DNA of 64,000 nt from Flavobacteriales bacterium (GTDB lineage Bacteria; Bacteroidota; Bacteroidia; Flavobacteriales_D; Parvicellaceae), in contig JAQXDK010000008.1 in assembly GCA_029251405.1 (NCBI GenBank), forward strand, positions 1 through 64,000, given 5' to 3'. Shown here one piece after another: positions 1 through 64,000 of this stretch. How positions within the stretch are numbered: the stretch's first letter is position 1; each line of letters starts with the position of its first letter. The notes below the pieces were generated by a model. It saw nothing but the letters and a program-made list of their open reading frames with translations. It was not told the origin of the DNA and made no database searches. The position numbers were made by a program, and so were the translations under genes.

Positions 1-758
1 TCAAAATTCAAATCAAAACCAGCATCAAAATGATCGTTTCTAGCACCTTCAGCAAACAGCACCAATTCTCTATTAGGAATGGCTCTTAAACTATCAATGG
101 CCCTTTTCCAAAATTCAAATGGCACATAATCTGCTGCATCGCACCTGTACCCATCTACATTGGCTTCCAGGACCCAATATTTCATAGCATCTATCATTTG
201 ATTGGCCATATTTTCATTATCAAAATTAAGATCTGCTACATCTGTCCAGTTGGTACCTATTGGGTGAATAATAGTTCCATTCCCATCTTGCGTATACCAA
301 CTGCTATCTGCCATCCAATTATGATCCCAAGCGGTATGGTTAGCCACCCAATCTAAAATCACCAACACCCCTCTAGCATGTGCCTCTCCAATAAAAGTTC
401 TTAAGTTTTCTAATGTTCCATACTCTTCATCAACCGCATAATAATCCGAAATAGCATAAGGAGAATTGATAGATCCACCATTGGACTGAATGGGCATGAG
501 CCAAATAATATTTACCCCCAATTCTGAAATCTCATCCAGTCTGTCTTCTACACCTTCCAAATCGCCATCAGCACTAAAAGCTCTTAAATTGACTTCGTAC
601 ATGACCAATTCTTCATTTTCTGGAATGTTGTCCAAAGGTGTTCCATACTGCTGGTAACCATTCGATTCCCTAACTATGGGATCTTCCTTTTTATCGCAAG
701 AAAAAAACAAGCCTAAAGAAAAAATAGCTATTAAATAATATTGAATTCTATATCTCAT
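1..758 (-). CDS. GH13 alpha-amylase family lipoprotein, truncated by window edge
   Basis: The reading frame is open to the window edge, so about 252 N-terminal residues are visible and the C-terminus is missing. The N-terminus is a short hydrophobic segment ending in a lipobox (LFFSC), so the product is probably an exported lipoprotein. GH13 motifs are clear: a DWVANH region I, the nucleophile region DGYRCD, and an Asp/Glu region reading FAEGARND with the likely acid/base Glu. The (beta/alpha)8 barrel acts on alpha-1,4 glucans in this family; the exact substrate cannot be told. It diverges from the GH43 gene with only 39 bases between the start codons, so the two may share control. Confidence 0.9.
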   Translation of the reverse strand, partial: MRYRIQYYLIAIFSLGLFFSCDKKEDPIVRESNGYQQYGTPLDNIPENEELVMYEVNLRAFSADGDLEGVEDRLDEISELGVNIIWLMPIQSNGGSINSPYAISDYYAVDEEYGTLENLRTFIGEAHARGVLVILDWVANHTAWDHNWMADSSWYTQDGNGTIIHPIGTNWTDVADLNFDNENMANQMIDAMKYWVLEANVDGYRCDAADYVPFEFWKRAIDSLRAIPNRELVLFAEGARNDHFDAGFDLNF

Positions 759-797
759 AATTAACCCAAAAGAATTAGTTAAATTTAATATTTTATA

Positions 798-2492
798 ATG
801 AATTCAGTTTTTAAAATACTTTTGTTAGGAGGACTTTTAACCTTAAGTTCACTCCATCTTACTGCCCAAATACCTCAATTTTCCAACCCCATTATAAGAG
901 GAGGATATCCAGATCCTTCTATATGCAGAGTGGGAGAAGATTACTACATTGTCAACTCTTCTTTTGAGTATTTTCCTGGACTTCCCATTCACCATAGCAA
1001 AGACTTAACCAACTGGACTTTAATAGGTCATGGCTTGCACCGAAAAGAACAATGTACTGGAAGAATGAACTTAGTAGATGTGCAGTCCAACGGAGGCATT
1101 CACGCTCCTACCATTCGGCACCACAAAGGAAAATTTTACATTATTACCACCAATGTATATCAGCCTAAAAAAAACGAACCAGTACAAATGATTAACTTCA
1201 TTATTACAGCTTCTAACCCAGAAGGCCCTTGGTCCAACCCCGTTATTGTGGAAGGGGCACCAGGTATAGATCCAGATATTTTCTTTGACAACGATGGGAA
1301 AATTTATTACACGGGAACTCATTCACCTGAAAATCCAAACTTCTCTGGTGAAGGAGAGATATGGATGCAAGAATTAGACGCTAAAACTTTTCAACTAATT
1401 GGAGAAAGACATTTTTTATGGAGAGGTGCCTGCCAAGGAACATGGGCGGAAGGACCACACATCTATAAAAAGAATGGCTGGTATTATTTACTAATAGCCG
1501 AAGGAGGAACTGGTTTTAACCATGCGGTGATGATAGCAGCCAGCAATAATATAACTGGCCCTTACGAAGCTAACGACAGAAATCCCATACTTTCTTCCCG
1601 CCATTTGAGTTACGATTATTGGATCAACAGCACTGGTCATGCAGATATGGTGGAACTACCCAACGGAGACTGGAGAATGGTCTGCCTAGGGATAAGAAAC
1701 GAAGTAAATAGAGCTTCTAACATGGGAAGAGAAACCTTAATTCTTCCCGTAAAGTGGGAAAAAGAACCCTACTGGTGGAAAGAAATAAAATACAATTGGC
1801 CAGTTTGCAATCCCTCAACAGGCAAAATAGAAAAACAGTATCCTTACTTTTTGCCCATTAACGACTCCACATACGAGCCCACTAAACAAGTGTATGAATT
1901 TCAAGAAAACACACTTACTCTAAACTGGATTCACAGAAGAGTTCCATCTAAAAATAGCTACAGTCTTAACACCAAAGCTGGCTATCTGTCCATGTACTGT
2001 CTTTCAGATACTATTAAAGAAAGATCCCCCTATAATTTTATAGGAGTTAAGCAAAAAGAAACTCATTTTGAGACTTCTACCACCATGCAATTTAACCCCA
2101 CAATAAATGGTGAAGAAGCAGGTCTGTGTCTGCTACAAAAAGACGATAACTATATCCTTTTTGATGTGAAACATGAAGACAATGAAAATGTTCTTCGCTT
2201 GGTAATAAATGCTAAAAAGAAGAACGCCATACTACAAAAAGACTTGGTAATGGGGAAGAAATATAAAAGTTATATTGAACTGAAAGTAATAATGAAAGAA
2301 AATAAATACCACTTTTACTTCCGTTTCCAATCTAATGACCTGTGGGAGTTATTTGATACAGCTAGCAGTGATTTGTTACTTTCAGAAGGCTACACAGGAA
2401 CACACATTGGATTATATGCCACTAGCAACGGTAAAAAAAGCTTTAACTTAGCATTATTCGATGTATTTAAATTAAGCTATTCAAAGCCCTGA
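798..2492 (+). CDS. GH43 family glycoside hydrolase (beta-xylosidase/arabinosidase type)
   Basis: This is a secreted five-bladed beta-propeller glycosidase of family GH43. Residues 1-23 look like a signal peptide ending LTAQ. The catalytic set is present: the base Asp39 in PDPS, the pKa-modulating Asp near 158-160 in GIDPD, and the acid Glu218 in WAEGPH. Residues from about 345 to the end form a second beta-rich domain like the C-terminal xylan-binding domain of XynB-type enzymes, and 564 residues is normal for that subgroup. The likely substrates are xylo- or arabino-oligosaccharides, which is inferred from family only. It leads a tight plus-strand set with the following hydrolase (5-base gap) and aldehyde dehydrogenase. 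Confidence 0.9.
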   Translation: MNSVFKILLLGGLLTLSSLHLTAQIPQFSNPIIRGGYPDPSICRVGEDYYIVNSSFEYFPGLPIHHSKDLTNWTLIGHGLHRKEQCTGRMNLVDVQSNGGIHAPTIRHHKGKFYIITTNVYQPKKNEPVQMINFIITASNPEGPWSNPVIVEGAPGIDPDIFFDNDGKIYYTGTHSPENPNFSGEGEIWMQELDAKTFQLIGERHFLWRGACQGTWAEGPHIYKKNGWYYLLIAEGGTGFNHAVMIAASNNITGPYEANDRNPILSSRHLSYDYWINSTGHADMVELPNGDWRMVCLGIRNEVNRASNMGRETLILPVKWEKEPYWWKEIKYNWPVCNPSTGKIEKQYPYFLPINDSTYEPTKQVYEFQENTLTLNWIHRRVPSKNSYSLNTKAGYLSMYCLSDTIKERSPYNFIGVKQKETHFETSTTMQFNPTINGEEAGLCLLQKDDNYILFDVKHEDNENVLRLVINAKKKNAILQKDLVMGKKYKSYIELKVIMKENKYHFYFRFQSNDLWELFDTASSDLLLSEGYTGTHIGLYATSNGKKSFNLALFDVFKLSYSKP

Positions 2493-2497
2493 AAATT

Positions 2498-3811
2498 ATG
2501 GAAAAAATAATCTTTTATTTTACTTTTATTCTCATCATTTTAGTAGGTTGCAATGAAAAAAAATCAAGCCCGGTTTCCTATTTAGAGATTAATAATAAAA
2601 GCCAAATAGACAGTGTTGCCCAAACTTTTATTGACAGAGAAATATATCCCTTTATTTATTCCAGAGTAGAAGATTCTAACGGTACGGTTGTTTATGAAAA
2701 CTTAGCTAAAAACGAAAGACTACTAGCTAACGAAAATATAGACGGAGACTCTTGGATTAGAATATGGTCCATGAGTAAAATAGTCACCATTTGCCTAGCA
2801 CTGGACTTAATGGAAGATGGTCTTTTTTCTTTAAACGATTCGGTAACTAAATTCATTCCAGAATTTAACAATTTAAAAGTGGCATGTGACAAAGACAGTA
2901 TACAATTGGTTAATTCTAGATGGTATGAAGATTCAACCATGAAATCTCCTTGCCCATTAGCATATTTGGACAACGACTCTACCATGACCGTACTACATTT
3001 ATTGAACCATCAAGCTGGCTTTTACTACTCCACCACTAATATTGACTGTATAGATTCAGTAATTGCCAATGAAAATCTAGCAGCAGCTAAAAACAGTCAA
3101 GATTTGATTAATAAATTAGCTAAACTTCCCTTATGCCAACACTCAGGAAGTTCTTATTACTACGGAACCAATACCACTGTATTAGGGCTGGTTTGCGAAA
3201 GAGCAACTGGAAAAACCTTGGCTCAACTAGTTAAGGAAAGAATTACCGACCCCATGAAAATTAAAGGTTTGGCTTACGACCTTCCACAAGGAGCTACCAT
3301 GCTTCCAAGATTTTCTGGGAAAGACTCCATACTCAGAATTGCGGAGGAAGGAGAATTGGATATTTTTGGTCAAAACGTGCCAGATTACCGACCAGAACAT
3401 CCACTTTACCTTGGTGGAGAAGGCATGATCGCCACAGCTAACGGTTACGGTGATTTTTTAAGAATGTTACTGAATAAAGGAAAACTAAATGGCTATCGTT
3501 TTTTAGAAGAAAGCACTGTTAAAGATCTTACTTCCCCACATACACAAAAAGATAATTCTTATGGGTACAACGGATACAACCTTTGGGTAAGTAGTGAAAT
3601 ATATTTAGAAAAAGGATACGGTGAAGAAGGGCTTTGGATGGGCGGTGGATATGAAGGCACTCATTTTTGGATCGATACCAAAAGAGGATTGGTAGGAACT
3701 ATTATGACACAAATGTTTTGGGTGTTTGACGGCGCCTACGGCTACAGTAAAGACAATCGCATAAGAGGCGCCATTTACGAACCGTGGACCAAAATGCCTT
3801 ATATTGAATAG
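2498..3811 (+). CDS. Beta-lactamase-fold serine hydrolase lipoprotein
   Basis: This is a class C beta-lactamase/esterase-fold protein of 437 residues. The N-terminus ends in a lipobox (ILVGC), giving a predicted lipoprotein. The SxxK catalytic motif is SMSK (Ser91, Lys94). The second motif region is YYYGTN near 220-225. The third motif region near residue 380 reads GGGYEGTHFWID, as in EstB-like esterases rather than true beta-lactamases. Substrate is unknown; deacylation of sugar esters would fit the glycosidase neighbours, but that is a guess. The stop codon is followed after one base by the ATG of the aldehyde dehydrogenase, so translation is probably coupled. Confidence 0.85.
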   Translation: MEKIIFYFTFILIILVGCNEKKSSPVSYLEINNKSQIDSVAQTFIDREIYPFIYSRVEDSNGTVVYENLAKNERLLANENIDGDSWIRIWSMSKIVTICLALDLMEDGLFSLNDSVTKFIPEFNNLKVACDKDSIQLVNSRWYEDSTMKSPCPLAYLDNDSTMTVLHLLNHQAGFYYSTTNIDCIDSVIANENLAAAKNSQDLINKLAKLPLCQHSGSSYYYGTNTTVLGLVCERATGKTLAQLVKERITDPMKIKGLAYDLPQGATMLPRFSGKDSILRIAEEGELDIFGQNVPDYRPEHPLYLGGEGMIATANGYGDFLRMLLNKGKLNGYRFLEESTVKDLTSPHTQKDNSYGYNGYNLWVSSEIYLEKGYGEEGLWMGGGYEGTHFWIDTKRGLVGTIMTQMFWVFDGAYGYSKDNRIRGAIYEPWTKMPYIE

Positions 3812-3812
3812 T

Positions 3813-5234
3813 ATGAATAGCAAATCTGAAATTAATAGAATTTTCAAACTTCAATCCGACCCTATTAATACAACTAGGTTAAGAAATTCTAGTTATAAAG
3901 AACGGGTTGAAAAAATAAAAAGATTAGAATCGTTTATTTTAAATGAAAGTAACCATCAAATAATCGCAGATGCATTATACAAAGATTTACGCAAACCCAA
4001 TGAAGAAGTAATAACTACTGAAATTACACCTACCCTTCTCAACATCAAACACGTACTTAAAAATTTAAAAAACTGGATGAAAGACGAACATGTTCCTTCT
4101 CCAATAACCATGGTAGGAATGTCGTCCTATGTAAAGTACGAATCTAAAGGAACTCTTCTTTTAATTTCACCATGGAACTATCCTATTTTTTTATCGCTTT
4201 ACCCACTTATATACGCAATAGCTGCTGGAAATGCAATAATTCTTAAACCCTCTGAGATTTCGTCATACACTTCTAAAGCAATAGCTAATATGGTACAGAC
4301 GATTTATGAGGAACATGAAGTTGCTGTTGTAGAAGGGTCTGTGGAAGAAGCGACCGAATTGTTAAAATTACCTTTCAATCACATTCATTTTACTGGAAGC
4401 CCTAATGTTGGTAAAATTGTAATGAAAGCTGCTGCCGAAAATTTATCGGGAGTTACACTAGAACTTGGTGGGAAATCTCCAGTAATTATTGACGGCACAG
4501 GAGACACAAAAGAAATAGCTGAAAAAACAGCATGGGGTAAAACCTTAAATTGCGGACAGACTTGTATTGCTCCCGATTATGTTTTAATACAAGAAAAAGA
4601 ATTAGAATCTTTTATATCCGAATTTAAAACCGCTGTCAATAAATTTTATAATACCCATAATAACGGCCTAGATAAAGCAGCAGAATATGGGAGAATTATT
4701 GACGATAAAAATTTCAGTAGAGTAGAAACCATTCTTAATGACGCTGTTAAAAAAGGAGCTACAATAGTATTCGGAGGTAGACACATCAAGGAGGATAAAT
4801 TTATGGAACCTACCTTACTTACGAATGTCACAAATGACATGTTGGTGATGCAAGAAGAAATATTCGGGCCAATTCTTCCCATTATGACCTACAATAAAAA
4901 TAGTGATGTAATTCAACTTCTTCAAAAAATGCCATCTCCACTAGCCATTTACATAATGAGCAGCAAAAAGAAAAATATTGAGTATTTTTTAGACCATACC
5001 GTCTCTGGTGGTGTAGGAATTAACGAACTCATGCTAACACCAGTAAACCCAGGATTGCCTTTTGGAGGTATTAACAATAGTGGAATGGGTAAATCTGGAG
5101 GAAAACACAGCTTTACCGACTTTTCTAATGAAAAAGGCATTGTAAAAAAGAACTTTGGAAACCTTTTAAAATTAGTTTACCCACCCTACAAAAAAAGTAT
5201 ATTTAAATATTTCAAACACATCGTTAGACTTTAA
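3813..5234 (+). CDS. Aldehyde dehydrogenase (ALDH3-like)
   Basis: This NAD(P)-dependent aldehyde dehydrogenase oxidises an aldehyde to its acid. The ATG at 3813 is preferred over an in-frame TTG at 3804 inside the upstream gene. From this ATG the general-base Glu is residue 217 (LELGGKSP) and the catalytic Cys is 251 (NCGQTC). The cofactor-binding SPWNYP segment lies near 120, and EIFGP follows further on. Length (about 473 residues) and the hydrophobic, basic C-terminal tail resemble ALDH3-type fatty or aromatic aldehyde dehydrogenases, which often bind membranes. The substrate is not clear. It ends with a one-base overlap (TAATG) with the next gene, so it sits in the same transcription unit. 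Confidence 0.92.
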   Translation: MNSKSEINRIFKLQSDPINTTRLRNSSYKERVEKIKRLESFILNESNHQIIADALYKDLRKPNEEVITTEITPTLLNIKHVLKNLKNWMKDEHVPSPITMVGMSSYVKYESKGTLLLISPWNYPIFLSLYPLIYAIAAGNAIILKPSEISSYTSKAIANMVQTIYEEHEVAVVEGSVEEATELLKLPFNHIHFTGSPNVGKIVMKAAAENLSGVTLELGGKSPVIIDGTGDTKEIAEKTAWGKTLNCGQTCIAPDYVLIQEKELESFISEFKTAVNKFYNTHNNGLDKAAEYGRIIDDKNFSRVETILNDAVKKGATIVFGGRHIKEDKFMEPTLLTNVTNDMLVMQEEIFGPILPIMTYNKNSDVIQLLQKMPSPLAIYIMSSKKKNIEYFLDHTVSGGVGINELMLTPVNPGLPFGGINNSGMGKSGGKHSFTDFSNEKGIVKKNFGNLLKLVYPPYKKSIFKYFKHIVRL

Positions 5235-5638
5235 TGACGCTTCCAAGATATTTAATTTTAATATCGGCTATTCTCTGGACGATAGCTTGCAATGAAACTG
5301 CTGACAAAGCATCAAAAACAATAAAAAATGAAGCTTATTGTAATTGTAACGATTTAATTTACGACGAACTCTACAACCATTTCTATATAGATGAAAGAAA
5401 CAAACCTTATACCGGGATTTGTTACGAGCGTTACGAAAGCAAAAAAATAAAACTTACCAAAGAATTTAAAGAAGGGAAACTCCATGGAAACATGATAAGA
5501 TTCAAGGAGGATTCTACTAAGATTTCTTTAGTAGAATTTGAAAATAATTTCATACACGGCAAGGCTATTTTTTACGATTCAATGGGAAATGACAGCGTTG
5601 TACAAACTTATAAAAGAGGAGCTTTAGTTACCCACTGA
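5234..5638 (+). CDS. Small lipoprotein with MORN/YwqK-like repeats
   Basis: The N-terminus has a hydrophobic stretch ending in a Cys (IACNE) that fits a lipobox. Residues 55-130 contain a repeated pattern of YTG/GKLHG/FIHGKAIFYDSMGN type, typical of MORN-repeat or YwqK-like beta-hairpin proteins, in which short repeats stack into a sheet. Databases often call such proteins antitoxins, but no toxin gene lies nearby and no such role can be supported here. It is the last gene of the plus-strand set. Its stop codon lies inside the 3' end of the convergent ABC-F gene (15-base overlap). Confidence 0.7.
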   Translation: MTLPRYLILISAILWTIACNETADKASKTIKNEAYCNCNDLIYDELYNHFYIDERNKPYTGICYERYESKKIKLTKEFKEGKLHGNMIRFKEDSTKISLVEFENNFIHGKAIFYDSMGNDSVVQTYKRGALVTH

Positions 5639-7474
5639 CATCAACAACTCAAAGTTTTTATCGATCTCACTTTTAATTTTGCTCAGCTGGTCCTGAATAT
5701 TTTTAATTTTATCGGCGTCACTAGTTTCATAAAGCTCAAATTCTAGACCGGTTTGTTTTTCTTCTAAATTGGTGATTTTTCTTTCTATAGATTTTTGCTG
5801 ATTTTGAAACTTTTTGTTTTTCGTAGACTTTACTTCTACTTTCTTTGGCTCCGTTTTTTCATCAATATTACCGTAATAACTTTCTATAAATTGAGTTACT
5901 GGCTCGTGATAAACTTTAATTGATTGGTCTTTAATGAAATAAACTCTGTCTGTTAAACCGTCTAAAAAGCCTCTATCGTGGGAAACTAAAAGTAAAGTGC
6001 CTGAATAGCTATTTAGTGCATCTTTTAATATTTCCTTAGAAGCCATATCTAGATGGTTGGTAGGCTCATCCAGTATTAAAAAATTATTGGGTTGTAATAA
6101 TAGCTTACATAGTGATAATCTTGTTTTCTCCCCTCCAGAAAGCACTTGAACTTTTTTATCAATGTCTTCACCGGAAAATAAAAAAGATCCAAGAATAGGT
6201 CTTATTTGCTTTCTTACTTCCCCAACAGCAACATCGTCAATAGTTTCAAAAACAGTTTTTTTTGGATCTAATTTATGGGCTTCATCTTGTGCAAAATAAC
6301 CCATCATTACTTGGTGACCCAACTGAATATTACCACTAAATTCTATGTCCTTCACAATAGATTTAATAAATGTGGATTTTCCCATTCCATTTTTACCAAT
6401 TAATGCGATTTTTTCTCCTCTAGCAATAGATAAATCTACCTTTTTAAAAATTTGTTTATCCCCATAACTTTTTTCCAAACCAGCAATTTTCAAAGTTTCT
6501 TTTCCTGAGTGAGACGGTTCTGGAAATTGAAATTGAATTCTATCTTTTTCGAGCTGGTCTATTTCAATGTCTTCTAACTTATCTAGCTTTTTAATTAATG
6601 ATTGTGCAAAGGCAGCCTTATTTTTTTTAGCTCTAAATTTATTAATCAGCTCTTGGGTATGCTTCACCATTTTTTCCTGATTCTTTTTAGCAGCTATCTG
6701 AGTTACAATTTCTTCTTCTCTTAGTTGAAGATATTTGGAATAATTACTTTTATAATCGTATAATTTACCGTTAGCTAGCTCTATAGTTCTATTAGTAATA
6801 TTGTCTAAAAATTGTTTGTCATGTGAAATTAAAAGAATAATTCCTGCATAACTTTTTAAATATCTTTCCAACCACTGTATTGATTCAATATCCAAGTGAT
6901 TAGTAGGTTCATCCAACAATACAACACCTGGCTTTTGTATTAGCAGTTTTGCTAACTCAACACGCATTTTCCAGCCACCAGAAAAACTTGAATATGGTTT
7001 ATTAATTTCATTCTGATTAAAACCCAAGCCCTTAAGAAGTAATTCTGCGTCTTTTAACTGATTATCTCCGTCCAGATGTATTAGTTGTTCGTTTAAATCT
7101 GAAAGCTCTGTAAGTAGCGTCATATAGCTTTCAGACTCGTAGTCGGTTCTTGTGGTAATCTCTTTATTAATTTCGTCGAGTCTTCGGTTAATCTCTAACA
7201 GCTTTTTATTTGCTTGCAGTACCTCGTTGAGTATTTCTTCATTGGAATTGACATTAATTTCTTGTGGTAGGTAACCAATTGAAAGTGAATTGGTCATGTT
7301 AATGGTCCCAGATGTTGCCTTTTGCTCACCAATAATAAGTTTTAGCATGGTAGATTTACCAGCTCCGTTCTTACCAACGACACCAATCTTATCTTTTGGA
7401 TTAATTTGAAAAGAGATGTTCTTATACAAATCTCTTCCTCCGAAACTTACCGTAATATTTGTTAAATTAAGCAT
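5624..7474 (-). CDS. ABC-F family ATPase (ribosome-associated)
   Basis: This is a soluble protein with two nucleotide-binding domains and no membrane segment, so ABC-F class and not a transporter. Domain 1 has Walker A GKNGAGKS (34-41), signature FSGGW (164-168) and Walker B LLDEP (to 190). Domain 2 has GKNGMGKS (360-367), LSGGE (445-449) and LILDE (466-470). A basic linker near 265-310 corresponds to the P-site tRNA-interaction motif, and residues from about 555 on form a charged coiled coil as in Uup/YdiF relatives. The role is inferred as binding the ribosomal E site to rescue or tune translation. The ATG lies directly behind the T-run of the type IX operon terminator. Confidence 0.93.
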   Translation of the reverse strand: MLNLTNITVSFGGRDLYKNISFQINPKDKIGVVGKNGAGKSTMLKLIIGEQKATSGTINMTNSLSIGYLPQEINVNSNEEILNEVLQANKKLLEINRRLDEINKEITTRTDYESESYMTLLTELSDLNEQLIHLDGDNQLKDAELLLKGLGFNQNEINKPYSSFSGGWKMRVELAKLLIQKPGVVLLDEPTNHLDIESIQWLERYLKSYAGIILLISHDKQFLDNITNRTIELANGKLYDYKSNYSKYLQLREEEIVTQIAAKKNQEKMVKHTQELINKFRAKKNKAAFAQSLIKKLDKLEDIEIDQLEKDRIQFQFPEPSHSGKETLKIAGLEKSYGDKQIFKKVDLSIARGEKIALIGKNGMGKSTFIKSIVKDIEFSGNIQLGHQVMMGYFAQDEAHKLDPKKTVFETIDDVAVGEVRKQIRPILGSFLFSGEDIDKKVQVLSGGEKTRLSLCKLLLQPNNFLILDEPTNHLDMASKEILKDALNSYSGTLLLVSHDRGFLDGLTDRVYFIKDQSIKVYHEPVTQFIESYYGNIDEKTEPKKVEVKSTKNKKFQNQQKSIERKITNLEEKQTGLEFELYETSDADKIKNIQDQLSKIKSEIDKNFELLMSVGN

Positions 7475-7502
7475 AAAAAAAAAGCCCTTCGTTAAAAGGG
7501 CT
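7475..7502 (-). terminator. Intrinsic terminator of the porP-gldKLMN operon
   Basis: On the minus strand a 7-bp stem (AGCCCTT paired with AAGGGCT) is followed by nine T residues. It begins about 25 bases after the gldN stop codon. The T-run ends exactly at the ATG of the ABC-F gene, leaving no room for a normal leader. Confidence 0.85.
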
Positions 7503-7510
7503 CAAATGTA
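7503..7510 (-). promoter_or_regulatory. Candidate -7 box (TACATTTG) for the ABC-F gene
   Basis: The minus strand reads TACATTTG, an exact match to the Bacteroidota -7 consensus TAnnTTTG. It lies immediately upstream of the terminator stem. Transcription starting about 5 bases on would begin inside the 5' arm of that hairpin and give a leader of roughly 25 bases. No TTTG at the proper -33 distance is seen (the nearest is 29 bases up), so this is moderate evidence only. Confidence 0.45.
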
Positions 7511-7527
7511 AAAAAATAAATACTTTT

Positions 7528-8466
7528 TTAAAAATGCCACAAATCGTGCTCGAAAGTAAACATTTCATTTCTAATTCTTTCAGATTCTAAAAGAGCATCT
7601 AAACCGTCCCAGTTAGGAGATATGGCTCTATCGTAAACATTGCTTTCTTTCTTAATAAAAGATGAAAATTCTCTTTTCCAAAATAAATCATCGAAACTCA
7701 TTCTTTGTGAATCATTAGCATTGTTGAAAACGAAGAAGTTTTGAAAAACATACCTACACTCTGGAAAATACAACCAGAATAGATTTTTAAGACCATCTAT
7801 TTCTAACGTCTCTGGGTTTCTAGAGAATACAACAGGAGAAATTCCTATAATACGAACATCTAATACAGATCTTTGCTTATCAAAAAACCAATCTTCTTTT
7901 AGTTCATATCTTACAATATCTCTACTTACGTATTCTTCAATCATATTTACTTTAATAATCTCACCTTCGTCATCAACTGCTGGACCTTCATTTCCAAACT
8001 CATCGATTTCGATAGAATCTTTTTGTATTTCTTGACCAAACTTACTTATTAACGTGTTTCTAAAATCTGGATCGTTAATATTTCCATTTTCTGGTTTAAC
8101 AGGGAATCTAAATTTATCATCAAGATCAATACCATTCAAATCGTATACAGTTAAAGATCCTTCAGTTAAAGCACCATATCTTATCACTTCGTAAAGTGAA
8201 ATTCTATCGTTTTGCTTTTCTAGCGGATAATACAGCTTATGATTCATTTTTTCTTTTAAATCAATAACTCTCCAGATACGTTTTGCCCACATAACATCTG
8301 CCTCTCTTAAATGTGTATAAGAAACAACTCGTTTAGTTGGAATATGCTCCTGAATATACACTCCATCAAGAACGTTAGACTCTAAACTTATACCAGAACC
8401 CGGTAATTGTGCAGATAGTGAGAATACTATCAGATTTAGAATTAATATGTGAACTATTTTTTTCAT
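7528..8466 (-). CDS. gldN: Type IX secretion/gliding motility protein GldN (PorN)
   Basis: GldN/PorN is a periplasmic protein that joins the PorK lipoprotein ring under the outer membrane in the type IX secretion system. The visible support is a signal peptide (residues 1-19, ending SLSAQ), the family segment from YIQEHIPTKRVVSYTHLREA through ADVMWAKRIWRVIDLKEKMN near residues 36-77, and a length of 312, usual for the family. It is the last gene of the porP-gldKLMN operon, two bases behind gldM, and is followed by the intrinsic terminator. Confidence 0.95.
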   Translation of the reverse strand: MKKIVHILILNLIVFSLSAQLPGSGISLESNVLDGVYIQEHIPTKRVVSYTHLREADVMWAKRIWRVIDLKEKMNHKLYYPLEKQNDRISLYEVIRYGALTEGSLTVYDLNGIDLDDKFRFPVKPENGNINDPDFRNTLISKFGQEIQKDSIEIDEFGNEGPAVDDEGEIIKVNMIEEYVSRDIVRYELKEDWFFDKQRSVLDVRIIGISPVVFSRNPETLEIDGLKNLFWLYFPECRYVFQNFFVFNNANDSQRMSFDDLFWKREFSSFIKKESNVYDRAISPNWDGLDALLESERIRNEMFTFEHDLWHF

Positions 8467-8468
8467 GA

Positions 8469-10478
8469 TTATATAAGTTTAATAACGATACCGCTTTCTA
8501 ATCTTTTAACTTTCCCTCCTGGACCTTTAACATCAACTCCCGTAAAAGTTAAATTTCCACCTTTTGGTATTTTCTTAATTGCAGCTTTCATTGGACCAGT
8601 TAAACGGTTACTCTTAGACTTGTATGTAATCGGAGAACCATTTTTGGTGGTATACATTGAAAAACCAACAACAGTGTAGGGAACATCCAAAGGACTTTCT
8701 CCTAATTTTGCAACTATTGTTGAGTAACTCATAGCATTTGCTTTTTTAAGATTACCGCCTGCTTTTCCAGCAAAGTAAGCTGTTGGCTTAGGAAGAGGGA
8801 AAATTCTAAACTTCTCGTTAGCAAGTTCCACACTTTTACCTTTGTCGTCGATAGCTGTTACTATTAGTTTAGCCTCTTTTGCTCTAACATTGGTTACTGT
8901 AGCAGTGTAAAAACCTTTACTATCAGGGCCTTTAACATTACATCCCCTTCCAATTAATCTAATTGCTTCAGGTTTGTAACCAGACGCAGATACTCTTATT
9001 TTGTTATTCCAGTTAATATATAACACTTGTAAATCAGCAGCTGAGATAGCGGCATTTGGAGCACCAACAGCATAATTAAACTTCCATGGCTTCCATTTTT
9101 TAACTCCTTTTTCTTTAACTGCAATAAAACCAGCTAAAACATGATCACCAACAGATCCAGATATACTTACACTTTCACCTGCTCTTCCTTTGAAAGTTCT
9201 CATATTTGCTAAATCTCTATCTGCATCGCTTTTAGAAAGTTGAGAAGTGTCATCTTCCCAATACTTTAACTCCATTGCTTCAGAAGAATCATAGGCAGCA
9301 ATCATAACTCTTAAGCCGAGAGAGTCACCCTGGTTAATATAACTAGTAGATGAAAATGCTAGTGGATCAATCTTATTAAAATTGAACGATTGTACTTTAA
9401 CCCTTGAACTTACTAATTGAGAAGCTAATGTTTGAACTTGCAGAACATCTGATCTAACAGAAGTCATTACTGCAGAAGCGGCAACAATAGGAGCATGATC
9501 AAATTGTCCAAATATCCATGGATATTCTTCTCCGTGATTCATCACCTTCTTAGGTATGGTCATTCTAACATAAATATTTCTTACAGCCTCAGCATCCGCA
9601 GGATCTAATTTATTTTCTTCAATTTCAAAAGCGATAATTGAATCCACGACTTTTTCAAAGGCCTTTCTTTCACCTTCAGTGAGTAGAAAATCTGGATCTT
9701 TAATTAAAGATGTATCGAACTTATATTGATACACCAATCCCCCTTCAAGGGTATCACTTGGGTGATCAGCAATTAAAGAAATTAAATCGTTTCTGTAATG
9801 GTGAAGATTTTCCATTAAATGTAAACCTTCAGGTGCAATTAAATCAAAACTTTCACCAGCTAAAATTCTTGTCGGTGTATCGTAATCATCTTTTTTGGTG
9901 TATGTAGATAAATCTCTTATGTGAATGTAACCGGCATCATCAATATGAAATAAAGGATTGTGGTATTCGTCATGGTCTGTTGCAGCGTTATGCAACTCAT
10001 GATGTTCGTCTACTGCTATTAACCCAAGATCATTCACCCTATCAACGATTGCCTTAAGTTTAACTTTAGCCTCAGCATCGTCGCTTACGATTGCTTCTTC
10101 AATATCATCAAATTCTTCGAATTTAATAGAAGGATCTGCAGCGGCAATTAATAAAAATAAATTTCTTTTTACTAAATCGTTACACATATGTCTTGTTAAT
10201 GCTACAATTGAATCGTTAGTATTTTTATGAAATTCTACTCTCGCCAACTCATCAGGTGGGGCTCCTGTTGCCTTTAACGTGGCTAATTTAGTAGCAAACT
10301 CGTCAGATAACCCTGTATTAAAAGATTCAACTTGTTCAATACTACTTTCTAGCTTATTATTTAGTGTAACAAATGCATTAATAATTTCCTTAGATACATT
10401 CATGGCCAAAAGAGCCATAAGGACTAAGTACATTAATCCAACCATTTTCTGCCTTGGCGTTTCCTTACCTCCACCCAT
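8469..10478 (-). CDS. gldM: Type IX secretion motor protein GldM (PorM), enlarged
   Basis: GldM spans the periplasm and couples the GldL proton channel to the outer-membrane ring. The short cytoplasmic tail and single membrane helix (about 12-28, MVGLMYLVLMALLAMNVS) are diagnostic. The conserved segment before the second periplasmic domain (WIFGQFDHAP) appears at residue 321, much later than in the usual protein of about 515 residues. The extra 130-140 residues fall in the first periplasmic domain and include seven His between 159 and 186. The C-terminal beta-rich domains look normal. It lies between gldL and gldN in the canonical order. Confidence 0.95.
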   Translation of the reverse strand: MGGGKETPRQKMVGLMYLVLMALLAMNVSKEIINAFVTLNNKLESSIEQVESFNTGLSDEFATKLATLKATGAPPDELARVEFHKNTNDSIVALTRHMCNDLVKRNLFLLIAAADPSIKFEEFDDIEEAIVSDDAEAKVKLKAIVDRVNDLGLIAVDEHHELHNAATDHDEYHNPLFHIDDAGYIHIRDLSTYTKKDDYDTPTRILAGESFDLIAPEGLHLMENLHHYRNDLISLIADHPSDTLEGGLVYQYKFDTSLIKDPDFLLTEGERKAFEKVVDSIIAFEIEENKLDPADAEAVRNIYVRMTIPKKVMNHGEEYPWIFGQFDHAPIVAASAVMTSVRSDVLQVQTLASQLVSSRVKVQSFNFNKIDPLAFSSTSYINQGDSLGLRVMIAAYDSSEAMELKYWEDDTSQLSKSDADRDLANMRTFKGRAGESVSISGSVGDHVLAGFIAVKEKGVKKWKPWKFNYAVGAPNAAISAADLQVLYINWNNKIRVSASGYKPEAIRLIGRGCNVKGPDSKGFYTATVTNVRAKEAKLIVTAIDDKGKSVELANEKFRIFPLPKPTAYFAGKAGGNLKKANAMSYSTIVAKLGESPLDVPYTVVGFSMYTTKNGSPITYKSKSNRLTGPMKAAIKKIPKGGNLTFTGVDVKGPGGKVKRLESGIVIKLI

Positions 10479-10510
10479 AATTCGTGTTTAGTTTAAATGA
10501 TTACTATTAA

Positions 10511-11380
10511 TTATTTATTTACGTTCATTGCTGACAACATATTGCCATATACAGAATTAAGAGCTGCAAGATTTGAAGTTAAATCCGACATTGTTTCTTT
10601 GTATTTCTGTGTATCTTCTACAGAAGATTGCAAGTTATTTACAATACTTGTAATTCCAGTAGACATGTCTTCACTAGCTTTTGAAAGTGAGGAAACACCT
10701 TCTAACTGCATTTCGTAGAGATTGTTTAATTGTGTTAGATTACTAGAAACTTTATCAAGTTGTTCCCCAAAATTAGAATCACCGCCTGACATGTTTGTAA
10801 ATTCCTCAATTGAACTAGCCGCTTTTGAATAAGCCTCTCCTAGAGAATTAGCCTTTTCTGAAATTTGAGACGATGCTTGTTCATAAGCACCTCCTAAAGC
10901 ATCCACTTTTTCTGATGCACCTTTTAAATTTTCGACATATTCATTGGTAGCATCGGAAGCAGAACTAATATCACCTAATTTACCAGCATTTTCACTTAAA
11001 TTTCTCATACCAGAGCCTAAACTTTCAATTAACTCAGGTTCTATCTTAGCTTTTGCTAACATGTTGTCTAATTGTTCAACAACAGATTCATCACTTTTTT
11101 CAGGGAGAGAAGCTGAACTATCGTCATCGTCACTGTGACCAAGAGCTAATTCTGGATAAGCTAGAGTCCAATCCAATTCCTCATGTAACGGTTCGTGAGC
11201 GGAAAGCATAAAAATAACAGCTTCAATTCCAAGACCACCAATTAACATAATGGTAGCTCCAGGCCAGTGCTGAATTTTAAACATGGCTCCAATAATTACT
11301 ATGGCTCCACCATAACCATAAACGTATTTCATTATGGTTTTAAACTTCTTACTTTCAAAAAAACTGTCTCCTGAACTCAT
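10511..11380 (-). CDS. gldL: Type IX secretion motor protein GldL (PorL)
   Basis: GldL forms the inner-membrane, proton-powered stator of the type IX/gliding motor. Two transmembrane helices are visible near residues 18-36 and 41-60, with the conserved KIQHWPGA segment between them and a Glu (GIEAVIF) in the second helix that corresponds to the family's proton-path acid. The rest (about 90-289) is a long, low-complexity, Ser/Glu/Asn-rich helical region, presumably cytoplasmic coiled coil. The partner is GldM, encoded next. Confidence 0.95.
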   Translation of the reverse strand: MSSGDSFFESKKFKTIMKYVYGYGGAIVIIGAMFKIQHWPGATIMLIGGLGIEAVIFMLSAHEPLHEELDWTLAYPELALGHSDDDDSSASLPEKSDESVVEQLDNMLAKAKIEPELIESLGSGMRNLSENAGKLGDISSASDATNEYVENLKGASEKVDALGGAYEQASSQISEKANSLGEAYSKAASSIEEFTNMSGGDSNFGEQLDKVSSNLTQLNNLYEMQLEGVSSLSKASEDMSTGITSIVNNLQSSVEDTQKYKETMSDLTSNLAALNSVYGNMLSAMNVNK

Positions 11381-11466
11381 ATATTTAAATTTTTATTATT
11401 ATTGATTGTTTTGTTAAATATGCTAATTTAATTTCTAATTCTAAATTTTATCGGTCTATTTATTGG

Positions 11467-12960
11467 TTAAAAATCACCTTCTCTATTTGGACCACCTCTA
11501 CCAAGGTAGTTCATAACACTTCTAAAACCTATATAACTTTTTGCAGTATCTTGATACTCAAAAGTTCTCGTACCGCACTGTAGGTAATAACCAATATCCT
11601 TCCAAGATCCTCCTCTAATAACTTTCCTTTTCATTGAAGGTGGATCATGGTCTAAAGCATTGTATACGTATTCCGTATTCATATCGTGACCAAATTCATA
11701 CATAGATTCGTCATATGCAGTTCTACACCATTCTGCAACATTACCAGACATACAATATAATCCAAAATCGTTTGGATGGTACGAACTTGATTTAACAGTT
11801 TTAAAACCACCATCTTCCATATATCTTCCTCTCATTGGTTTAAAGTTACCTAAAAAACATCCTCTGGAATTTCTTACATAAGGGCCTCCCCAAGGGTATG
11901 GATTGTTATCTAATCCACCTCTTGAAGCATATTCCCACTCCGTTTCACTTGGCAACCTGAAGTCTTGCACATACGATTCGTAATTAGAGGTTCTCCAAGA
12001 ATTCAATAGTTGGGTTCTCCAAACATTAAAAGCATTTGACTGTTGCCAAGTAACACCAACAACTGGATAATCGTCGTAAGCTGGGTGCCAAAAGTACATA
12101 TTAGTCATGTGGTCATTATTAGCATAAGTAAAATCATGTATCCAACAAAGTGTGTCAGGATATACATTAATTACTTCTTTGATAATAAATCTTGAGCGAT
12201 CCTCGTGGCCTCTAATAGCATTATTTTGACCTTTACTGTTTCTAAAACCCAAATTTAAGTCCTTACCGCTAACTTGACCAGGATCAATAGGGAAAGCTAA
12301 ATCAGGATTTTTCATTTTGACTCTATGTTCATCATCTTGGTCTGCTTCTGAATTTGATATTCTTTTAACCAATGGTCTCCCTTTTTTTGCAGCTTCATGT
12401 AGGTCTACCCAATAATATTCAAATAAAAGTTTTCTAGTGTCTATTTCTTTTCTTTGGTAAAAACGTTCGCTTTCTCCCAAAAACATTTGAGCAAGTAAAG
12501 GCGCATATTCTGAATTGTCTCCTTTAGCTGGATTGTAAGATTTGTATCTAAATCGAGAATTCCAGTTTAACTTCCAGTCGGTTGCATCTTTTTCTTCTAG
12601 TTCATCATCATAAGTAGGAACAAGGAATTCATCTGGAAATTCCTCTCCTAAAATTCTTCTTGCTATGGAATCTTTTACCCAGTTTACAAATTGCCTGTAT
12701 TCGTTGTTAGTAATTTCTGTTTGATCCATGTAAAAAGCAGCAACAGAAACTGTTTTAGTTTCATTGTAGTGTGACAAAGGAACATCTTCATCACTTTGCC
12801 CCATATTGAAGGCTCCAGCAGGAATATATAACATTCCATAAGGGTCTGTTTGATACCAAACAGGTCTTCCTACTGCACCAATTAAGTGCCCATTGCTAGA
12901 AGGTGATGTACAACTAGTAAAAAGTAATACAACAAATGTGAAATATAATAAGTTTTTCAT
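11467..12960 (-). CDS. gldK: Type IX secretion lipoprotein GldK (PorK)
   Basis: GldK/PorK is the outer-membrane lipoprotein that makes the periplasmic ring with GldN. The start chosen is the ATG at 12960, because it opens a proper lipoprotein signal (MKNLLYFTFVVLLFTSC). The frame runs open to 13041 but that extension would bury the signal. The body has the formylglycine-generating-enzyme-like fold: GAFNMGQSDED near the N-terminus, DQTEITNNEYRQFV, FRLPSETEWEYASRGG and VAEWC near the end. It is a structural relative with no known enzyme activity. It sits between porP and gldL, 86 bases before gldL. Confidence 0.94.
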   Translation of the reverse strand: MKNLLYFTFVVLLFTSCTSPSSNGHLIGAVGRPVWYQTDPYGMLYIPAGAFNMGQSDEDVPLSHYNETKTVSVAAFYMDQTEITNNEYRQFVNWVKDSIARRILGEEFPDEFLVPTYDDELEEKDATDWKLNWNSRFRYKSYNPAKGDNSEYAPLLAQMFLGESERFYQRKEIDTRKLLFEYYWVDLHEAAKKGRPLVKRISNSEADQDDEHRVKMKNPDLAFPIDPGQVSGKDLNLGFRNSKGQNNAIRGHEDRSRFIIKEVINVYPDTLCWIHDFTYANNDHMTNMYFWHPAYDDYPVVGVTWQQSNAFNVWRTQLLNSWRTSNYESYVQDFRLPSETEWEYASRGGLDNNPYPWGGPYVRNSRGCFLGNFKPMRGRYMEDGGFKTVKSSSYHPNDFGLYCMSGNVAEWCRTAYDESMYEFGHDMNTEYVYNALDHDPPSMKRKVIRGGSWKDIGYYLQCGTRTFEYQDTAKSYIGFRSVMNYLGRGGPNREGDF

Positions 12961-13045
12961 TTTAAAGCTTTTTGTCTTTAATATTTCCAATGCATAACGC
13001 AATGGAGTCTCTGTAACGATATTAATTGTAAATAGTTTCATTTAA

Positions 13046-13975
13046 TTATAAAAATCTTGGATTTTTAGATTTCTCAACCGGAGCTGGTTTTGAAAGTTTG
13101 AAACAATAATTCAACATAAGATCGTGGGAACCATTACTGTAATTCCCAATAATACTAGTAGTAATTCCGTAAGAATATCCAACTCTTAAAATACTTCCAT
13201 CGTTAAAAGGGTGCTGGTAACCTAACATCGGAGCGATTTCGTCACCAAACCTATATGTAAGACCTCCCCAAATCATATTTTTATATAATGCATTGAAATT
13301 GATATCCATAATTGAAGACGAAGCATCAGACTTAATTAATAAACTAGGTCTCAATTTTATGTCGGCAGTTAAATCGTAATCGTAACCAGCAGTAATCCAA
13401 TAGTGGTGCACATTTTGAATATTTAAGTCCTCCATATTAAACCCACCTAAATGTGTTGTAGAAAATCCAAAATATAATTCTTTTGTTTTGTAGAATAATC
13501 CCACATTAATATCAGGAACTGTTCCAGACATTTTTTGTCCTTTTATAGAATTATCAAGAGTCCAAGAATTACCAGATGGAGTTCTCCACTCTGCATCAAT
13601 ACTTTTTTGAATAATACCTGCACTAATTCCAACACCTAACTTACCAGCCCCTATACTAAGATGGTAAGAATAATTTAATCTTGCTACACTGTTGGTTTCA
13701 AAACCTAATTGATCAGAAACATATGTAAATCCTAAGCCACCCTTTAGCAAACTTACAGGAGAGTGGATATTTAATAGCGCAGTACTTGGACTGCCAGCAA
13801 AACCAGACCATTGTTGTCTTCCAATCATGGTAACATTAATATTGTTATTCATACCTGAGTAAGCAGGATTAAACGATAAATTATCAAACATGTAGTGGGT
13901 AATTTGATAATCTTGTTGTGAAAATAAATTTCCAGATGTAAATATTATAGTTAAATAAACTAAAAGCCTCTTCAT
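13046..13975 (-). CDS. porP: PorP/SprF family type IX secretion outer-membrane protein
   Basis: This is a predicted outer-membrane beta-barrel of the PorP/SprF family (type IX membrane protein). Residues 1-19 are a signal peptide ending SGNLFSQ. The N-terminal family motif QDYQITHYMFDNLSFNPAYSG is present, followed by alternating short hydrophobic strands rich in Gly and aromatic residues. At 309 residues it has the usual length. PorP anchors the ring to the outer membrane and binds PorE. It is the first gene of the operon, which fits the porPKLMN order of many Bacteroidota. Confidence 0.93.
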   Translation of the reverse strand: MKRLLVYLTIIFTSGNLFSQQDYQITHYMFDNLSFNPAYSGMNNNINVTMIGRQQWSGFAGSPSTALLNIHSPVSLLKGGLGFTYVSDQLGFETNSVARLNYSYHLSIGAGKLGVGISAGIIQKSIDAEWRTPSGNSWTLDNSIKGQKMSGTVPDINVGLFYKTKELYFGFSTTHLGGFNMEDLNIQNVHHYWITAGYDYDLTADIKLRPSLLIKSDASSSIMDINFNALYKNMIWGGLTYRFGDEIAPMLGYQHPFNDGSILRVGYSYGITTSIIGNYSNGSHDLMLNYCFKLSKPAPVEKSKNPRFL

Positions 13976-14047
13976 ATAGTTAACTGTATATCAGTGTTTT
14001 AAATATTTAATTATAGCTTTTGGAGCTAAAGTTAATGAGCGAAAATA

Positions 14048-14055
14048 CAAAAATA
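14048..14055 (-). promoter_or_regulatory. Candidate -7 box (TATTTTTG) for porP-gldKLMN
   Basis: The minus strand reads TATTTTTG, a match to TAnnTTTG, 73 bases upstream of the porP ATG in the 103-base gap behind the arginase-like gene. A TTTG is found upstream (14071-14074) but only 15 bases away, shorter than the usual 19-21, so the -33 element is uncertain. Confidence 0.4.
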
Positions 14056-14078
14056 TGTATTAAAACACCACAAAAAAT

Positions 14079-15227
14079 CTAATTTAACTTCCTGTAGGTC
14101 TTCCACCACAAGTCTGGAATTACACCATTTTGAGCTATTTCATAATCTTCAAAATTACATGGAATTAAATGATGACGTTCAAATTTAAAGTCTTTAGTTG
14201 GTGGGTAAGGGACTTCCAACCACCATCTTTCAGATTTAGCACTTTTATGAAAAACAAGGTCGTGCTTTGTATCTTCATGAAAAACAGAATATTTAATAAG
14301 TTCTTTTTTATTTCCAAAAGGGTAGTCCTTTTTTCTCAATGAATATCCTAGAATAGCAAAAAACAATAATTGACCGATTAGTTCACAGTCAACATCTCTT
14401 AGATTTCCTGATTTTAAATTATAAAGTCCGATACTTGAAATTTTGTCACTAATTCCTGCATATTTCATCATTTGACACATTTCGTTACCAAAAAAACCGT
14501 TTGTAGATGAAAACTTGGAACCGTTAAAATCTGAAAATCTAATTGAAGAAAGGTCCACGCTTAATAAATCAGTATTTCTCAAAATTGGTTCAGACTTCGC
14601 AATGGCATTTTGGAGTTCACCCAATCTTAGGTAGTCAAAATATAATTCGTCAAAAAAACGAATGTCGTCGTTACCCACGTAATATTGCTGACAACCTAAA
14701 ATAGAGAAATTGAATAACAAACTTGGTTTGTGGAGTAGTAAATGATTAATAAAATTAGAAGAGCTTATTTGCTCTTCTTTTTCAAGAGCTACATCAAAAC
14801 TATGGTCAATACAAGATAAATTGATGGGCTGTTCTAATTTTTCATAACCGGCGTAATTAGCAAAAGTTAAATCTTGAGACCCACCTAAAATTAGTAACAG
14901 CTTTCCTTTTTTTTGAACTTCGAAAGTGATTTCAGCAAGTGCTGAGTAAGTATCTTTTATCTTAGAACCAGGGTGTAAAATTCCTAAATCTGTAATTTTT
15001 AAATCTCCTTCCCACTTAAAATTGTATAGCTTTTGTCGAATGGAAATATGATCTAAATCGTTATCATCATAAATAGATGCTCCTCTGTTTTCATGCACAG
15101 TAAAGAAAACAATGTCTGAAGATTCCCAATCTGGAAAAGAAGAATTAAAAGCGGATGTAACAGAACCAATTGATTTATTTTTAATTTCAATTTTTTCAAT
15201 TGGCTTAAAATAAATACTAAGATCCAT
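14079..15227 (-). CDS. Arginase-fold protein with degenerate metal site
   Basis: The protein follows the ureohydrolase (arginase/agmatinase/formimidoylglutamase) fold order, but the Mn ligands are eroded. The GGDH motif reads GGSQD (115-119). The DAHxD motif reads DHSFD (141-145), keeping the two Asp but not the His at its proper place. The SxDxDxxD motif reads SVDLSSIR (223-230), losing the second and third Asp. An active binuclear Mn enzyme is therefore unlikely, and the protein may be structural or regulatory; its function is unknown. It begins directly at the end of topA with no gap, so it is co-transcribed and probably translationally coupled. It may be annotated as formimidoylglutamase by similarity, which these residues do not support. 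Confidence 0.75.
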   Translation of the reverse strand: MDLSIYFKPIEKIEIKNKSIGSVTSAFNSSFPDWESSDIVFFTVHENRGASIYDDNDLDHISIRQKLYNFKWEGDLKITDLGILHPGSKIKDTYSALAEITFEVQKKGKLLLILGGSQDLTFANYAGYEKLEQPINLSCIDHSFDVALEKEEQISSSNFINHLLLHKPSLLFNFSILGCQQYYVGNDDIRFFDELYFDYLRLGELQNAIAKSEPILRNTDLLSVDLSSIRFSDFNGSKFSSTNGFFGNEMCQMMKYAGISDKISSIGLYNLKSGNLRDVDCELIGQLLFFAILGYSLRKKDYPFGNKKELIKYSVFHEDTKHDLVFHKSAKSERWWLEVPYPPTKDFKFERHHLIPCNFEDYEIAQNGVIPDLWWKTYRKLN

Positions 15228-17654
15228 CTATTTAGCTTTTAACAATGTTTTTGCTTCTTCCAAGGTGATTTTAATAGGATCTTTAGAGGGTGCCAGTTGT
15301 TTTTTCTTTTTTCCAGAAATAACAAAAAACTTACCCCATCTTCCTTTTTGAACTGAGATACCCTCTTTTTCCCAGTTGTGAACCATTTTCTCCTTTTCTT
15401 TCTTCTTCTTATCCTCAATAAGTTCAACAATATTATCAAAAGTTAAATTATCGAAATCATACTTCTTATTAACATTTATAAAAAGCTCGTTCCACTTAAT
15501 AAATGGACCAAATCTCCCTTTACCTTTGGAAACTGGTAAGTTTTCATACTCAGCAACTGGAGCATTGGCTTTTCTTTTTTCATCTATAAACAACAAAGCG
15601 TCATCCAATTGAACTTCTTCTGGCTCAGTTCCTTTTGGAATCGAAACGTTTTCTGTACCAAATTGAATGTAGGGTCCAAACCTACCCACTTTAATCGTTA
15701 CATCTAACCCTTCGTGACTTCCTAAGAGTTTTGGATAATCAAATAATTTCAAAGCTTCTTCAAGAGAAATACTTTTTATATGCTGGTCGACCTTAAGACT
15801 GGCAAATTTGGGTTTTTTAGTTTCATCAGCTGTATCTCCAATTTGGGCAATAGGGCCGTATTTACCTAATTTAACAAATACTGGTTCTCCTGATTCCGGG
15901 TCGTTACCCAACAACCTTTCTCCATTTGCTCTTTCCGCATTTTCCTGAGTATGTAGAATTGTTTTATGAAAAGGAGAATAAAAACTGGCAAGCATTTCTG
16001 TCCACTCGAGCTCTCCCTTGGCAATAGCATCTAATTCTTTTTCAATATCTGCAGTAAAATTATAATCCATTATATTTTTAAAATGCTGATTTAAAAATTC
16101 GTTCACAACTTCACCCGTTGTTGTTGGGAAAAGTTTTTTTCGGTCTGCACCAAAATTTTCTGTTAAGGTATGCTCCGTTAAATCGTTGTCTTTTAAAACA
16201 AGTTGCTTTATCGATCTCGATTTACCCTCAAGATCTTTATTTTCTACATAACCTCTATCTTGTATCGTTTTAATAGTGGGAGCATATGTTGACGGTCTTC
16301 CTATTCCTAATTCCTCTAATTTCTTAACTAGAGAAGCTTCTGTAAATCTTGCAGTAGGTCTCGAAAATTTTTGAATAGCTGAAATCTCATTACATATTAA
16401 TTTTTCATTTAAAGAAACATCTGGAAGTTGATCGTTTTTATCTTCATTGGAAGTATTGTATACTTTTAAAAACCCATCAAACTTAATTACTTCACCAACA
16501 GTATTGAAGTTAGGATTTTGTTCGCTGTGTCCAATTTCAATAGTTGTTCTTTCAATTTCTGCATCACTCATTTGTGAGGCCATTGTTTTTCTCCAAATTA
16601 ATGAGTATAATTTATCTTCTGGAGAGGAATCGTTCAAAGAACTAATAGCAAAGTTAGTAGGCCTTATTGCCTCGTGAGCTTCTTGAGCTGATTTATTCTT
16701 ATTTTGATGTTTTCTAGGATTGCAATAATGAGACCCGTAATCTTTTTCAATCTGTTTTTGGATGGCTGTCATTGCATCCATTGATAAACTTACAGAATCT
16801 GTTCTCATGTAAGTAATTCTTCCAGACTCATAAAGTCTTTGAGCAACTGACATAGTTCTGGAAACATTAAATCCTAAAACTCTACTAGCCTCCTGCTGAA
16901 GTGTTGAAGTAATGAAAGGAGCAGCTGGTGTTCTTTTACCCGGTTTTTGAGTAATTTTTTTTACTGTGAATTCTTTTCCTTTTGATTGATCTAAAAAAGA
17001 TTTAGCTTCAGAATAAGAGGATAAATTAGAGGCTAATTCTGCTTTAAAACTTATTCCCTTAGAATTGAAATTACCAATTACCTTGTAAGTTTCTACAGGT
17101 TGATGGTTTTGAATTTTATGTTCTTTCTCAACAATTAATTTCACTGTTACAGACTGTACTCTTCCTGCAGATAAACTTGGTCTTACTTTTCTCCATAATA
17201 CTGGAGAAAGTTCAAACCCTACAATTCTGTCTAATATCCTTCTAGCCTGCTGAGAGTTTACTAAATCATTGTTGATTTCTCTGGGGGAAGCAACAGCTTT
17301 TAAAACTGCCTTTTTAGTGATTTCATTGAAAGTAATTCTCTTAGTTTCAGAAGGTTTTAAATTTAACGCGTGTAGTAAATGCCAGGATATGGCCTCTCCT
17401 TCACGATCCTCATCAGTCGCTAACCAAACCATTTTGCATTTTTTAGAAATGCTTTTTAGTTCATTAACTACTTTTTTCTTGTCTTGAGGAACGACGTAAG
17501 TAGGATTGAATTTATTTTCGATGTCGATTGGATCCCCCTTTCTAGGAAGTTCTCTGATATGTCCATAACATGATTTTACTACGAAATCGCTACCTAAAAA
17601 ACCTTCGATGGTTTTAGCCTTTGCTGGTGACTCTACTATTACAAGATTACTCAT
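15228..17654 (-). CDS. topA: DNA topoisomerase I (type IA)
   Basis: TopA relaxes negative supercoils through a transient 5'-phosphotyrosine bond. The TOPRIM domain is at residues 1-120 with Asp81-x-Asp83 in LATDEDREGEA. The catalytic Tyr is 282 in RITYMRTDS. After about 590 the C-terminus carries Toprim_C repeats (for example KLGKYGPIAQIG, KVGRFGPYIQFG, KGKGRFGPFIKW, KGRWGKFFVI) in place of the zinc fingers of the E. coli enzyme, which is the common arrangement in Bacteroidota. Length 808 is typical. It is the first gene of a two-gene unit with the arginase-like gene. Confidence 0.97.
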   Translation of the reverse strand: MSNLVIVESPAKAKTIEGFLGSDFVVKSCYGHIRELPRKGDPIDIENKFNPTYVVPQDKKKVVNELKSISKKCKMVWLATDEDREGEAISWHLLHALNLKPSETKRITFNEITKKAVLKAVASPREINNDLVNSQQARRILDRIVGFELSPVLWRKVRPSLSAGRVQSVTVKLIVEKEHKIQNHQPVETYKVIGNFNSKGISFKAELASNLSSYSEAKSFLDQSKGKEFTVKKITQKPGKRTPAAPFITSTLQQEASRVLGFNVSRTMSVAQRLYESGRITYMRTDSVSLSMDAMTAIQKQIEKDYGSHYCNPRKHQNKNKSAQEAHEAIRPTNFAISSLNDSSPEDKLYSLIWRKTMASQMSDAEIERTTIEIGHSEQNPNFNTVGEVIKFDGFLKVYNTSNEDKNDQLPDVSLNEKLICNEISAIQKFSRPTARFTEASLVKKLEELGIGRPSTYAPTIKTIQDRGYVENKDLEGKSRSIKQLVLKDNDLTEHTLTENFGADRKKLFPTTTGEVVNEFLNQHFKNIMDYNFTADIEKELDAIAKGELEWTEMLASFYSPFHKTILHTQENAERANGERLLGNDPESGEPVFVKLGKYGPIAQIGDTADETKKPKFASLKVDQHIKSISLEEALKLFDYPKLLGSHEGLDVTIKVGRFGPYIQFGTENVSIPKGTEPEEVQLDDALLFIDEKRKANAPVAEYENLPVSKGKGRFGPFIKWNELFINVNKKYDFDNLTFDNIVELIEDKKKKEKEKMVHNWEKEGISVQKGRWGKFFVISGKKKKQLAPSKDPIKITLEEAKTLLKAK

Positions 17655-17688
17655 TTAAAAATCAATTTTATAAAACATTAAAGGAATG

Positions 17689-17719
17689 CAAAGAAATAAA
17701 AATATCATTGATTGGACAA
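17689..17719 (-). promoter_or_regulatory. Candidate promoter of topA
   Basis: The minus strand has TTG, then 20 bases, then TTTCTTTG, a one-base variant of the TAnnTTTG box, ending 34 bases before the topA ATG. The spacing fits the Bacteroidota promoter pattern. The rest of the gap 17655-17822 is very AT-rich with no other clear signal. Confidence 0.4.
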
Positions 17720-17822
17720 TTTGATTAGCTAAATCCTTAAGATAAATATTTTAATATTGATAAAATACTTTGCCTTTTCAACAGAGACAAAAACCTATTT
17801 CAAATAAAAAATTAAAAAAAGT

Positions 17823-19214
17823 TTATTTATCTAAAATACCCAACGACCAATCTATTCCATAATCATTCACAATGGCTCTAACTTTCAACTGAACCAAAGT
17901 AAGCTTAGATTCTATGAGTTTAGATTCTCTAGTGTTCAATAAAAATATTGAGCTTTCTCCTGCTTCAAATTTTAATTTCTCTCCATTCAATAAACTGGCG
18001 TAGTTTTTCGTGATTTCCTCGAGTATATCAGCTTGGTTTTCTGTGAAAACTAATTCATTTATAAAGTTTTTTGTAGTATTAAGAAGCGACTGTTTTTTCA
18101 AAAATCGATCGTATTCAAGATCTCTCAGTTTCAAATTTACGAGACCAATTTGAGAACGTTCTTTCCTTAAGAACAATGAGTAACTAAAATTCACACCCAT
18201 TTTATAATTATTGAAATTATACTGGTTAATGGTTTTTTCTTGATTTAGAAAGTTATATTTTAGGTCTAATTGAGGTTTTAGATTTTCCTTAGCTAACCTT
18301 TTATTTATTTTTTGAATTTCTACATTTTTATCAATTAACAAAATTGAAGGATGATTATCAAGAATTGTATTTATAGAATTTTGATTCGTATCTACATGCA
18401 AATCTGGGTGATTTAATAAAATGCTGTAGTGTGGAGGATTTAATTGTTCTGTTAATTCTAACGGAATATTCTTTTCAAGCCATAAATAATTTGATAATTT
18501 GATGGTTTCGTTAATGTATTCTTTCTCATATTGAGACTTTTTATAAAGTCTGGACTGGTACATCACAAAAGACTCAAGACTATCTATAGATGCTAAATCT
18601 CCAGATAGAAAACCTTCTTTAACAGCAAGAAATCTGTTGTAAGAAAGCTCTACAAATTCTTCATAAATTTTAAAATCATTGTATTTTTCTACCCAAAGCC
18701 AGTACTGCTTTAAAGCTTGGAATATTAAATTATTTTTTACGATTCTAACTTCTTGAAGGGATAACTTAATAAGCTCTTTGGATTTTTTAATCTCTGAAAG
18801 TCTTACATCCATTAATAAATTTCTTCCGATCGGGATACTAATGCCGGTATACCATAAATTATTTGCTTCCAAATAATTCTCAGGATTTAAAAAACTGCCA
18901 CTGTTCCGATTATAACCTGACTGTATTTCGATACCCGACCATATTGGCACTTTAAGATTACCTTCAAATAAATTGTAGTATAAGTTGTCGTTAATTTCTT
19001 TTTTATTGATGGAGGATGAAATTACAGGATCATAGGCTCCCTTCGCTTTGGTTAATTTTTGGTCTGCATTTTCTAAAATAATATCGCATTGTTTTATAAC
19101 CGGATGATTAGTTTTAACAATTTTTAAAAATTGATTCAACTCAAAGTAGGGTTGTGCGAGAAAATTTAAAGGGACAACAAAGAGTAATATGGATATTTTA
19201 AAGATAAATTTCAT
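17823..19214 (-). CDS. TolC-family outer-membrane efflux protein
   Basis: This is an outer-membrane channel component of a tripartite exporter. The start at 19214 is preferred because it opens a signal peptide (MKFIFKISILLFVVPLNFLA); upstream in-frame sequence overlaps the adaptor gene. The mature part shows the TolC-type duplicated arrangement of long amphipathic helices (LKIVKTNHPVIKQ at the start, then long coiled-coil stretches near 130-230 and 350-450) separated by short barrel strands. It lies last in the tetR-ABC-hlyD-tolC operon and should form the exit duct for the substrate handled by the upstream genes. Confidence 0.88.
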   Translation of the reverse strand: MKFIFKISILLFVVPLNFLAQPYFELNQFLKIVKTNHPVIKQCDIILENADQKLTKAKGAYDPVISSSINKKEINDNLYYNLFEGNLKVPIWSGIEIQSGYNRNSGSFLNPENYLEANNLWYTGISIPIGRNLLMDVRLSEIKKSKELIKLSLQEVRIVKNNLIFQALKQYWLWVEKYNDFKIYEEFVELSYNRFLAVKEGFLSGDLASIDSLESFVMYQSRLYKKSQYEKEYINETIKLSNYLWLEKNIPLELTEQLNPPHYSILLNHPDLHVDTNQNSINTILDNHPSILLIDKNVEIQKINKRLAKENLKPQLDLKYNFLNQEKTINQYNFNNYKMGVNFSYSLFLRKERSQIGLVNLKLRDLEYDRFLKKQSLLNTTKNFINELVFTENQADILEEITKNYASLLNGEKLKFEAGESSIFLLNTRESKLIESKLTLVQLKVRAIVNDYGIDWSLGILDK

Positions 19215-19239
19215 CAGTAAACAGTTATATGACAGAATA

Positions 19240-20562
19240 TTATTTTGTGTAAAATTCTGGGGGGAATCCACTTAAATTTCTCCATAGCTCATACCAAATT
19301 GGAACGTCATTTAAAAGAGCAATACCAGAAGCTCCAGAACCAACTTTAATCATGTCAGGCCAAGAGTAATCGCTAGTATCTGGGGCAATTAAAATTCTAA
19401 ATTTTCCATTCTTACTTATGAATTTGTCAAGTGCATAAACCTCTCCTCCATAGGTGCCGTGAGAGATGCTTGGCCAACCAGAAAAAACAACAGAAGGCCA
19501 ACCATCAAAAATTAGTCTTACTTTCTCTCCTTTATGAATTAGAGGAAGATCAATAGGGTCAACATATATCTCTACTGCTAAATCATAATTAGCTGGCATA
19601 ATGCTCATTAGGTCTTCACCCTCTTTGACTGTTTCGCCAATTCCAGCCCTTATACTTCTTGTAATGTAACCATCTTGAGGAGAAGTAATATAATAGTAAC
19701 CTTTTCTAATGGAGAAGTTCATATATTGATTTTGCATTTTAGTAACTATTGATTCCGCTTCGTACATTGCTGAAAGCGCAGCTTGTTTTTCAGATTCTGC
19801 CTTTGCTATTTTATCGACATACTGGCTTCTTAATGACAAAAGTTCAACACTTGAATTAATGAAAATATTTCTGCTTGCTAATAATTTATTTTCAGCTTTA
19901 ACCATTGAAGAAAGAGCTTTTTGTAATAGTAGTTTTTTTAATTCCAAATCAGTAAGAGACTTCAACCCTCTTGTATTAAGATCTTTAATTCTATTAAACT
20001 GCTTTTTTGCAATTTCATAATTTGTAATTGACGCTTGGTAAGCGATTGAGTCCGAAACAATACTCAAATTAGATTGTTGTATTCTGTTTTTAGCTTGTTT
20101 TAGTTTAAGCTTTTTTGTTACCAGCAGCGCATCAATTTGATTATCTAAGGATTTCACTTTTTCCATGTAGGCAGCTACTCCCTGCTCTTTTGCGGAAATC
20201 TGCTTTTCAGTATTAGAAAGTAAATCTGGATCAAAAAACTGATCATTTGTTTCAGATATATACATTAAGGTATCTCCTTCTTTTGCAAAATCTCCTTCTT
20301 TTACATACCATTTTTCAATTCTTCCACCTATAACCGAATGTAGTGTTTGTGGCCTTTGATCTGGATTTAAAGTAGTTACCGCACCATTAGATCGTATATT
20401 TTGAGTCCAAGGAAAGAAGAGTAATACGATTACAGATCCAAAAAAAATATATAAAATTTTAATTGTTAAATTTTTTTCTACTTTATTACTAATCCAACTT
20501 AAGGATTGGTATTTTTTAGCATCAATATTTTTATGAATTCTATTTCGAGAAATATTAAGCAT
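19240..20562 (-). CDS. HlyD-family periplasmic adaptor
   Basis: This is a membrane-fusion protein that joins the ABC transporter to TolC. One transmembrane helix is visible near residues 33-52 (IKILYIFFGSVIVLLFFPW). A lipoyl/barrel-sandwich half follows (GGRIEKWYVKEGDFAKEGDTL). Residues about 120-265 are a long alpha-hairpin coiled coil, and the second lipoyl half is near 285-305 (ITSPQDGYITRSIRAGIGE). It overlaps the ABC gene by 8 bases, showing tight coupling. The substrate is not indicated by the sequence. Confidence 0.9.
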   Translation of the reverse strand: MLNISRNRIHKNIDAKKYQSLSWISNKVEKNLTIKILYIFFGSVIVLLFFPWTQNIRSNGAVTTLNPDQRPQTLHSVIGGRIEKWYVKEGDFAKEGDTLMYISETNDQFFDPDLLSNTEKQISAKEQGVAAYMEKVKSLDNQIDALLVTKKLKLKQAKNRIQQSNLSIVSDSIAYQASITNYEIAKKQFNRIKDLNTRGLKSLTDLELKKLLLQKALSSMVKAENKLLASRNIFINSSVELLSLRSQYVDKIAKAESEKQAALSAMYEAESIVTKMQNQYMNFSIRKGYYYITSPQDGYITRSIRAGIGETVKEGEDLMSIMPANYDLAVEIYVDPIDLPLIHKGEKVRLIFDGWPSVVFSGWPSISHGTYGGEVYALDKFISKNGKFRILIAPDTSDYSWPDMIKVGSGASGIALLNDVPIWYELWRNLSGFPPEFYTK

Positions 20563-22243
20563 TGCTAGTTATTTTTTGATTATTAATTTCTCCATTTTCC
20601 ATAATGAAAACTTGATCACATTGTCTTGCAAGATATTTGTCATTAGAAATTGCTACAAGTGTCCAATCATTTTTTCGATCGGTTAAAAAATTTAATACCT
20701 TTTTCCTATCCGCTCTGTCTAAATTATCTAACGGATCCTCAATTAACAACAGCTTTGGTTTTGTAACTAAAATTCTAGCTAAAAGTAATTTTTGGATATT
20801 ACTTCTTTGTACTTTAATACCTGACGGTCCAATAACGGTGCGTATGCCTTCATTTAAATTTTTAATGTAGTCTGTTAAACCTAAGTTTTCTAAAACCCAA
20901 TTTAAATTTTCTTTTTTAATGACTCTGTCAATTACTATATTTTCATAAATAGAGCCGTTAAAAAGTTGCTGATCATTAAGATATTCTCCAATTACTTCTT
21001 TTAGAGATTCCGAACTAAAGTTTGATATGGGAAGGTCGTTAAAAAGTATTTTTCCTTCTGTCTTCTCGTAAAGCCCTGCCATTACATTTAAGAGCGTACT
21101 TTTACCGGAACCATTAGGACCCGTAATCATTATTTTTTCACCACTCTTAACCTTAAACGAAATATTATTTAGAATGTAATTATTTTGATTTGGATATTTG
21201 AACTTTACGTTTTCTAAATCAATATTAAAGCCCAAAGAATCTGTTTGGACTACAAAATCGTCCCCTAGATTATTATCCAATTCTAAATCTGTGACCTCTC
21301 CTATTTTTTCAATAGATGTTAAAACATCATAAATATTATCCAAGCTTAAAATAACTTTTTCAAAAGCATTCATTAATAACACTAAAACAATTTCAGAAGC
21401 AACAAACTGGCCAATATTCATCTTACCCTCCATTACTAATACCCCTCCGATCACCAACATTCCAAACGCAATAAGCACTTTGAAGAGTACCATGAAAGAG
21501 TATTGCCATAATAAAATTTTGAAGTGCTTTTCGCGAGAAAATAAATACTTTGTTGTGCTTTCGTCTGTTTTGGATAAAGAAAAATTAGAACCAGTATTTA
21601 ATTTAAAAGTTATTACATTTCGTGCAAGCTCTTGAAGCCAATCTACTAATACGTATTTATGAGACGATTCTACTAAACTAGTAGATAGTCCCAATTTGAA
21701 TGTTTTTTTAAAAACAAAATAGGACAACAAAATCAAAACTAAACTGAAAAACAAAAAGAAATAGTGGTAAAGCGACAATAAAACTAAACTGAAAAATATA
21801 TGAAGTAATGCAGTGGAAAAGTCTATCAATATTTTAGTTAGCCCCTTTTGAACCGATACGATATCAAAAAATCTATTCATTAGTTCTGGGGGATACTTAT
21901 TAAAAAGAGCATCTAACTTCACTCTAGGTATACGATAAGCAAAGTCAAATGCTGCTCTAGTGAAAATTTTCTGTTGTAAATTCTCTGTTATCCTTAATTG
22001 GAATATTTGAAATAGCCCATTTAAAAACACAGTTAATATAACAAGTGAGACTAAAAGCACCCAGGACGTGCTAATACTCCCTCCTTGGATAAAATTGATA
22101 ATTGCCTGTATCCCCAAAGGAAGAGATAAACTTAATAATCCTTTAAAAATAGAATAAACATAAATGTTTCTTATCTCTACAGAATCAGGTTTTAACATTA
22201 AATAAAACCTTTCAAATGGAGTTGGTTTATTTGTTGTTTTCAA
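20555..22243 (-). CDS. ABC exporter (permease-ATPase fusion) with degenerate NBD
   Basis: Residues 1-310 carry about six membrane helices of a type IV exporter domain and 330-562 carry the ATPase domain. Walker A is intact (GPNGSGKS, 375-382) and a Q-loop region is present (near 425). Other catalytic parts have drifted. The signature reads PSGIKVQR instead of LSGGQxQR. Walker B ends in ED (LLLIED, 498-503), the reverse of the usual DE. The H-loop His is Asn (AISND, Asn534). There is no peptidase domain. As a homodimer both sites would be affected, so ATP hydrolysis may be slow or differently arranged. It overlaps the tetR gene by 17 bases and hlyD by 8. Confidence 0.88.
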   Translation of the reverse strand: MKTTNKPTPFERFYLMLKPDSVEIRNIYVYSIFKGLLSLSLPLGIQAIINFIQGGSISTSWVLLVSLVILTVFLNGLFQIFQLRITENLQQKIFTRAAFDFAYRIPRVKLDALFNKYPPELMNRFFDIVSVQKGLTKILIDFSTALLHIFFSLVLLSLYHYFFLFFSLVLILLSYFVFKKTFKLGLSTSLVESSHKYVLVDWLQELARNVITFKLNTGSNFSLSKTDESTTKYLFSREKHFKILLWQYSFMVLFKVLIAFGMLVIGGVLVMEGKMNIGQFVASEIVLVLLMNAFEKVILSLDNIYDVLTSIEKIGEVTDLELDNNLGDDFVVQTDSLGFNIDLENVKFKYPNQNNYILNNISFKVKSGEKIMITGPNGSGKSTLLNVMAGLYEKTEGKILFNDLPISNFSSESLKEVIGEYLNDQQLFNGSIYENIVIDRVIKKENLNWVLENLGLTDYIKNLNEGIRTVIGPSGIKVQRSNIQKLLLARILVTKPKLLLIEDPLDNLDRADRKKVLNFLTDRKNDWTLVAISNDKYLARQCDQVFIMENGEINNQKITSNA

Positions 22244-22916
22244 TTTTTATAGCTTTAAATACTAGTTCTGTATAAAATTTTGCTACTGCATCTTCACCCT
22301 CTATAACATCTGTTAGTCGAGGTAAATGTTCGGCAAAATAGCGCTGTGAATGGGCTCCTTCTACAACAGTAGAAACAATCATATGAGAATATTGATAGTT
22401 AGGATTAATTTCTAATATAATATCACTTACTCTTGATACCAATTGTTTATAGCCTGAATAGATACCGTCTTTGTTTTCTTTATCAACATCCTTGGTTAGA
22501 TATACCTTAGAGACCTCATTAATTATAATACTATTGAGTTTCACTTCGTTGATGTGTAAAAAACTGTCATCGATTTCAACTTTCTGAGTTAAAAACTTTA
22601 TGGTTCTAATTAACCTTTCATCGGCAGATTCAATATTGGCCAATTTAAATACTAAAGAAAACTCCAGCCATCTCCAATACCATGAAGCAAAATAAAGTAA
22701 TAATTTATGTTTACTATCAAAATATCTGTAGATGGATGCTTCGGAGGTTTTGATGAGTTTTGCAAGTTTCCCAAAAGTAAACTTCTCAAATCCAATATCG
22801 TCAATTAAGTCTATGCTGCTTGACAATATTTTTCTACCCAAGTCACTATTTTCAGGATTTTTGAGATAAACATTTTCATTTACTTTAATACTTACATTTG
22901 GTAGTAATATTTTCAT
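22227..22916 (-). CDS. TetR/AcrR-family transcriptional regulator
   Basis: Residues about 25-75 form the TetR helix-turn-helix (FEKFTFGKLAKLIKTSEASI then YRYFDSKHKLL). The remaining helices form the ligand-binding and dimer domain. The ATG at 22916 is chosen over a TTG nine bases upstream because it sits at the natural distance behind a -7 box. It is the first gene of the exporter operon, so it probably represses its own operon until a ligand, perhaps the exported substrate, binds. A perfect palindrome over the promoter and start codon is the likely operator. In Bacteroidota such regulators often have divergent ligand domains, and the ligand here cannot be predicted. Confidence 0.88.
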   Translation of the reverse strand: MKILLPNVSIKVNENVYLKNPENSDLGRKILSSSIDLIDDIGFEKFTFGKLAKLIKTSEASIYRYFDSKHKLLLYFASWYWRWLEFSLVFKLANIESADERLIRTIKFLTQKVEIDDSFLHINEVKLNSIIINEVSKVYLTKDVDKENKDGIYSGYKQLVSRVSDIILEINPNYQYSHMIVSTVVEGAHSQRYFAEHLPRLTDVIEGEDAVAKFYTELVFKAIKIENNK

Positions 22917-22929
22917 ATTTGACAAATAT
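22915..22929. promoter_or_regulatory. 15-bp palindrome over the tetR -7 box and start codon
   Basis: The sequence ATATTTGACAAATAT is a perfect inverted repeat with 7-bp arms and one central base. It covers the first two bases of the tetR start codon and most of the putative -7 box, the expected place for an autorepressor operator. Confidence 0.55.
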
Positions 22930-22930
22930 A
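22923..22930 (-). promoter_or_regulatory. Candidate -7 box (TATATTTG) of the tetR-exporter operon
   Basis: The minus strand reads TATATTTG, an exact TAnnTTTG match, with its last base seven positions before the ATG at 22916. Transcription would start at or next to the start codon, so the mRNA could be leaderless. No -33 TTTG is seen at the normal distance. Confidence 0.5.
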
Positions 22931-22959
22931 AGCTATAAAAATAAGTATTACTAACTAAC

Positions 22960-22978
22960 TTGATACAACTACTATCAA
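22960..22978. repeat. Inverted repeat in the tetR/miaB divergent region
   Basis: TTGATA and TATCAA form 6-bp arms with a 7-base spacer between the divergent tetR and miaB genes. It could be a regulator site. At this AT content chance is also possible. Confidence 0.3.
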
Positions 22979-23062
22979 TTATGATTTTTTAACTAAACTT
23001 ACGAGCTGTTCAGTTTAACAAATCTCAACTGACAAAATGTCGCATATCATGATTTACTTTTG

Positions 23063-23081
23063 TATCTTTGCGTTAAATTTG
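23063..23081 (+). promoter_or_regulatory. Candidate miaB promoter with two overlapping -7 matches
   Basis: TATCTTTG (23063-23070) and TAAATTTG (23074-23081) both match TAnnTTTG and lie 37-55 bases before the miaB start. TATCTTTGCG is a common form of the flavobacterial -7 region. A clear -33 TTTG is not seen. Confidence 0.5.
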
Positions 23082-23117
23082 GTATAGTTTTAGTTACTAT
23101 AATTTAAAATATAAAGA

Positions 23118-24587
23118 TTGAAAAACAGAGGATTGAATACAACTATCGTTTTGGAAAAGGAAAATCCCCAGATTAATAATCCAAACAAATACAACGGAGA
23201 AGCTCTTGACCATCCATTGATATCAGCGCCAAACACCATTACAAAGAAGTTGTATTTGGAAAGCTATGGATGTCAAATGAATTTCTCGGACAGTGAAATA
23301 GTTGCATCTATCTTAAACGAACAAGGTTTTATAACTACTAAAAATTTTCAAGAATCTGACCTAATCCTTCTTAACACTTGTTCAATTAGAGAAAAAGCAG
23401 AGATCACTGTAAGAACAAGATTAAAATCGTTTAATAAGCTGAAGAGAAAAAATCCGAAATTGATAATTGGCTTATTAGGATGTATGGCCGAGAGAATGAA
23501 AGAAACTCTTTTAGAAGAAGAAAAATTAGTGGATTTAGTTGTTGGACCAGATGCCTACAGAGACTTACCCAATTTAATTCAAGAAGTTGAAGGAGGTCAA
23601 AAAAGTGTAAACGTCTTATTATCTAGAGAGGAAACTTATGCTGACATAAGTCCGGTTAGACTTGACAGCAATGGGGTTTCTGGGTTCATCTCTATTATGA
23701 GAGGATGCGATAATATGTGTTCGTTTTGTGTAGTTCCATTCACCAGAGGTAGAGAAAGAAGTAGAAGCCCACTTACTATTATAGCTGAAGCAAAAGAACT
23801 TTACAAAAACGGATACAAAGAGGTTACTCTTCTTGGCCAAAATGTAGACAGTTATCGATGGAATATTAATAAAAAAGGAACTGTTATTGACCCCAACATT
23901 CCTACTACTAATTTTGCTCAACTGTTAGCAATGGTTGCTCAGGTAGGAAATGATATGAGAATACGTTTTTCTACATCTCATCCAAAAGACATGACCGATG
24001 AGGTAATTCACACGATGAATAAATATGAAAACATTTGCAACTATGTTCATTTACCAGTCCAGTCTGGAAGTAGTAAAATTTTAAAAAAAATGAATCGTGG
24101 CTACACCAAAGAATGGTATTTAGATAGAATCAAATCCATTAGAAACATTATTCCAGATTGCGCGATATCCACTGATATTATAACGGGTTTTTGCGATGAA
24201 AGTGAAGAAGATTTTAATGAGACTTTAAATTTAATGAAGGAAGTTAAATTTGATTTTGCTTACATGTTTTTTTACTCTGAAAGACCTAAGACCCTAGCCG
24301 AAAGAAAATATGAGGACAATGTGCCAGAAGACACGAAAAGAGCTCGCCTACAAAAAGTTATTGACCTACAAAGAAAACACGCTACTGAAAGTAATGAAGC
24401 TTGTATTGGGAAAACCGTAAAGGTTTTAATTGAAAGTACCTCTAAAAAATCTAATTTAGACTTCAGCGGAAGAAATGACGAAAACTGTAAAGTTGTTTTT
24501 CCAAAGGAGAATGCTGTAAAAGGCACATTTGTAAATGTATTAATAGAAAAATGTACATCTGCTACACTAATAGGTAAAATTGTATAA
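23118..24587 (+). CDS. miaB: tRNA-2-methylthio-N6-dimethylallyladenosine synthase MiaB
   Basis: MiaB is a radical SAM enzyme that adds the methylthio group to i6A37 of tRNAs. The auxiliary cluster ligands are Cys52, Cys88 and Cys122, and the radical SAM triad is Cys197, Cys201 and Cys204 in [11 protein letters not shown]. The C-terminal part (about 420-489) is the TRAM domain. The start is a TTG at 23118; the next Met lies within the first cluster motif, so it cannot be the start. A 40-residue N-terminal extension before the UPF0004 domain is common in Bacteroidota. The stop is followed directly by the ATG of the sigma-54 regulator. Confidence 0.95.
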
Positions 24588-25841
24588 ATGAATCTTCAAA
24601 CTGTTAAAAATAGATTTGGTATAATAGGTAATTCTGACGTACTTAATAGAGCTCTAGACGTAGCTGTTCAGGTTGCTCCAACTGACATTACCGTGTTAAT
24701 AACTGGAGAAAGCGGAACTGGTAAAGAGAATATGCCTAAAATCATACATAACTACAGCTCCAGAAAACATCACGAATACATTGCAGTAAATTGTGGAGCC
24801 ATCCCAGAAGGAACTATAGATTCAGAACTTTTTGGTCATGAAAAAGGGGCTTTTACAGGGGCTACTGACAGTAGAAAAGGGTATTTTGAAGTTGCAGATG
24901 GTGGTACTATTTTTTTAGATGAAGTTGCTGAACTTCCTCTACCTACTCAAGTTAGACTTTTAAGAGTTCTAGAAACAGGAGAATACATGAAAGTCGGAGC
25001 ATCAAAAGTTAAAAAAACAGATGTTAGGATAATTGCTGCAACCAACGAAAATGTACAGAAAGCCATACATAATGGGAAATTTAGAGAAGATTTATTCTAT
25101 AGATTAAGTACAGTTCCAATATATCTAGCTCCGTTAAGAGAAAGAAAAGATGATATTCATTTACTTTTTAGAAAATTTTCTGCAGATTTTGCTGAAAAGT
25201 ATAGAATGCCAGGAATTCGACTAAATCCACAAGCTGTAAACCTTTTAGAAAAATATTCTTGGCCCGGTAATATAAGACAACTTAAAAATGTTGCTGAACA
25301 GATTTCAGTAATTGAGGAATCAAGAACCGTAAACGATGAAATTTTAACTAAATATCTTCCAAATAATCACAATCGAAATCTCCCAATGATAATTGATGGG
25401 AAAAAAGAAAACGATTCTTTTTCTGAAAGAGATATTTTATACAAAGTTTTGTTTGAAATGAAGCAAGATGTAGCCGAAATGAAAAGAGTTATAGTAGACT
25501 TGCTCAACAAGAACAACCTTTCTAACAATGAAAAAAATGAACTGATTACAAAACTCAATGTTTCAGAAAATTTTGATACTGACCTAAGCCTTGAAGCACC
25601 TCGTAATAACTCCGTTGAATATGAAGAAAAACCTTTGGAACAAACCATACCTTCTTACAATATTTCTTACCAAGAAAGTATAGAAGTTGAGGAATCCTTA
25701 TCACTTGAGGAAAGAGAAAAGGAATTGATAAAAAAAGCATTGAAAAAACACAATGGAAAACGAAAAAATGCAGCAAAAGAACTAGGGATTTCAGAAAGAA
25801 CATTGTATAGGAAAATTAAAGAATTTGAAGTTTTGAAATAG
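24588..25841 (+). CDS. Sigma-54-dependent enhancer-binding regulator
   Basis: This AAA+ activator remodels sigma-54 RNA polymerase. Walker A is GESGTGKE (40-47), the sigma-54-contacting loop GAFTGA is at 87-92, and Walker B is IFLDE (108-112). The C-terminal Fis-type helix-turn-helix is at about 385-415 (RKNAAKELGISERTLYRKIK). The central domain starts near the N-terminus, so there is no receiver, GAF or PAS domain; activity must be set by level, by partner proteins or by the central linker. The linker (about 270-380) has a charged helical stretch. It follows miaB directly and precedes lptE. Its targets are not known, but a sigma-54-type promoter lies before groES in the same cluster. Confidence 0.93.
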   Translation: MNLQTVKNRFGIIGNSDVLNRALDVAVQVAPTDITVLITGESGTGKENMPKIIHNYSSRKHHEYIAVNCGAIPEGTIDSELFGHEKGAFTGATDSRKGYFEVADGGTIFLDEVAELPLPTQVRLLRVLETGEYMKVGASKVKKTDVRIIAATNENVQKAIHNGKFREDLFYRLSTVPIYLAPLRERKDDIHLLFRKFSADFAEKYRMPGIRLNPQAVNLLEKYSWPGNIRQLKNVAEQISVIEESRTVNDEILTKYLPNNHNRNLPMIIDGKKENDSFSERDILYKVLFEMKQDVAEMKRVIVDLLNKNNLSNNEKNELITKLNVSENFDTDLSLEAPRNNSVEYEEKPLEQTIPSYNISYQESIEVEESLSLEEREKELIKKALKKHNGKRKNAAKELGISERTLYRKIKEFEVLK

Positions 25842-26360
25842 ATGAATTACTTAAAAATAATATCGCTGTCTTTAGTAATTAACTCTTGTGCGCTACCTCA
25901 ATTTAGTTTTAAATCAGGAGGATCAGAAACCAAAGAAATTGATGCAGAAACTGTTCAGATAGATTATTTTATAAATAAAAGTGCAATCGGCGGACCTTTC
26001 TTAGGTGCTTCTTTTACAGAAAGCCTAAGAGATCTAATGCAATCACAAACTAAATTAAATATTGTAGATAATAATGCAGATTTGCAAATCGCTGGAAATA
26101 TTAAAAATTACACCATATCTCCTGTAAACATACAATCAGGAAGTGAAACTGCAGCACAAAATAGATTGAAAATGATTGTTTCAGTTGATACTTATTACAA
26201 AAAAAATGACTCAATTGGGTTAGTCAAATCTCCTTTTAGTGCTTTTGTTGATTACAACGCAAGTACTGATTTTAGTTCCATTGAAGAATCCCTTGTAGAA
26301 GATTTAAACTATCAGATCACACAAGATATTTATGATAAAATATTTGGAGGCGAATGGTAA
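25842..26360 (+). CDS. lptE: LptE-like lipopolysaccharide assembly lipoprotein
   Basis: LptE plugs the LptD barrel and helps insert lipopolysaccharide in the outer membrane. Here the N-terminus is a lipoprotein signal (SLVINSC, Cys16), followed by a small alpha/beta domain with the family pattern of an early strand (TVQIDYFIN), a helix (FTESLRDLMQSQTKLNIVD), the central segment NADLQIAGNIKNYTISPVNI, and a later strand RLKMIVSVDTYY. Length 172 is typical for Bacteroidota LptE. It starts one base after the regulator stop and overlaps the next gene by 7 bases. Confidence 0.85.
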   Translation: MNYLKIISLSLVINSCALPQFSFKSGGSETKEIDAETVQIDYFINKSAIGGPFLGASFTESLRDLMQSQTKLNIVDNNADLQIAGNIKNYTISPVNIQSGSETAAQNRLKMIVSVDTYYKKNDSIGLVKSPFSAFVDYNASTDFSSIEESLVEDLNYQITQDIYDKIFGGEW

Positions 26361-27091
26361 ATCATAATATTAAAAATATTGAAGAATTAATAAATAATCC
26401 TGAAAAAATTAACGATCAGGATTTATCCTATTTTTTTGACCTCACTCTAAAATATCCTGCCTCAAATTTTTGCTTTCTCATTCTAACAAAGATATTACAT
26501 CGTCAAAATAGAATCGGGTTCGAAAAATCACTTAACAGTACATCCCTTAGGTTTGGAGATAGAAAAATCTTGTATGACATTATACATAATCAGAAAAAAG
26601 TTCAGAAGGAAAATACTCCATCTAAAAAAATCATTGAATTTGATAACGACATTAATGAATTAGAAAAAAATATTTACGGAAATTTAATACAAAATCAATT
26701 AATTGATGAAGTTGAATTAAATACATCTCCTTTAAAAAATGAGAACATAAAAAACCACAATTTAAAGCAATTTATGTCGTTTGAAGAATGGTTGACAACT
26801 GCAGAAAACACGAATACATCAAATACAAATATTGATTTAATTATTAAAAACTTAAACGAAAGAAAAATCACAAAAGAGAAAAATAATTTTTACTCTGGAT
26901 CTAAAGCTGCTAAAGAAAGTTTAAAAGATACAAACGAATTGAACACAGAAACACTTGCCGAAATTTATGTCAAACAAGGTAATTATCCTAAGGCAATTAC
27001 AATCTATGAGCAATTGATGTTGTCTAATCCAGAAAAAAAACTTTTCTTTGCAAGCCGAATTAATTATATCAACCAAAAAACACAATTGTAG
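26354..27091 (+). CDS. Hypothetical protein with C-terminal TPR-like repeat
   Basis: No specific family is recognised. The protein is 245 residues, Asn/Lys/Glu rich, has no signal peptide or membrane helix, and is probably cytoplasmic. The last 40 residues (ETLAEIYVKQGNYPKAITIY followed by EQLMLSNP) look like one tetratricopeptide repeat, a protein-binding element. The middle part is low in complexity and likely disordered. Its position between lptE and secG is a usual one for such a gene in Bacteroidota, which suggests an envelope or secretion link without proving it. The ATG overlaps the lptE end by 7 bases. Confidence 0.65.
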   Translation: MVNHNIKNIEELINNPEKINDQDLSYFFDLTLKYPASNFCFLILTKILHRQNRIGFEKSLNSTSLRFGDRKILYDIIHNQKKVQKENTPSKKIIEFDNDINELEKNIYGNLIQNQLIDEVELNTSPLKNENIKNHNLKQFMSFEEWLTTAENTNTSNTNIDLIIKNLNERKITKEKNNFYSGSKAAKESLKDTNELNTETLAEIYVKQGNYPKAITIYEQLMLSNPEKKLFFASRINYINQKTQL

Positions 27092-27093
27092 TT

Positions 27094-27417
27094 ATGGGAA
27101 CTTTATTAATGATTTTATCAACACTTACAGCAATTTTATTAATAGTTGTAGTACTTCTTCAGAATTCTAAAGGTGGAGGTTTGGATTCCTCTTTTGGAAA
27201 TGCAGGCCAACTTGGAGGTGTAGCGCAATCTACTGAAACAATTGAAAAAGCAACTTGGACTTTAGCTGGAATTATGGGACTATTAAGTCTATTAGCAGCC
27301 TTCAACTTTGGAGGAGGTAATAACGAAATTTCAACAGAAATAGACAAAAACGAAGGGGTAAGCTTACCATCTTCTAACGAACCAATAAATATTCCAACTG
27401 ACCTTCCTAATCAGTAA
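27094..27417 (+). CDS. secG: Protein translocase subunit SecG
   Basis: SecG is the small accessory subunit of the SecYEG channel. Two membrane helices are visible (about 3-22 and 52-71), separated by the conserved NSKGGGLDSSFG and AQSTETIEKATW loop. The Asn/Pro-rich tail after residue 75 is the usual variable end. It lies two bases behind the TPR-like gene. The 119-base gap that follows, before groES, contains the sigma-54-like promoter. Confidence 0.95.
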   Translation: MGTLLMILSTLTAILLIVVVLLQNSKGGGLDSSFGNAGQLGGVAQSTETIEKATWTLAGIMGLLSLLAAFNFGGGNNEISTEIDKNEGVSLPSSNEPINIPTDLPNQ

Positions 27418-27418
27418 G

Positions 27419-27462
27419 TGTCAAGATGTCATTTTTTAAAATTTAATTTGAGTCAATTTGAC
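27419..27462. repeat. GTCA/TGAC repeat group upstream of groES
   Basis: Two direct copies of TGTCA (27419-27423 and 27427-27431) are followed by the 11-bp palindrome GTCAATTTGAC (27452-27462). They lie 24-67 bases upstream of the sigma-54-like site and could be binding sites for an activator. Enhancer sites usually lie 80-150 bases up, so the distance is short. Confidence 0.3.
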
Positions 27463-27485
27463 CTTTTCAATTAAATTAAATCTTG

Positions 27486-27501
27486 TGGCACAAAATGTGC
27501 A
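27486..27501 (+). promoter_or_regulatory. Sigma-54-type -24/-12 promoter candidate before groESL
   Basis: The sequence TGGCACAAAATGTGCA matches the TGGCAC-N5-TTGCA consensus except for G in place of the first T of the -12 half. The GG (27487-27488) and GC (27499-27500) doublets have the required 10-base separation. Transcription would start near 27512, giving a 25-base leader to the groES ATG. The same bases contain a short dyad (GCACA-AAA-TGTGC), so a repressor site is the alternative. No CIRCE element is seen. Confidence 0.6.
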
Positions 27502-27536
27502 CATCAACAATTAATTAATAATTAAAAAATTATACA

Positions 27537-27815
27537 ATGTCAATAAATGTAAAACCACTTGCTGATAGAGTAATTATTGAACCAGCTCCCGCAGAAGAAA
27601 AAACTGCTGGCGGAATCATAATTCCTGATACAGCAAAAGAGAAACCAAAAGAAGGAAAAGTCATAGCAGCAGGTCCTGGCAAAAAAGATGAACCTGTAAC
27701 TGTTAAAGAAGGTGACACAGTACTATATGGACAATATAGTGGAACTGAAATTAAAGTAGATGGTAACGATTATCTCATAATGAGAGAAAGTGACATTTTT
27801 GCAATTGTTAAATAA
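27537..27815 (+). CDS. groES: Co-chaperonin GroES
   Basis: GroES is the 10-kDa heptameric lid of the GroEL folding chamber. The sequence is 92 residues with the N-terminal [20 protein letters not shown], the mobile loop region [13 protein letters not shown] (residues about 25-37), and the C-terminal [19 protein letters not shown]. It is 16 bases upstream of groEL and transcribed with it. The leader has no clear Shine-Dalgarno sequence, which is usual for AT-rich Bacteroidota. Confidence 0.98.
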
Positions 27816-27819
27816 ATAA

Positions 27820-29475
<1,656 letters not shown>

Positions 29476-29503
29476 AATTAATTTTTTACTATGAATACTT
29501 GAA

Positions 29504-29530
29504 GCCCATAATTAATTATGGGCTTTTTTT
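29504..29530 (+). terminator. Intrinsic terminator of groESL
   Basis: A perfect 20-base palindrome (GCCCATAATT paired with AATTATGGGC) at 29504-29523 is followed by seven T residues. The T-run reaches into the stop codon of the convergent acs gene. No T-run exists on the other side, so it acts mainly on the plus strand. Confidence 0.9.
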
Positions 29531-31421
29531 ATTTTGAGTTCTTTATAATCTGATCGACCACTAAAGGGTCTAACAGTGTTGAAGTATCTCCCATATTTGA
29601 CAGACTTCCTTCAGCAATTTTCCTTAATATTCTTCTCATAATTTTACCAGATCTTGTTTTAGGTAATCCACCAACAAATTGAATTTTATCTGGTTTTGCT
29701 ATAGAACCTATCTCATTTTTTACCGTTTCTAAAATTTCAGTAACTAATTTATCTTCTGATATAGAGGAGTTTTCTAAAATTATATAAGCATATATACCCT
29801 GCCCCTTTATAGGGTGTGGAAAACCAACTACAGCACTCTCAATTACTAAAGGGTGTTCATTTATACCGTTTTCAACCTCTGCAGTTCCTATTCTGTGACC
29901 CGAAACATTTATTACATCGTCTACTCTACCCGTTATTCTGTACAATCCATCTTCGTCCCTTTTACAACCGTCTCCAGTGAAATACATTCCTTTGTAAGTT
30001 GAAAAATAAACTTCTTTACATCTTTTATGATCACCATATATTGTTCTAATCATACTTGGCCAAGGAAACTTCAAACATAAATTACCTTGAACACCATTTC
30101 CTTTAATTTCTATTCCTTCTGAATTAACCAAACAAGGTTGAATACCTGGTAATGGTAACGTTGCAAAAGTTGGTTTAGTTTTAGTAATATGAGCTAAAGG
30201 AGAAATTAAAATACCTCCAGTTTCAGTTTGCCACCATGTGTCAACAATAGCACACTTTTCTTTTCCAATATTTTTATGATACCATTGCCATGCTTCTTCA
30301 TTAATTGGTTCGCCAACACTTCCAAGAGTTTTTAAAGAATTTAAACTGTATTTTTTAAGAACTTTTGTACCATAGGCTTGTAAAGCTCTAATAGCTGTAG
30401 GAGCAGTATAAAATATATTCACTTGATGTTTATCACAAATATCCCAAAATCTTCCTGCGTCAGGATAAGTGGGTATACCCTCGAACATAATCGTAGTTGC
30501 TCCTGCTAAAAGTGGACCATAAATTATATAACTGTGACCGGTGATCCATCCAATATCAGCAGTACACCAATAAATATCATTCTCTTCATATTGAAAAACA
30601 TTTCTAAAACTATATTCTGCATAGACCATATAGCCACCACAATGGTGCTGAACACCTTTTGGCTTGCCAGTTGATCCAGATGTATATAAAATAAACAAAG
30701 GGTCTTCAGAATCCATTATTTCAGCAGAGCACGAATCATTTACTTTTAATATTTCTTCATGCCACCAATAATCTCTATTTTCAAGCATAGTTACTTTTTC
30801 ACCTGTCCTCTTTAAAACAATGCAGCTTTTAATAGAATTACAATTATTTAAAGCTGTATCAGCAATAGCCTTCAAACATAACTCTTTATCGCCGCGAAAT
30901 AAACCATCACTAGTTATAAGAATATTGCACTTCGCATCATCTATTCTTTCCGCTAAAGCCTTTGCAGAAAACCCAGCAAAAACTACTGAATGTACGGCTC
31001 CGATTCGTGCACAAGCTAGTGTTGCAATAGCTAATTCTGGGACCATTGGCATATATAAACAAATTCTATCTCCTTTTTTAGCACCATGGCTTTTAAGGAC
31101 GTTAGAGAATGTACTAACCCTTTTATATAACTCTTTATAAGTTATTTTAATAGTAGCTTCTTCTGGATTATTAGGCTCCCAAATAATAGCAATTTTATCA
31201 GATTTTAATTCTAAATGTCTATCTAAGCAATTTTCAGTTATATTCAACTTACCCCCAATAAACCATTCTACTTTTGGAGTATTAAAATCCCAAGATAAAA
31301 CCTTATTCCATTTAGATCTCCATTTAAAAGTGCTTGCCTTATCCTGCCAAAACTGTTCAGGATTTTCGATACTTTTTTGATACTCTTCGTTATACTCTGA
31401 AATACTACTTATTTTATTCAT
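29529..31421 (-). CDS. acs: Acetyl-CoA synthetase
   Basis: Acs activates acetate to acetyl-CoA through acetyl-AMP. The N-terminal ACAS segment (SISEYNEEYQKSIENPEQFW) begins at the chosen ATG (31421); upstream in-frame codons overlap the preceding gene's 3' end and lack homology. The P-loop-like YTSGSTGKPKGVQHH, the WWQTETGG motif, and the C-terminal hinge (GRVDDVINVSGHRIGTAE) with the acetylation-site Lys in TRSGKIMRR are all present. Length (about 630 residues) is usual. It lies behind the porin-like gene on the same strand. Confidence 0.96.
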   Translation of the reverse strand: MNKISSISEYNEEYQKSIENPEQFWQDKASTFKWRSKWNKVLSWDFNTPKVEWFIGGKLNITENCLDRHLELKSDKIAIIWEPNNPEEATIKITYKELYKRVSTFSNVLKSHGAKKGDRICLYMPMVPELAIATLACARIGAVHSVVFAGFSAKALAERIDDAKCNILITSDGLFRGDKELCLKAIADTALNNCNSIKSCIVLKRTGEKVTMLENRDYWWHEEILKVNDSCSAEIMDSEDPLFILYTSGSTGKPKGVQHHCGGYMVYAEYSFRNVFQYEENDIYWCTADIGWITGHSYIIYGPLLAGATTIMFEGIPTYPDAGRFWDICDKHQVNIFYTAPTAIRALQAYGTKVLKKYSLNSLKTLGSVGEPINEEAWQWYHKNIGKEKCAIVDTWWQTETGGILISPLAHITKTKPTFATLPLPGIQPCLVNSEGIEIKGNGVQGNLCLKFPWPSMIRTIYGDHKRCKEVYFSTYKGMYFTGDGCKRDEDGLYRITGRVDDVINVSGHRIGTAEVENGINEHPLVIESAVVGFPHPIKGQGIYAYIILENSSISEDKLVTEILETVKNEIGSIAKPDKIQFVGGLPKTRSGKIMRRILRKIAEGSLSNMGDTSTLLDPLVVDQIIKNSK

Positions 31422-31462
31422 TAGCAAATTTTGTATTAAAATAAGAAAATCAGTGGATAAAA

Positions 31463-33211
31463 TTAGTTCAAGAACAACCATTTTAAGCCAAACTTAAAAC
31501 ACCTATCTGGACTTGGATAATGATAAGATGAAAAATAATTATTCCCCATCAAACCTGCATTTAAATGCGTTAACATTGCAAAAACTACAACTTCTTTTAT
31601 GGTACTCTTCATTAAAAAATCTACAATAAAATATTCATTTTGAAGAAAACTATTTTGAATACCAAACTGATTTATCTCTGGGAAATAGCTTGGCAAATAA
31701 TAACTACTAAATGCTCTTGCATTAATTCCAGCTTCTATTCTTAAATTATTTTTTTTATCTAATATGATATAATTAAACTTTAGTTGACCTATCCAGCTAG
31801 GTAACTGAAATATTTGATCTCCACCTTGGTACTGATAGACAATTTCTGAAAACAAGCTAAATTTCTTATTTATAGTAAGATTACTTAGTGAAGTTTTTAT
31901 GATTTGAGAAGAAGCTTTAGACTGCGAGGGTCTTCCAAAGTCTTTAAAAAAAATAGGATTTTCAATATTATGATATTCTGTCTTTAAGGCATAATTCTTG
32001 AAAGTAAATGAGGATATAATATTTGATGAAAAAACTTTATTATATTGAATATTATTCCAAAAGTGATGATTACTATCAAAATTATTCATTTCAAAAACTG
32101 GAGTATACTCATTTAAAAAACCCGTAATATTAAAAGTTATACCATTAAAAAATTCTTTATTAAAATTTAAATTAAAGGAATAGTTACTTTTTTTAAAACC
32201 GTGAAAATAATATTGACTCTTTAGAGAAAGTGAATTCTTGTTTTTAGTAACAAAGTAGTTTAACTTAATAGACTGATTATTCAATAAGGTATCTATAGCA
32301 AGATTTTTTTGTGAAAAAAAGTCTGAAACTAGAGATAAATTTAGAACTCTAGAAATGGAATTTTTATTATAATTAAGGTTATAGCTTATAGTATTCGAAA
32401 GTAAATCAATTGAAAATGTATCGTTAGTACTAAATTCAGTATTAAAATTATTAACAAATAAGTTGGAATTCAAGCTGTCAAAATAGGTTCTGGACTTTTT
32501 TTGAATGGATGTATTAAAAATTATTACTTTAGAAATAGCATTGTTTATTGTATCTTTTTCACCCTTCCCGAGTGACCATTTTTGATTAATGAAAAATTTC
32601 CAAAACTTCTCATTGCTATAACTTTGGTTCATATTTACATTTAAAATCTTTCTATTAGATATTGTATTATCATTATTAATAAAGGAAGTGTCTTCTATTA
32701 ATCCACCATTTTGTTGATTATAAATTCTATGGTGTTTCATTCCTGTAAATACAGAATAGCTTGAATCTGATTTTTGATTATAGTAGTGAAATTGAAAAAA
32801 ATTATGATTTGTTGACTGATTGGTATAATATCCTTCGTGACTTCTTTTTAAAAAAGAAACTGCATAATTTGAATGACTGGAAATTGATTGATTATGATAT
32901 AATGATAAATTTTGTTCTAATTCGTCACCTATTATATACTGAGCATCAACTAAAGCAATAGGACTAATCAAAAGAGGCATATCTAATTGCTCTTTTGAAA
33001 AAAGGAAATGTTCATCAAAAATTGAGGATTGATTTTGATTAAAACTTAAAGATCTGTAAATACTACCTGGACCTCCAAACAATAGGTTGTAGTTGTTAGA
33101 ATCAGGTAATAAAGACAGCTGATTCCAAACAACAGGTATTAATATGGAGTCGTTTTTACTGTAAAATGAACCAAAAGTAAAAATGGAAATTATGATAACC
33201 CAGTGTTTCAT
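31463..33211 (-). CDS. Putative outer-membrane porin-like beta-barrel
   Basis: No named enzyme family is visible. The first 18 residues are hydrophobic and signal-like (MKHWVIIISIFTFGSF). The rest is rich in Asn, Ser, Tyr and Phe with alternating polar/hydrophobic strands (for example NLSLYHNQSISSHSNYAVSF, FFQFHYYNQKSDSSYSVFTG), as in Bacteroidota putative porins. The C-terminus (FKFGLKWLFLN) resembles a closing barrel strand. It is upstream of acs on the same strand, so uptake of a small acid is possible but not shown. It follows the rpoC/DUF3467 terminator, so it needs its own promoter, which I could not find. Confidence 0.6.
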   Translation of the reverse strand: MKHWVIIISIFTFGSFYSKNDSILIPVVWNQLSLLPDSNNYNLLFGGPGSIYRSLSFNQNQSSIFDEHFLFSKEQLDMPLLISPIALVDAQYIIGDELEQNLSLYHNQSISSHSNYAVSFLKRSHEGYYTNQSTNHNFFQFHYYNQKSDSSYSVFTGMKHHRIYNQQNGGLIEDTSFINNDNTISNRKILNVNMNQSYSNEKFWKFFINQKWSLGKGEKDTINNAISKVIIFNTSIQKKSRTYFDSLNSNLFVNNFNTEFSTNDTFSIDLLSNTISYNLNYNKNSISRVLNLSLVSDFFSQKNLAIDTLLNNQSIKLNYFVTKNKNSLSLKSQYYFHGFKKSNYSFNLNFNKEFFNGITFNITGFLNEYTPVFEMNNFDSNHHFWNNIQYNKVFSSNIISSFTFKNYALKTEYHNIENPIFFKDFGRPSQSKASSQIIKTSLSNLTINKKFSLFSEIVYQYQGGDQIFQLPSWIGQLKFNYIILDKKNNLRIEAGINARAFSSYYLPSYFPEINQFGIQNSFLQNEYFIVDFLMKSTIKEVVVFAMLTHLNAGLMGNNYFSSYHYPSPDRCFKFGLKWLFLN

Positions 33212-33224
33212 ATTTAGTGAAAAT

Positions 33225-33259
33225 AAAAAAAAAGGTCATATCTTTTAGATATGACCTTT
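33225..33259 (-). terminator. Intrinsic terminator of the rpl-rpo operon
   Basis: On the minus strand a 12-bp perfect stem (AAAGGTCATATC paired with GATATGACCTTT) with a 5-base loop is followed by a T-run. It starts 21 bases after the DUF3467 stop and precedes the porin-like gene. Confidence 0.92.
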
Positions 33260-33280
33260 AAAGCTTTAAATAAATACAAT

Positions 33281-33595
33281 TTAAGCCTGAGTTGCAGGAC
33301 CGCCAAAATTTAACGGTATTGTAGAAATTTGATCTGTTTCTTTAATAGAACCATGAGATTTCTCATATTTAGTTAAATTATCTGAAAGAGCTCTATGAAG
33401 TTTTTTAGCATGTTCTGGAGTCATAACAATTCTGGATTTAACTTTTCCTTTTGGAACACCTGGCATAATTCTAATGTAATCAAAAATGAACTCAGACGAT
33501 GAATGAGTTATTATTGCTAAATTAGAGTATATACCTTCTGCTATTTCGTCAGAAAGTTCAATATTAATTCCCTGTTGTTTTTTTTCTTCAGACAT
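33281..33595 (-). CDS. DUF3467 family protein
   Basis: This small cytoplasmic protein of 104 residues matches the DUF3467 pattern: NIELSDEIAEGIYSNLAIIT, then HSSSEFIFDYIRIMPG and RIVMTPEHAKKLHRAL. The molecular function is unknown. It starts 3 bases behind the rpoC stop and is the last gene of the rpl-rpo operon, a place seen again and again in Bacteroidota, suggesting a role near transcription or just stable co-expression. Confidence 0.88.
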   Translation of the reverse strand: MSEEKKQQGINIELSDEIAEGIYSNLAIITHSSSEFIFDYIRIMPGVPKGKVKSRIVMTPEHAKKLHRALSDNLTKYEKSHGSIKETDQISTIPLNFGGPATQA

Positions 33596-33598
33596 CTA

Positions 33599-36500
33599 TT
33601 AACTTTCTACTTTCTCTTCAACAGATTCTGCATCTTTTGCATTCATTCTGTTCAAATCTTCAACAGAACCAACTATAAGATCTCTAAACTTTCTCATACC
33701 TGTTCCAGCTGGGATTTTATGTCCAACGATTACGTTTTCTTTTAATCCAAGCATATGATCTACTTTTCCGTTAACAGCAGCTTGATTAAGAACTTTTGTT
33801 GTTTCTTGGAATGATGCAGCAGATATAAAACTATCCGTATGCAATGATGCTTTTGTAATTCCCTGTAGAACAGGTTCAGCAGTTGCAGTAAGAGCGTCTC
33901 TAGAGTCAACTAATTTTTTATCGTTTCTCTTAAGAGCTGAATTTTCATCTCTAAGTTTTCTAGCTGAAACTATTTGACCTGCTTTTAATTCTGAAGAATC
34001 ACCCGGATCGGTAACAACTTTTTTACCAAAAATCTTATCGTTCTCTAAGATAAATTCCCATTTATTAACAGCTGTATTTTCTAAGAACTTCGTGTCACCT
34101 GGGTCGTTAACTAAAACTTTTCTCATCATTTGTCTAACAATGACCTCGAAATGTTTGTCGTTAATCTTAACACCCTGTAAACGATAGACTTCTTGAATTT
34201 CATTGACAATGTATTCTTGAACAGCTGTAGGTCCTTTAATTGATAAAATATCTTTTGGAGTTATTGCTCCATCAGAAAGTGTTTGGCCTGCTTTAACAAA
34301 ATCATTTTCTTGAACTAGTATATGTCTAGAAAGTGGTATTAAGTATTTTTTCACTTCTCCAGTTCTAGCTTCAATAATGACTTCTCTATTTCCTCTTTTG
34401 ATTCTTCCATATGAAGCAACACCATCAATTTCAGAAACGACTGCAGGATTAGAAGGGTTTCTAGCTTCAAACATTTCAGTTACTCTTGGAAGCCCACCAG
34501 TAATGTCACCAGACTTACCTGATTTTCTTGGTATTTTAACCATAACATCACCAGATTTTATCTTATCACCATCCTTTATAATGATATGAGCATCTACAGG
34601 CAAATTATATGATTTTAGATCCTCCCCAGACTTATCTAAAACTGAAATGGTAGGAATCATTTTCTTATCTCTGTTTTCTTTAATAACAATCTCTGTAAAT
34701 CCAGTTTGCTCATCAACTTCCTCTCGATAAGTAACTCCTTCAGCTAAATTATTGAATTTAACCGTACCCTCGAATTCAGAAATTATTACAGCATTATATG
34801 GATCCCACTTACAGATAACATCGCCTTTCTTAAGCTTGTCTTTATCTGCTACCATTAACTTAGAACCATAAGGAATATTAGCCGTCATCGTAATATTTTT
34901 AGACTTATCGGTTAGTTTAAGCTCACCAGCACGTCCAATGACAATATTTTCAATAGTTCCATCATCACTTTTTCTTTCCACTGTTCTTAGTTCCTCAATT
35001 TCAATAACACCATCAGACTTAGCAGATAACTCTGCTTGATCGGCTATATTGGATGCAGTACCTCCAACGTGGAATGTTCTTAATGTTAATTGTGTACCAG
35101 GTTCTCCAATTGATTGTGCAGCAATTACACCAACTGCTTCTCCTTTTTGGACCAGTTTACCTGTGGCTAAATTTCTACCATAACACTTATTACATACTCC
35201 TCTAGTCAACTCACAAGTTAATACCGAACGAATTTCAACTTCATCAATACCAGCATCTTCAATTGCTTTTGCATAATCTTCGTTGATTTCATCGCCTTCA
35301 ACAACAATAATTTCTCCATTTTCAGGGTTTTCAACATCGAATAAAGCAACTCTACCTAATATTCTATCGTACAAACTTTCAACAATTTCATCGCTCTTTT
35401 TCAAAGCTGTAACTGTTAAACCTCTCAAGGTTCCACAATCTTCATGATTGATTACAACGTCTTGAGCTACATCTACTAATCTTCTGGTCAAATATCCCGC
35501 ATCAGCAGTTTTCAATGCTGTATCCGCTAACCCTTTTCTAGCTCCGTGAGTAGAAATAAAATATTCTAAAATTGAAAGTCCTTCTTTAAAGTTAGATAAA
35601 ATTGGATTCTCAATAATATCTTGTCCTCCAGAAGCTCCAGATTTTTGAGGTTTAGCCATTAGCCCTCTCATTCCTGAAAGCTGTCTAATTTGCTCTTTAG
35701 AACCTCTAGCTCCAGAATCCATCATCATAAATATGGAATTAAAACCTTGTTGATCGGTTTTTAATTTATCCATTAAAGTGTGGGTTAATCTTGAATTAGT
35801 ATGTGTCCATATATCAATAATTTGATTATATCTCTCATTATTGGTGATAAGACCCATATTGTAATTCATCTTAACCTCATCTACTTCTTTTCTTGCTTTT
35901 TCAATGAGAATATCTTTTTCTTTTGGAACTACAACATCTGAAAGAACAAATGATAATCCACCTTTGAAAGACATGTAATATCCCAACTCTTTAATATCAT
36001 CTAAAAATTTAGCTGTATTTGGAACACCAGAGATTTTAACTATTCTAGTAATTATATCACGAAGTGATTTTTTAGTTAATAGTTCATTAATGTAACCAGC
36101 TTCTTTTGGAACTAACTCATTAAATAAGATTCTTCCAGTAGTAGTTTCAATAATTTCATCGACGTCTTTACCATCTTTATAATTAACAATTTTAACTTTT
36201 ATTGGTGCATGTAAATCAAGCCTTTTTTCATTATATGCAATCTTAACTTCTTCTGGAGAATAAAATGTCATTCCCTCTCCTTTAACAACATGGTCTTTGG
36301 TAGAAGTTCTGATTTTAGTAATGTAATACAACCCTAATACCATATCCTGAGAAGGAACTGTAATAGGAGCACCATTAGCAGGATTTAAAATATTATGAGA
36401 AGCCAGCATTAATAGTTGGGCTTCCAATATTGCAGCATTTCCTAAAGGTAAGTGAACGGCCATTTGATCTCCATCGAAATCAGCATTAAATGCAGTACAA

Positions 36501-37909
36501 ACTAGAGGGTGAAGTTGGATAGCTTTTCCTTCAATTAATTTAGGTTGAAACGCTTGAATACCAAGTCTGTGTAAAGTAGGTGCTCTGTTTAATAAAACAG
36601 GATGACCCTTAAGTACATTTTCAAGAATATCCCAAACAACCGGTTCTTTCTTGTCGACAATTTTTTTAGCAGATTTAACCGTTTTTACGATCCCTCTTTC
36701 AATCATTTTTCTAATGATAAAAGGTTTAAATAATTCTGCTGCCATTCCTTTAGGTAAACCACACTCGTGAAGTTTTAGCGTAGGACCCACAACAATTACA
36801 GATCTTGCTGAATAATCAACCCTTTTACCTAATAAATTCTGTCTAAAACGACCTTGTTTACCTTTTAAGCTATCTGATAAAGACTTTAGAGGTCTATTTT
36901 TGTCTGTTTTAACTGCACTAGATTTTCTTGAATTATCAAAAAGAGAATCAACTGATTCTTGAAGCATTCTCTTCTCATTTCTTAAAATTACTTCAGGAGC
37001 CTTAATTTCGATAAGTCTTTTTAATCGATTATTTCTGATAATTACTCTTCTATATAAGTCATTTAAATCTGAAGTAGCAAATCTTCCTCCATCAAGTGGA
37101 ACTAAAGGCCTTAAATCTGGTGGTATAACAGGAACAACTTTTACAATCATCCACTCAGGTCTATTTTCGATTCTTGTATTAGCTTCTCTAAAAGACTCAA
37201 TAACTTGTAGTCTTTTTAGCGCTTCATTTTTTCTTTGCTGAGAAGTCTCATTATTAGCTTGGTGTCTTAATTTATAAGAATTCGCATCTAAATCTTCTTT
37301 TCTTAAAAGTTCATGAAGTGCTTCAGCACCCATTTTTGCAATAAATTTCTTAGGGTCTGTATCTTCTAAATATTGATTTTCCTTAGGAAGTGCATCTAGT
37401 ATATCTAGGTACTCTTCTTCAGTTAGAAAGTCCATTTTCTTCAACGGTTCACCTTCTGAATTTAAAGTTTCTCCTGGTTGAATTACAACGTATCTTTCGT
37501 AATAAATGATTTGATCAAGTTTTTTTGTTGGAAGACCAAGTAAATAACCGATTTTATTAGGAAGAGATCTGAAGTACCATATGTGTGCAACTGGAACAAC
37601 TAAAGATATATGTCCCATTCTTTCCCTTCTAACTTTCTTCTCAGTAACCTCAACACCACATCTATCACAAACAATTCCCTTATATCTTATTCTTTTGTAT
37701 TTCCCGCAATGACACTCATAATCTTTAACTGGACCAAAAATTCTTTCACAAAATAAACCGTCTCTTTCTGGTTTATATGTTCTATAGTTAATGGTTTCAG
37801 GCTTTAAAACTTCTCCATGAGATCTTTCTAAGATAGATTCTGGTGAAGCTAAGCTGATGGTGATTTTCGTAAAATCACTGTTAAATTTATTATCTTTTCT
37901 AAAAGCCAT
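33599..37909 (-). CDS. rpoC: RNA polymerase beta' subunit
   Basis: RpoC carries the catalytic Mg site of RNA polymerase. The N-terminal zinc finger ([20 protein letters not shown]) lies near residues 66-85, the catalytic [15 protein letters not shown] segment near 470, and the second zinc site ([15 protein letters not shown]) in the later third. The [18 protein letters not shown] trigger-loop/bridge area is intact. Length 1436 agrees with Bacteroidota RpoC. It is 25 bases behind rpoB. Confidence 0.99.
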
Positions 37910-37934
37910 TTTTTTTATTTATCTATTGTGAATA

Positions 37935-40900
37935 TTAATCTAAATCTATATTTAATCCAAGTCCTTGAAGTTCATTAAGCAATACGTTGAAAGATTCCGG
38001 AATACCAGGTTTAGGTAAATTCTTTCCTTTCACAATACATTCATAAGCTTTAGCTCTTCCCTGAACATCATCAGACTTAACTGTTAGAATTTCTTGGAGA
38101 ACATTTGAAACACCAAATGCTTCTAAAGCCCATACTTCCATTTCTCCAAATCTCTGTCCACCAAATTGTGCTTTACCACCTAAAGGTTGTTGAGTAATTA
38201 AAGAATAAGGCCCAATGGATCTTGCGTGCATTTTATCGTCAACCATATGACTCAACTTAATCATATAAATAATACCAACTGTAGCCGGCTGATCGAATCT
38301 GTCTCCGGTACCACCATCATAAAGATAGGTTTTACCATTTCTTGGAATTCCAGCATCGTCAGAGTACTTATCAATATCGTCTAAGGAAGCGCCATCAAAA
38401 ATAGGGGTTGAAAATTTCATACCTAATTTTTGACCTGCCCAACCTAGTACAGTTTCGTAAATCTGACCTAAGTTCATTCTTGAGGGAACACCTAATGGAT
38501 TAAGAACGATGTCTACAGGAGACCCGTCTTCTAGGAACGGCATGTCTTCCTCTCTTACGATTCTGGCAACAATACCTTTGTTACCATGTCTTCCTGCCAT
38601 TTTATCTCCTACTTTGAGTTTTCTTTTCTTAGCAAGGTAAACTTTAGCCATCTGAATGATGCCATTTGGCAATTCATCACCTACGACAATTTGGAACTTC
38701 TTACGTTTTGCTTTACCAATAAGTTCGGTAGCTTTCAAATTATAGTTATGTAAAGTAGTATCTACCAATTCGTTGATAGCCTCGTCTTTTGTCCAGTTTT
38801 TTGAATTTATGTGAATAAAATCAATAGACTTTAAAGTTTTAAGTGTGAATTTAACACCCTTCTTAATAACTTGTTCTTTAAAAACATTGATTACACCTTC
38901 AGATTTTTTATCTCCTAAAATGGTAATTAGCTTCTCAATTAAAATAGCTTTTAATTCAGCGAGTTTGGTGTCCATTTCAGCATCTAATTGTTCAATTATT
39001 GGCTTATCAGCTGCTTTTGATTTTCTGTCTTTAATTGCTTTGGAGAATAACTTTTTATCAATAACTACACCAGTAGTAGATGGAGATACTTTTAATGAAG
39101 CATCCTTTACATCACCAGCCTTGTCACCAAATATAGCTCTCAATAACTTTTCCTCAGGAGTAGGATCACTTTCTCCTTTTGGAGTGATTTTACCAATTAG
39201 AATATCACCTTCTTTAACTTCTGCACCAACTCTAATTATTCCATTTTCGTCGAGGTCTTTTGTAGCTTCCTCACTTACATTAGGAATATCAGCGGTTAAT
39301 TCCTCTAAACCTCTTTTAGTGTCTCTTACATCTAAACTATATTCATCAACATGTACACTTGTGAAAATATCATCTTTAACTACTCTTTCAGATATAACAA
39401 TTGCATCCTCAAAGTTGTAACCTTTCCAAGGCATAAATGCTACCTTCAAGTTTTGACCAAGCGCCAATTCTCCGTTTTCAGTTCCATAACCTTCTACCAA
39501 TACTTGACCTTTTTTTACTTTGTCACCTTTTTTGACAATAGGTCTTAAATTGACTGCAGAACCTTGATTTGTTTTTTGAAATTTTGTTAAATTATAAACG
39601 GTTGTATCCGTGTCAAAACTTACCAATACATCTTCTGTAGATAATTTATACTTAATGTGGATTTCTTTAGAATCTACATAAGATACTGTACCTTCTTTTT
39701 CCGCATGAATTAAAACTCTAGAATCCTTTGCAATCAATTCTTCAATTCCAGTACCAACAATTGGTGCTGATGGGTTTAATAAAGGAACTGCTTGACGCTG
39801 CATATTAGAACCCATAAGTGCTCTGTTAGCATCATCATGCTCAAGAAATGGTATACAAGATGCTGCAATAGAGGCAATTTGATTGGCTCCGACATCGATA
39901 AGGTTAATCTCCTCTTTTGGAGGTAATGGGAAGTCACCCATAAACCTTGAAATTACATTTTCATTTTCAAATACTCCATTTTTATTAATCTTGGCATTTG
40001 CTTGAGCAATAAACTTATTATCTTCTTCCTCAGCAGAATGATAAACAGGTTCAGAGCCTAAATCGACCTTACCATTTTTAACTTCTCTGTATGGAGTTTC
40101 AATAAATCCTAATCTATTTACTTTTGCATAAACACATAAAGAAGAAATTAAACCAATATTTGGTCCTTCAGGTGTTTCAATAGTACATAATCTACCGTAG
40201 TGAGTGTAATGAACATCTCTAACTTCAAAACCTGCTCTTTCTCTAGTAAGTCCACCAGGTCCAAGTGCTGATAAACGTCTTTTATGAGTAACTTCAGCTA
40301 ATGGATTGGTTTGATCCATGAATTGAGAAAGCTGGTTGGTACCAAAAAAAGAATTGATAACGCTAGATAGTGTTTTGGCATTGATAAGATCAATTGGAGT
40401 AAAAACTTCGTTATCCCTAACATTCATTCTTTCTCTAATGGTTCTTGCCATTCTTGCTAAACCAACACCAAACTGTGAATATAATTGTTCTCCAACAGTT
40501 CTAACTCTTCTGTTACTTAAGTGATCAATATCATCAACATCTGTTTTTGAGTTTATTAATTCAATAAGATATTTCACTATTGAAATAATGTCCGTTTTAG
40601 TCAAGACTCTTTGAGACTCGTCAATTTCCAGTCCTAATTTTTTATTAATTCTGTATCTACCTACCTCACCTAAATCATATCTTTGTTCTGAGAAAAATAA
40701 TTTATCGATAACACCTCTTGCTGTTTCTTCATCTGGCGGTTCGGCATTTCTTAATTGTCTGTAGATATGCTCAACTGCTTCTTTTTCGGAGTTAGAAGTA
40801 TCTTTTTGTAGCGTATTATAGATAATGGCAAAATCAGCTGAATTAATATTTTCTTTATGCAGAATTACCGTTTTGACACCAGCATCATCAATCATGGCTA

Positions 40901-41747
40901 TGTGTTCTTCTTCAATAATTGTTTCTCTATCAATTAAAACTTCGTTTCTTTCTATAGAAACTACCTCACCGGTATCTTCATCTACGAAATCTTCAACCCA
41001 AGATTTAAGGACTCTTGCGGCTAATTTTCTGCCAACAATTTTTTTAAGATTAGCTTTTGTAGCTTTCACTTCATCCGCTAAATCAAATATCTCAAGTATA
41101 TCTTTATCACTTTCGTAACCAATTGCTCGGAATAAAGTTGTAACTGGTAGTTTTTTCTTTCTATCAATATAAGCGTACATGACACTATTAATATCAGTGG
41201 CAAATTCAATCCAAGATCCTTTGAAAGGGATAACTCTAGCAGAATATAATTTAGTTCCATTAGCATGTCTACTCTGACTAAAAAAGACACCTGGAGAACG
41301 ATGCAATTGAGAAACTACAACTCTTTCTGCACCATTAATAATAAAAGACCCTTTAGGAGTCATGTATGGAATAGTTCCTAAATAGACTTCTTGAACTATT
41401 GTTTCAAAATCCTCGTGTTCAGGATCCGTACAATATAATTTCATGACTGCTTTTAAAGGAACAGAATATGTTAAACCTCTATCTATACACTCAGTTATGG
41501 TATATCTTGGAGGATCTATGAAATAATCTAAAAATTCAAGTACAAATTGGTTTCTTGTATCAGTGATTGGGAAATTCTCAGAAAAAACTTTGAAAAGTCC
41601 TTCCTCAATTCTGTTTTCTGATGTTGTTTCTAACTGAAAAAATTCTTGAAATGATTTAATTTGAATATCTAAAAAATCTGGATATGAAAAACGATGCTGA
41701 CTGGATGCAAAGTTTATTCTTTCTGTAGTTTGATTTGATTTTGCCAA
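37935..41747 (-). CDS. rpoB: RNA polymerase beta subunit
   Basis: RpoB forms the other half of the polymerase active cleft. The rifampicin-pocket region reads [15 protein letters not shown] and [13 protein letters not shown], the wild-type form at the usual resistance positions. The NTP-binding GRHGNKG segment and the C-terminal [12 protein letters not shown] are present. Length 1270 is normal for the phylum. It is preceded by an 85-base gap with a hairpin that may act as an attenuator after rplL. Confidence 0.99.
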
Positions 41748-41775
41748 TGTTTTGTAAATTTAGTTATTAAGAATT

Positions 41776-41813
41776 AAAAAAGGGTATAGGCCTAAGAATT
41801 TCTTAGGCCTATA
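41776..41813 (-). terminator. Hairpin between rplL and rpoB, probable attenuator
   Basis: A perfect 14-bp inverted repeat (41785-41798 with 41800-41813, core TAGGCCTAAG/CTTAGGCCTA) lies between rplL and rpoB. On the minus strand it is followed by CCC and then six T. The three-base delay before the T-run suggests partial termination, matching the rplL-rpoB attenuator known from other bacteria. Confidence 0.7.
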
Positions 41814-41832
41814 AATTATATTAAGAATTGAA

Positions 41833-42210
41833 TTACTTCAATTCAACTTCAGCACCTGCTTCTTCTAAAGCTTTTTTGATGCCTTCAGCTTCATCTTTCC
41901 CAACTCCTTCTTTAACAGCTTTAGGAGCTCCATCAACTAATTCCTTAGCTTCTTTAAGACCTAATCCTGTTAATTCTTTCACAGCTTTTACTACTTGAAG
42001 TTTTGAACCACCTGGTGCAGTAAGAATTACATCAAATTCTGATTTCTCTTCTGCGCCACCAGCATCACCACCTCCAGCTGGAGCTGCTACTGCCACTGCT
42101 GCTGCTGCAGGTTCAATACCATACTCATCTTTAAGTACTGTTGCTAATTCGTTTACTTCTTTAACAGTTAAGTTTACTAACTCTTCTGCCATTGCTTTTA
42201 TATCTGCCAT
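41833..42210 (-). CDS. rplL: 50S ribosomal protein L7/L12
   Basis: L7/L12 forms the ribosomal stalk that recruits translation GTPases. The N-terminal dimer domain ([21 protein letters not shown]), the Ala/Gly-rich hinge ([18 protein letters not shown], about 35-52) and the conserved C-terminal domain ([28 protein letters not shown]) are complete. Length 125 is standard. It follows rplJ, its anchor on the ribosome, with 35 bases between. Confidence 0.98.
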
Positions 42211-42245
42211 TTTTATTTGTTTTTGTAATTTTTTATTTAATTATT

Positions 42246-42770
42246 TTAAGATTCTTTTTCAGAAAGGGTTTTTACAATTCCAGCAATTTTTCCTTTACTA
42301 GAACTAAGTGCTGATATCACATTTTTAGCAGGAGATTGTAACAATCCAATAACTTCGCCAAGAAGTTCTTCTTTTGATTTAATCTCTACTAATGAATTCA
42401 GCTGATCATCACCTATATAAATAGATTCTTCAACAAAAGCACCCTTTAAAACTGGTTTATCGTTTTTCTTACGAAAATCTTTAATCAATTTTGCAGGTAA
42501 ATTTCCTACGTCTGACAACATAATTGCTGTTGGACCAGGAAGAATATCATACAATTCTGTGAAGTCTTTTCCCTGTACATTTTCCATTGCTTTTTTTAGC
42601 AACGTATTCTTGACAACACTAAGCTTAATGTTTTTTGCAAAACATTGTCTTCTTAGAGCACTTGTAGCTGTAGCATCAAGAGACGAGATATCCGTAATAT
42701 AAATTATATTATTTTCATCTAATCTTTTACTTAAGTCATCAATCATTAATTGTTTTTCTTCTTTTTTCAT
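42246..42770 (-). CDS. rplJ: 50S ribosomal protein L10
   Basis: L10 anchors L7/L12 dimers to 23S rRNA. The sequence has the typical KKEEKQLMIDDLSKRLDENN start, the VVKNTLLKKAME segment near residue 55, and the L12-binding C-terminal helix (LLQSPAKNVISALSSSKGKI). The gap to rplA is only 18 bases, so no separate L10-binding leader of the kind seen in Gammaproteobacteria fits here; feedback control, if any, must act elsewhere. Confidence 0.97.
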   Translation of the reverse strand: MKKEEKQLMIDDLSKRLDENNIIYITDISSLDATATSALRRQCFAKNIKLSVVKNTLLKKAMENVQGKDFTELYDILPGPTAIMLSDVGNLPAKLIKDFRKKNDKPVLKGAFVEESIYIGDDQLNSLVEIKSKEELLGEVIGLLQSPAKNVISALSSSKGKIAGIVKTLSEKES

Positions 42771-42788
42771 TTTATAATGTTTTGATGA

Positions 42789-43481
42789 TTAAACTTCAAC
42801 ACTTTTAGGTTCTATTTTAACCCCAGGACTCATTGTGCTAGAAATAGTAACACTTTTAAAATAAGTTCCTTTTGATGATGAAGGTTTTAACTTGATTAAA
42901 GCAGCTATGAACTCTTTAGCATTATCAACAATTTGATTTGACTCAAATGATGCCTTTCCAATTGGTGAATGAATAATACCATACTTGTCAACCTTAAAGT
43001 CTATTTTACCAGCTTTAACATCTGTTACAGCTTGTCCAACATTCATAGTTACAGTTCCAGTTTTTGGGTTAGGCATTAAACCTCTTGGACCTAATATTCT
43101 TCCAAGAGCACCAACTTTACCCATAACTGAAGGCATGGTAATAATTACATCAACATCGGTCCATCCTTGTTTGATCTTGTCTATAAATTCGTCAAGACCA
43201 GCAAAATCAGCACCTGCGTCGGTAGCCTCTTTTTCTTTGTCAGGTGTACACAAAACCAAAACCTTAACATCTTTACCAGTACCATGCGGTAAAGACACTG
43301 TTCCCCTAACCATTTGATTGGCTTTTCTAGGGTCAACACCTAATCTTATCGCAAGATCCACTGTAGAATCAAACTTTTGTTTTGATATATCCTTAACAAT
43401 TTTTGAGGCATCCTCCAATGAATAAGATTTCTCTGTATCATATTTGGATAAGGCTTCCTTTCTATATTTTGAGAGTGTCAT
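42789..43481 (-). CDS. rplA: 50S ribosomal protein L1
   Basis: L1 forms the mobile stalk that helps E-site tRNA leave the ribosome. Conserved blocks are seen: [34 protein letters not shown], and the RNA-binding [19 protein letters not shown] near residue 125-145. Length 230 is usual. It is 18 bases behind rplK in the same operon. Confidence 0.98.
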
Positions 43482-43499
43482 TATTGTTAAATTTTATGA

Positions 43500-43943
43500 T
43501 TAATTACTCCAAGGAGCTTTTCCTTTTACATTTAATCCCATACTTCTTGCTGTTCCAGCCATCATCCTCATTGCGGATTCAACTGTAAAGCAATTAAGAT
43601 CTGGCATTTTATCTTCAGCGATAACCTTAATTTGATCCCAAGTAATAGACCCAATCTTGATTTTATTAGATTCCGGAGAACCTTTTTTAATCTTAGCTGA
43701 TTCCAATAACTGGACAGCTGCAGGTGGGGTTTTTACTACAAAATCAAATGACTTATCAGCGTAGACAGTTATTACACATGGTAAAACCTTTCCTGCCTTT
43801 TCTTGAGTACGTGCATTAAATTGTTTGCAAAACTCCATTATATTAACACCTTTTGCTCCTAACGCAGGACCAACAGGAGGAGACGGGTTTGCAGCACCAC
43901 CTCTAATCTGAAGTTTAATTAATCCACTTATTTCTTTAGCCAT
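43500..43943 (-). CDS. rplK: 50S ribosomal protein L11
   Basis: L11 binds the GTPase-associated centre of 23S rRNA. The N-terminal Pro-rich stretch ([20 protein letters not shown]) with the helix after it, and the C-terminal rRNA-binding domain (ALGAK at start, later [18 protein letters not shown]) are clear. Length 147 is typical. It follows nusG by 69 bases. Confidence 0.98.
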
Positions 43944-44012
43944 TTTTATTTATTTATTAACATGTAAAACGCCACAGGGAAGCTAAAACAGTATTGTTTT
44001 ACAATTTCTTTA

Positions 44013-44564
44013 TTATCCTTCTTTATCAACTTGCATGTAATTAAGCTCTAATGGAGTTTTACGTCCAAAGATTTTAACCATAACAGTTAATTTTTTCTTT
44101 TCTTCATTAATATTTTCTATAACTCCATTAAAATTGTTGAATGGGCCATCAATAACTTTTACTGATTCGCCAACAACATAAGGAATATTCATTTCTTCAT
44201 CACTTACAGCTAACTCGTCTACTTTACCCAATATTCTATTTACTTCCGATTGTCTCATTGGCAAAGGATCACCTCCCTTTGTTGCTCCTAAGAAACCTAT
44301 AATATTTGTCATCGACTTAATAACATGTTCAACCTCTCCAACAAGAGCACATTGAATAAGTACATAACCTGGGAAATAATTTTTTTCTTTTGAAATCTTT
44401 TTTCCTTTTCGGATTTGATAAATTTTTTCAGTAGGAATTAAAACTTGATCAACATAATTGGTTAAGTTGTGTCTGTCTATCTCAAGCTCCAACAATTCTT
44501 TCACCTTCTTTTCTTTGCCACTAATAGACCTTATGACATACCACTTTTTAGTTACTTCTGTCAT
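44013..44564 (-). CDS. nusG: Transcription elongation/antitermination factor NusG
   Basis: NusG binds the polymerase clamp and links it to Rho or the ribosome. The NGN domain begins with KKWYVIRSISGKEKKVKELL, includes the NYFPGYVLIQCAL segment, and the C-terminal KOW motif reads GESVKVIDGPFNNFNGVIEN (about residues 130-150). Length 183 is standard. It is 2 bases behind secE, as in most bacteria. Confidence 0.98.
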   Translation of the reverse strand: MTEVTKKWYVIRSISGKEKKVKELLELEIDRHNLTNYVDQVLIPTEKIYQIRKGKKISKEKNYFPGYVLIQCALVGEVEHVIKSMTNIIGFLGATKGGDPLPMRQSEVNRILGKVDELAVSDEEMNIPYVVGESVKVIDGPFNNFNGVIENINEEKKKLTVMVKIFGRKTPLELNYMQVDKEG

Positions 44565-44566
44565 AT

Positions 44567-44806
44567 TTAATTGTTAATAAAGTGATAAATAAATCCTAAA
44601 ATTCCTCTCCAGTTAAATGATTGGGCGCTGTCTGAAACAGGCCAAATACCAAAAACATAGTCCATTAGCCAAATAATAAGAGCCAAAATAACACTTGTAA
44701 CTAAAACAATGATTGAGCTTGTTTGCAAGTCTTGCCAAGTTGGCCACGACACCTTATTTGTGAGTTCGTTGACAATCTCTTCAATATAATTTTTAATTCC
44801 AGCCAC
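44567..44806 (-). CDS. secE: Preprotein translocase subunit SecE
   Basis: SecE is the essential clamp subunit of the SecY channel. The GTG at 44806 is the likely start, giving M-AGIKNYIEEIVNELTNKV and a 79-residue protein. Longer readings would run into tRNA-Trp, which cannot be coding. The conserved VSWPTWQDL amphipathic helix precedes one membrane helix (SSIIVLVTSVILALIIWLMD). It lies between tRNA-Trp and nusG in the classical order. Confidence 0.92.
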   Translation of the reverse strand: MAGIKNYIEEIVNELTNKVSWPTWQDLQTSSIIVLVTSVILALIIWLMDYVFGIWPVSDSAQSFNWRGILGFIYHFINN

Positions 44807-44830
44807 TTTATAATACTTTTTTTTTGTTTG

Positions 44831-44903
44831 CACGGATGGAGAGATTCGAACTCCCGACACCTGGTTTTGGAGACCAGTGCTCTACCAACTGAGCTACATC
44901 CGT
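44831..44903 (-). tRNA. tRNA-Trp (anticodon CCA)
   Basis: A 73-base cloverleaf on the minus strand. The acceptor stem is ACGGATG paired with CATCCGT, the D-arm contains GCTCAGTTGGTAGAGC, the anticodon stem CTGGT/ACCAG encloses CTCCAAA with anticodon CCA, and the T-loop is GTTCGAATC. No CCA tail is encoded. It sits between tuf and secE inside the operon, so it must be cut out of the long transcript. Confidence 0.96.
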
Positions 44904-44914
44904 ATTATGCGAGT

Positions 44915-44942
44915 AAAGGCATTCTAATAATAGAACACCTTT
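44915..44942 (-). other. Stem-loop between tuf and tRNA-Trp
   Basis: The minus-strand RNA can form a 12-bp stem (AAAGGTGTTCTA with TAGAATGCCTTT, two G-U pairs) and a 4-base loop between the tuf stop and tRNA-Trp. It lacks a T-run, so it is more likely a processing or stability element than a full terminator. Confidence 0.45.
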
Positions 44943-44966
44943 AAACAGCACAAACTTTTAATTTAT

Positions 44967-46148
44967 TTACTTTACAATCTCAGTTACTTGACCAGCACCA
45001 ACTGTTCTACCACCTTCTCTGATCGCAAATCTTAAACCTACAGCCATTGCCACACCTGTAATTAGTTCAACATCAATAGTAACGTTATCACCAGGCATCA
45101 CCATTTCTCTTCCAGATTCTAATTTAATAGTACCAGTTACATCAAGAGTTCTGAAGTAGAACTGTGGTCTGTAATTGTTATGGAATGGTGTGTGTCTTCC
45201 ACCTTCTTCTTTTTTAAGTATGTAAACTTCCGCTTTAAATTTAGCATGAGGAGTAATTGATCCAGGCTTGGCTATTACCATTCCTCTTTTAATTTGTTCT
45301 TTTTCAATTCCTCTCAAAAGCAAACCACAGTTTTCACCGGCTCTACCTTCATCAAGGATTTTTCTAAACATTTCAACACCTGTAACAGTTGAAGACATTT
45401 TTTCTTCACTTAAACCAACAATATCAACAGCATCTCCAGTTCTAATGATTCCTGTTTCAATAGCTCCAGTTGCAACAGTCCCTCTACCTGTAATAGAGAA
45501 AACATCTTCTACTGACATCAAAAACGGCTTGGCTTCATCTCTTTCAGGAGTTTCTATCCAAGTATCTACTGTTTTCATTAATTCCATAACAGAATCAACA
45601 CCAGATTGCTCACCATTAAGTGCAGCTAATGCAGAACCTTTGATTATTGGCGTATCATTGAAATCATAAGATTCTAATAATTCTCCTAATTCCATTTCTA
45701 CTAACTCTATCAGTTCATCGTCATCAACTAAATCAACTTTGTTCATGAAAACAACAAGTCTAGGTACATTTACTTGTTTCGCTAAAAGAATATGCTCTCT
45801 AGTTTGAGGCATTGGACCATCAGTAGCAGCACATACTAAAATACCACCGTCCATTTGAGCAGCACCAGTAACCATGTTTTTAACATAATCAGCGTGACCA
45901 GGACAATCTACGTGTGCATAATGTCTGTTTTCTGTTTCATATTCGATGTGAGCTGTATTAATTGTAATACCTCTTTCTTTTTCTTCAGGTGCATTATCAA
46001 TCTGATCGAAATCTTGCTTACTAGCTAATCCTGCATCAGAAAGCACTTTAGAAATTGCTGCCGTTAAAGTGGTTTTACCATGATCAACGTGACCTATAGT
46101 ACCTACATTAACATGCGGTTTGGTTCTTTCGAAATTTTCTTTTGCCAT
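44967..46148 (-). CDS. tuf: Elongation factor Tu
   Basis: EF-Tu brings aminoacyl-tRNA to the ribosome with GTP. The P-loop [10 protein letters not shown] (19-28), switch [14 protein letters not shown], and the domain 2/3 region ([20 protein letters not shown]) are complete. Length 393 is standard. It stands behind four tRNA genes and before tRNA-Trp and secE. This is the only tuf copy in the window. Confidence 0.99.
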
Positions 46149-46218
46149 TTCTTTTGTTGTTTAGTTACTGTTTTTAATTGTTTATTTTTTTCTATTATTA
46201 TATGCCGTTAAGCAAATG

Positions 46219-46290
46219 AGCCAATGACGGGAGTTGAACCCGTGACCTCTTCCTTACCAAGGAAGCGCTCTACCCCTGAGCTACATCGGC
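46219..46290 (-). tRNA. tRNA-Thr (anticodon GGT)
   Basis: A 72-base cloverleaf on the minus strand. The acceptor is GCCGATG/CATTGGC with one G-U pair, the D-arm has GCTCAGGGGTAGAGC, the anticodon stem CTTCC/GGAAG encloses TTGGTAA, and the T-arm is CGGGTTCAACTCCCG. It is the last tRNA before tuf. Confidence 0.95.
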
Positions 46291-46306
46291 AGTTCCATTA
46301 AAAAAG

Positions 46307-46379
46307 AGCGGGAGACGAGATTCGAACTCGCGACCCTCAGCTTGGAAGGCTGATGCTCTACCAACTGAGCTACTCCCGC
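46307..46379 (-). tRNA. tRNA-Gly (anticodon TCC)
   Basis: A 73-base cloverleaf on the minus strand. The acceptor is GCGGGAG/CTCCCGC, the D-arm has GCTCAGTTGGTAGAGC, the anticodon stem TCAGC/GCTGA encloses CTTCCAA, and the T-loop is GTTCGAATC. Confidence 0.96.
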
Positions 46380-46462
46380 AAAATGGACCACAAATGTAAT
46401 ACATAAAAACATATCTCTGCAAAAACAGATAAAGTTTATACTACACAGGTATTGGCTTAAGG

Positions 46463-46544
46463 TGGGGAGAGCAGGATTCGAACCTGCGAAGGCGAAGCCA
46501 TCAGATTTACAGTCTGACCTCGTTGACCGCTTGAGTATCTCCCC
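46463..46544 (-). tRNA. tRNA-Tyr (anticodon GTA)
   Basis: An 82-base class II tRNA on the minus strand. The acceptor is GGGGAGA/TCTCCCC, the anticodon stem CAGAC/TCTG region encloses the GTA anticodon (CTGTAAAT), and a long variable arm (GGCTTCGCC) and the T-loop GGTTCGAATC are visible. The long variable arm is normal for bacterial tRNA-Tyr. Confidence 0.96.
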
Positions 46545-46572
46545 AGAAATACTTTTTATGTAAAGAACTTAA

Positions 46573-46646
46573 AGCCGATGGAGGGACTCGAACCCACGAC
46601 CTGCTGATTACAAATCAGCTGCTCTAGCCAGCTGAGCTACATCGGC
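46573..46646 (-). tRNA. tRNA-Thr (anticodon TGT)
   Basis: A 74-base cloverleaf on the minus strand. The acceptor is GCCGATG/CATCGGC, the D-arm has GCTCAGCTGGCTAGAGC, the anticodon stem GCTGA/TCAGC encloses TTTGTAA, and the T-loop is GGTTCGAGTCC. It is the first gene of the tRNA-tuf transcript and lies about 25 bases behind a good promoter match. Confidence 0.96.
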
Positions 46647-46676
46647 AATTTACCTTTCATTAACAAAAAAGGATCG

Positions 46677-46710
46677 CAAATTTATAAAAAGTTATTGTAT
46701 GTCTGACAAA
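46677..46710 (-). promoter_or_regulatory. Promoter candidate of the tRNA-tuf-secE operon
   Basis: The minus strand has TTTG (46707-46710), 22 bases, then TAAATTTG (46677-46684), a match to the Bacteroidota promoter. A start near 46671 would put tRNA-Thr(TGT) about 25 bases downstream. It lies in the short gap between hpf and the first tRNA. Confidence 0.65.
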
Positions 46711-46723
46711 CTGAGGAAAAAAA

Positions 46724-47026
46724 TTAGCTTTTTTCTAAAAGCTTACCTTTATGTTTATTGATTTGTCTGCGTAAAGCAGCAACAGCTTCGTCTGTTGCCT
46801 CTTCGAAAGATTGACATTTTTTCTTTGCAAACAATTCCTTTCCAGGAACGTTGATTTTAATCTCTACTAATTTATTGTTATTTGAATTCGCTCTAATTAT
46901 TTTCAAAAAAACTTGAGAAACTATAATATTATCAAAAAACAGATTTAGCTTGTTAACTTTCTGGTTTATAAAGTTAACTAGTTTTTGATCTGCTGAAAAT
47001 TGAATAGAGTGAACTTTTACTTGCAT
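46724..47026 (-). CDS. hpf: Ribosome hibernation-promoting factor, short form
   Basis: This is a small RaiA/HPF-type protein that binds the decoding region of idle ribosomes. The beta-alpha-beta pattern is clear: MQVKVHSIQFSADQKLVNFI, a second strand (VFLKIIRANSNNNKLVEIKI) and a helix (SFEEATDEAVAALRRQINKH). At 100 residues it lacks the long-form dimer domain. It follows xerC by 10 bases and precedes the tRNA genes. Confidence 0.92.
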   Translation of the reverse strand: MQVKVHSIQFSADQKLVNFINQKVNKLNLFFDNIIVSQVFLKIIRANSNNNKLVEIKINVPGKELFAKKKCQSFEEATDEAVAALRRQINKHKGKLLEKS

Positions 47027-47036
47027 ATTTTAGATT

Positions 47037-47921
47037 TTAACCACGAGGGTGAGATTGTTTATGAATAGATTTCAATTTTTGAAATGTATTATGTGTGTAA
47101 ACCTGAGTTGCAGAAAGATTCTCGTGACCTAAGATTTCCTTAATAGCATTTAAATCTGCTCCATTATTAAGCATATGTGTTGCAAAGGTATGCCTTAAGA
47201 CATGTGGACTCTTTTTCTGTTTACTTGACACCATAGAAAGATAATGATTTACTTTTCTATAAACAAACTTCTCGTACATTTTATTGCCCTGATTAGTGAC
47301 GAAAAAATAAATTGATTTAGGAAATAAATTTTGTTTTTCTCTTACATAATTATTTACCAAATCATAAATGGTGTTAGATAATGGTATTATTCTTTCTTTA
47401 TTTCTTTTGCCTAAAACTTTGATTTCCATATTCCTGACATCGCTGTTTGAAAGTGTTATTATTTCCGATAATCTAATTCCAGTTTGATAGAGCAAAGCAA
47501 TGAGAAGCTTATCTCTTTTCCCATCGAAGGAATCATCAAATGAAACCTCTTCTAGAAGATGAATCATTTCATCTTCTTTTATGAAAGTTGGTAGTCTTTG
47601 ATCCATCTTTGGCGTCTCTATTAACTCAACAGGTGAATCTTTAATGACTTTTTCTTTTTTCAAGTACTTGTAAAGTGATTTTAAAGTGCTAATTTTTCTC
47701 GCAACTGAAGATTTAGCTAGTTGAAGCTCTAGTAGCTCCACCATAAAGCTTCTCACATGAGATAACTCAACATATGAAAAGCTAATGTTTTCATATGTAT
47801 TAGTTAAATATTTATTGAACTGTAAAAGATCTGTCTCATATGACAAAAGTGTATGACCAGAATAACGTTTTTCTATTTTTAAATATTCTAAAAATTTATC
47901 AATATATTTTTCGTTATTCAA
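47037..47921 (-). CDS. xerC: Tyrosine recombinase XerC-type
   Basis: This XerC/D-like recombinase resolves chromosome dimers at dif. The N-terminal SAM-like DNA-binding domain is at 1-90. The catalytic set is complete: Arg150 (TGIRLSEI), Lys172, His240, Arg243 (HVLRHTFATHM), His266 (GHENLSATQ) and Tyr275 (YTHNTF). Length 294 is usual for a core Xer protein and not for a phage integrase. Its place between rpsU and hpf also speaks for the housekeeping role. XerC or XerD cannot be separated by sequence alone here. Confidence 0.92.
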   Translation of the reverse strand: MNNEKYIDKFLEYLKIEKRYSGHTLLSYETDLLQFNKYLTNTYENISFSYVELSHVRSFMVELLELQLAKSSVARKISTLKSLYKYLKKEKVIKDSPVELIETPKMDQRLPTFIKEDEMIHLLEEVSFDDSFDGKRDKLLIALLYQTGIRLSEIITLSNSDVRNMEIKVLGKRNKERIIPLSNTIYDLVNNYVREKQNLFPKSIYFFVTNQGNKMYEKFVYRKVNHYLSMVSSKQKKSPHVLRHTFATHMLNNGADLNAIKEILGHENLSATQVYTHNTFQKLKSIHKQSHPRG

Positions 47922-47942
47922 TTAAAATTTTAATTGTAATAT

Positions 47943-47970
47943 AAAAAAAAAGAGGGCTAAAAGCCCTCTT
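47943..47970 (-). terminator. Intrinsic terminator of rpsU
   Basis: On the minus strand a 9-bp stem (AAGAGGGCT with AGCCCTCTT) with a 3-base loop is followed by about nine T. It lies between rpsU and xerC, so xerC is reached by read-through or by another start. Confidence 0.88.
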
Positions 47971-47991
47971 AATAGTTAATTTTTTTTTCGT

Positions 47992-48180
47992 TTATTCAGC
48001 GGCTTTAAGCTTTTCGACGTATTCTGCCTTAATTACTTGTTGTCTTCTTACGATAGATTTCTTTGTATACTCTTTTCTAACTCTCAGTTCTTTAAGAACA
48101 CCTGTTCTCTCGAACTTTTTCTTATACTTCTTTAGAGCTCTTTCGATAGACTCTCCTTCTTTAACTGGTATTTGTAGCAT
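47992..48180 (-). CDS. rpsU: 30S ribosomal protein S21
   Basis: S21 is a small basic protein near the mRNA 3'-end/anti-Shine-Dalgarno site of the 30S subunit. The 62-residue sequence has the family pattern VKEGESIERALKKYKKKFER, then TGVLKELRVRKEYTKKSIVR. It has a consensus promoter upstream and its own terminator, so it is expressed on its own. Confidence 0.95.
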   Translation of the reverse strand: MLQIPVKEGESIERALKKYKKKFERTGVLKELRVRKEYTKKSIVRRQQVIKAEYVEKLKAAE

Positions 48181-48199
48181 TTTATTTAATTAAGGTTGG

Positions 48200-48230
48200 C
48201 AAATGTAGGCAATAAATGCAATTCTCCAAA
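48200..48230 (-). promoter_or_regulatory. Consensus Bacteroidota promoter of rpsU
   Basis: The minus strand reads TTTG (48227-48230), 19 bases, TACATTTG (48200-48207). Both boxes and the spacing match the -33/-7 consensus exactly. It lies in the 56-base gap between the acyl-CoA dehydrogenase and rpsU. Confidence 0.75.
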
Positions 48231-48236
48231 AGATTA

Positions 48237-49379
48237 TTAATTTTTTAATATAGCTCTTGAAATAACCAACTTTTGGATTTCAGATGTTCCCTCTCCGATA
48301 GTACTTAATTTTGAATCTCTGTAGAACTTTTCTACTGGAAATTCCTTAATGTAACCATAACCTCCAAAAACTTGAACTGCATCATTTGCAACAGCAACAG
48401 CAACTTCTGATGCTTTATATTTAGCTATTGCAGAAAAATAATTTGAATTCTTAGGATCTTTGATGTGATGAGCTGCCTTGTAAAGTAAAAGTCGTGATGC
48501 TTCAATTTCAGTAGCCATATCCGCTAACTTAAAAGAAATACCTTGGAATTTACTTATAGCTTTACCAAACTGTTCTCTTTGCTTTGAATAATCAACAGCA
48601 GCATTCATCGCTCCTTCTGCCATTCCAAGAGCCATTGCTCCGATTGAAATTCTTCCTCCGTCAAGAATTTTCATAGATTGAATGAATCCCTCACCCACTC
48701 TACCTAAAATATTATCCTTGTGAACTCTGCAATTGTCAAATATAACTTCTGCAGTTTCGGAAGCTCTCATACCTAACTTATCTTCTTTTTTACCCGCATT
48801 AAAACCCTTAGTTCCTCTTTCAACTGCAAAAGCAGTCATCCCATGAGAATCTAATAACTCCCCTGTTCTAACTATAACAACAATTATATCACTTGATATC
48901 CCATGAGTAATGAAGTTTTTAGAACCATTTAATATCCAATAATCTCCGTCTTTTTCTGCAACACACTTCATCCTCATTGCATCAGAGCCCGTGTTAGGTT
49001 CTGTCAGACCCCACGAACCTATCCATTTACCAGATGCCAAATTAGGTAACCATTTATCTTTCTGTGATTCAGATGCAAACTTAAGAATATGGTTTACACA
49101 CAAAGAATTGTGAGCAGCAAAAGACAGACCAACTGCTCCGCAAACTTTTGAAATTTCTTCTATGATTAAAATGTATTCAATATATCCTAATCCTGCTCCT
49201 CCGTACTCAGGTGGAACAAGAACACCCATTAACCCCAATTCACCTGCTTTTTTGAATAGGTCAACTGGGAAAAATTGATCTTCGTCCCATTTTTGAAAGT
49301 GTGGTTTGATTTCTTTATTAGCAAAATCCAAAACCATTTGTTGAATCATTAGCTGTTGCTCTGAAAAATCTAAATTCAT
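48237..49379 (-). CDS. Acyl-CoA dehydrogenase
   Basis: This is an FAD-dependent acyl-CoA dehydrogenase that makes the alpha-beta double bond in fatty acid or branched-chain acyl-CoA breakdown. It has the N-terminal helical domain, the FAD/substrate motif WGLTEPNTGSDA (near 125), and the C-terminal helical domain with the catalytic Glu in GEGTSEIQ (near 365). At 380 residues it is of the short/branched-chain size. The flavin electron-transfer partners are not in the window. It follows apt by 3 bases. Confidence 0.93.
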   Translation of the reverse strand: MNLDFSEQQLMIQQMVLDFANKEIKPHFQKWDEDQFFPVDLFKKAGELGLMGVLVPPEYGGAGLGYIEYILIIEEISKVCGAVGLSFAAHNSLCVNHILKFASESQKDKWLPNLASGKWIGSWGLTEPNTGSDAMRMKCVAEKDGDYWILNGSKNFITHGISSDIIVVIVRTGELLDSHGMTAFAVERGTKGFNAGKKEDKLGMRASETAEVIFDNCRVHKDNILGRVGEGFIQSMKILDGGRISIGAMALGMAEGAMNAAVDYSKQREQFGKAISKFQGISFKLADMATEIEASRLLLYKAAHHIKDPKNSNYFSAIAKYKASEVAVAVANDAVQVFGGYGYIKEFPVEKFYRDSKLSTIGEGTSEIQKLVISRAILKN

Positions 49380-49382
49380 TTT

Positions 49383-49910
49383 TTAATATTTTACTATGCT
49401 GTTTATTTTTTTTGTAAACATTTTTAACTTTTCTCTTCCGTTTAAAAATTCTAGCTCAACCAAAAAACTGAAACCTACAACTTCTGCACCCTGTTTAGCT
49501 ATTAATTTAGCTGCTGCTACTGCAGTCCCCCCAGTAGCTAATAAATCATCGTGTATTATCACTTTATCTGAAGGCCCTATATCATCAATATTCATCTCAA
49601 TAGACGCTTGACCATATTCTAAATCATAATCAACACCAACAGTTTTATAAGGAAGCTTACCCTTTTTACGAATTAAAACAAATGGAATGTTATTTTCAAT
49701 ACTTAATGGAAAACCAAATAAAAACCCTCTACTTTCAACTCCTACTACGTGGGTCACTTCTTTGTCCAATAAATTAGATAACTCGTTTATTATGGCTGTG
49801 CATAACTTGGGTATTTTTAAAATTGGAGTGATATCTTTAAAAACAATGCCTTTTTTAGGGAAATCAACAACATCCCTTACATTTTTTTTTATCTCATTTT
49901 CAACATTCAA
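49383..49910 (-). CDS. apt: Adenine phosphoribosyltransferase
   Basis: Apt salvages adenine with PRPP to AMP. Conserved blocks: FPKKGIVFKDITPIL at the N-terminus, VGVESRGFLFG, and the PRPP-binding loop VIIHDDLLATGGTAVAA. The TTG at 49910 is chosen because it gives 175 residues, the usual size, and starts 7 bases after the upstream stop. Another TTG at 49943 is possible and would add 11 residues overlapping the upstream gene. No ATG is in frame near the start. Confidence 0.93.
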   Translation of the reverse strand: MNVENEIKKNVRDVVDFPKKGIVFKDITPILKIPKLCTAIINELSNLLDKEVTHVVGVESRGFLFGFPLSIENNIPFVLIRKKGKLPYKTVGVDYDLEYGQASIEMNIDDIGPSDKVIIHDDLLATGGTAVAAAKLIAKQGAEVVGFSFLVELEFLNGREKLKMFTKKINSIVKY

Positions 49911-49917
49911 ATTACAT

Positions 49918-50976
49918 TCATTTAACGGTGAGGTAAGATACAATTTTTAAATATATTTCATTATTTAAAATACGAATTTTCAAAAGTTCATCTAAGGAAA
50001 CATACTGACCGTGCTGATTTCTATAACTGACAATAGAATTTGCAATATTCCAATTGATGTAAGGATGCTTTTTAAGCTCTTCAACAGTACTTGAATTGAT
50101 GTTCAAGCAACGTAGTGTTGAATCTTTAATGATCAAAACGTCTTTAAATGAATCAAATAAAGAATCATTAATACTGTAAACTTCCTTTATCTGGTCCAGA
50201 TTTTGAAAACCACCTAATAGGTCTCGGTATTTTATAATCTGAAAAGCTCTTTTAGAGCCAATTCCTTTAATTTTCTTCCATGAAACAGTGTCAGAAGTAT
50301 TAATGCAAACTAATAAGTTGGGTTTTATATTTTTGAATATATTTCTATTTTTCTTTCTATTAGATATGATAACTTTTAATTTTTTAGGATTAACTTCAAC
50401 AACCGTACTAGAATAACTATTTTCATATTTAGGCGAATTTAATGTCTCCATATTTTCCAAATTATTTCTTAAATAATAAGAATATTTATTCTTTTTAAAC
50501 TGAAAAAAGATTGTGTCGAATATTCTATTTAAATTATAATCTGGATTAGAACTACTTTTAATTAATAGGAATGATTTTAAAATGACATCCTCCGACTTAA
50601 TTTTGGGAAACTTAACTATTGTATCTAGCATTAGTTTATTTTTATTATTAAATGCGTAACAACTGAAAAGTTGTTCCTTGGAATTAAAAGTTTTTAACTT
50701 TGATTTATAATTCTTTATTAACTGAATTTTCTTTTTTGAAAACCCCAATAGTTCCCAATCTTTGTTCTTCCAATAATTTGGATTTCTTTGAACGGGAACG
50801 ATAATTTTAACTTTAGAAATTTTAGGCAACCACTGAGATTCTATAACTTCAATAGGTTCTAAGGTTGGACTCCAATTATTTCTTAAATACAAATAAGAAA
50901 TATAAAAAAACGATAATAACAAGAGCAATATTACTCCTCTTCTTTGGGCTGATGAAAATAGAAAATCTTCCTTCAT
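49918..50976 (-). CDS. Membrane-anchored helix-hairpin-helix (ComEA-like) protein
   Basis: Residues 13-31 form one membrane helix (GVILLLLLSFFYISYLYLR). The C-terminal half has helix-hairpin-helix DNA-binding motifs: KIKGIGSKRAFQIIKYRDLL near 240-260 and NSSTVEELKKHPYINWNIAN near 295-315. This is like ComEA, which binds incoming DNA in natural transformation, but the N-terminal 200 residues are Lys/Asn-rich and match nothing I know. DNA uptake or DNA anchoring at the membrane is possible, not shown. It is 18 bases behind the symporter gene. Confidence 0.75.
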   Translation of the reverse strand: MKEDFLFSSAQRRGVILLLLLSFFYISYLYLRNNWSPTLEPIEVIESQWLPKISKVKIIVPVQRNPNYWKNKDWELLGFSKKKIQLIKNYKSKLKTFNSKEQLFSCYAFNNKNKLMLDTIVKFPKIKSEDVILKSFLLIKSSSNPDYNLNRIFDTIFFQFKKNKYSYYLRNNLENMETLNSPKYENSYSSTVVEVNPKKLKVIISNRKKNRNIFKNIKPNLLVCINTSDTVSWKKIKGIGSKRAFQIIKYRDLLGGFQNLDQIKEVYSINDSLFDSFKDVLIIKDSTLRCLNINSSTVEELKKHPYINWNIANSIVSYRNQHGQYVSLDELLKIRILNNEIYLKIVSYLTVK

Positions 50977-50994
50977 TAACTTTAAAAGTAATGA

Positions 50995-52596
50995 TTATCG
51001 AAGTTTCGTTATAGCCTTTAAATATCTATTAAGTTGTTTTTTTACAACTGGAAATAAAAAATATAATCCTATCATATTAGGGAAAACCATTGCAAAAATC
51101 ATAGCATCTGAAAATGCCCATATTGAGTTCATGCTAGCTGCAGCTCCTATTACAACAAATAATAAAAAAAGTAATTTGTAAGTTAGGTCTGCAGCCTTTC
51201 CTCTACCAAATAAGAACTTCCAGGACTGTAAACCGTAATAAGACCATGAAATCATTGTTGAAACAGCAAATAAGACCACCGCAATCGTAAGAAAAATATC
51301 TGAGTAAGGGATGTATTCAGCAAATGCCATCGATGTTATTCCTGCACCTTCATAAGAGACTCCGTCAATTAATACTGCACCGTTGGTGCCCCCATATTCA
51401 AATGCACCAGAAAAATTAAAAATTATAATTACTAAAGCCGTCATTGTACAAATAACTACTGTATCTATGAAAGGTTCTAATAATGCGACTAAACCTTCAG
51501 AAGCTGAGTATTTAGTTTTAACCGCAGAATGCGCAATAGATGCTGAACCGGCTCCTGCTTCATTAGAAAAAGCTGCTCTTTTAAATCCAACCAAGAGCAC
51601 ACCTATTATTCCTCCTACACCGATGGCTTTTGGATTAAAAGCCTCGGAGAATATTAGACTAAAAGCGTTATCCACTAAATTTATATTTATTATAATTATG
51701 TAAGTGCAAGCCATTAAGTATAGTATTGCCATGAAAGGAACAATTTTCTCAGTAACAGAGGCAATTCTTTTAATACCACCTATTATGATAATTCCTACTA
51801 AAAAAGCTAAAATTATCCCAATAAAAGCACCAGCACTGGTGCTATCTAATCCTAATAAATCCTTAATGACAATGGTTGCTTGATTCGATTGTGCAGCGTT
51901 CCCACCGCCAAAAGAACCACCAATACAAAAAATAGCAAATAAGACGGCAGTTATTTTACCCAATACCTTAAAACCTTTTTCTTTTAAACCTTTGCTCAAA
52001 TAATACATAGGACCTCCATAAACAGTACCATCTTCACCAATATCTCTATATTGAACACCTAACGTACACTCCACAAATTTTGTTGACATTCCTAATAATC
52101 CACAAACAATCATCCAAAAGGTTGCTCCGGGCCCACCGAGGGCTATTGCAAGAGCAACACCAGCGATATTTCCATTCCCTACAGTTCCAGAAACCGCTGT
52201 TGCTAATGCTTGAAAATGCGTGACTTCTCCTTCCTTGCTTTCATCTGAAATGGTGTCTTTTATATCCCCATCTGCTGCAAGATCAGAGTTGAGAGAACTG
52301 GATTCATCTACATAGTCGTATTTGCCTCTTACAACATTTATTGCTTTACCAAAATATTTTATGTTTGGAAATCCGAAATAGAAAGTGAAAAAGAGAGCAC
52401 TAATAACCAATAGAATAATTACAAAAGGAGCACCACTAAATACTTCAAAAAAAACTATACTGGAAACAAAATCAGAAAATGGCTGAAAAGCTTTATCGAT
52501 TTTCTCATCTAAGCCTATAGCAGAAACATTATTAGAATTAGCAAATATTAATGAAGGAAAAAGTGCAATAAGAAATAGTGTAATTTTAAATTTCAT
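50995..52596 (-). CDS. Sodium:alanine symporter (AGCS family)
   Basis: This AGCS transporter brings in alanine or glycine with Na+. About ten or eleven membrane helices are seen. The conserved AGCS signature is present (GNGNIAGVALAIALGGPGATFW near 155-175, and FKRAAFSNEAGAGSASIAH further on). The ATG at 52596 is preferred because it opens a signal-like N-terminus (MKFKITLFLIALFPSLIFA); this extra segment is common in Bacteroidota members. It overlaps the upstream reductase gene by 11 bases. Confidence 0.92.
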   Translation of the reverse strand: MKFKITLFLIALFPSLIFANSNNVSAIGLDEKIDKAFQPFSDFVSSIVFFEVFSGAPFVIILLVISALFFTFYFGFPNIKYFGKAINVVRGKYDYVDESSSLNSDLAADGDIKDTISDESKEGEVTHFQALATAVSGTVGNGNIAGVALAIALGGPGATFWMIVCGLLGMSTKFVECTLGVQYRDIGEDGTVYGGPMYYLSKGLKEKGFKVLGKITAVLFAIFCIGGSFGGGNAAQSNQATIVIKDLLGLDSTSAGAFIGIILAFLVGIIIIGGIKRIASVTEKIVPFMAILYLMACTYIIIININLVDNAFSLIFSEAFNPKAIGVGGIIGVLLVGFKRAAFSNEAGAGSASIAHSAVKTKYSASEGLVALLEPFIDTVVICTMTALVIIIFNFSGAFEYGGTNGAVLIDGVSYEGAGITSMAFAEYIPYSDIFLTIAVVLFAVSTMISWSYYGLQSWKFLFGRGKAADLTYKLLFLLFVVIGAAASMNSIWAFSDAMIFAMVFPNMIGLYFLFPVVKKQLNRYLKAITKLR

Positions 52597-53503
52597 TTTT
52601 TTTAATTTGTTGGTCCATAATAGCAATACCTTCAAAGAAATCTACTGGGTTGTAACCAAGGTTTTCTTTAGCTTTATCAATAACAAAACCAGTAACTAAA
52701 GGCCTTTTAGCAGGTTGGTTTAATGAATCTGAACTAATTGGATTAATTAAAGACTTATCTAATTTATAAAAATCTGCGACTATATATACTAATTCTAAAA
52801 TACTGTATGTTTTTGGACCCGATAAATGATAAATCCCATAAGCACCTTGATCAATAATTTTAATACACCCATTGGATAAATCCTCAGCTAAAGTAGGTGA
52901 TCTAAATTGATCGTCAATTACGTTTATCATATTTCCCTTTTCAATTTCACTTTTAGCCCAAAGTACAAGGTTGGAACGGCTCATATTATCTGTGATTCCA
53001 TAAACGATAATTGTCCGAGCAATGCTCCACCTAGTCATAATTTTTTCTACGATTTTTTCTGAAGCTAATTTTGATTCTGCATAGTAATGTAAAGGATTAG
53101 GCATATCGTTTTCACGATAGGGACCCGAATTTCCATCAAAAACAAAATCAGTACTTATGTGTAACAAATGGGCGTCAACAGATTCACAAGCTCGAGCTAA
53201 ATACTCAACTGCATTAACATTAATATCCCAACATGCCTTCTTATTGTTTTCACAAGCATCAACATTAGTCATTGCTGCACAGTTTATTACTGCATGAGGT
53301 TGTATCTCTAGAATTACTTTGTCTACGTCTTTTTTATTGGTAATGTCTAAATCAATGTAATTATACCCTGACTTATTAACGAGCCTATTATTTCCTCTAG
53401 ATGAAGCAATTAAATTGACATTGTTCCTTTTTACTAATTCATAGATGATTTTTTGGCCAAGGAGGCCATTAGAACCAGTTACTAAAATATTTTTTTTAAT
53501 CAT
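52586..53503 (-). CDS. RmlD-like sugar-nucleotide reductase (SDR family)
   Basis: This is an extended short-chain dehydrogenase like dTDP-4-dehydrorhamnose reductase. The NAD(P)-binding TGSNGLLG is at 9-16 and the catalytic residues are in STDFVFDG (117-124) and Tyr141/Lys145 (YYAESK). Length 305 fits. The other rml genes are absent from the window, so rhamnose synthesis itself cannot be claimed; a different nucleotide sugar is possible. It lies between the pspC-like gene and the symporter. Confidence 0.85.
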   Translation of the reverse strand: MIKKNILVTGSNGLLGQKIIYELVKRNNVNLIASSRGNNRLVNKSGYNYIDLDITNKKDVDKVILEIQPHAVINCAAMTNVDACENNKKACWDINVNAVEYLARACESVDAHLLHISTDFVFDGNSGPYRENDMPNPLHYYAESKLASEKIVEKIMTRWSIARTIIVYGITDNMSRSNLVLWAKSEIEKGNMINVIDDQFRSPTLAEDLSNGCIKIIDQGAYGIYHLSGPKTYSILELVYIVADFYKLDKSLINPISSDSLNQPAKRPLVTGFVIDKAKENLGYNPVDFFEGIAIMDQQIKKNEI

Positions 53504-53519
53504 TAGAATTTAAAGTGTC

Positions 53520-53762
53520 TTATTTAAAATCCCAAACTGTCTTTCTTTTTTTTCTCCACTTCAATTTATCTATGTTTTCTAAGAAGTAAGCCAATGGAAA
53601 GTAAATTAATAACGGGCTTCCTAGTGTAAGGAAACTTGAATAAATAAAGAATTTTCTAACTAATGCTGGATTAATCCCAAAAATTGTTCCCAACCACTCA
53701 CAAACACCGAATGCTTTTTTCTCAAAAAAAATATAAATTTTATTTACTACGTGGATGTTCAT
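53520..53762 (-). CDS. PspC domain protein
   Basis: This is an 80-residue protein with the PspC core: FGVCEWLGTIFGINPALVRK followed by one membrane helix (FFIYSSFLTLGSPLLIYFPL) and a basic end. In other bacteria PspC senses inner-membrane stress, but here no other phage-shock gene is present, so only the domain can be named. It lies 10 bases behind pyrF. Confidence 0.85.
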   Translation of the reverse strand: MNIHVVNKIYIFFEKKAFGVCEWLGTIFGINPALVRKFFIYSSFLTLGSPLLIYFPLAYFLENIDKLKWRKKRKTVWDFK

Positions 53763-53772
53763 ATTTATTAAG

Positions 53773-54576
53773 TTATAGATATTTTGCCATTTGTTGCTGA
53801 ATGATTTCAGCCTTCAAACGTGCCTTTTCAGCAAATTTTTCATCATCACCAGCATATATAATTCCTCTAGAAGAATTAATTAAAACACCTATGTCACTAT
53901 TTAGACCATTTTTAATTACTTCTTCTAGGTCTCCACCTTGAACACCAATTCCTGGAATTAAAAGAAAATGGTTAGGAATAATTTTTCTAATTTCTTTTAA
54001 GTCCTGTGCTTTCGTTGCTCCTACAACAAACATCGTGTTATCGGTATTACCCCAGCTGCTGGAAACACTTAAAACCTCTTTATAAAGTTTACTCCCATTT
54101 TCAAGAACTAAATTTTGGAAGGAATTAGACCCTTTATTACTTGTTAAACCTAGAATTATGGTCCACTTATTTGAATATTCTAAAAATGGAGTAACAGAAT
54201 CATCTCCCATGTAAGGTGCCACTGTTATAGAATCAAAATTATAGGTACTGAAGAATGTTTCAGCATATTTTTTTGCCGTATTTCCAATATCTCCTCTTTT
54301 AGCATCTGCTATAGTGAAAATGTTTTTTGGAATATATTTAATTGTTTTTTCTAAACTTGTCCAACCTTTTGCTCCCATAGACTCATAAAAAGCAATGTTT
54401 GGTTTATAAGCGACACACAAATCTTTTGTTGCATCAATTATTCTTTTATTGAATTCAAATATTGGATCATCATAGGAGAGCAAGAATTTAGGTATTTTTG
54501 AAATATCAGTATCTAGTCCTACACATAAAAAAGATTTCTTAGTTCTTATTTGTTTTATGATTTCCTCTTTTTTCAT
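53773..54576 (-). CDS. pyrF: Orotidine 5'-phosphate decarboxylase (type 2)
   Basis: PyrF makes UMP in the last step of pyrimidine synthesis. The catalytic triad-type motif is DAKRGDIG (Asp91, Lys93, Asp96), the N-terminal LCVGLDTD and the phosphate-binding [11 protein letters not shown] are present, and 267 residues is the size of type 2 enzymes. It overlaps prfA by 4 bases (ATGA), giving translational coupling. Confidence 0.96.
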
Positions 54577-55664
54577 GATTCAACTTGACTTTCATTTAAT
54601 TTTTCAGCATTTTCTGCCATAATTAAGGAATCAATCATGTCTTGAATATCACCATTCATGAAATTGGATAGGTTGTATATTGTTTTTCCTATTCTGTGGT
54701 CAGTAATTCTTCCCTGTGGATAATTATACGTTCTTATTTTTGCAGACCTGTCTCCAGTTGAAACCAAAGATTTTCGTTTATCTGCTCTTTCTTTGTCAAG
54801 TCTTTCTACTTCAGCCTGATAAAGTCTTGATCGAAGAACCTGTAAAGCTTTTTCATAATTTTTATGCTGAGATCGACCATCTTGACATTCAACAACTGTT
54901 AGAGTTGGTAGATGAGTTAATCGAACTGCTGATTCTGTTTTATTTACGTGTTGTCCTCCTGCTCCAGAAGCTCTAAAAGTATCTTTTTTAACGTCTTTAA
55001 GATTGAGCTCAAAATCTACCTCTTCTGCTTCTGGTAAAACGGCCACAGTTATTGCCGAAGTATGAACTCTACCTTGAGATTCTGTTTCTGGGACCCTTTG
55101 TACCCTATGAACACCTGATTCGAATTTTAACTTACCATAAACTTCATCTCCTGAAATACTCAATGAAATTTCTCTAAAACCTTTAGTTCCTCCAGAATTG
55201 GAATTTAAAACATCACAGGTCCAAGATTTCTCCTTAAAGAACATGGTAAACATCCTAAAAACATCTTCTACAAAGATACAAGCCTCATCTCCTCCAGTAC
55301 CTGCTCTAATTTCCATAATTACATTTTTATTGTCATCAGGATCTTTTGGAATAAGTAACCACTTTATTTTCTCGTCTAAATCCAACTTTGTTTTTTGAAA
55401 ATCGTCCAGTTCTTCTCTGGCCATTTCTTTAAATTCCAAGTCGCTTTCATTCTGGATTATATTTTTTGCATTTTCGATATTTGTTAATACATCTCTATAC
55501 GAATGATAGACTTTTACTATCTCACTTAATTCTTTATACTCTCTGTTTAAATTGACATATCTTTTCATGTCTGAAATGATGTCCGGATCCACCATTTGCT
55601 TTGCAATCTCATCGTACTTAAATGAGATTTGTTCTAATTTATTTAATAGACCTTGATCGCTCAT
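54573..55664 (-). CDS. prfA: Peptide chain release factor 1
   Basis: RF1 ends translation at UAA and UAG. The stop-codon recognition motif is PET (192-194), and the GGQ that enters the peptidyl-transferase centre is at 236-238 ([15 protein letters not shown]). Length 363 is standard. It overlaps purM by one base and pyrF by four, so the three genes form a tightly coupled set. Confidence 0.98.
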
Positions 55665-56833
55665 TAGTAAATATATTCTCCATTTTTAGATTTAATGGTG
55701 AGCTTTTTTGAAGTTGAAGGTTCAACTCTACCAATTTGTTGTGCTTCTAGACTAAACTCAGCACAAATTTCAATTATCGAATCTACATTTTTTGGATGGG
55801 TATAAATCTCCATTCTGTGACCCATATTAAAAACCTTATACATTTCTTTCCAGTCAGTCTTAGATTCACTTTGGATTAAATTAAATAAAGGTGGTACATC
55901 AAATAAATTATCTTTAATTATGTGATTTTTCTTTATAAAATGTAGGATTTTGGTCTGTGCTCCGCCGCTACAGTGCACCATTCCATTAATGTCTTTTCTA
56001 TGTTTTTCTAATATTTTAACCATTACTGGAGCATATGTTCTTGTTGGTGAAAGAACTAATTTTCCAGCATCTAGAGAAGAACCGCTAACCCTACTTGTGA
56101 GAGCCTGGGTTCCCGAATATACTAACGAAGAATTAATACTACTATCGTAAGATTCTGGATACTTTTCTGCAATAATTTTATTAAAAACATCATGCCTTGC
56201 AGAAGTTAAACCGTTGCTACCCATTCCACCGTTATAGGATTTTTCATAAGAAGTCTGTCCAAAGGAAGACAAGCCAATTATGGCATCACCAGGTTGAATA
56301 TTTTTATTAGATATCACATCTTTTTTTCTCATTCTAGCAACAACTGTTGAGTCTACAATTATTGTTCTTACCAAATCGCCAACATCTGCAGTTTCTCCAC
56401 CAGTCGAATGAACACTTAAACCAAATGATCTTAAATCTTGTAATATTTCTTCCGTTCCTTGAATAATAGCAGCAATAACTTCACCAGGGATTTTATTTTT
56501 ATTCCTACCAATTGTAGACGATACCAGAATATTATCAACAGCACCAACACATAGTAAATCATCAATATTCATGATAAGTGCGTCTTGGGCAATACCTTTC
56601 CAAACAGAGGCATCACCAGTTTCTTTCCAATATGAATAAGCTAAGGATGATTTTGTACCGGCACCATCTGCATGCATAACAATGCAATGGTCTTCACTGT
56701 TAGATAAATAATCTGGAACTATTTTGCAAAATGCATTAGGAAAAAGACCTTTATCAATATTTTTTATGGCCTTGTGAACCTCTTCTTTTCCCGAACTTAC
56801 GCCTCTTTGTGCATATCTAGAATCATCTTTCAT
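55664..56833 (-). CDS. purM: Phosphoribosylformylglycinamidine cyclo-ligase (AIR synthase)
   Basis: PurM closes the imidazole ring in purine synthesis with ATP. The N-terminal YAQRGVSSGKEEVHKAI, the ATP-binding HADGAGTKSSLAYSYW, NIDDLLCVGA and STGGETADVGDL motifs are clear, and the C-terminal AIRS_C domain ends with VEPSTSKKLTIK. At 389 residues it is longer than the E. coli enzyme (345), which is usual for Bacteroidota. It is the first of the purM-prfA-pyrF set and lies 38 bases behind the PorE-like gene. Confidence 0.94.
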   Translation of the reverse strand: MKDDSRYAQRGVSSGKEEVHKAIKNIDKGLFPNAFCKIVPDYLSNSEDHCIVMHADGAGTKSSLAYSYWKETGDASVWKGIAQDALIMNIDDLLCVGAVDNILVSSTIGRNKNKIPGEVIAAIIQGTEEILQDLRSFGLSVHSTGGETADVGDLVRTIIVDSTVVARMRKKDVISNKNIQPGDAIIGLSSFGQTSYEKSYNGGMGSNGLTSARHDVFNKIIAEKYPESYDSSINSSLVYSGTQALTSRVSGSSLDAGKLVLSPTRTYAPVMVKILEKHRKDINGMVHCSGGAQTKILHFIKKNHIIKDNLFDVPPLFNLIQSESKTDWKEMYKVFNMGHRMEIYTHPKNVDSIIEICAEFSLEAQQIGRVEPSTSKKLTIKSKNGEYIY

Positions 56834-56871
56834 GAAAATTATATCCCATACAGGACTGAATTAATTTTTGG

Positions 56872-58947
56872 CTATTTATCTTTCGAAACGTAATCAGTAT
56901 TTAAAACTATGAACTGAGTTCGTCTATTTTTTTGATGTGCAGCTTCCTGTTCTTCTTTAGTTGATAGTTTAGAGATTGCATTGCATTCTAATTTTTCATT
57001 TCTAGGAATTGATTCTCCATACCCAACAGCTTTCATTCTTTCTGAAGGAATGCCCTTAGACACTAAATAATTAACACAAGATTCTGCTCTTCTTTGTGAC
57101 AATTTAAGATTGTAATCGTCCCCACCTCTACAATCTGTATGGGCTTGAAGCTCAATAACAATTGAAGGGTTATCGTTTAGAAGGTCGTATAAAAAATCTA
57201 AAGAATCTTTGGAGTTTATCTCGTTGTTAACAAGTAACTCTGCCTTATCAAGGGCATACTGAACTTCTGGGAAATCCATTGGCTTTTCTGGATCTATTTT
57301 CTTAAGTCTGAAAGGAAATGGTACAATTGCCCCTGGTTTACCATTTGCTTCTTCCTCTGCATTAAAAGTTTCTGCAGTTTGTTTACCGATTAAATAAGAA
57401 GAATCTTTTTGTGCTATACATATATAATATCTATCCTCTAAGATGTAATTTTGATTTTCGTCAATCTTATCAAAATTGAACATTCCATCTATATCAGTTG
57501 TCTGAACATATTCAGCAGTTACTGCCCCAAGAGAATCTGTTTCTGTAAGAGTAATGGTAACTCCAGGAATAGGCTCTAGAGTTTCCTCGTCAAGAACTTC
57601 AGCCATTCCTCTAAGTTTAAAAGGAGGTAAATTGAAATTAAACAAATCGTCGTGACCTCGAGTACCTTCTCTAGATGAAGTAAACATACCTCTTCTATCC
57701 GTATTTCTTTCTAAAATTATACCAAAATCATGTTCTGGAGAATTTAAAGGATATCCTAAATTCTCAACATCTCCCCACTTGTTTTGTCCTAAACTTAGAG
57801 CTTTAAACATGTCTAGCGAGCCAAATCCTTCGTAACCATCAGATGAAAAGTATAAATCTCCATTATCAGACAAATAAGGAAACATTTCGTCTCCTTCAGT
57901 ATTTATTGAAGAACCTAAATTAACTGGGGACATCCAACTTTCTTCTCTTTCGTCGTATTGAGAAATCCATAAATCATGCGCCCCAAAACCACCTGGAAAG
58001 TCAGCTGAAAAAATTAAAATCTTCATTTCAGAATCCATTGCAGGATGACCACAAGATAAGGTATCTCCACCTTCTGGTTTTAAATTAATTTTTTTAGCTT
58101 GTGTCCAAGAATCTCCTTTTCTCTTAGAATAGAAAATTTCACAACCTAAATCTACCTTCTTCATCCTAGGACATCTAGTGAAATAGATTTCATCACCTTC
58201 TGGTGAAAGTACAGAGGGACCCTCATTATCCTTAGAGTTGATTGTATTAGGTAGTAATTGTGGTTCACTCCACTTTCCTAAGTTGTCACGGTTAGAAGAC
58301 CATAAATCCATATAACTATCACCTGTTCTTGAGTCTATGCCATCTCCATTTGAGCCGTCACGAGCAGAAACAAATATTACAGTATTATGGTCAATATCTC
58401 CCCAAGCAGGTGAATAATCATAATGTTTTGAATTGATTTGTCTTTCATTCTGTATTTTATGCTTCGTTCCATTTCTAACCCACTCTGCATGGTGTTCACA
58501 AGAAGAAAGTAATTTCTTAGCATGGGAGTCTTCAGGATAAATTTTTAAAAATTCTCTTATATTTTCTGCTGCCGACTCATATTCTCCTTCTTCTACTAAA
58601 ACATCTGCCAAAAGAATATAGAGTTTAGGATGGTTTTTTTGATATTTTAATTTGAAAGCTCTTTTATAATACGTCTCTGCTTGTGCAGGTTCCACATCTA
58701 ATCTGTAGCACTCTGCAATTTGGAAATTAATTCTTCCCTTTTCTTGAATATCTTTTTCTTTTACTTCTCCTTTTTTATACAAATCAATTGCGTCAAAATA
58801 TGCTTCATTTTTAAAATTTAGATCCGCTTGTACAACTACAGGATTTTTGGTTTGAGTAAAATGAGTATTAACTATTAAGAAAAAAGAGAATACAAAAATA
58901 TATTTGATTTGATTGATATAATTTTTATCAGCACTTATGTGTTTCAT
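56872..58947 (-). CDS. porE: PorE-like OmpA family protein (TPR, beta-propeller, CRD, OmpA)
   Basis: Four parts appear in order: a TPR region (about 40-140), a PD40/WD40-like propeller with repeated SPEGDEIYFT, DNGDLYFSSDGYEGFGSLDM and ERNTDRRGMFTSSREG segments (about 165-425), a carboxypeptidase-regulatory-like domain (about 440-530), and a C-terminal OmpA peptidoglycan-binding domain (580-685) with ELQAHTDCRG and NLKLSQRRAESCVNYL. This is the layout of PorE, which ties the type IX ring to peptidoglycan via PorP. The N-terminus has a hydrophobic, signal-like segment (YIFVFSFFLIVNTHF) after a 15-residue lead, without a clear lipobox. Other paralogues of this layout exist, so the exact name is not certain. 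Confidence 0.8.
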   Translation of the reverse strand: MKHISADKNYINQIKYIFVFSFFLIVNTHFTQTKNPVVVQADLNFKNEAYFDAIDLYKKGEVKEKDIQEKGRINFQIAECYRLDVEPAQAETYYKRAFKLKYQKNHPKLYILLADVLVEEGEYESAAENIREFLKIYPEDSHAKKLLSSCEHHAEWVRNGTKHKIQNERQINSKHYDYSPAWGDIDHNTVIFVSARDGSNGDGIDSRTGDSYMDLWSSNRDNLGKWSEPQLLPNTINSKDNEGPSVLSPEGDEIYFTRCPRMKKVDLGCEIFYSKRKGDSWTQAKKINLKPEGGDTLSCGHPAMDSEMKILIFSADFPGGFGAHDLWISQYDEREESWMSPVNLGSSINTEGDEMFPYLSDNGDLYFSSDGYEGFGSLDMFKALSLGQNKWGDVENLGYPLNSPEHDFGIILERNTDRRGMFTSSREGTRGHDDLFNFNLPPFKLRGMAEVLDEETLEPIPGVTITLTETDSLGAVTAEYVQTTDIDGMFNFDKIDENQNYILEDRYYICIAQKDSSYLIGKQTAETFNAEEEANGKPGAIVPFPFRLKKIDPEKPMDFPEVQYALDKAELLVNNEINSKDSLDFLYDLLNDNPSIVIELQAHTDCRGGDDYNLKLSQRRAESCVNYLVSKGIPSERMKAVGYGESIPRNEKLECNAISKLSTKEEQEAAHQKNRRTQFIVLNTDYVSKDK

Positions 58948-59053
58948 GAATTATGTTTGTTGCTAAAATAACTAATTATTTTCTTAAAAAATCAAAAAAA
59001 ACAAATTTCATTAATAGATTTTAATTAAAATATTAAGAGATAAATGAATTAAA

Positions 59054-59074
59054 TTAGTGTTTAATTAACACTAA
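59054..59074. promoter_or_regulatory. Inverted repeat upstream of glutamine synthetase
   Basis: TTAGTGTT and AACACTAA form 8-bp arms with a 5-base spacer, about 70-90 bases upstream of the likely transcription start. It is a possible operator. The remaining gap (58948-59174) is AT-rich without other clear structure. Confidence 0.4.
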
Positions 59075-59143
59075 GGTGTGGTTTTGTTAATAAATTTCCT
59101 TCAAATATAACATTACAAAAGATGTAGAAAAGAGTATTAAAAT

Positions 59144-59151
59144 TATATTTG
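59144..59151 (+). promoter_or_regulatory. Candidate -7 box (TATATTTG) of glutamine synthetase
   Basis: TATATTTG matches TAnnTTTG and ends 23 bases before the ATG. No -33 TTTG is seen at the usual distance. Confidence 0.45.
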
Positions 59152-59174
59152 TCTAAACTAAATCTAAAAATAGA

Positions 59175-60185
59175 ATGGCTAAATCAAAACTTGAGTATAT
59201 ATGGTTGGATGGATATTTTCCAACTCAAAATATGAGAAGTAAAACTAAAATAATTGATGATTTTAGTGGGAAAGTTGAAGATTGTCCAATATGGTCATTT
59301 GATGGTAGTTCTACCAAACAAGCAGTTGGCAATTCATCTGATTGTTTACTCAAAGCTGTTGCTTGCTATCCAGATCCTGTGAGAGAAAATGGGTTTTTAG
59401 TAATGACCGAAGTCTTAAATGCTGATGGAAGCCCACACGAATCTAATGCTAGAGCAAAGATAGATGACGATGACAATGATTTTTGGTTTGGATTTGAGCA
59501 AGAATATTTTATTATGGATGTTAATACACAACTTCCTTTAGGTTTCCCTATGGGTGGTTATCCTGGTCCTCAAGGGATGTATTATTGCTCTGTAGGAGGA
59601 AAAAATACCCATGGAAGACATTTGGTAGAAGAGCATGCAGATATATGTATTGAAGCAGGAATTAATATTGAAGGTATTAATCAAGAAGTTGCAAGTGGAC
59701 AATGGGAATTTCAATTATTTGCGAAGGGTGCTAAGAAAGCTGGAGATGAAATGTGGATTGCCAGATATATATTAGACAGACTAACTGAAGACCATAACTA
59801 TTACATAGAATATCATCCTAAACCAATCAAAGGTGACTGGAATGGATCTGGAATGCACGCAAATTTTTCTAATACTACACTAAGGACATGTGGCTCCAAA
59901 GAAATATATGATAAAGTTTGTGAGGCATTTAGACCTGTAACGAAAGAACACATTAACGTTTACGGTCAACATAATGAGCAAAGATTAACTGGACTACATG
60001 AAACCGCTGCAATTACAGATTTTAGTTATGGTGTCTCTGATAGAGGAGCATCAATCAGAATTCCAATAATCACAGTTGAAAACGGTTGGAAAGGTTGGCT
60101 GGAAGACAGAAGACCTGCCTCAAATGGTGATCCCTATAAAATTGCCGGAAGAATAATTGAAACCGTTAAAACAGCTAAAGTATAA
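59175..60185 (+). CDS. glnII: Glutamine synthetase type II (eukaryote-like)
   Basis: This enzyme makes glutamine from glutamate, ammonia and ATP. It belongs to the short GSII class: the N-terminal beta-grasp (KLEYIWLDGYFPTQNMRSKT, WSFDGSSTKQA), the Glu-rich metal site WFGFEQEYFIMD, and the NGSGMHANFSN and SIRIP motifs are present. Length 336 agrees with GSII (about 340-370) and not with the large GSI or GSIII. It is single, with its own candidate promoter and a terminator, so it is regulated separately. No PII gene is near. Confidence 0.95.
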   Translation: MAKSKLEYIWLDGYFPTQNMRSKTKIIDDFSGKVEDCPIWSFDGSSTKQAVGNSSDCLLKAVACYPDPVRENGFLVMTEVLNADGSPHESNARAKIDDDDNDFWFGFEQEYFIMDVNTQLPLGFPMGGYPGPQGMYYCSVGGKNTHGRHLVEEHADICIEAGINIEGINQEVASGQWEFQLFAKGAKKAGDEMWIARYILDRLTEDHNYYIEYHPKPIKGDWNGSGMHANFSNTTLRTCGSKEIYDKVCEAFRPVTKEHINVYGQHNEQRLTGLHETAAITDFSYGVSDRGASIRIPIITVENGWKGWLEDRRPASNGDPYKIAGRIIETVKTAKV

Positions 60186-60207
60186 AATTCAAAACCTTGA
60201 AACTTTT

Positions 60208-60246
60208 AATACCAAGTTGATGTTATTTCTTCTTGGTATTTTTTTT
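60208..60246 (+). terminator. Intrinsic terminator of glutamine synthetase
   Basis: A 9-bp stem (AATACCAAG with CTTGGTATT) with a 15-base loop is followed by T residues on the plus strand. The 3' arm overlaps the last codons of the convergent tatA gene. Confidence 0.78.
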
Positions 60247-60468
60247 GTTATTAGAGAAAATTTCTGTTTCATCGTCAAAAGCCGCTGTTTTTATATCGTC
60301 TTGTATTTGTTGTGATGCATCTCTGAGTTGTCTCATTCCCCTTCCCAAAGACCTCGCCATATTGGGTATACTTTTAGAGCCAAAAAACAACAATACAACT
60401 AAGAAAACAAAAATTAATTCACCAGCACTAATACCTTCTAAAAGTAAAAATTGCGAGTTTAAGATCAT
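60223..60468 (-). CDS. tatA: Sec-independent translocase component TatA
   Basis: TatA forms the pore for folded proteins with twin-Arg signals. One membrane helix (about 13-29, ISAGELIFVFLVVLLFFG) is followed by the FGSKSIPNMARSLGRGMRQL amphipathic helix and an acidic, then basic tail. At 81 residues it is TatA-like. tatC is not in the window. It overlaps secDF by one base, so Sec and Tat components share a transcript here. Confidence 0.93.
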   Translation of the reverse strand: MILNSQFLLLEGISAGELIFVFLVVLLFFGSKSIPNMARSLGRGMRQLRDASQQIQDDIKTAAFDDETEIFSNNKKNTKKK

Positions 60469-63400
60469 TAAGCATTTATTTTATTCTTTGAAAGATCTAC
60501 GACTAAAGGAGTAGCAATAAATAATGAAGAATAAGTACCGATGACAACACCTACCATAAGAGCAAAAGCAAATCCTTTGATGGATTCACCTCCAAAAATA
60601 AAAATGGTTAATAACACCAAGAATGTACTTAAAGAAGTGTTAATCGTTCTAGAAAGAGTGCTATTAAGTGCTTTATCAACTACCTGAACAGCCGACGACT
60701 TTTTATGCAAAATAGAATATTCCCTAATTCTATCGAAAACAACAACCGTATCGTTAATTGAATAACCTACAACTGTTAGAATTGCAGCAATGAATGCCTG
60801 ATCAATTTCCATAGAAAAAGGCACTATATTGTAAAAGATAGAAAACAATCCTAATACGACCAACACATCGTGGAACATAGCAATTAAAGCACCTAAACCA
60901 AATTGCCATTTTCTAAAACGATAAGCGATATAAATGAAAATTATAAATAAAGAAAATAAAACTGCTAGAAAAGAACCTTTAATCAATTCATCTGATATTT
61001 GACTCTCAACACCTCTTGAGGTTAATAAAGTATAGGTATTTCCTTCATTGGAAATTTCACTATCAGAATATCCAAGATCAGAAAATGCTGACGCAAGTGA
61101 TGCATCGATTCTAGCTACCTTCTCTTTATTCTTCATTACTGAATTCTCTAAAAATTTAGTTGTTATTTCAAGTGTAAAAGCATTATCTACTGTTTTCACT
61201 TCAGGAGCAATATTGTTTCCTTCATCGTTAACACATCTTTCACTAATAGCATCTCTTACTTCTGATTTGTCTATTTTTTCTGAAAACTCTACTCTATATG
61301 TTCTTCCACCTGTGAACTCAACACCACCATCTAAACCTCTACTAAAAAGCGAGAAAATTCCACAACCAACAATTATTGCAGAGAAAACATAAAAAACTTT
61401 TCTTTTCTGTAAAAACTGAATAGTACTACCAGTAAATAAATTTTCTGTAAATTTTCTTGAGAAAAAAACCTCTTTTTTTCTATCTAATAAATAAGAGAAA
61501 ATAAGTCTGGTAATAAATATTGCAGAAAACAAAGAAGTGAAAACACCTATTATTAAAGTAGTAGCAAATCCTTGAATTGGTCCTGAACCAAAATAGGCTA
61601 AAACCACAGCTGTAAGTAATGATGTTACATTTGCATCAATAATTGCAGAATAAGCGTGCTTATAACCATCTTGAATGGCTAATTTTATTCCCTTACCATT
61701 TTTTAATTCTTCTCTAATTCTTTCATAAATAAGAACATTTGCATCTACTGACATACCAATAGTAAGTACTAGACCAGCTATTCCTGGTAAAGTTAAAGCA
61801 GCCCCTAGAGAGGCAAGTGTTCCAATAATAAAAAATACATTTGCTATTAGTGCAATATTGGCAACCCAACCAGCTCTTTTATAGTAAAAAATCATATAAA
61901 ACAACACTAACAAAAATGCGAATAAAAAGGACCAAAGACCAGAATTTATATTTTCCTCACCTAAAGAAGGCCCAACAATTGCTTCATCTACTATGACGGA
62001 AGGAACTGGAAGCGAGCCAGCTTTTAAAATATTTGCTAAATCTTGAGCTTCTTCGATAGTTGCAAAACCTCCCGATATTTCTGTATTTCCTCCAGTAATT
62101 TTTTGTCTTATAAATGGAGATGAAAAAACTTGGTCATCTAAAACAATTGCGATTATCTTACCTACTTTTTGTTCTGTCCATTTTGCCCAAACATCTGCAA
62201 CATTAGAATTAAAAGATAAGGAAACAGAAGGCTTAGACTCATTATCGAAGCTTTGAGCAGCATTTACTACATCTTCCCCATTAATTTTAGGTTCTCCACT
62301 AGTAGGTATCTCAATGGCCATTAATGTATGTCCGGAAAAGCTTTGCGAGGTTTCGTAATCTTCTACATCTCGAGACCATAAAAATTTATGTCTTCTTAAA
62401 TTAAATATATCTCTGGCTGTTTTTGATTTAAGCATTGAATTAATCTTAGCAGTATCAACAGCTTTTGCTACACCAATGTAAGGACTGTTTGAGGAATGTA
62501 TAAACCACAGCGTTCCGTTTAGAATTTTACCATCTGCAAGCATTATGGAATCTTCTATAGATTTTTCAATCGATTTTTCTTCAATAATAGAGTCGTTAAT
62601 TCTCTTGTCAGATAAATATGCAAGTTGAGCGTCTGCATCTAGAGAATTTAATGAATCTTCAGAAATTTCTTTAAACTCAGTATCTAGATCGTAATTGTTA
62701 TTTTTAGATACTGCTTTATTAAGTTCTAAGAATTCGTCTGTCCAATCTGCATGTGCTCCATCCCAAAATTCTAAACTTGCAGTAGATTGTAACAAATTTC
62801 TGATTCTGTTTTTATCTTTTGCTCCTGGTAATTCTATTTGAAGTCTACCTGAAACTGCTAATTTCTTAATGTTAGGCTGACTAACACCAAATTTATTGAT
62901 TCTTGACTCAATTATTCTATGTGTTTTCTCAACAGCATCCTGACTCAAGTCTCTGAGGGTTTGAACGATTAGATCATTTTTATTGTTAGTAGTTTTTTCA
63001 ACAGAATTAATATCCATATAATCTTTAAGTCCATTGCTAAAAAAGATCATTGGTGGATTTTTTGGATAAAGTGATTTGTAATGTGCATAAAAAAGACCTA
63101 TAAAATCATCATTATCAGCATCTAGTGTAGTACTACCTTGTTTGAAGTCCTTTAGAGCAGCATTGAAAGGAGTTTTAAAAGATAACTTAGAAGAATTACC
63201 TGCAAAATTTCTAACTAAATCTTCAATTGAAACTTCTAAAGTAACACTCATACCTCCCTGAAGGTCAAGTCCCAATCCTAATTCTTGGTCTTTACACCTC
63301 TGATAATCCAAATCAATTACTGGGTAGGTAGGTTCGTTGGCTTTTTCAGCTAAAAGCTTTTGCTCATAAAATGAGATGATTTTTAGTTTTTCTTTTTCAG

Positions 63401-63590
63401 AACCAATTACTAATGTATCTCCATTAACAACAAAATCGATGGCTTCATTAGCAATAGAATCGTATTTCTGTTCTGCTAATTCATGTACACTTGTCTCAAA
63501 GGATTTGGTAACCCATGAAAAAGAAAGCTGATATAAACATGCTAAAAACAATAAGATGGTAAAAACCCAAATGGCACTTCTATTTCTCAT
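60468..63590 (-). CDS. secDF: Fused protein translocase subunit SecDF
   Basis: SecD and SecF use the proton gradient to pull proteins out of the Sec channel. Both are in one 1040-residue chain. The SecD half has the GLGLDLQGGMSVTLEV motif after the first helix, a large periplasmic part and the GLVLTIGMSVDANVLIYERI helices near 610-640. The SecF half begins near 740 (GGVEFTGGRTYRVEF) and has GYSINDTVVVFDRIRE near 960. Twelve membrane helices fit the pattern. Fusion is usual in Bacteroidota. The periplasmic SecD part is longer than in E. coli. Confidence 0.97.
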   Translation of the reverse strand: MRNRSAIWVFTILLFLACLYQLSFSWVTKSFETSVHELAEQKYDSIANEAIDFVVNGDTLVIGSEKEKLKIISFYEQKLLAEKANEPTYPVIDLDYQRCKDQELGLGLDLQGGMSVTLEVSIEDLVRNFAGNSSKLSFKTPFNAALKDFKQGSTTLDADNDDFIGLFYAHYKSLYPKNPPMIFFSNGLKDYMDINSVEKTTNNKNDLIVQTLRDLSQDAVEKTHRIIESRINKFGVSQPNIKKLAVSGRLQIELPGAKDKNRIRNLLQSTASLEFWDGAHADWTDEFLELNKAVSKNNNYDLDTEFKEISEDSLNSLDADAQLAYLSDKRINDSIIEEKSIEKSIEDSIMLADGKILNGTLWFIHSSNSPYIGVAKAVDTAKINSMLKSKTARDIFNLRRHKFLWSRDVEDYETSQSFSGHTLMAIEIPTSGEPKINGEDVVNAAQSFDNESKPSVSLSFNSNVADVWAKWTEQKVGKIIAIVLDDQVFSSPFIRQKITGGNTEISGGFATIEEAQDLANILKAGSLPVPSVIVDEAIVGPSLGEENINSGLWSFLFAFLLVLFYMIFYYKRAGWVANIALIANVFFIIGTLASLGAALTLPGIAGLVLTIGMSVDANVLIYERIREELKNGKGIKLAIQDGYKHAYSAIIDANVTSLLTAVVLAYFGSGPIQGFATTLIIGVFTSLFSAIFITRLIFSYLLDRKKEVFFSRKFTENLFTGSTIQFLQKRKVFYVFSAIIVGCGIFSLFSRGLDGGVEFTGGRTYRVEFSEKIDKSEVRDAISERCVNDEGNNIAPEVKTVDNAFTLEITTKFLENSVMKNKEKVARIDASLASAFSDLGYSDSEISNEGNTYTLLTSRGVESQISDELIKGSFLAVLFSLFIIFIYIAYRFRKWQFGLGALIAMFHDVLVVLGLFSIFYNIVPFSMEIDQAFIAAILTVVGYSINDTVVVFDRIREYSILHKKSSAVQVVDKALNSTLSRTINTSLSTFLVLLTIFIFGGESIKGFAFALMVGVVIGTYSSLFIATPLVVDLSKNKINA

Positions 63591-63631
63591 TAAAATATTT
63601 TTTGTTAATAATATAAATAAAATTGAGGGCG

Positions 63632-63662
63632 CAAATATAAAATTTCAATTGATTATTACCAA
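63632..63662 (-). promoter_or_regulatory. Promoter candidate of secDF-tatA
   Basis: The minus strand has TTG (63660-63662), 20 bases, then TATATTTG (63632-63639), a good -33/-7 match. Transcription would start about 36 bases before the secDF ATG. Confidence 0.55.
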
Positions 63663-63701
63663 CAATTATACAACAAGTTAATAATGTTATTGTTTAAGCA
63701 C

Positions 63702-63709
63702 TACATTTG
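63702..63709 (+). promoter_or_regulatory. Candidate -7 box (TACATTTG) of the last plus-strand gene
   Basis: TACATTTG matches TAnnTTTG and ends 69 bases before the ATG at 63779. No clear -33 TTTG is seen. Confidence 0.4.
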
Positions 63710-63778
63710 TATCGTAATCAATATCAATTATTTAAGTTAATACCCACTAATATTTAATTATTTAACGTTGTAATTAAT

Positions 63779-64000
63779 ATGTTTCAAAAAATTCAAATAA
63801 AATTTACATCATTAATAATTTCACTACTAATTGTTTCGACTGGTCAGACCCAATTCTTTTCGCTCCGTCAAGAAAATAGTGTTCAAGTTTTAGAAAACAA
63901 CGACACTCTGTTAAATCCATGGACAGGTGGATTTAACTCCGCTCAATTTTCAAAAATAGATCTTAATAACGACCAAATTGAAGATTTATTTGTTTTCGAT
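63779..64000 (+). CDS. Secreted FG-GAP/VCBS-type protein, truncated by window edge
   Basis: Only 74 N-terminal residues are visible. Residues 1-25 form a signal peptide (about ending TGQTQ). Near the end FSKIDLNNDQIEDLFVFD is the start of an FG-GAP/VCBS repeat with its Ca-binding DLNNDQ loop, used in extracellular beta-propellers. In Bacteroidota many such proteins are type IX cargo; the C-terminal sorting domain would be outside the window, so this is only an expectation. Confidence 0.75.
   Translation, partial: MFQKIQIKFTSLIISLLIVSTGQTQFFSLRQENSVQVLENNDTLLNPWTGGFNSAQFSKIDLNNDQIEDLFVFD

Follow-up and report, generated by a model that had tools for sequence, protein, structure and literature searches.

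In Flavobacterium psychrophilum, a mapped transcription start with a sigma-54-type motif (SM4) is found before groES-groEL, dnaK, grpE-dnaJ, htpG, clpB and lon, and the activator gene and lptE possess a promoter of their own that is not of the sigma-54 type (SM5) (PMC9723704). The neighboring locus tags given there imply the same gene order, activator-lptE-...-groES-groEL, as in the 64,000-nucleotide stretch of DNA analyzed here in its entirety (the window). Hence, the sigma-54 promoter of groESL is, as such, partly known already from the F. psychrophilum study. Neither an assignment of the activator nor an enhancer dyad is described in the consulted part of it; our locus differs in that its -12 doublet is GC, and we propose for it a protein that may act as the activator, along with phased dyads and a site of autoregulation. 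A computational survey published in 2025 reported that predicted sigma-54 promoters are over-represented at the chaperones of Bacteroidota, GroES and GroEL among them (PMC12316311). These predictions are matrix-based, and the consulted part contains no activator assignment, no dyads and no contrast with CIRCE. The dependence of Bacteroides thetaiotaomicron groES on sigma-54 is also claimed there, with reference 80 of the survey as the source; this reference is a paper on nitrogen recycling by Blattabacterium. As the citation looks misplaced, we did not use this claim as evidence.

Three further systems lend themselves to comparison. The PspF protein of enterobacteria is an activator without a regulatory domain (PMC4987338); the activator encoded in the window is likewise sensorless and its AAA+ domain matches PspF structures, but it differs from the PspF-PspA system in its predicted regulon, in its candidate enhancer sequence and in the long linker that precedes its helix-turn-helix (HTH). 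NorR enhancers have the form GT(N)7AC and occur as multiple sites (PMC4987338), and our locus resembles them in that the proximal dyad of the window, GTCAATTTGAC, fits GT-N7-AC and multiple candidate enhancer sites are present. NorR differs, however, in possessing a nitric-oxide-sensing GAF domain, and the dyad of the class, GNCANNNTGNC, is looser and often lies at less than the customary distance of 80-150 bp from the promoter. Control of a groESL operon by NifA is a feature of Bradyrhizobium groESL3. This operon is transcribed from a known RpoN-dependent promoter (PMC4842269), but it is part of a nitrogen-fixation programme and one of several groESL copies, and not the general chaperonin of a whole class. 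In the accessible literature on sigma-54 and groESL in Bacteroidetes, our search yielded little apart from the F. psychrophilum study and the 2025 survey, and no activator assignment, phased dyad or autoregulatory site of the kind set out below.

The window stems from a marine bacterium of the class Bacteroidia, whose 2.2-Mb genome is 97% complete and distributed over 53 contigs. Its cluster runs in the order miaB, activator, lptE, a TPR gene, secG, groES and groEL (Table 1). The original prediction had described the second of these genes as coding for an enhancer-binding protein with an intact GAFTGA loop and a Fis-type HTH, located three genes upstream of groES, and this description proved accurate, with lptE, the TPR gene and secG in between. 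The closest named relatives of the activator gene derive from metagenome-assembled genomes labelled Bacteroidetes bacterium MED-G20, Flavobacteriales, Crocinitomicaceae and Cryomorphaceae. Elsewhere in the genome (G000:C9:85981-86289), there is another GroES-like frame, a divergent one with 36% identity; many genomes in our survey of the phylum likewise give a weak second match.

Table 1. Coordinates of genes and of predicted regulatory elements in the window.
Feature	Position	Strand	Basis
Candidate autoregulatory dyad GACAAAATGTC	23031..23041	.	Upstream of miaB-activator operon
Candidate sigma-A -7 box TATCTTTG of miaB-activator operon	23063..23070	+	Alternative: TACTTTTG at 23055
miaB, first gene of the cluster	23118..24587	+	Mechanical ORF, TTG start; homologous gene before activator in most linked loci
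Sigma-54 activator (bEBP), sensorless	24588..25841	+	PF00158 AAA+ with GAFTGA, lid, long linker, Fis-type HTH
lptE	25842..26360	+	PF04390
TPR-repeat protein, function unassigned	26354..27091	+	Weak PF13176, under curated cut-off
secG	27094..27417	+	PF03840
Distal candidate activator site, dyad GTCAAGATGTC	27420..27430	.	Start 66 bp upstream of TGG, centre ~-87; genus-conserved
Proximal candidate activator site, dyad GTCAATTTGAC	27452..27462	.	Start 34 bp upstream of TGG, centre ~-55; invariant genus island
Predicted sigma-54 -24/-12 promoter element of groES-groEL, TGGCACAAAATGTGCA	27486..27501	+	Sequence; rarity against shuffles; conservation in genus and class
Predicted groESL transcription start	27512	+	From -24/-12 spacing of GG-N10-GC; 25-nt leader
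groES	27537..27815	+	PF00166
groEL	27832..29475	+	ORF translation; homologs after groES in loci compared

The element TGGCACAAAATGTGCA, situated 51 nt before groES, deviates from TGGCAC-N5-TTGCW by a single mismatch, and its GG (27487-27488) and GC (27499-27500) doublets stand at GG-N10-GC spacing. The coordinates confirmed the -24/-12 spacing given in the original prediction, and its putative start comes to lie 25 nt before the groES ATG as stated there. The pattern TGGCACN6TGCW has two matches in the 64 kb of the window, where shuffled sequences lead one to expect 0.12; the other match, TGGCACATAATCTGCT (120-135), is located within an ORF of 252 amino acids on the opposite strand and has no dyad close by. 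RpoN is encoded once in the genome, and its RpoN box (ARRTVAKYRE) is intact. Two other types of control were considered for groES and rejected. When up to four mismatches are allowed, the CIRCE element, TTAGCACTC-N9-GAGTGCTAA, which the original prediction had failed to see as well, is found neither in the window nor in its relatives nor in any of 40 genomes of the class. A TAnnTTTG promoter, which with a groES start mapped to it had been named at the outset as a finding that would speak against sigma-54, was looked for in the 150 nt before groES, and neither this box nor TAnnTTGY is present there.

Conservation in related genomes strengthens the case for the promoter. In an alignment of sequences from the genus of the window, the region upstream of groES drifts save for three islands, namely the two dyads and the -24/-12 element, and all eight sequences retain TGGCAC. 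Across the class Bacteroidia, TGGCAY is found in 100 of 105 distinct groES upstream regions, the remaining five having atypical sites, and a G at position -13 is kept in 98 of the 100 regions bearing TGGCAY. The base at -12 is A in 61, C in 20 and T in 19 of these 100 regions, with C conserved only in the genus of the window. As judged from this distribution, recognition at -12 in the class would differ from the textbook pattern, since C is not conserved there and A is the commonest base. Hence, when the suggested conservation of GG-N10-GC is followed through the relatives, the GG and the -13 G hold in genus and class alike, while the C at -12 holds in the genus only. These comparisons also bear on the idea that the same bases form a repressor operator instead of a promoter, an option that the original prediction had kept in view and that derives from the short dyad symmetry of the window sequence (TGTGgCACA/TGTGCACA). 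This symmetry is lost outside the genus, but TGGCAY, the -13 G and the GG-N10-G spacing are kept, so that an operator at this position is largely refuted and may be regarded as very improbable. We conclude from the sequence comparisons that positions 27486-27501 represent a real, if predicted, sigma-54 promoter of groES-groEL.

When the analysis is widened to whole genomes, TGGCAYN7G precedes groES in 35 of 40 genomes of the class against 0.07 in shuffles, a contrast whose significance, like that of all shuffle-based figures given below, is overstated by the relatedness of the genomes; CIRCE is found in none of the 40. The other classes of the phylum present the opposite picture, with CIRCE in 15 and TGGCAYN7G in 2 of 20 genomes. 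Among the named genomes in which groES lies downstream of the activator, the site is present in 54 of 54. With the sigma-54 pattern in 35 and CIRCE in none of the 40 genomes, sigma-54 control of groESL, as predicted from these sites, is the norm of the Bacteroidia and stands in place of the CIRCE element seen elsewhere in the phylum. It is therefore not the unusual design that it had initially been taken for, and a sigma-54-type start before groES had already been mapped in F. psychrophilum (PMC9723704). At two loci of another class (L141 in G040 and L152 in G045), groES is preceded by a TGGCAC-type site and CIRCE is absent; at L141, a perfect dyad stands 65 bp farther upstream than the site.

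Two copies of the dyad GNCANNNTGNC precede groES in the window. At the htpG, grpE, clpB and groES promoters, the 60 bp preceding each of 110 sites contain 66 perfect dyads in total as compared to 0.4 in shuffles, whereby the dyad had first been noticed in some of the groES upstream regions, which are part of these data, and before htpG of the same genome. Overall the dyad is rare: class loci adding up to 303,510 nt contain 102 copies, with those in promoters counted. The distances from the start of the dyad to TGG cluster at 24, 34-35, 45, 55, 66, 76 and 87, i.e., one step per helical turn, and yield a Rayleigh R of 0.89 at 10.5 bp (n = 146), a value measured on sites chosen without regard to dyads, although its significance is again overstated by the relatedness of the genomes. 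In many members of the class (e.g., L319, L327 and L349), the distal groES dyad belongs to a strong secG terminator hairpin, TGTCAGAATGTCA...TTCTGACATTTTTT, whose 5' arm it forms. In the genus of the window this hairpin has been lost and the distal dyad kept, which argues that the dyad is retained for its own sake. Loss of the terminator, together with a secG-groES gap of only ~120 nt, would also suit a scenario in which groESL is mainly expressed by read-through from secG or from a sigma-A promoter, with the sigma-54 site playing a minor role. We consider this scenario improbable in view of the missing sigma-A boxes, the strength of purifying selection at the sigma-54 site and the start with a sigma-54-type motif mapped in F. 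psychrophilum (PMC9723704). Under the reading that groESL is expressed from the sigma-54 promoter, the two dyads upstream of its -24/-12 element are likely binding sites of the activator, as suggested by their conservation and position.

The promoters of the miaB-activator operon served as an independent test, for which the dyad pattern had been fixed beforehand. Here, the dyad is found in 56 of 61 promoters, whereas shuffles give 0.6, and at most of them it precedes TAnnTTTG by 28-32 bp and consequently lies over the -33 region. As this is the place where a repressor of a sigma-A promoter would sit, the activator probably represses its own synthesis.

The AAA+ domain of the activator begins at residue 12, leaving no room for an N-terminal sensor domain, and the protein has the Walker A motif, GAFTGA loop, lid and Fis-type HTH of bEBPs. 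Orthologs with 56-67% identity are present in 30 of 30 class genomes tested, in nine of which no activator was seen beside groES; searches outside the class gave weaker matches only (best 43-51%). RpoN is found in 40 of 40 genomes and alone can thus not explain the pattern. The orthologs retain the recognition helix LGIS[EQ]RTLYRK and, with the single exception of L265 (GSFTSA), the loop G[AS][FY]TGA. In the 97% complete genome, we found no RpoN activator other than the linked one that has a DNA-binding domain. The only other full PF00158 protein (L032; G000:C20, 1255-2436, minus strand) consists of a receiver and an AAA+ domain with a GSFTSA loop and has no HTH. About a dozen class genomes have relatives of this length, which in several of these genomes are located ~5-7 kb from grpE.

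This second NtrC-like protein, or an activator missed in a genome that is 97% complete and split into 53 contigs, might drive RpoN at a real sigma-54 promoter, with the dyad belonging to some other regulator, either a stress repressor or a co-activator. The vicinity of its relatives to grpE would be in keeping with such an arrangement. Activators devoid of a DNA-binding domain are known elsewhere, and L032 might consequently drive RpoN even so. Nevertheless, we view this arrangement as unlikely, since L032 lacks a C-terminal DNA-binding domain and has the GSFTSA loop, the missing HTH being the stronger argument because the activator ortholog L265 has the same loop. Furthermore, the dyad retains its face with respect to the -24 box across several turns of the helix and is found again at the operon of the linked activator itself, both of which would be expected of an activator with a site for autoregulation.

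In our opinion, it is thus highly probable that the linked activator binds the dyads, switches on a chaperone regulon together with RpoN, starting from a real sigma-54 promoter of groESL, and represses its own operon. The promoter, the dyads, their conservation and phasing, and the co-occurrence with the activator can be read from the DNA itself. Binding of the activator to the dyads, activation at groES and repression at miaB are what we infer from this arrangement, and they lend themselves to the following regulatory model. RpoN-RNA polymerase would wait at its groESL promoter as a closed complex. The activator would bind to the proximal and distal dyads, which share one face of the helix with respect to the -24 box, and would hydrolyze ATP to open this complex by means of its GAFTGA loop. 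It would also govern htpG and grpE through sites of the same type, and this probably applies to dnaK and clpB as well. The miaB-activator operon would be transcribed from a sigma-A promoter with the dyad over its -33 region, where the activator probably represses itself. As no sensor domain is present, the activity of the protein probably depends on a partner protein or on its own amount, in the way that PspF is controlled by PspA.

Whether this model extends to the entire class, we judge to be evenly balanced: in the Bacteroidia, CIRCE-type control of groESL may have given way to a sigma-54 regulon of chaperone genes in which a single sensorless and self-repressing activator acts through helically phased dyads, with its activity perhaps set by the availability of chaperones. 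If so, the class would gain a testable stress-response regulator with a readable binding code common to chaperone promoters and its own operon, and sigma-54 would run a core housekeeping and stress function instead of nitrogen or motility genes.

Within the genome of the window, the other candidate targets are of varying quality. htpG (L091) has a sigma-54 site with a perfect dyad 34 bp upstream, dnaK (L082) has a site with a weak dyad, grpE a degenerate site with a dyad 23 bp upstream, and clpB a degenerate site with half a dyad only. The weakness of the dnaK dyad and the incomplete one at clpB speak against the model. Scans of this genome with loose sigma-54 patterns gave matches mostly inside ORFs and a modest excess over a reversed-pattern control; consequently, no regulon was predicted from such scans alone. 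At lon (L084; G000:C25:21461), TGGCACACCAATTGA is found 130 nt upstream of the gene with the dyad GACATTATGTC between this site and the ATG, so that the elements follow each other differently than at the other promoters and agree with the model only imperfectly. An intergenic TGGCATGTTATTTGTAA, 57 nt before a gene for a small MORN-like secreted protein (L088; G000:C37:53108), may mark a further sigma-54 target.
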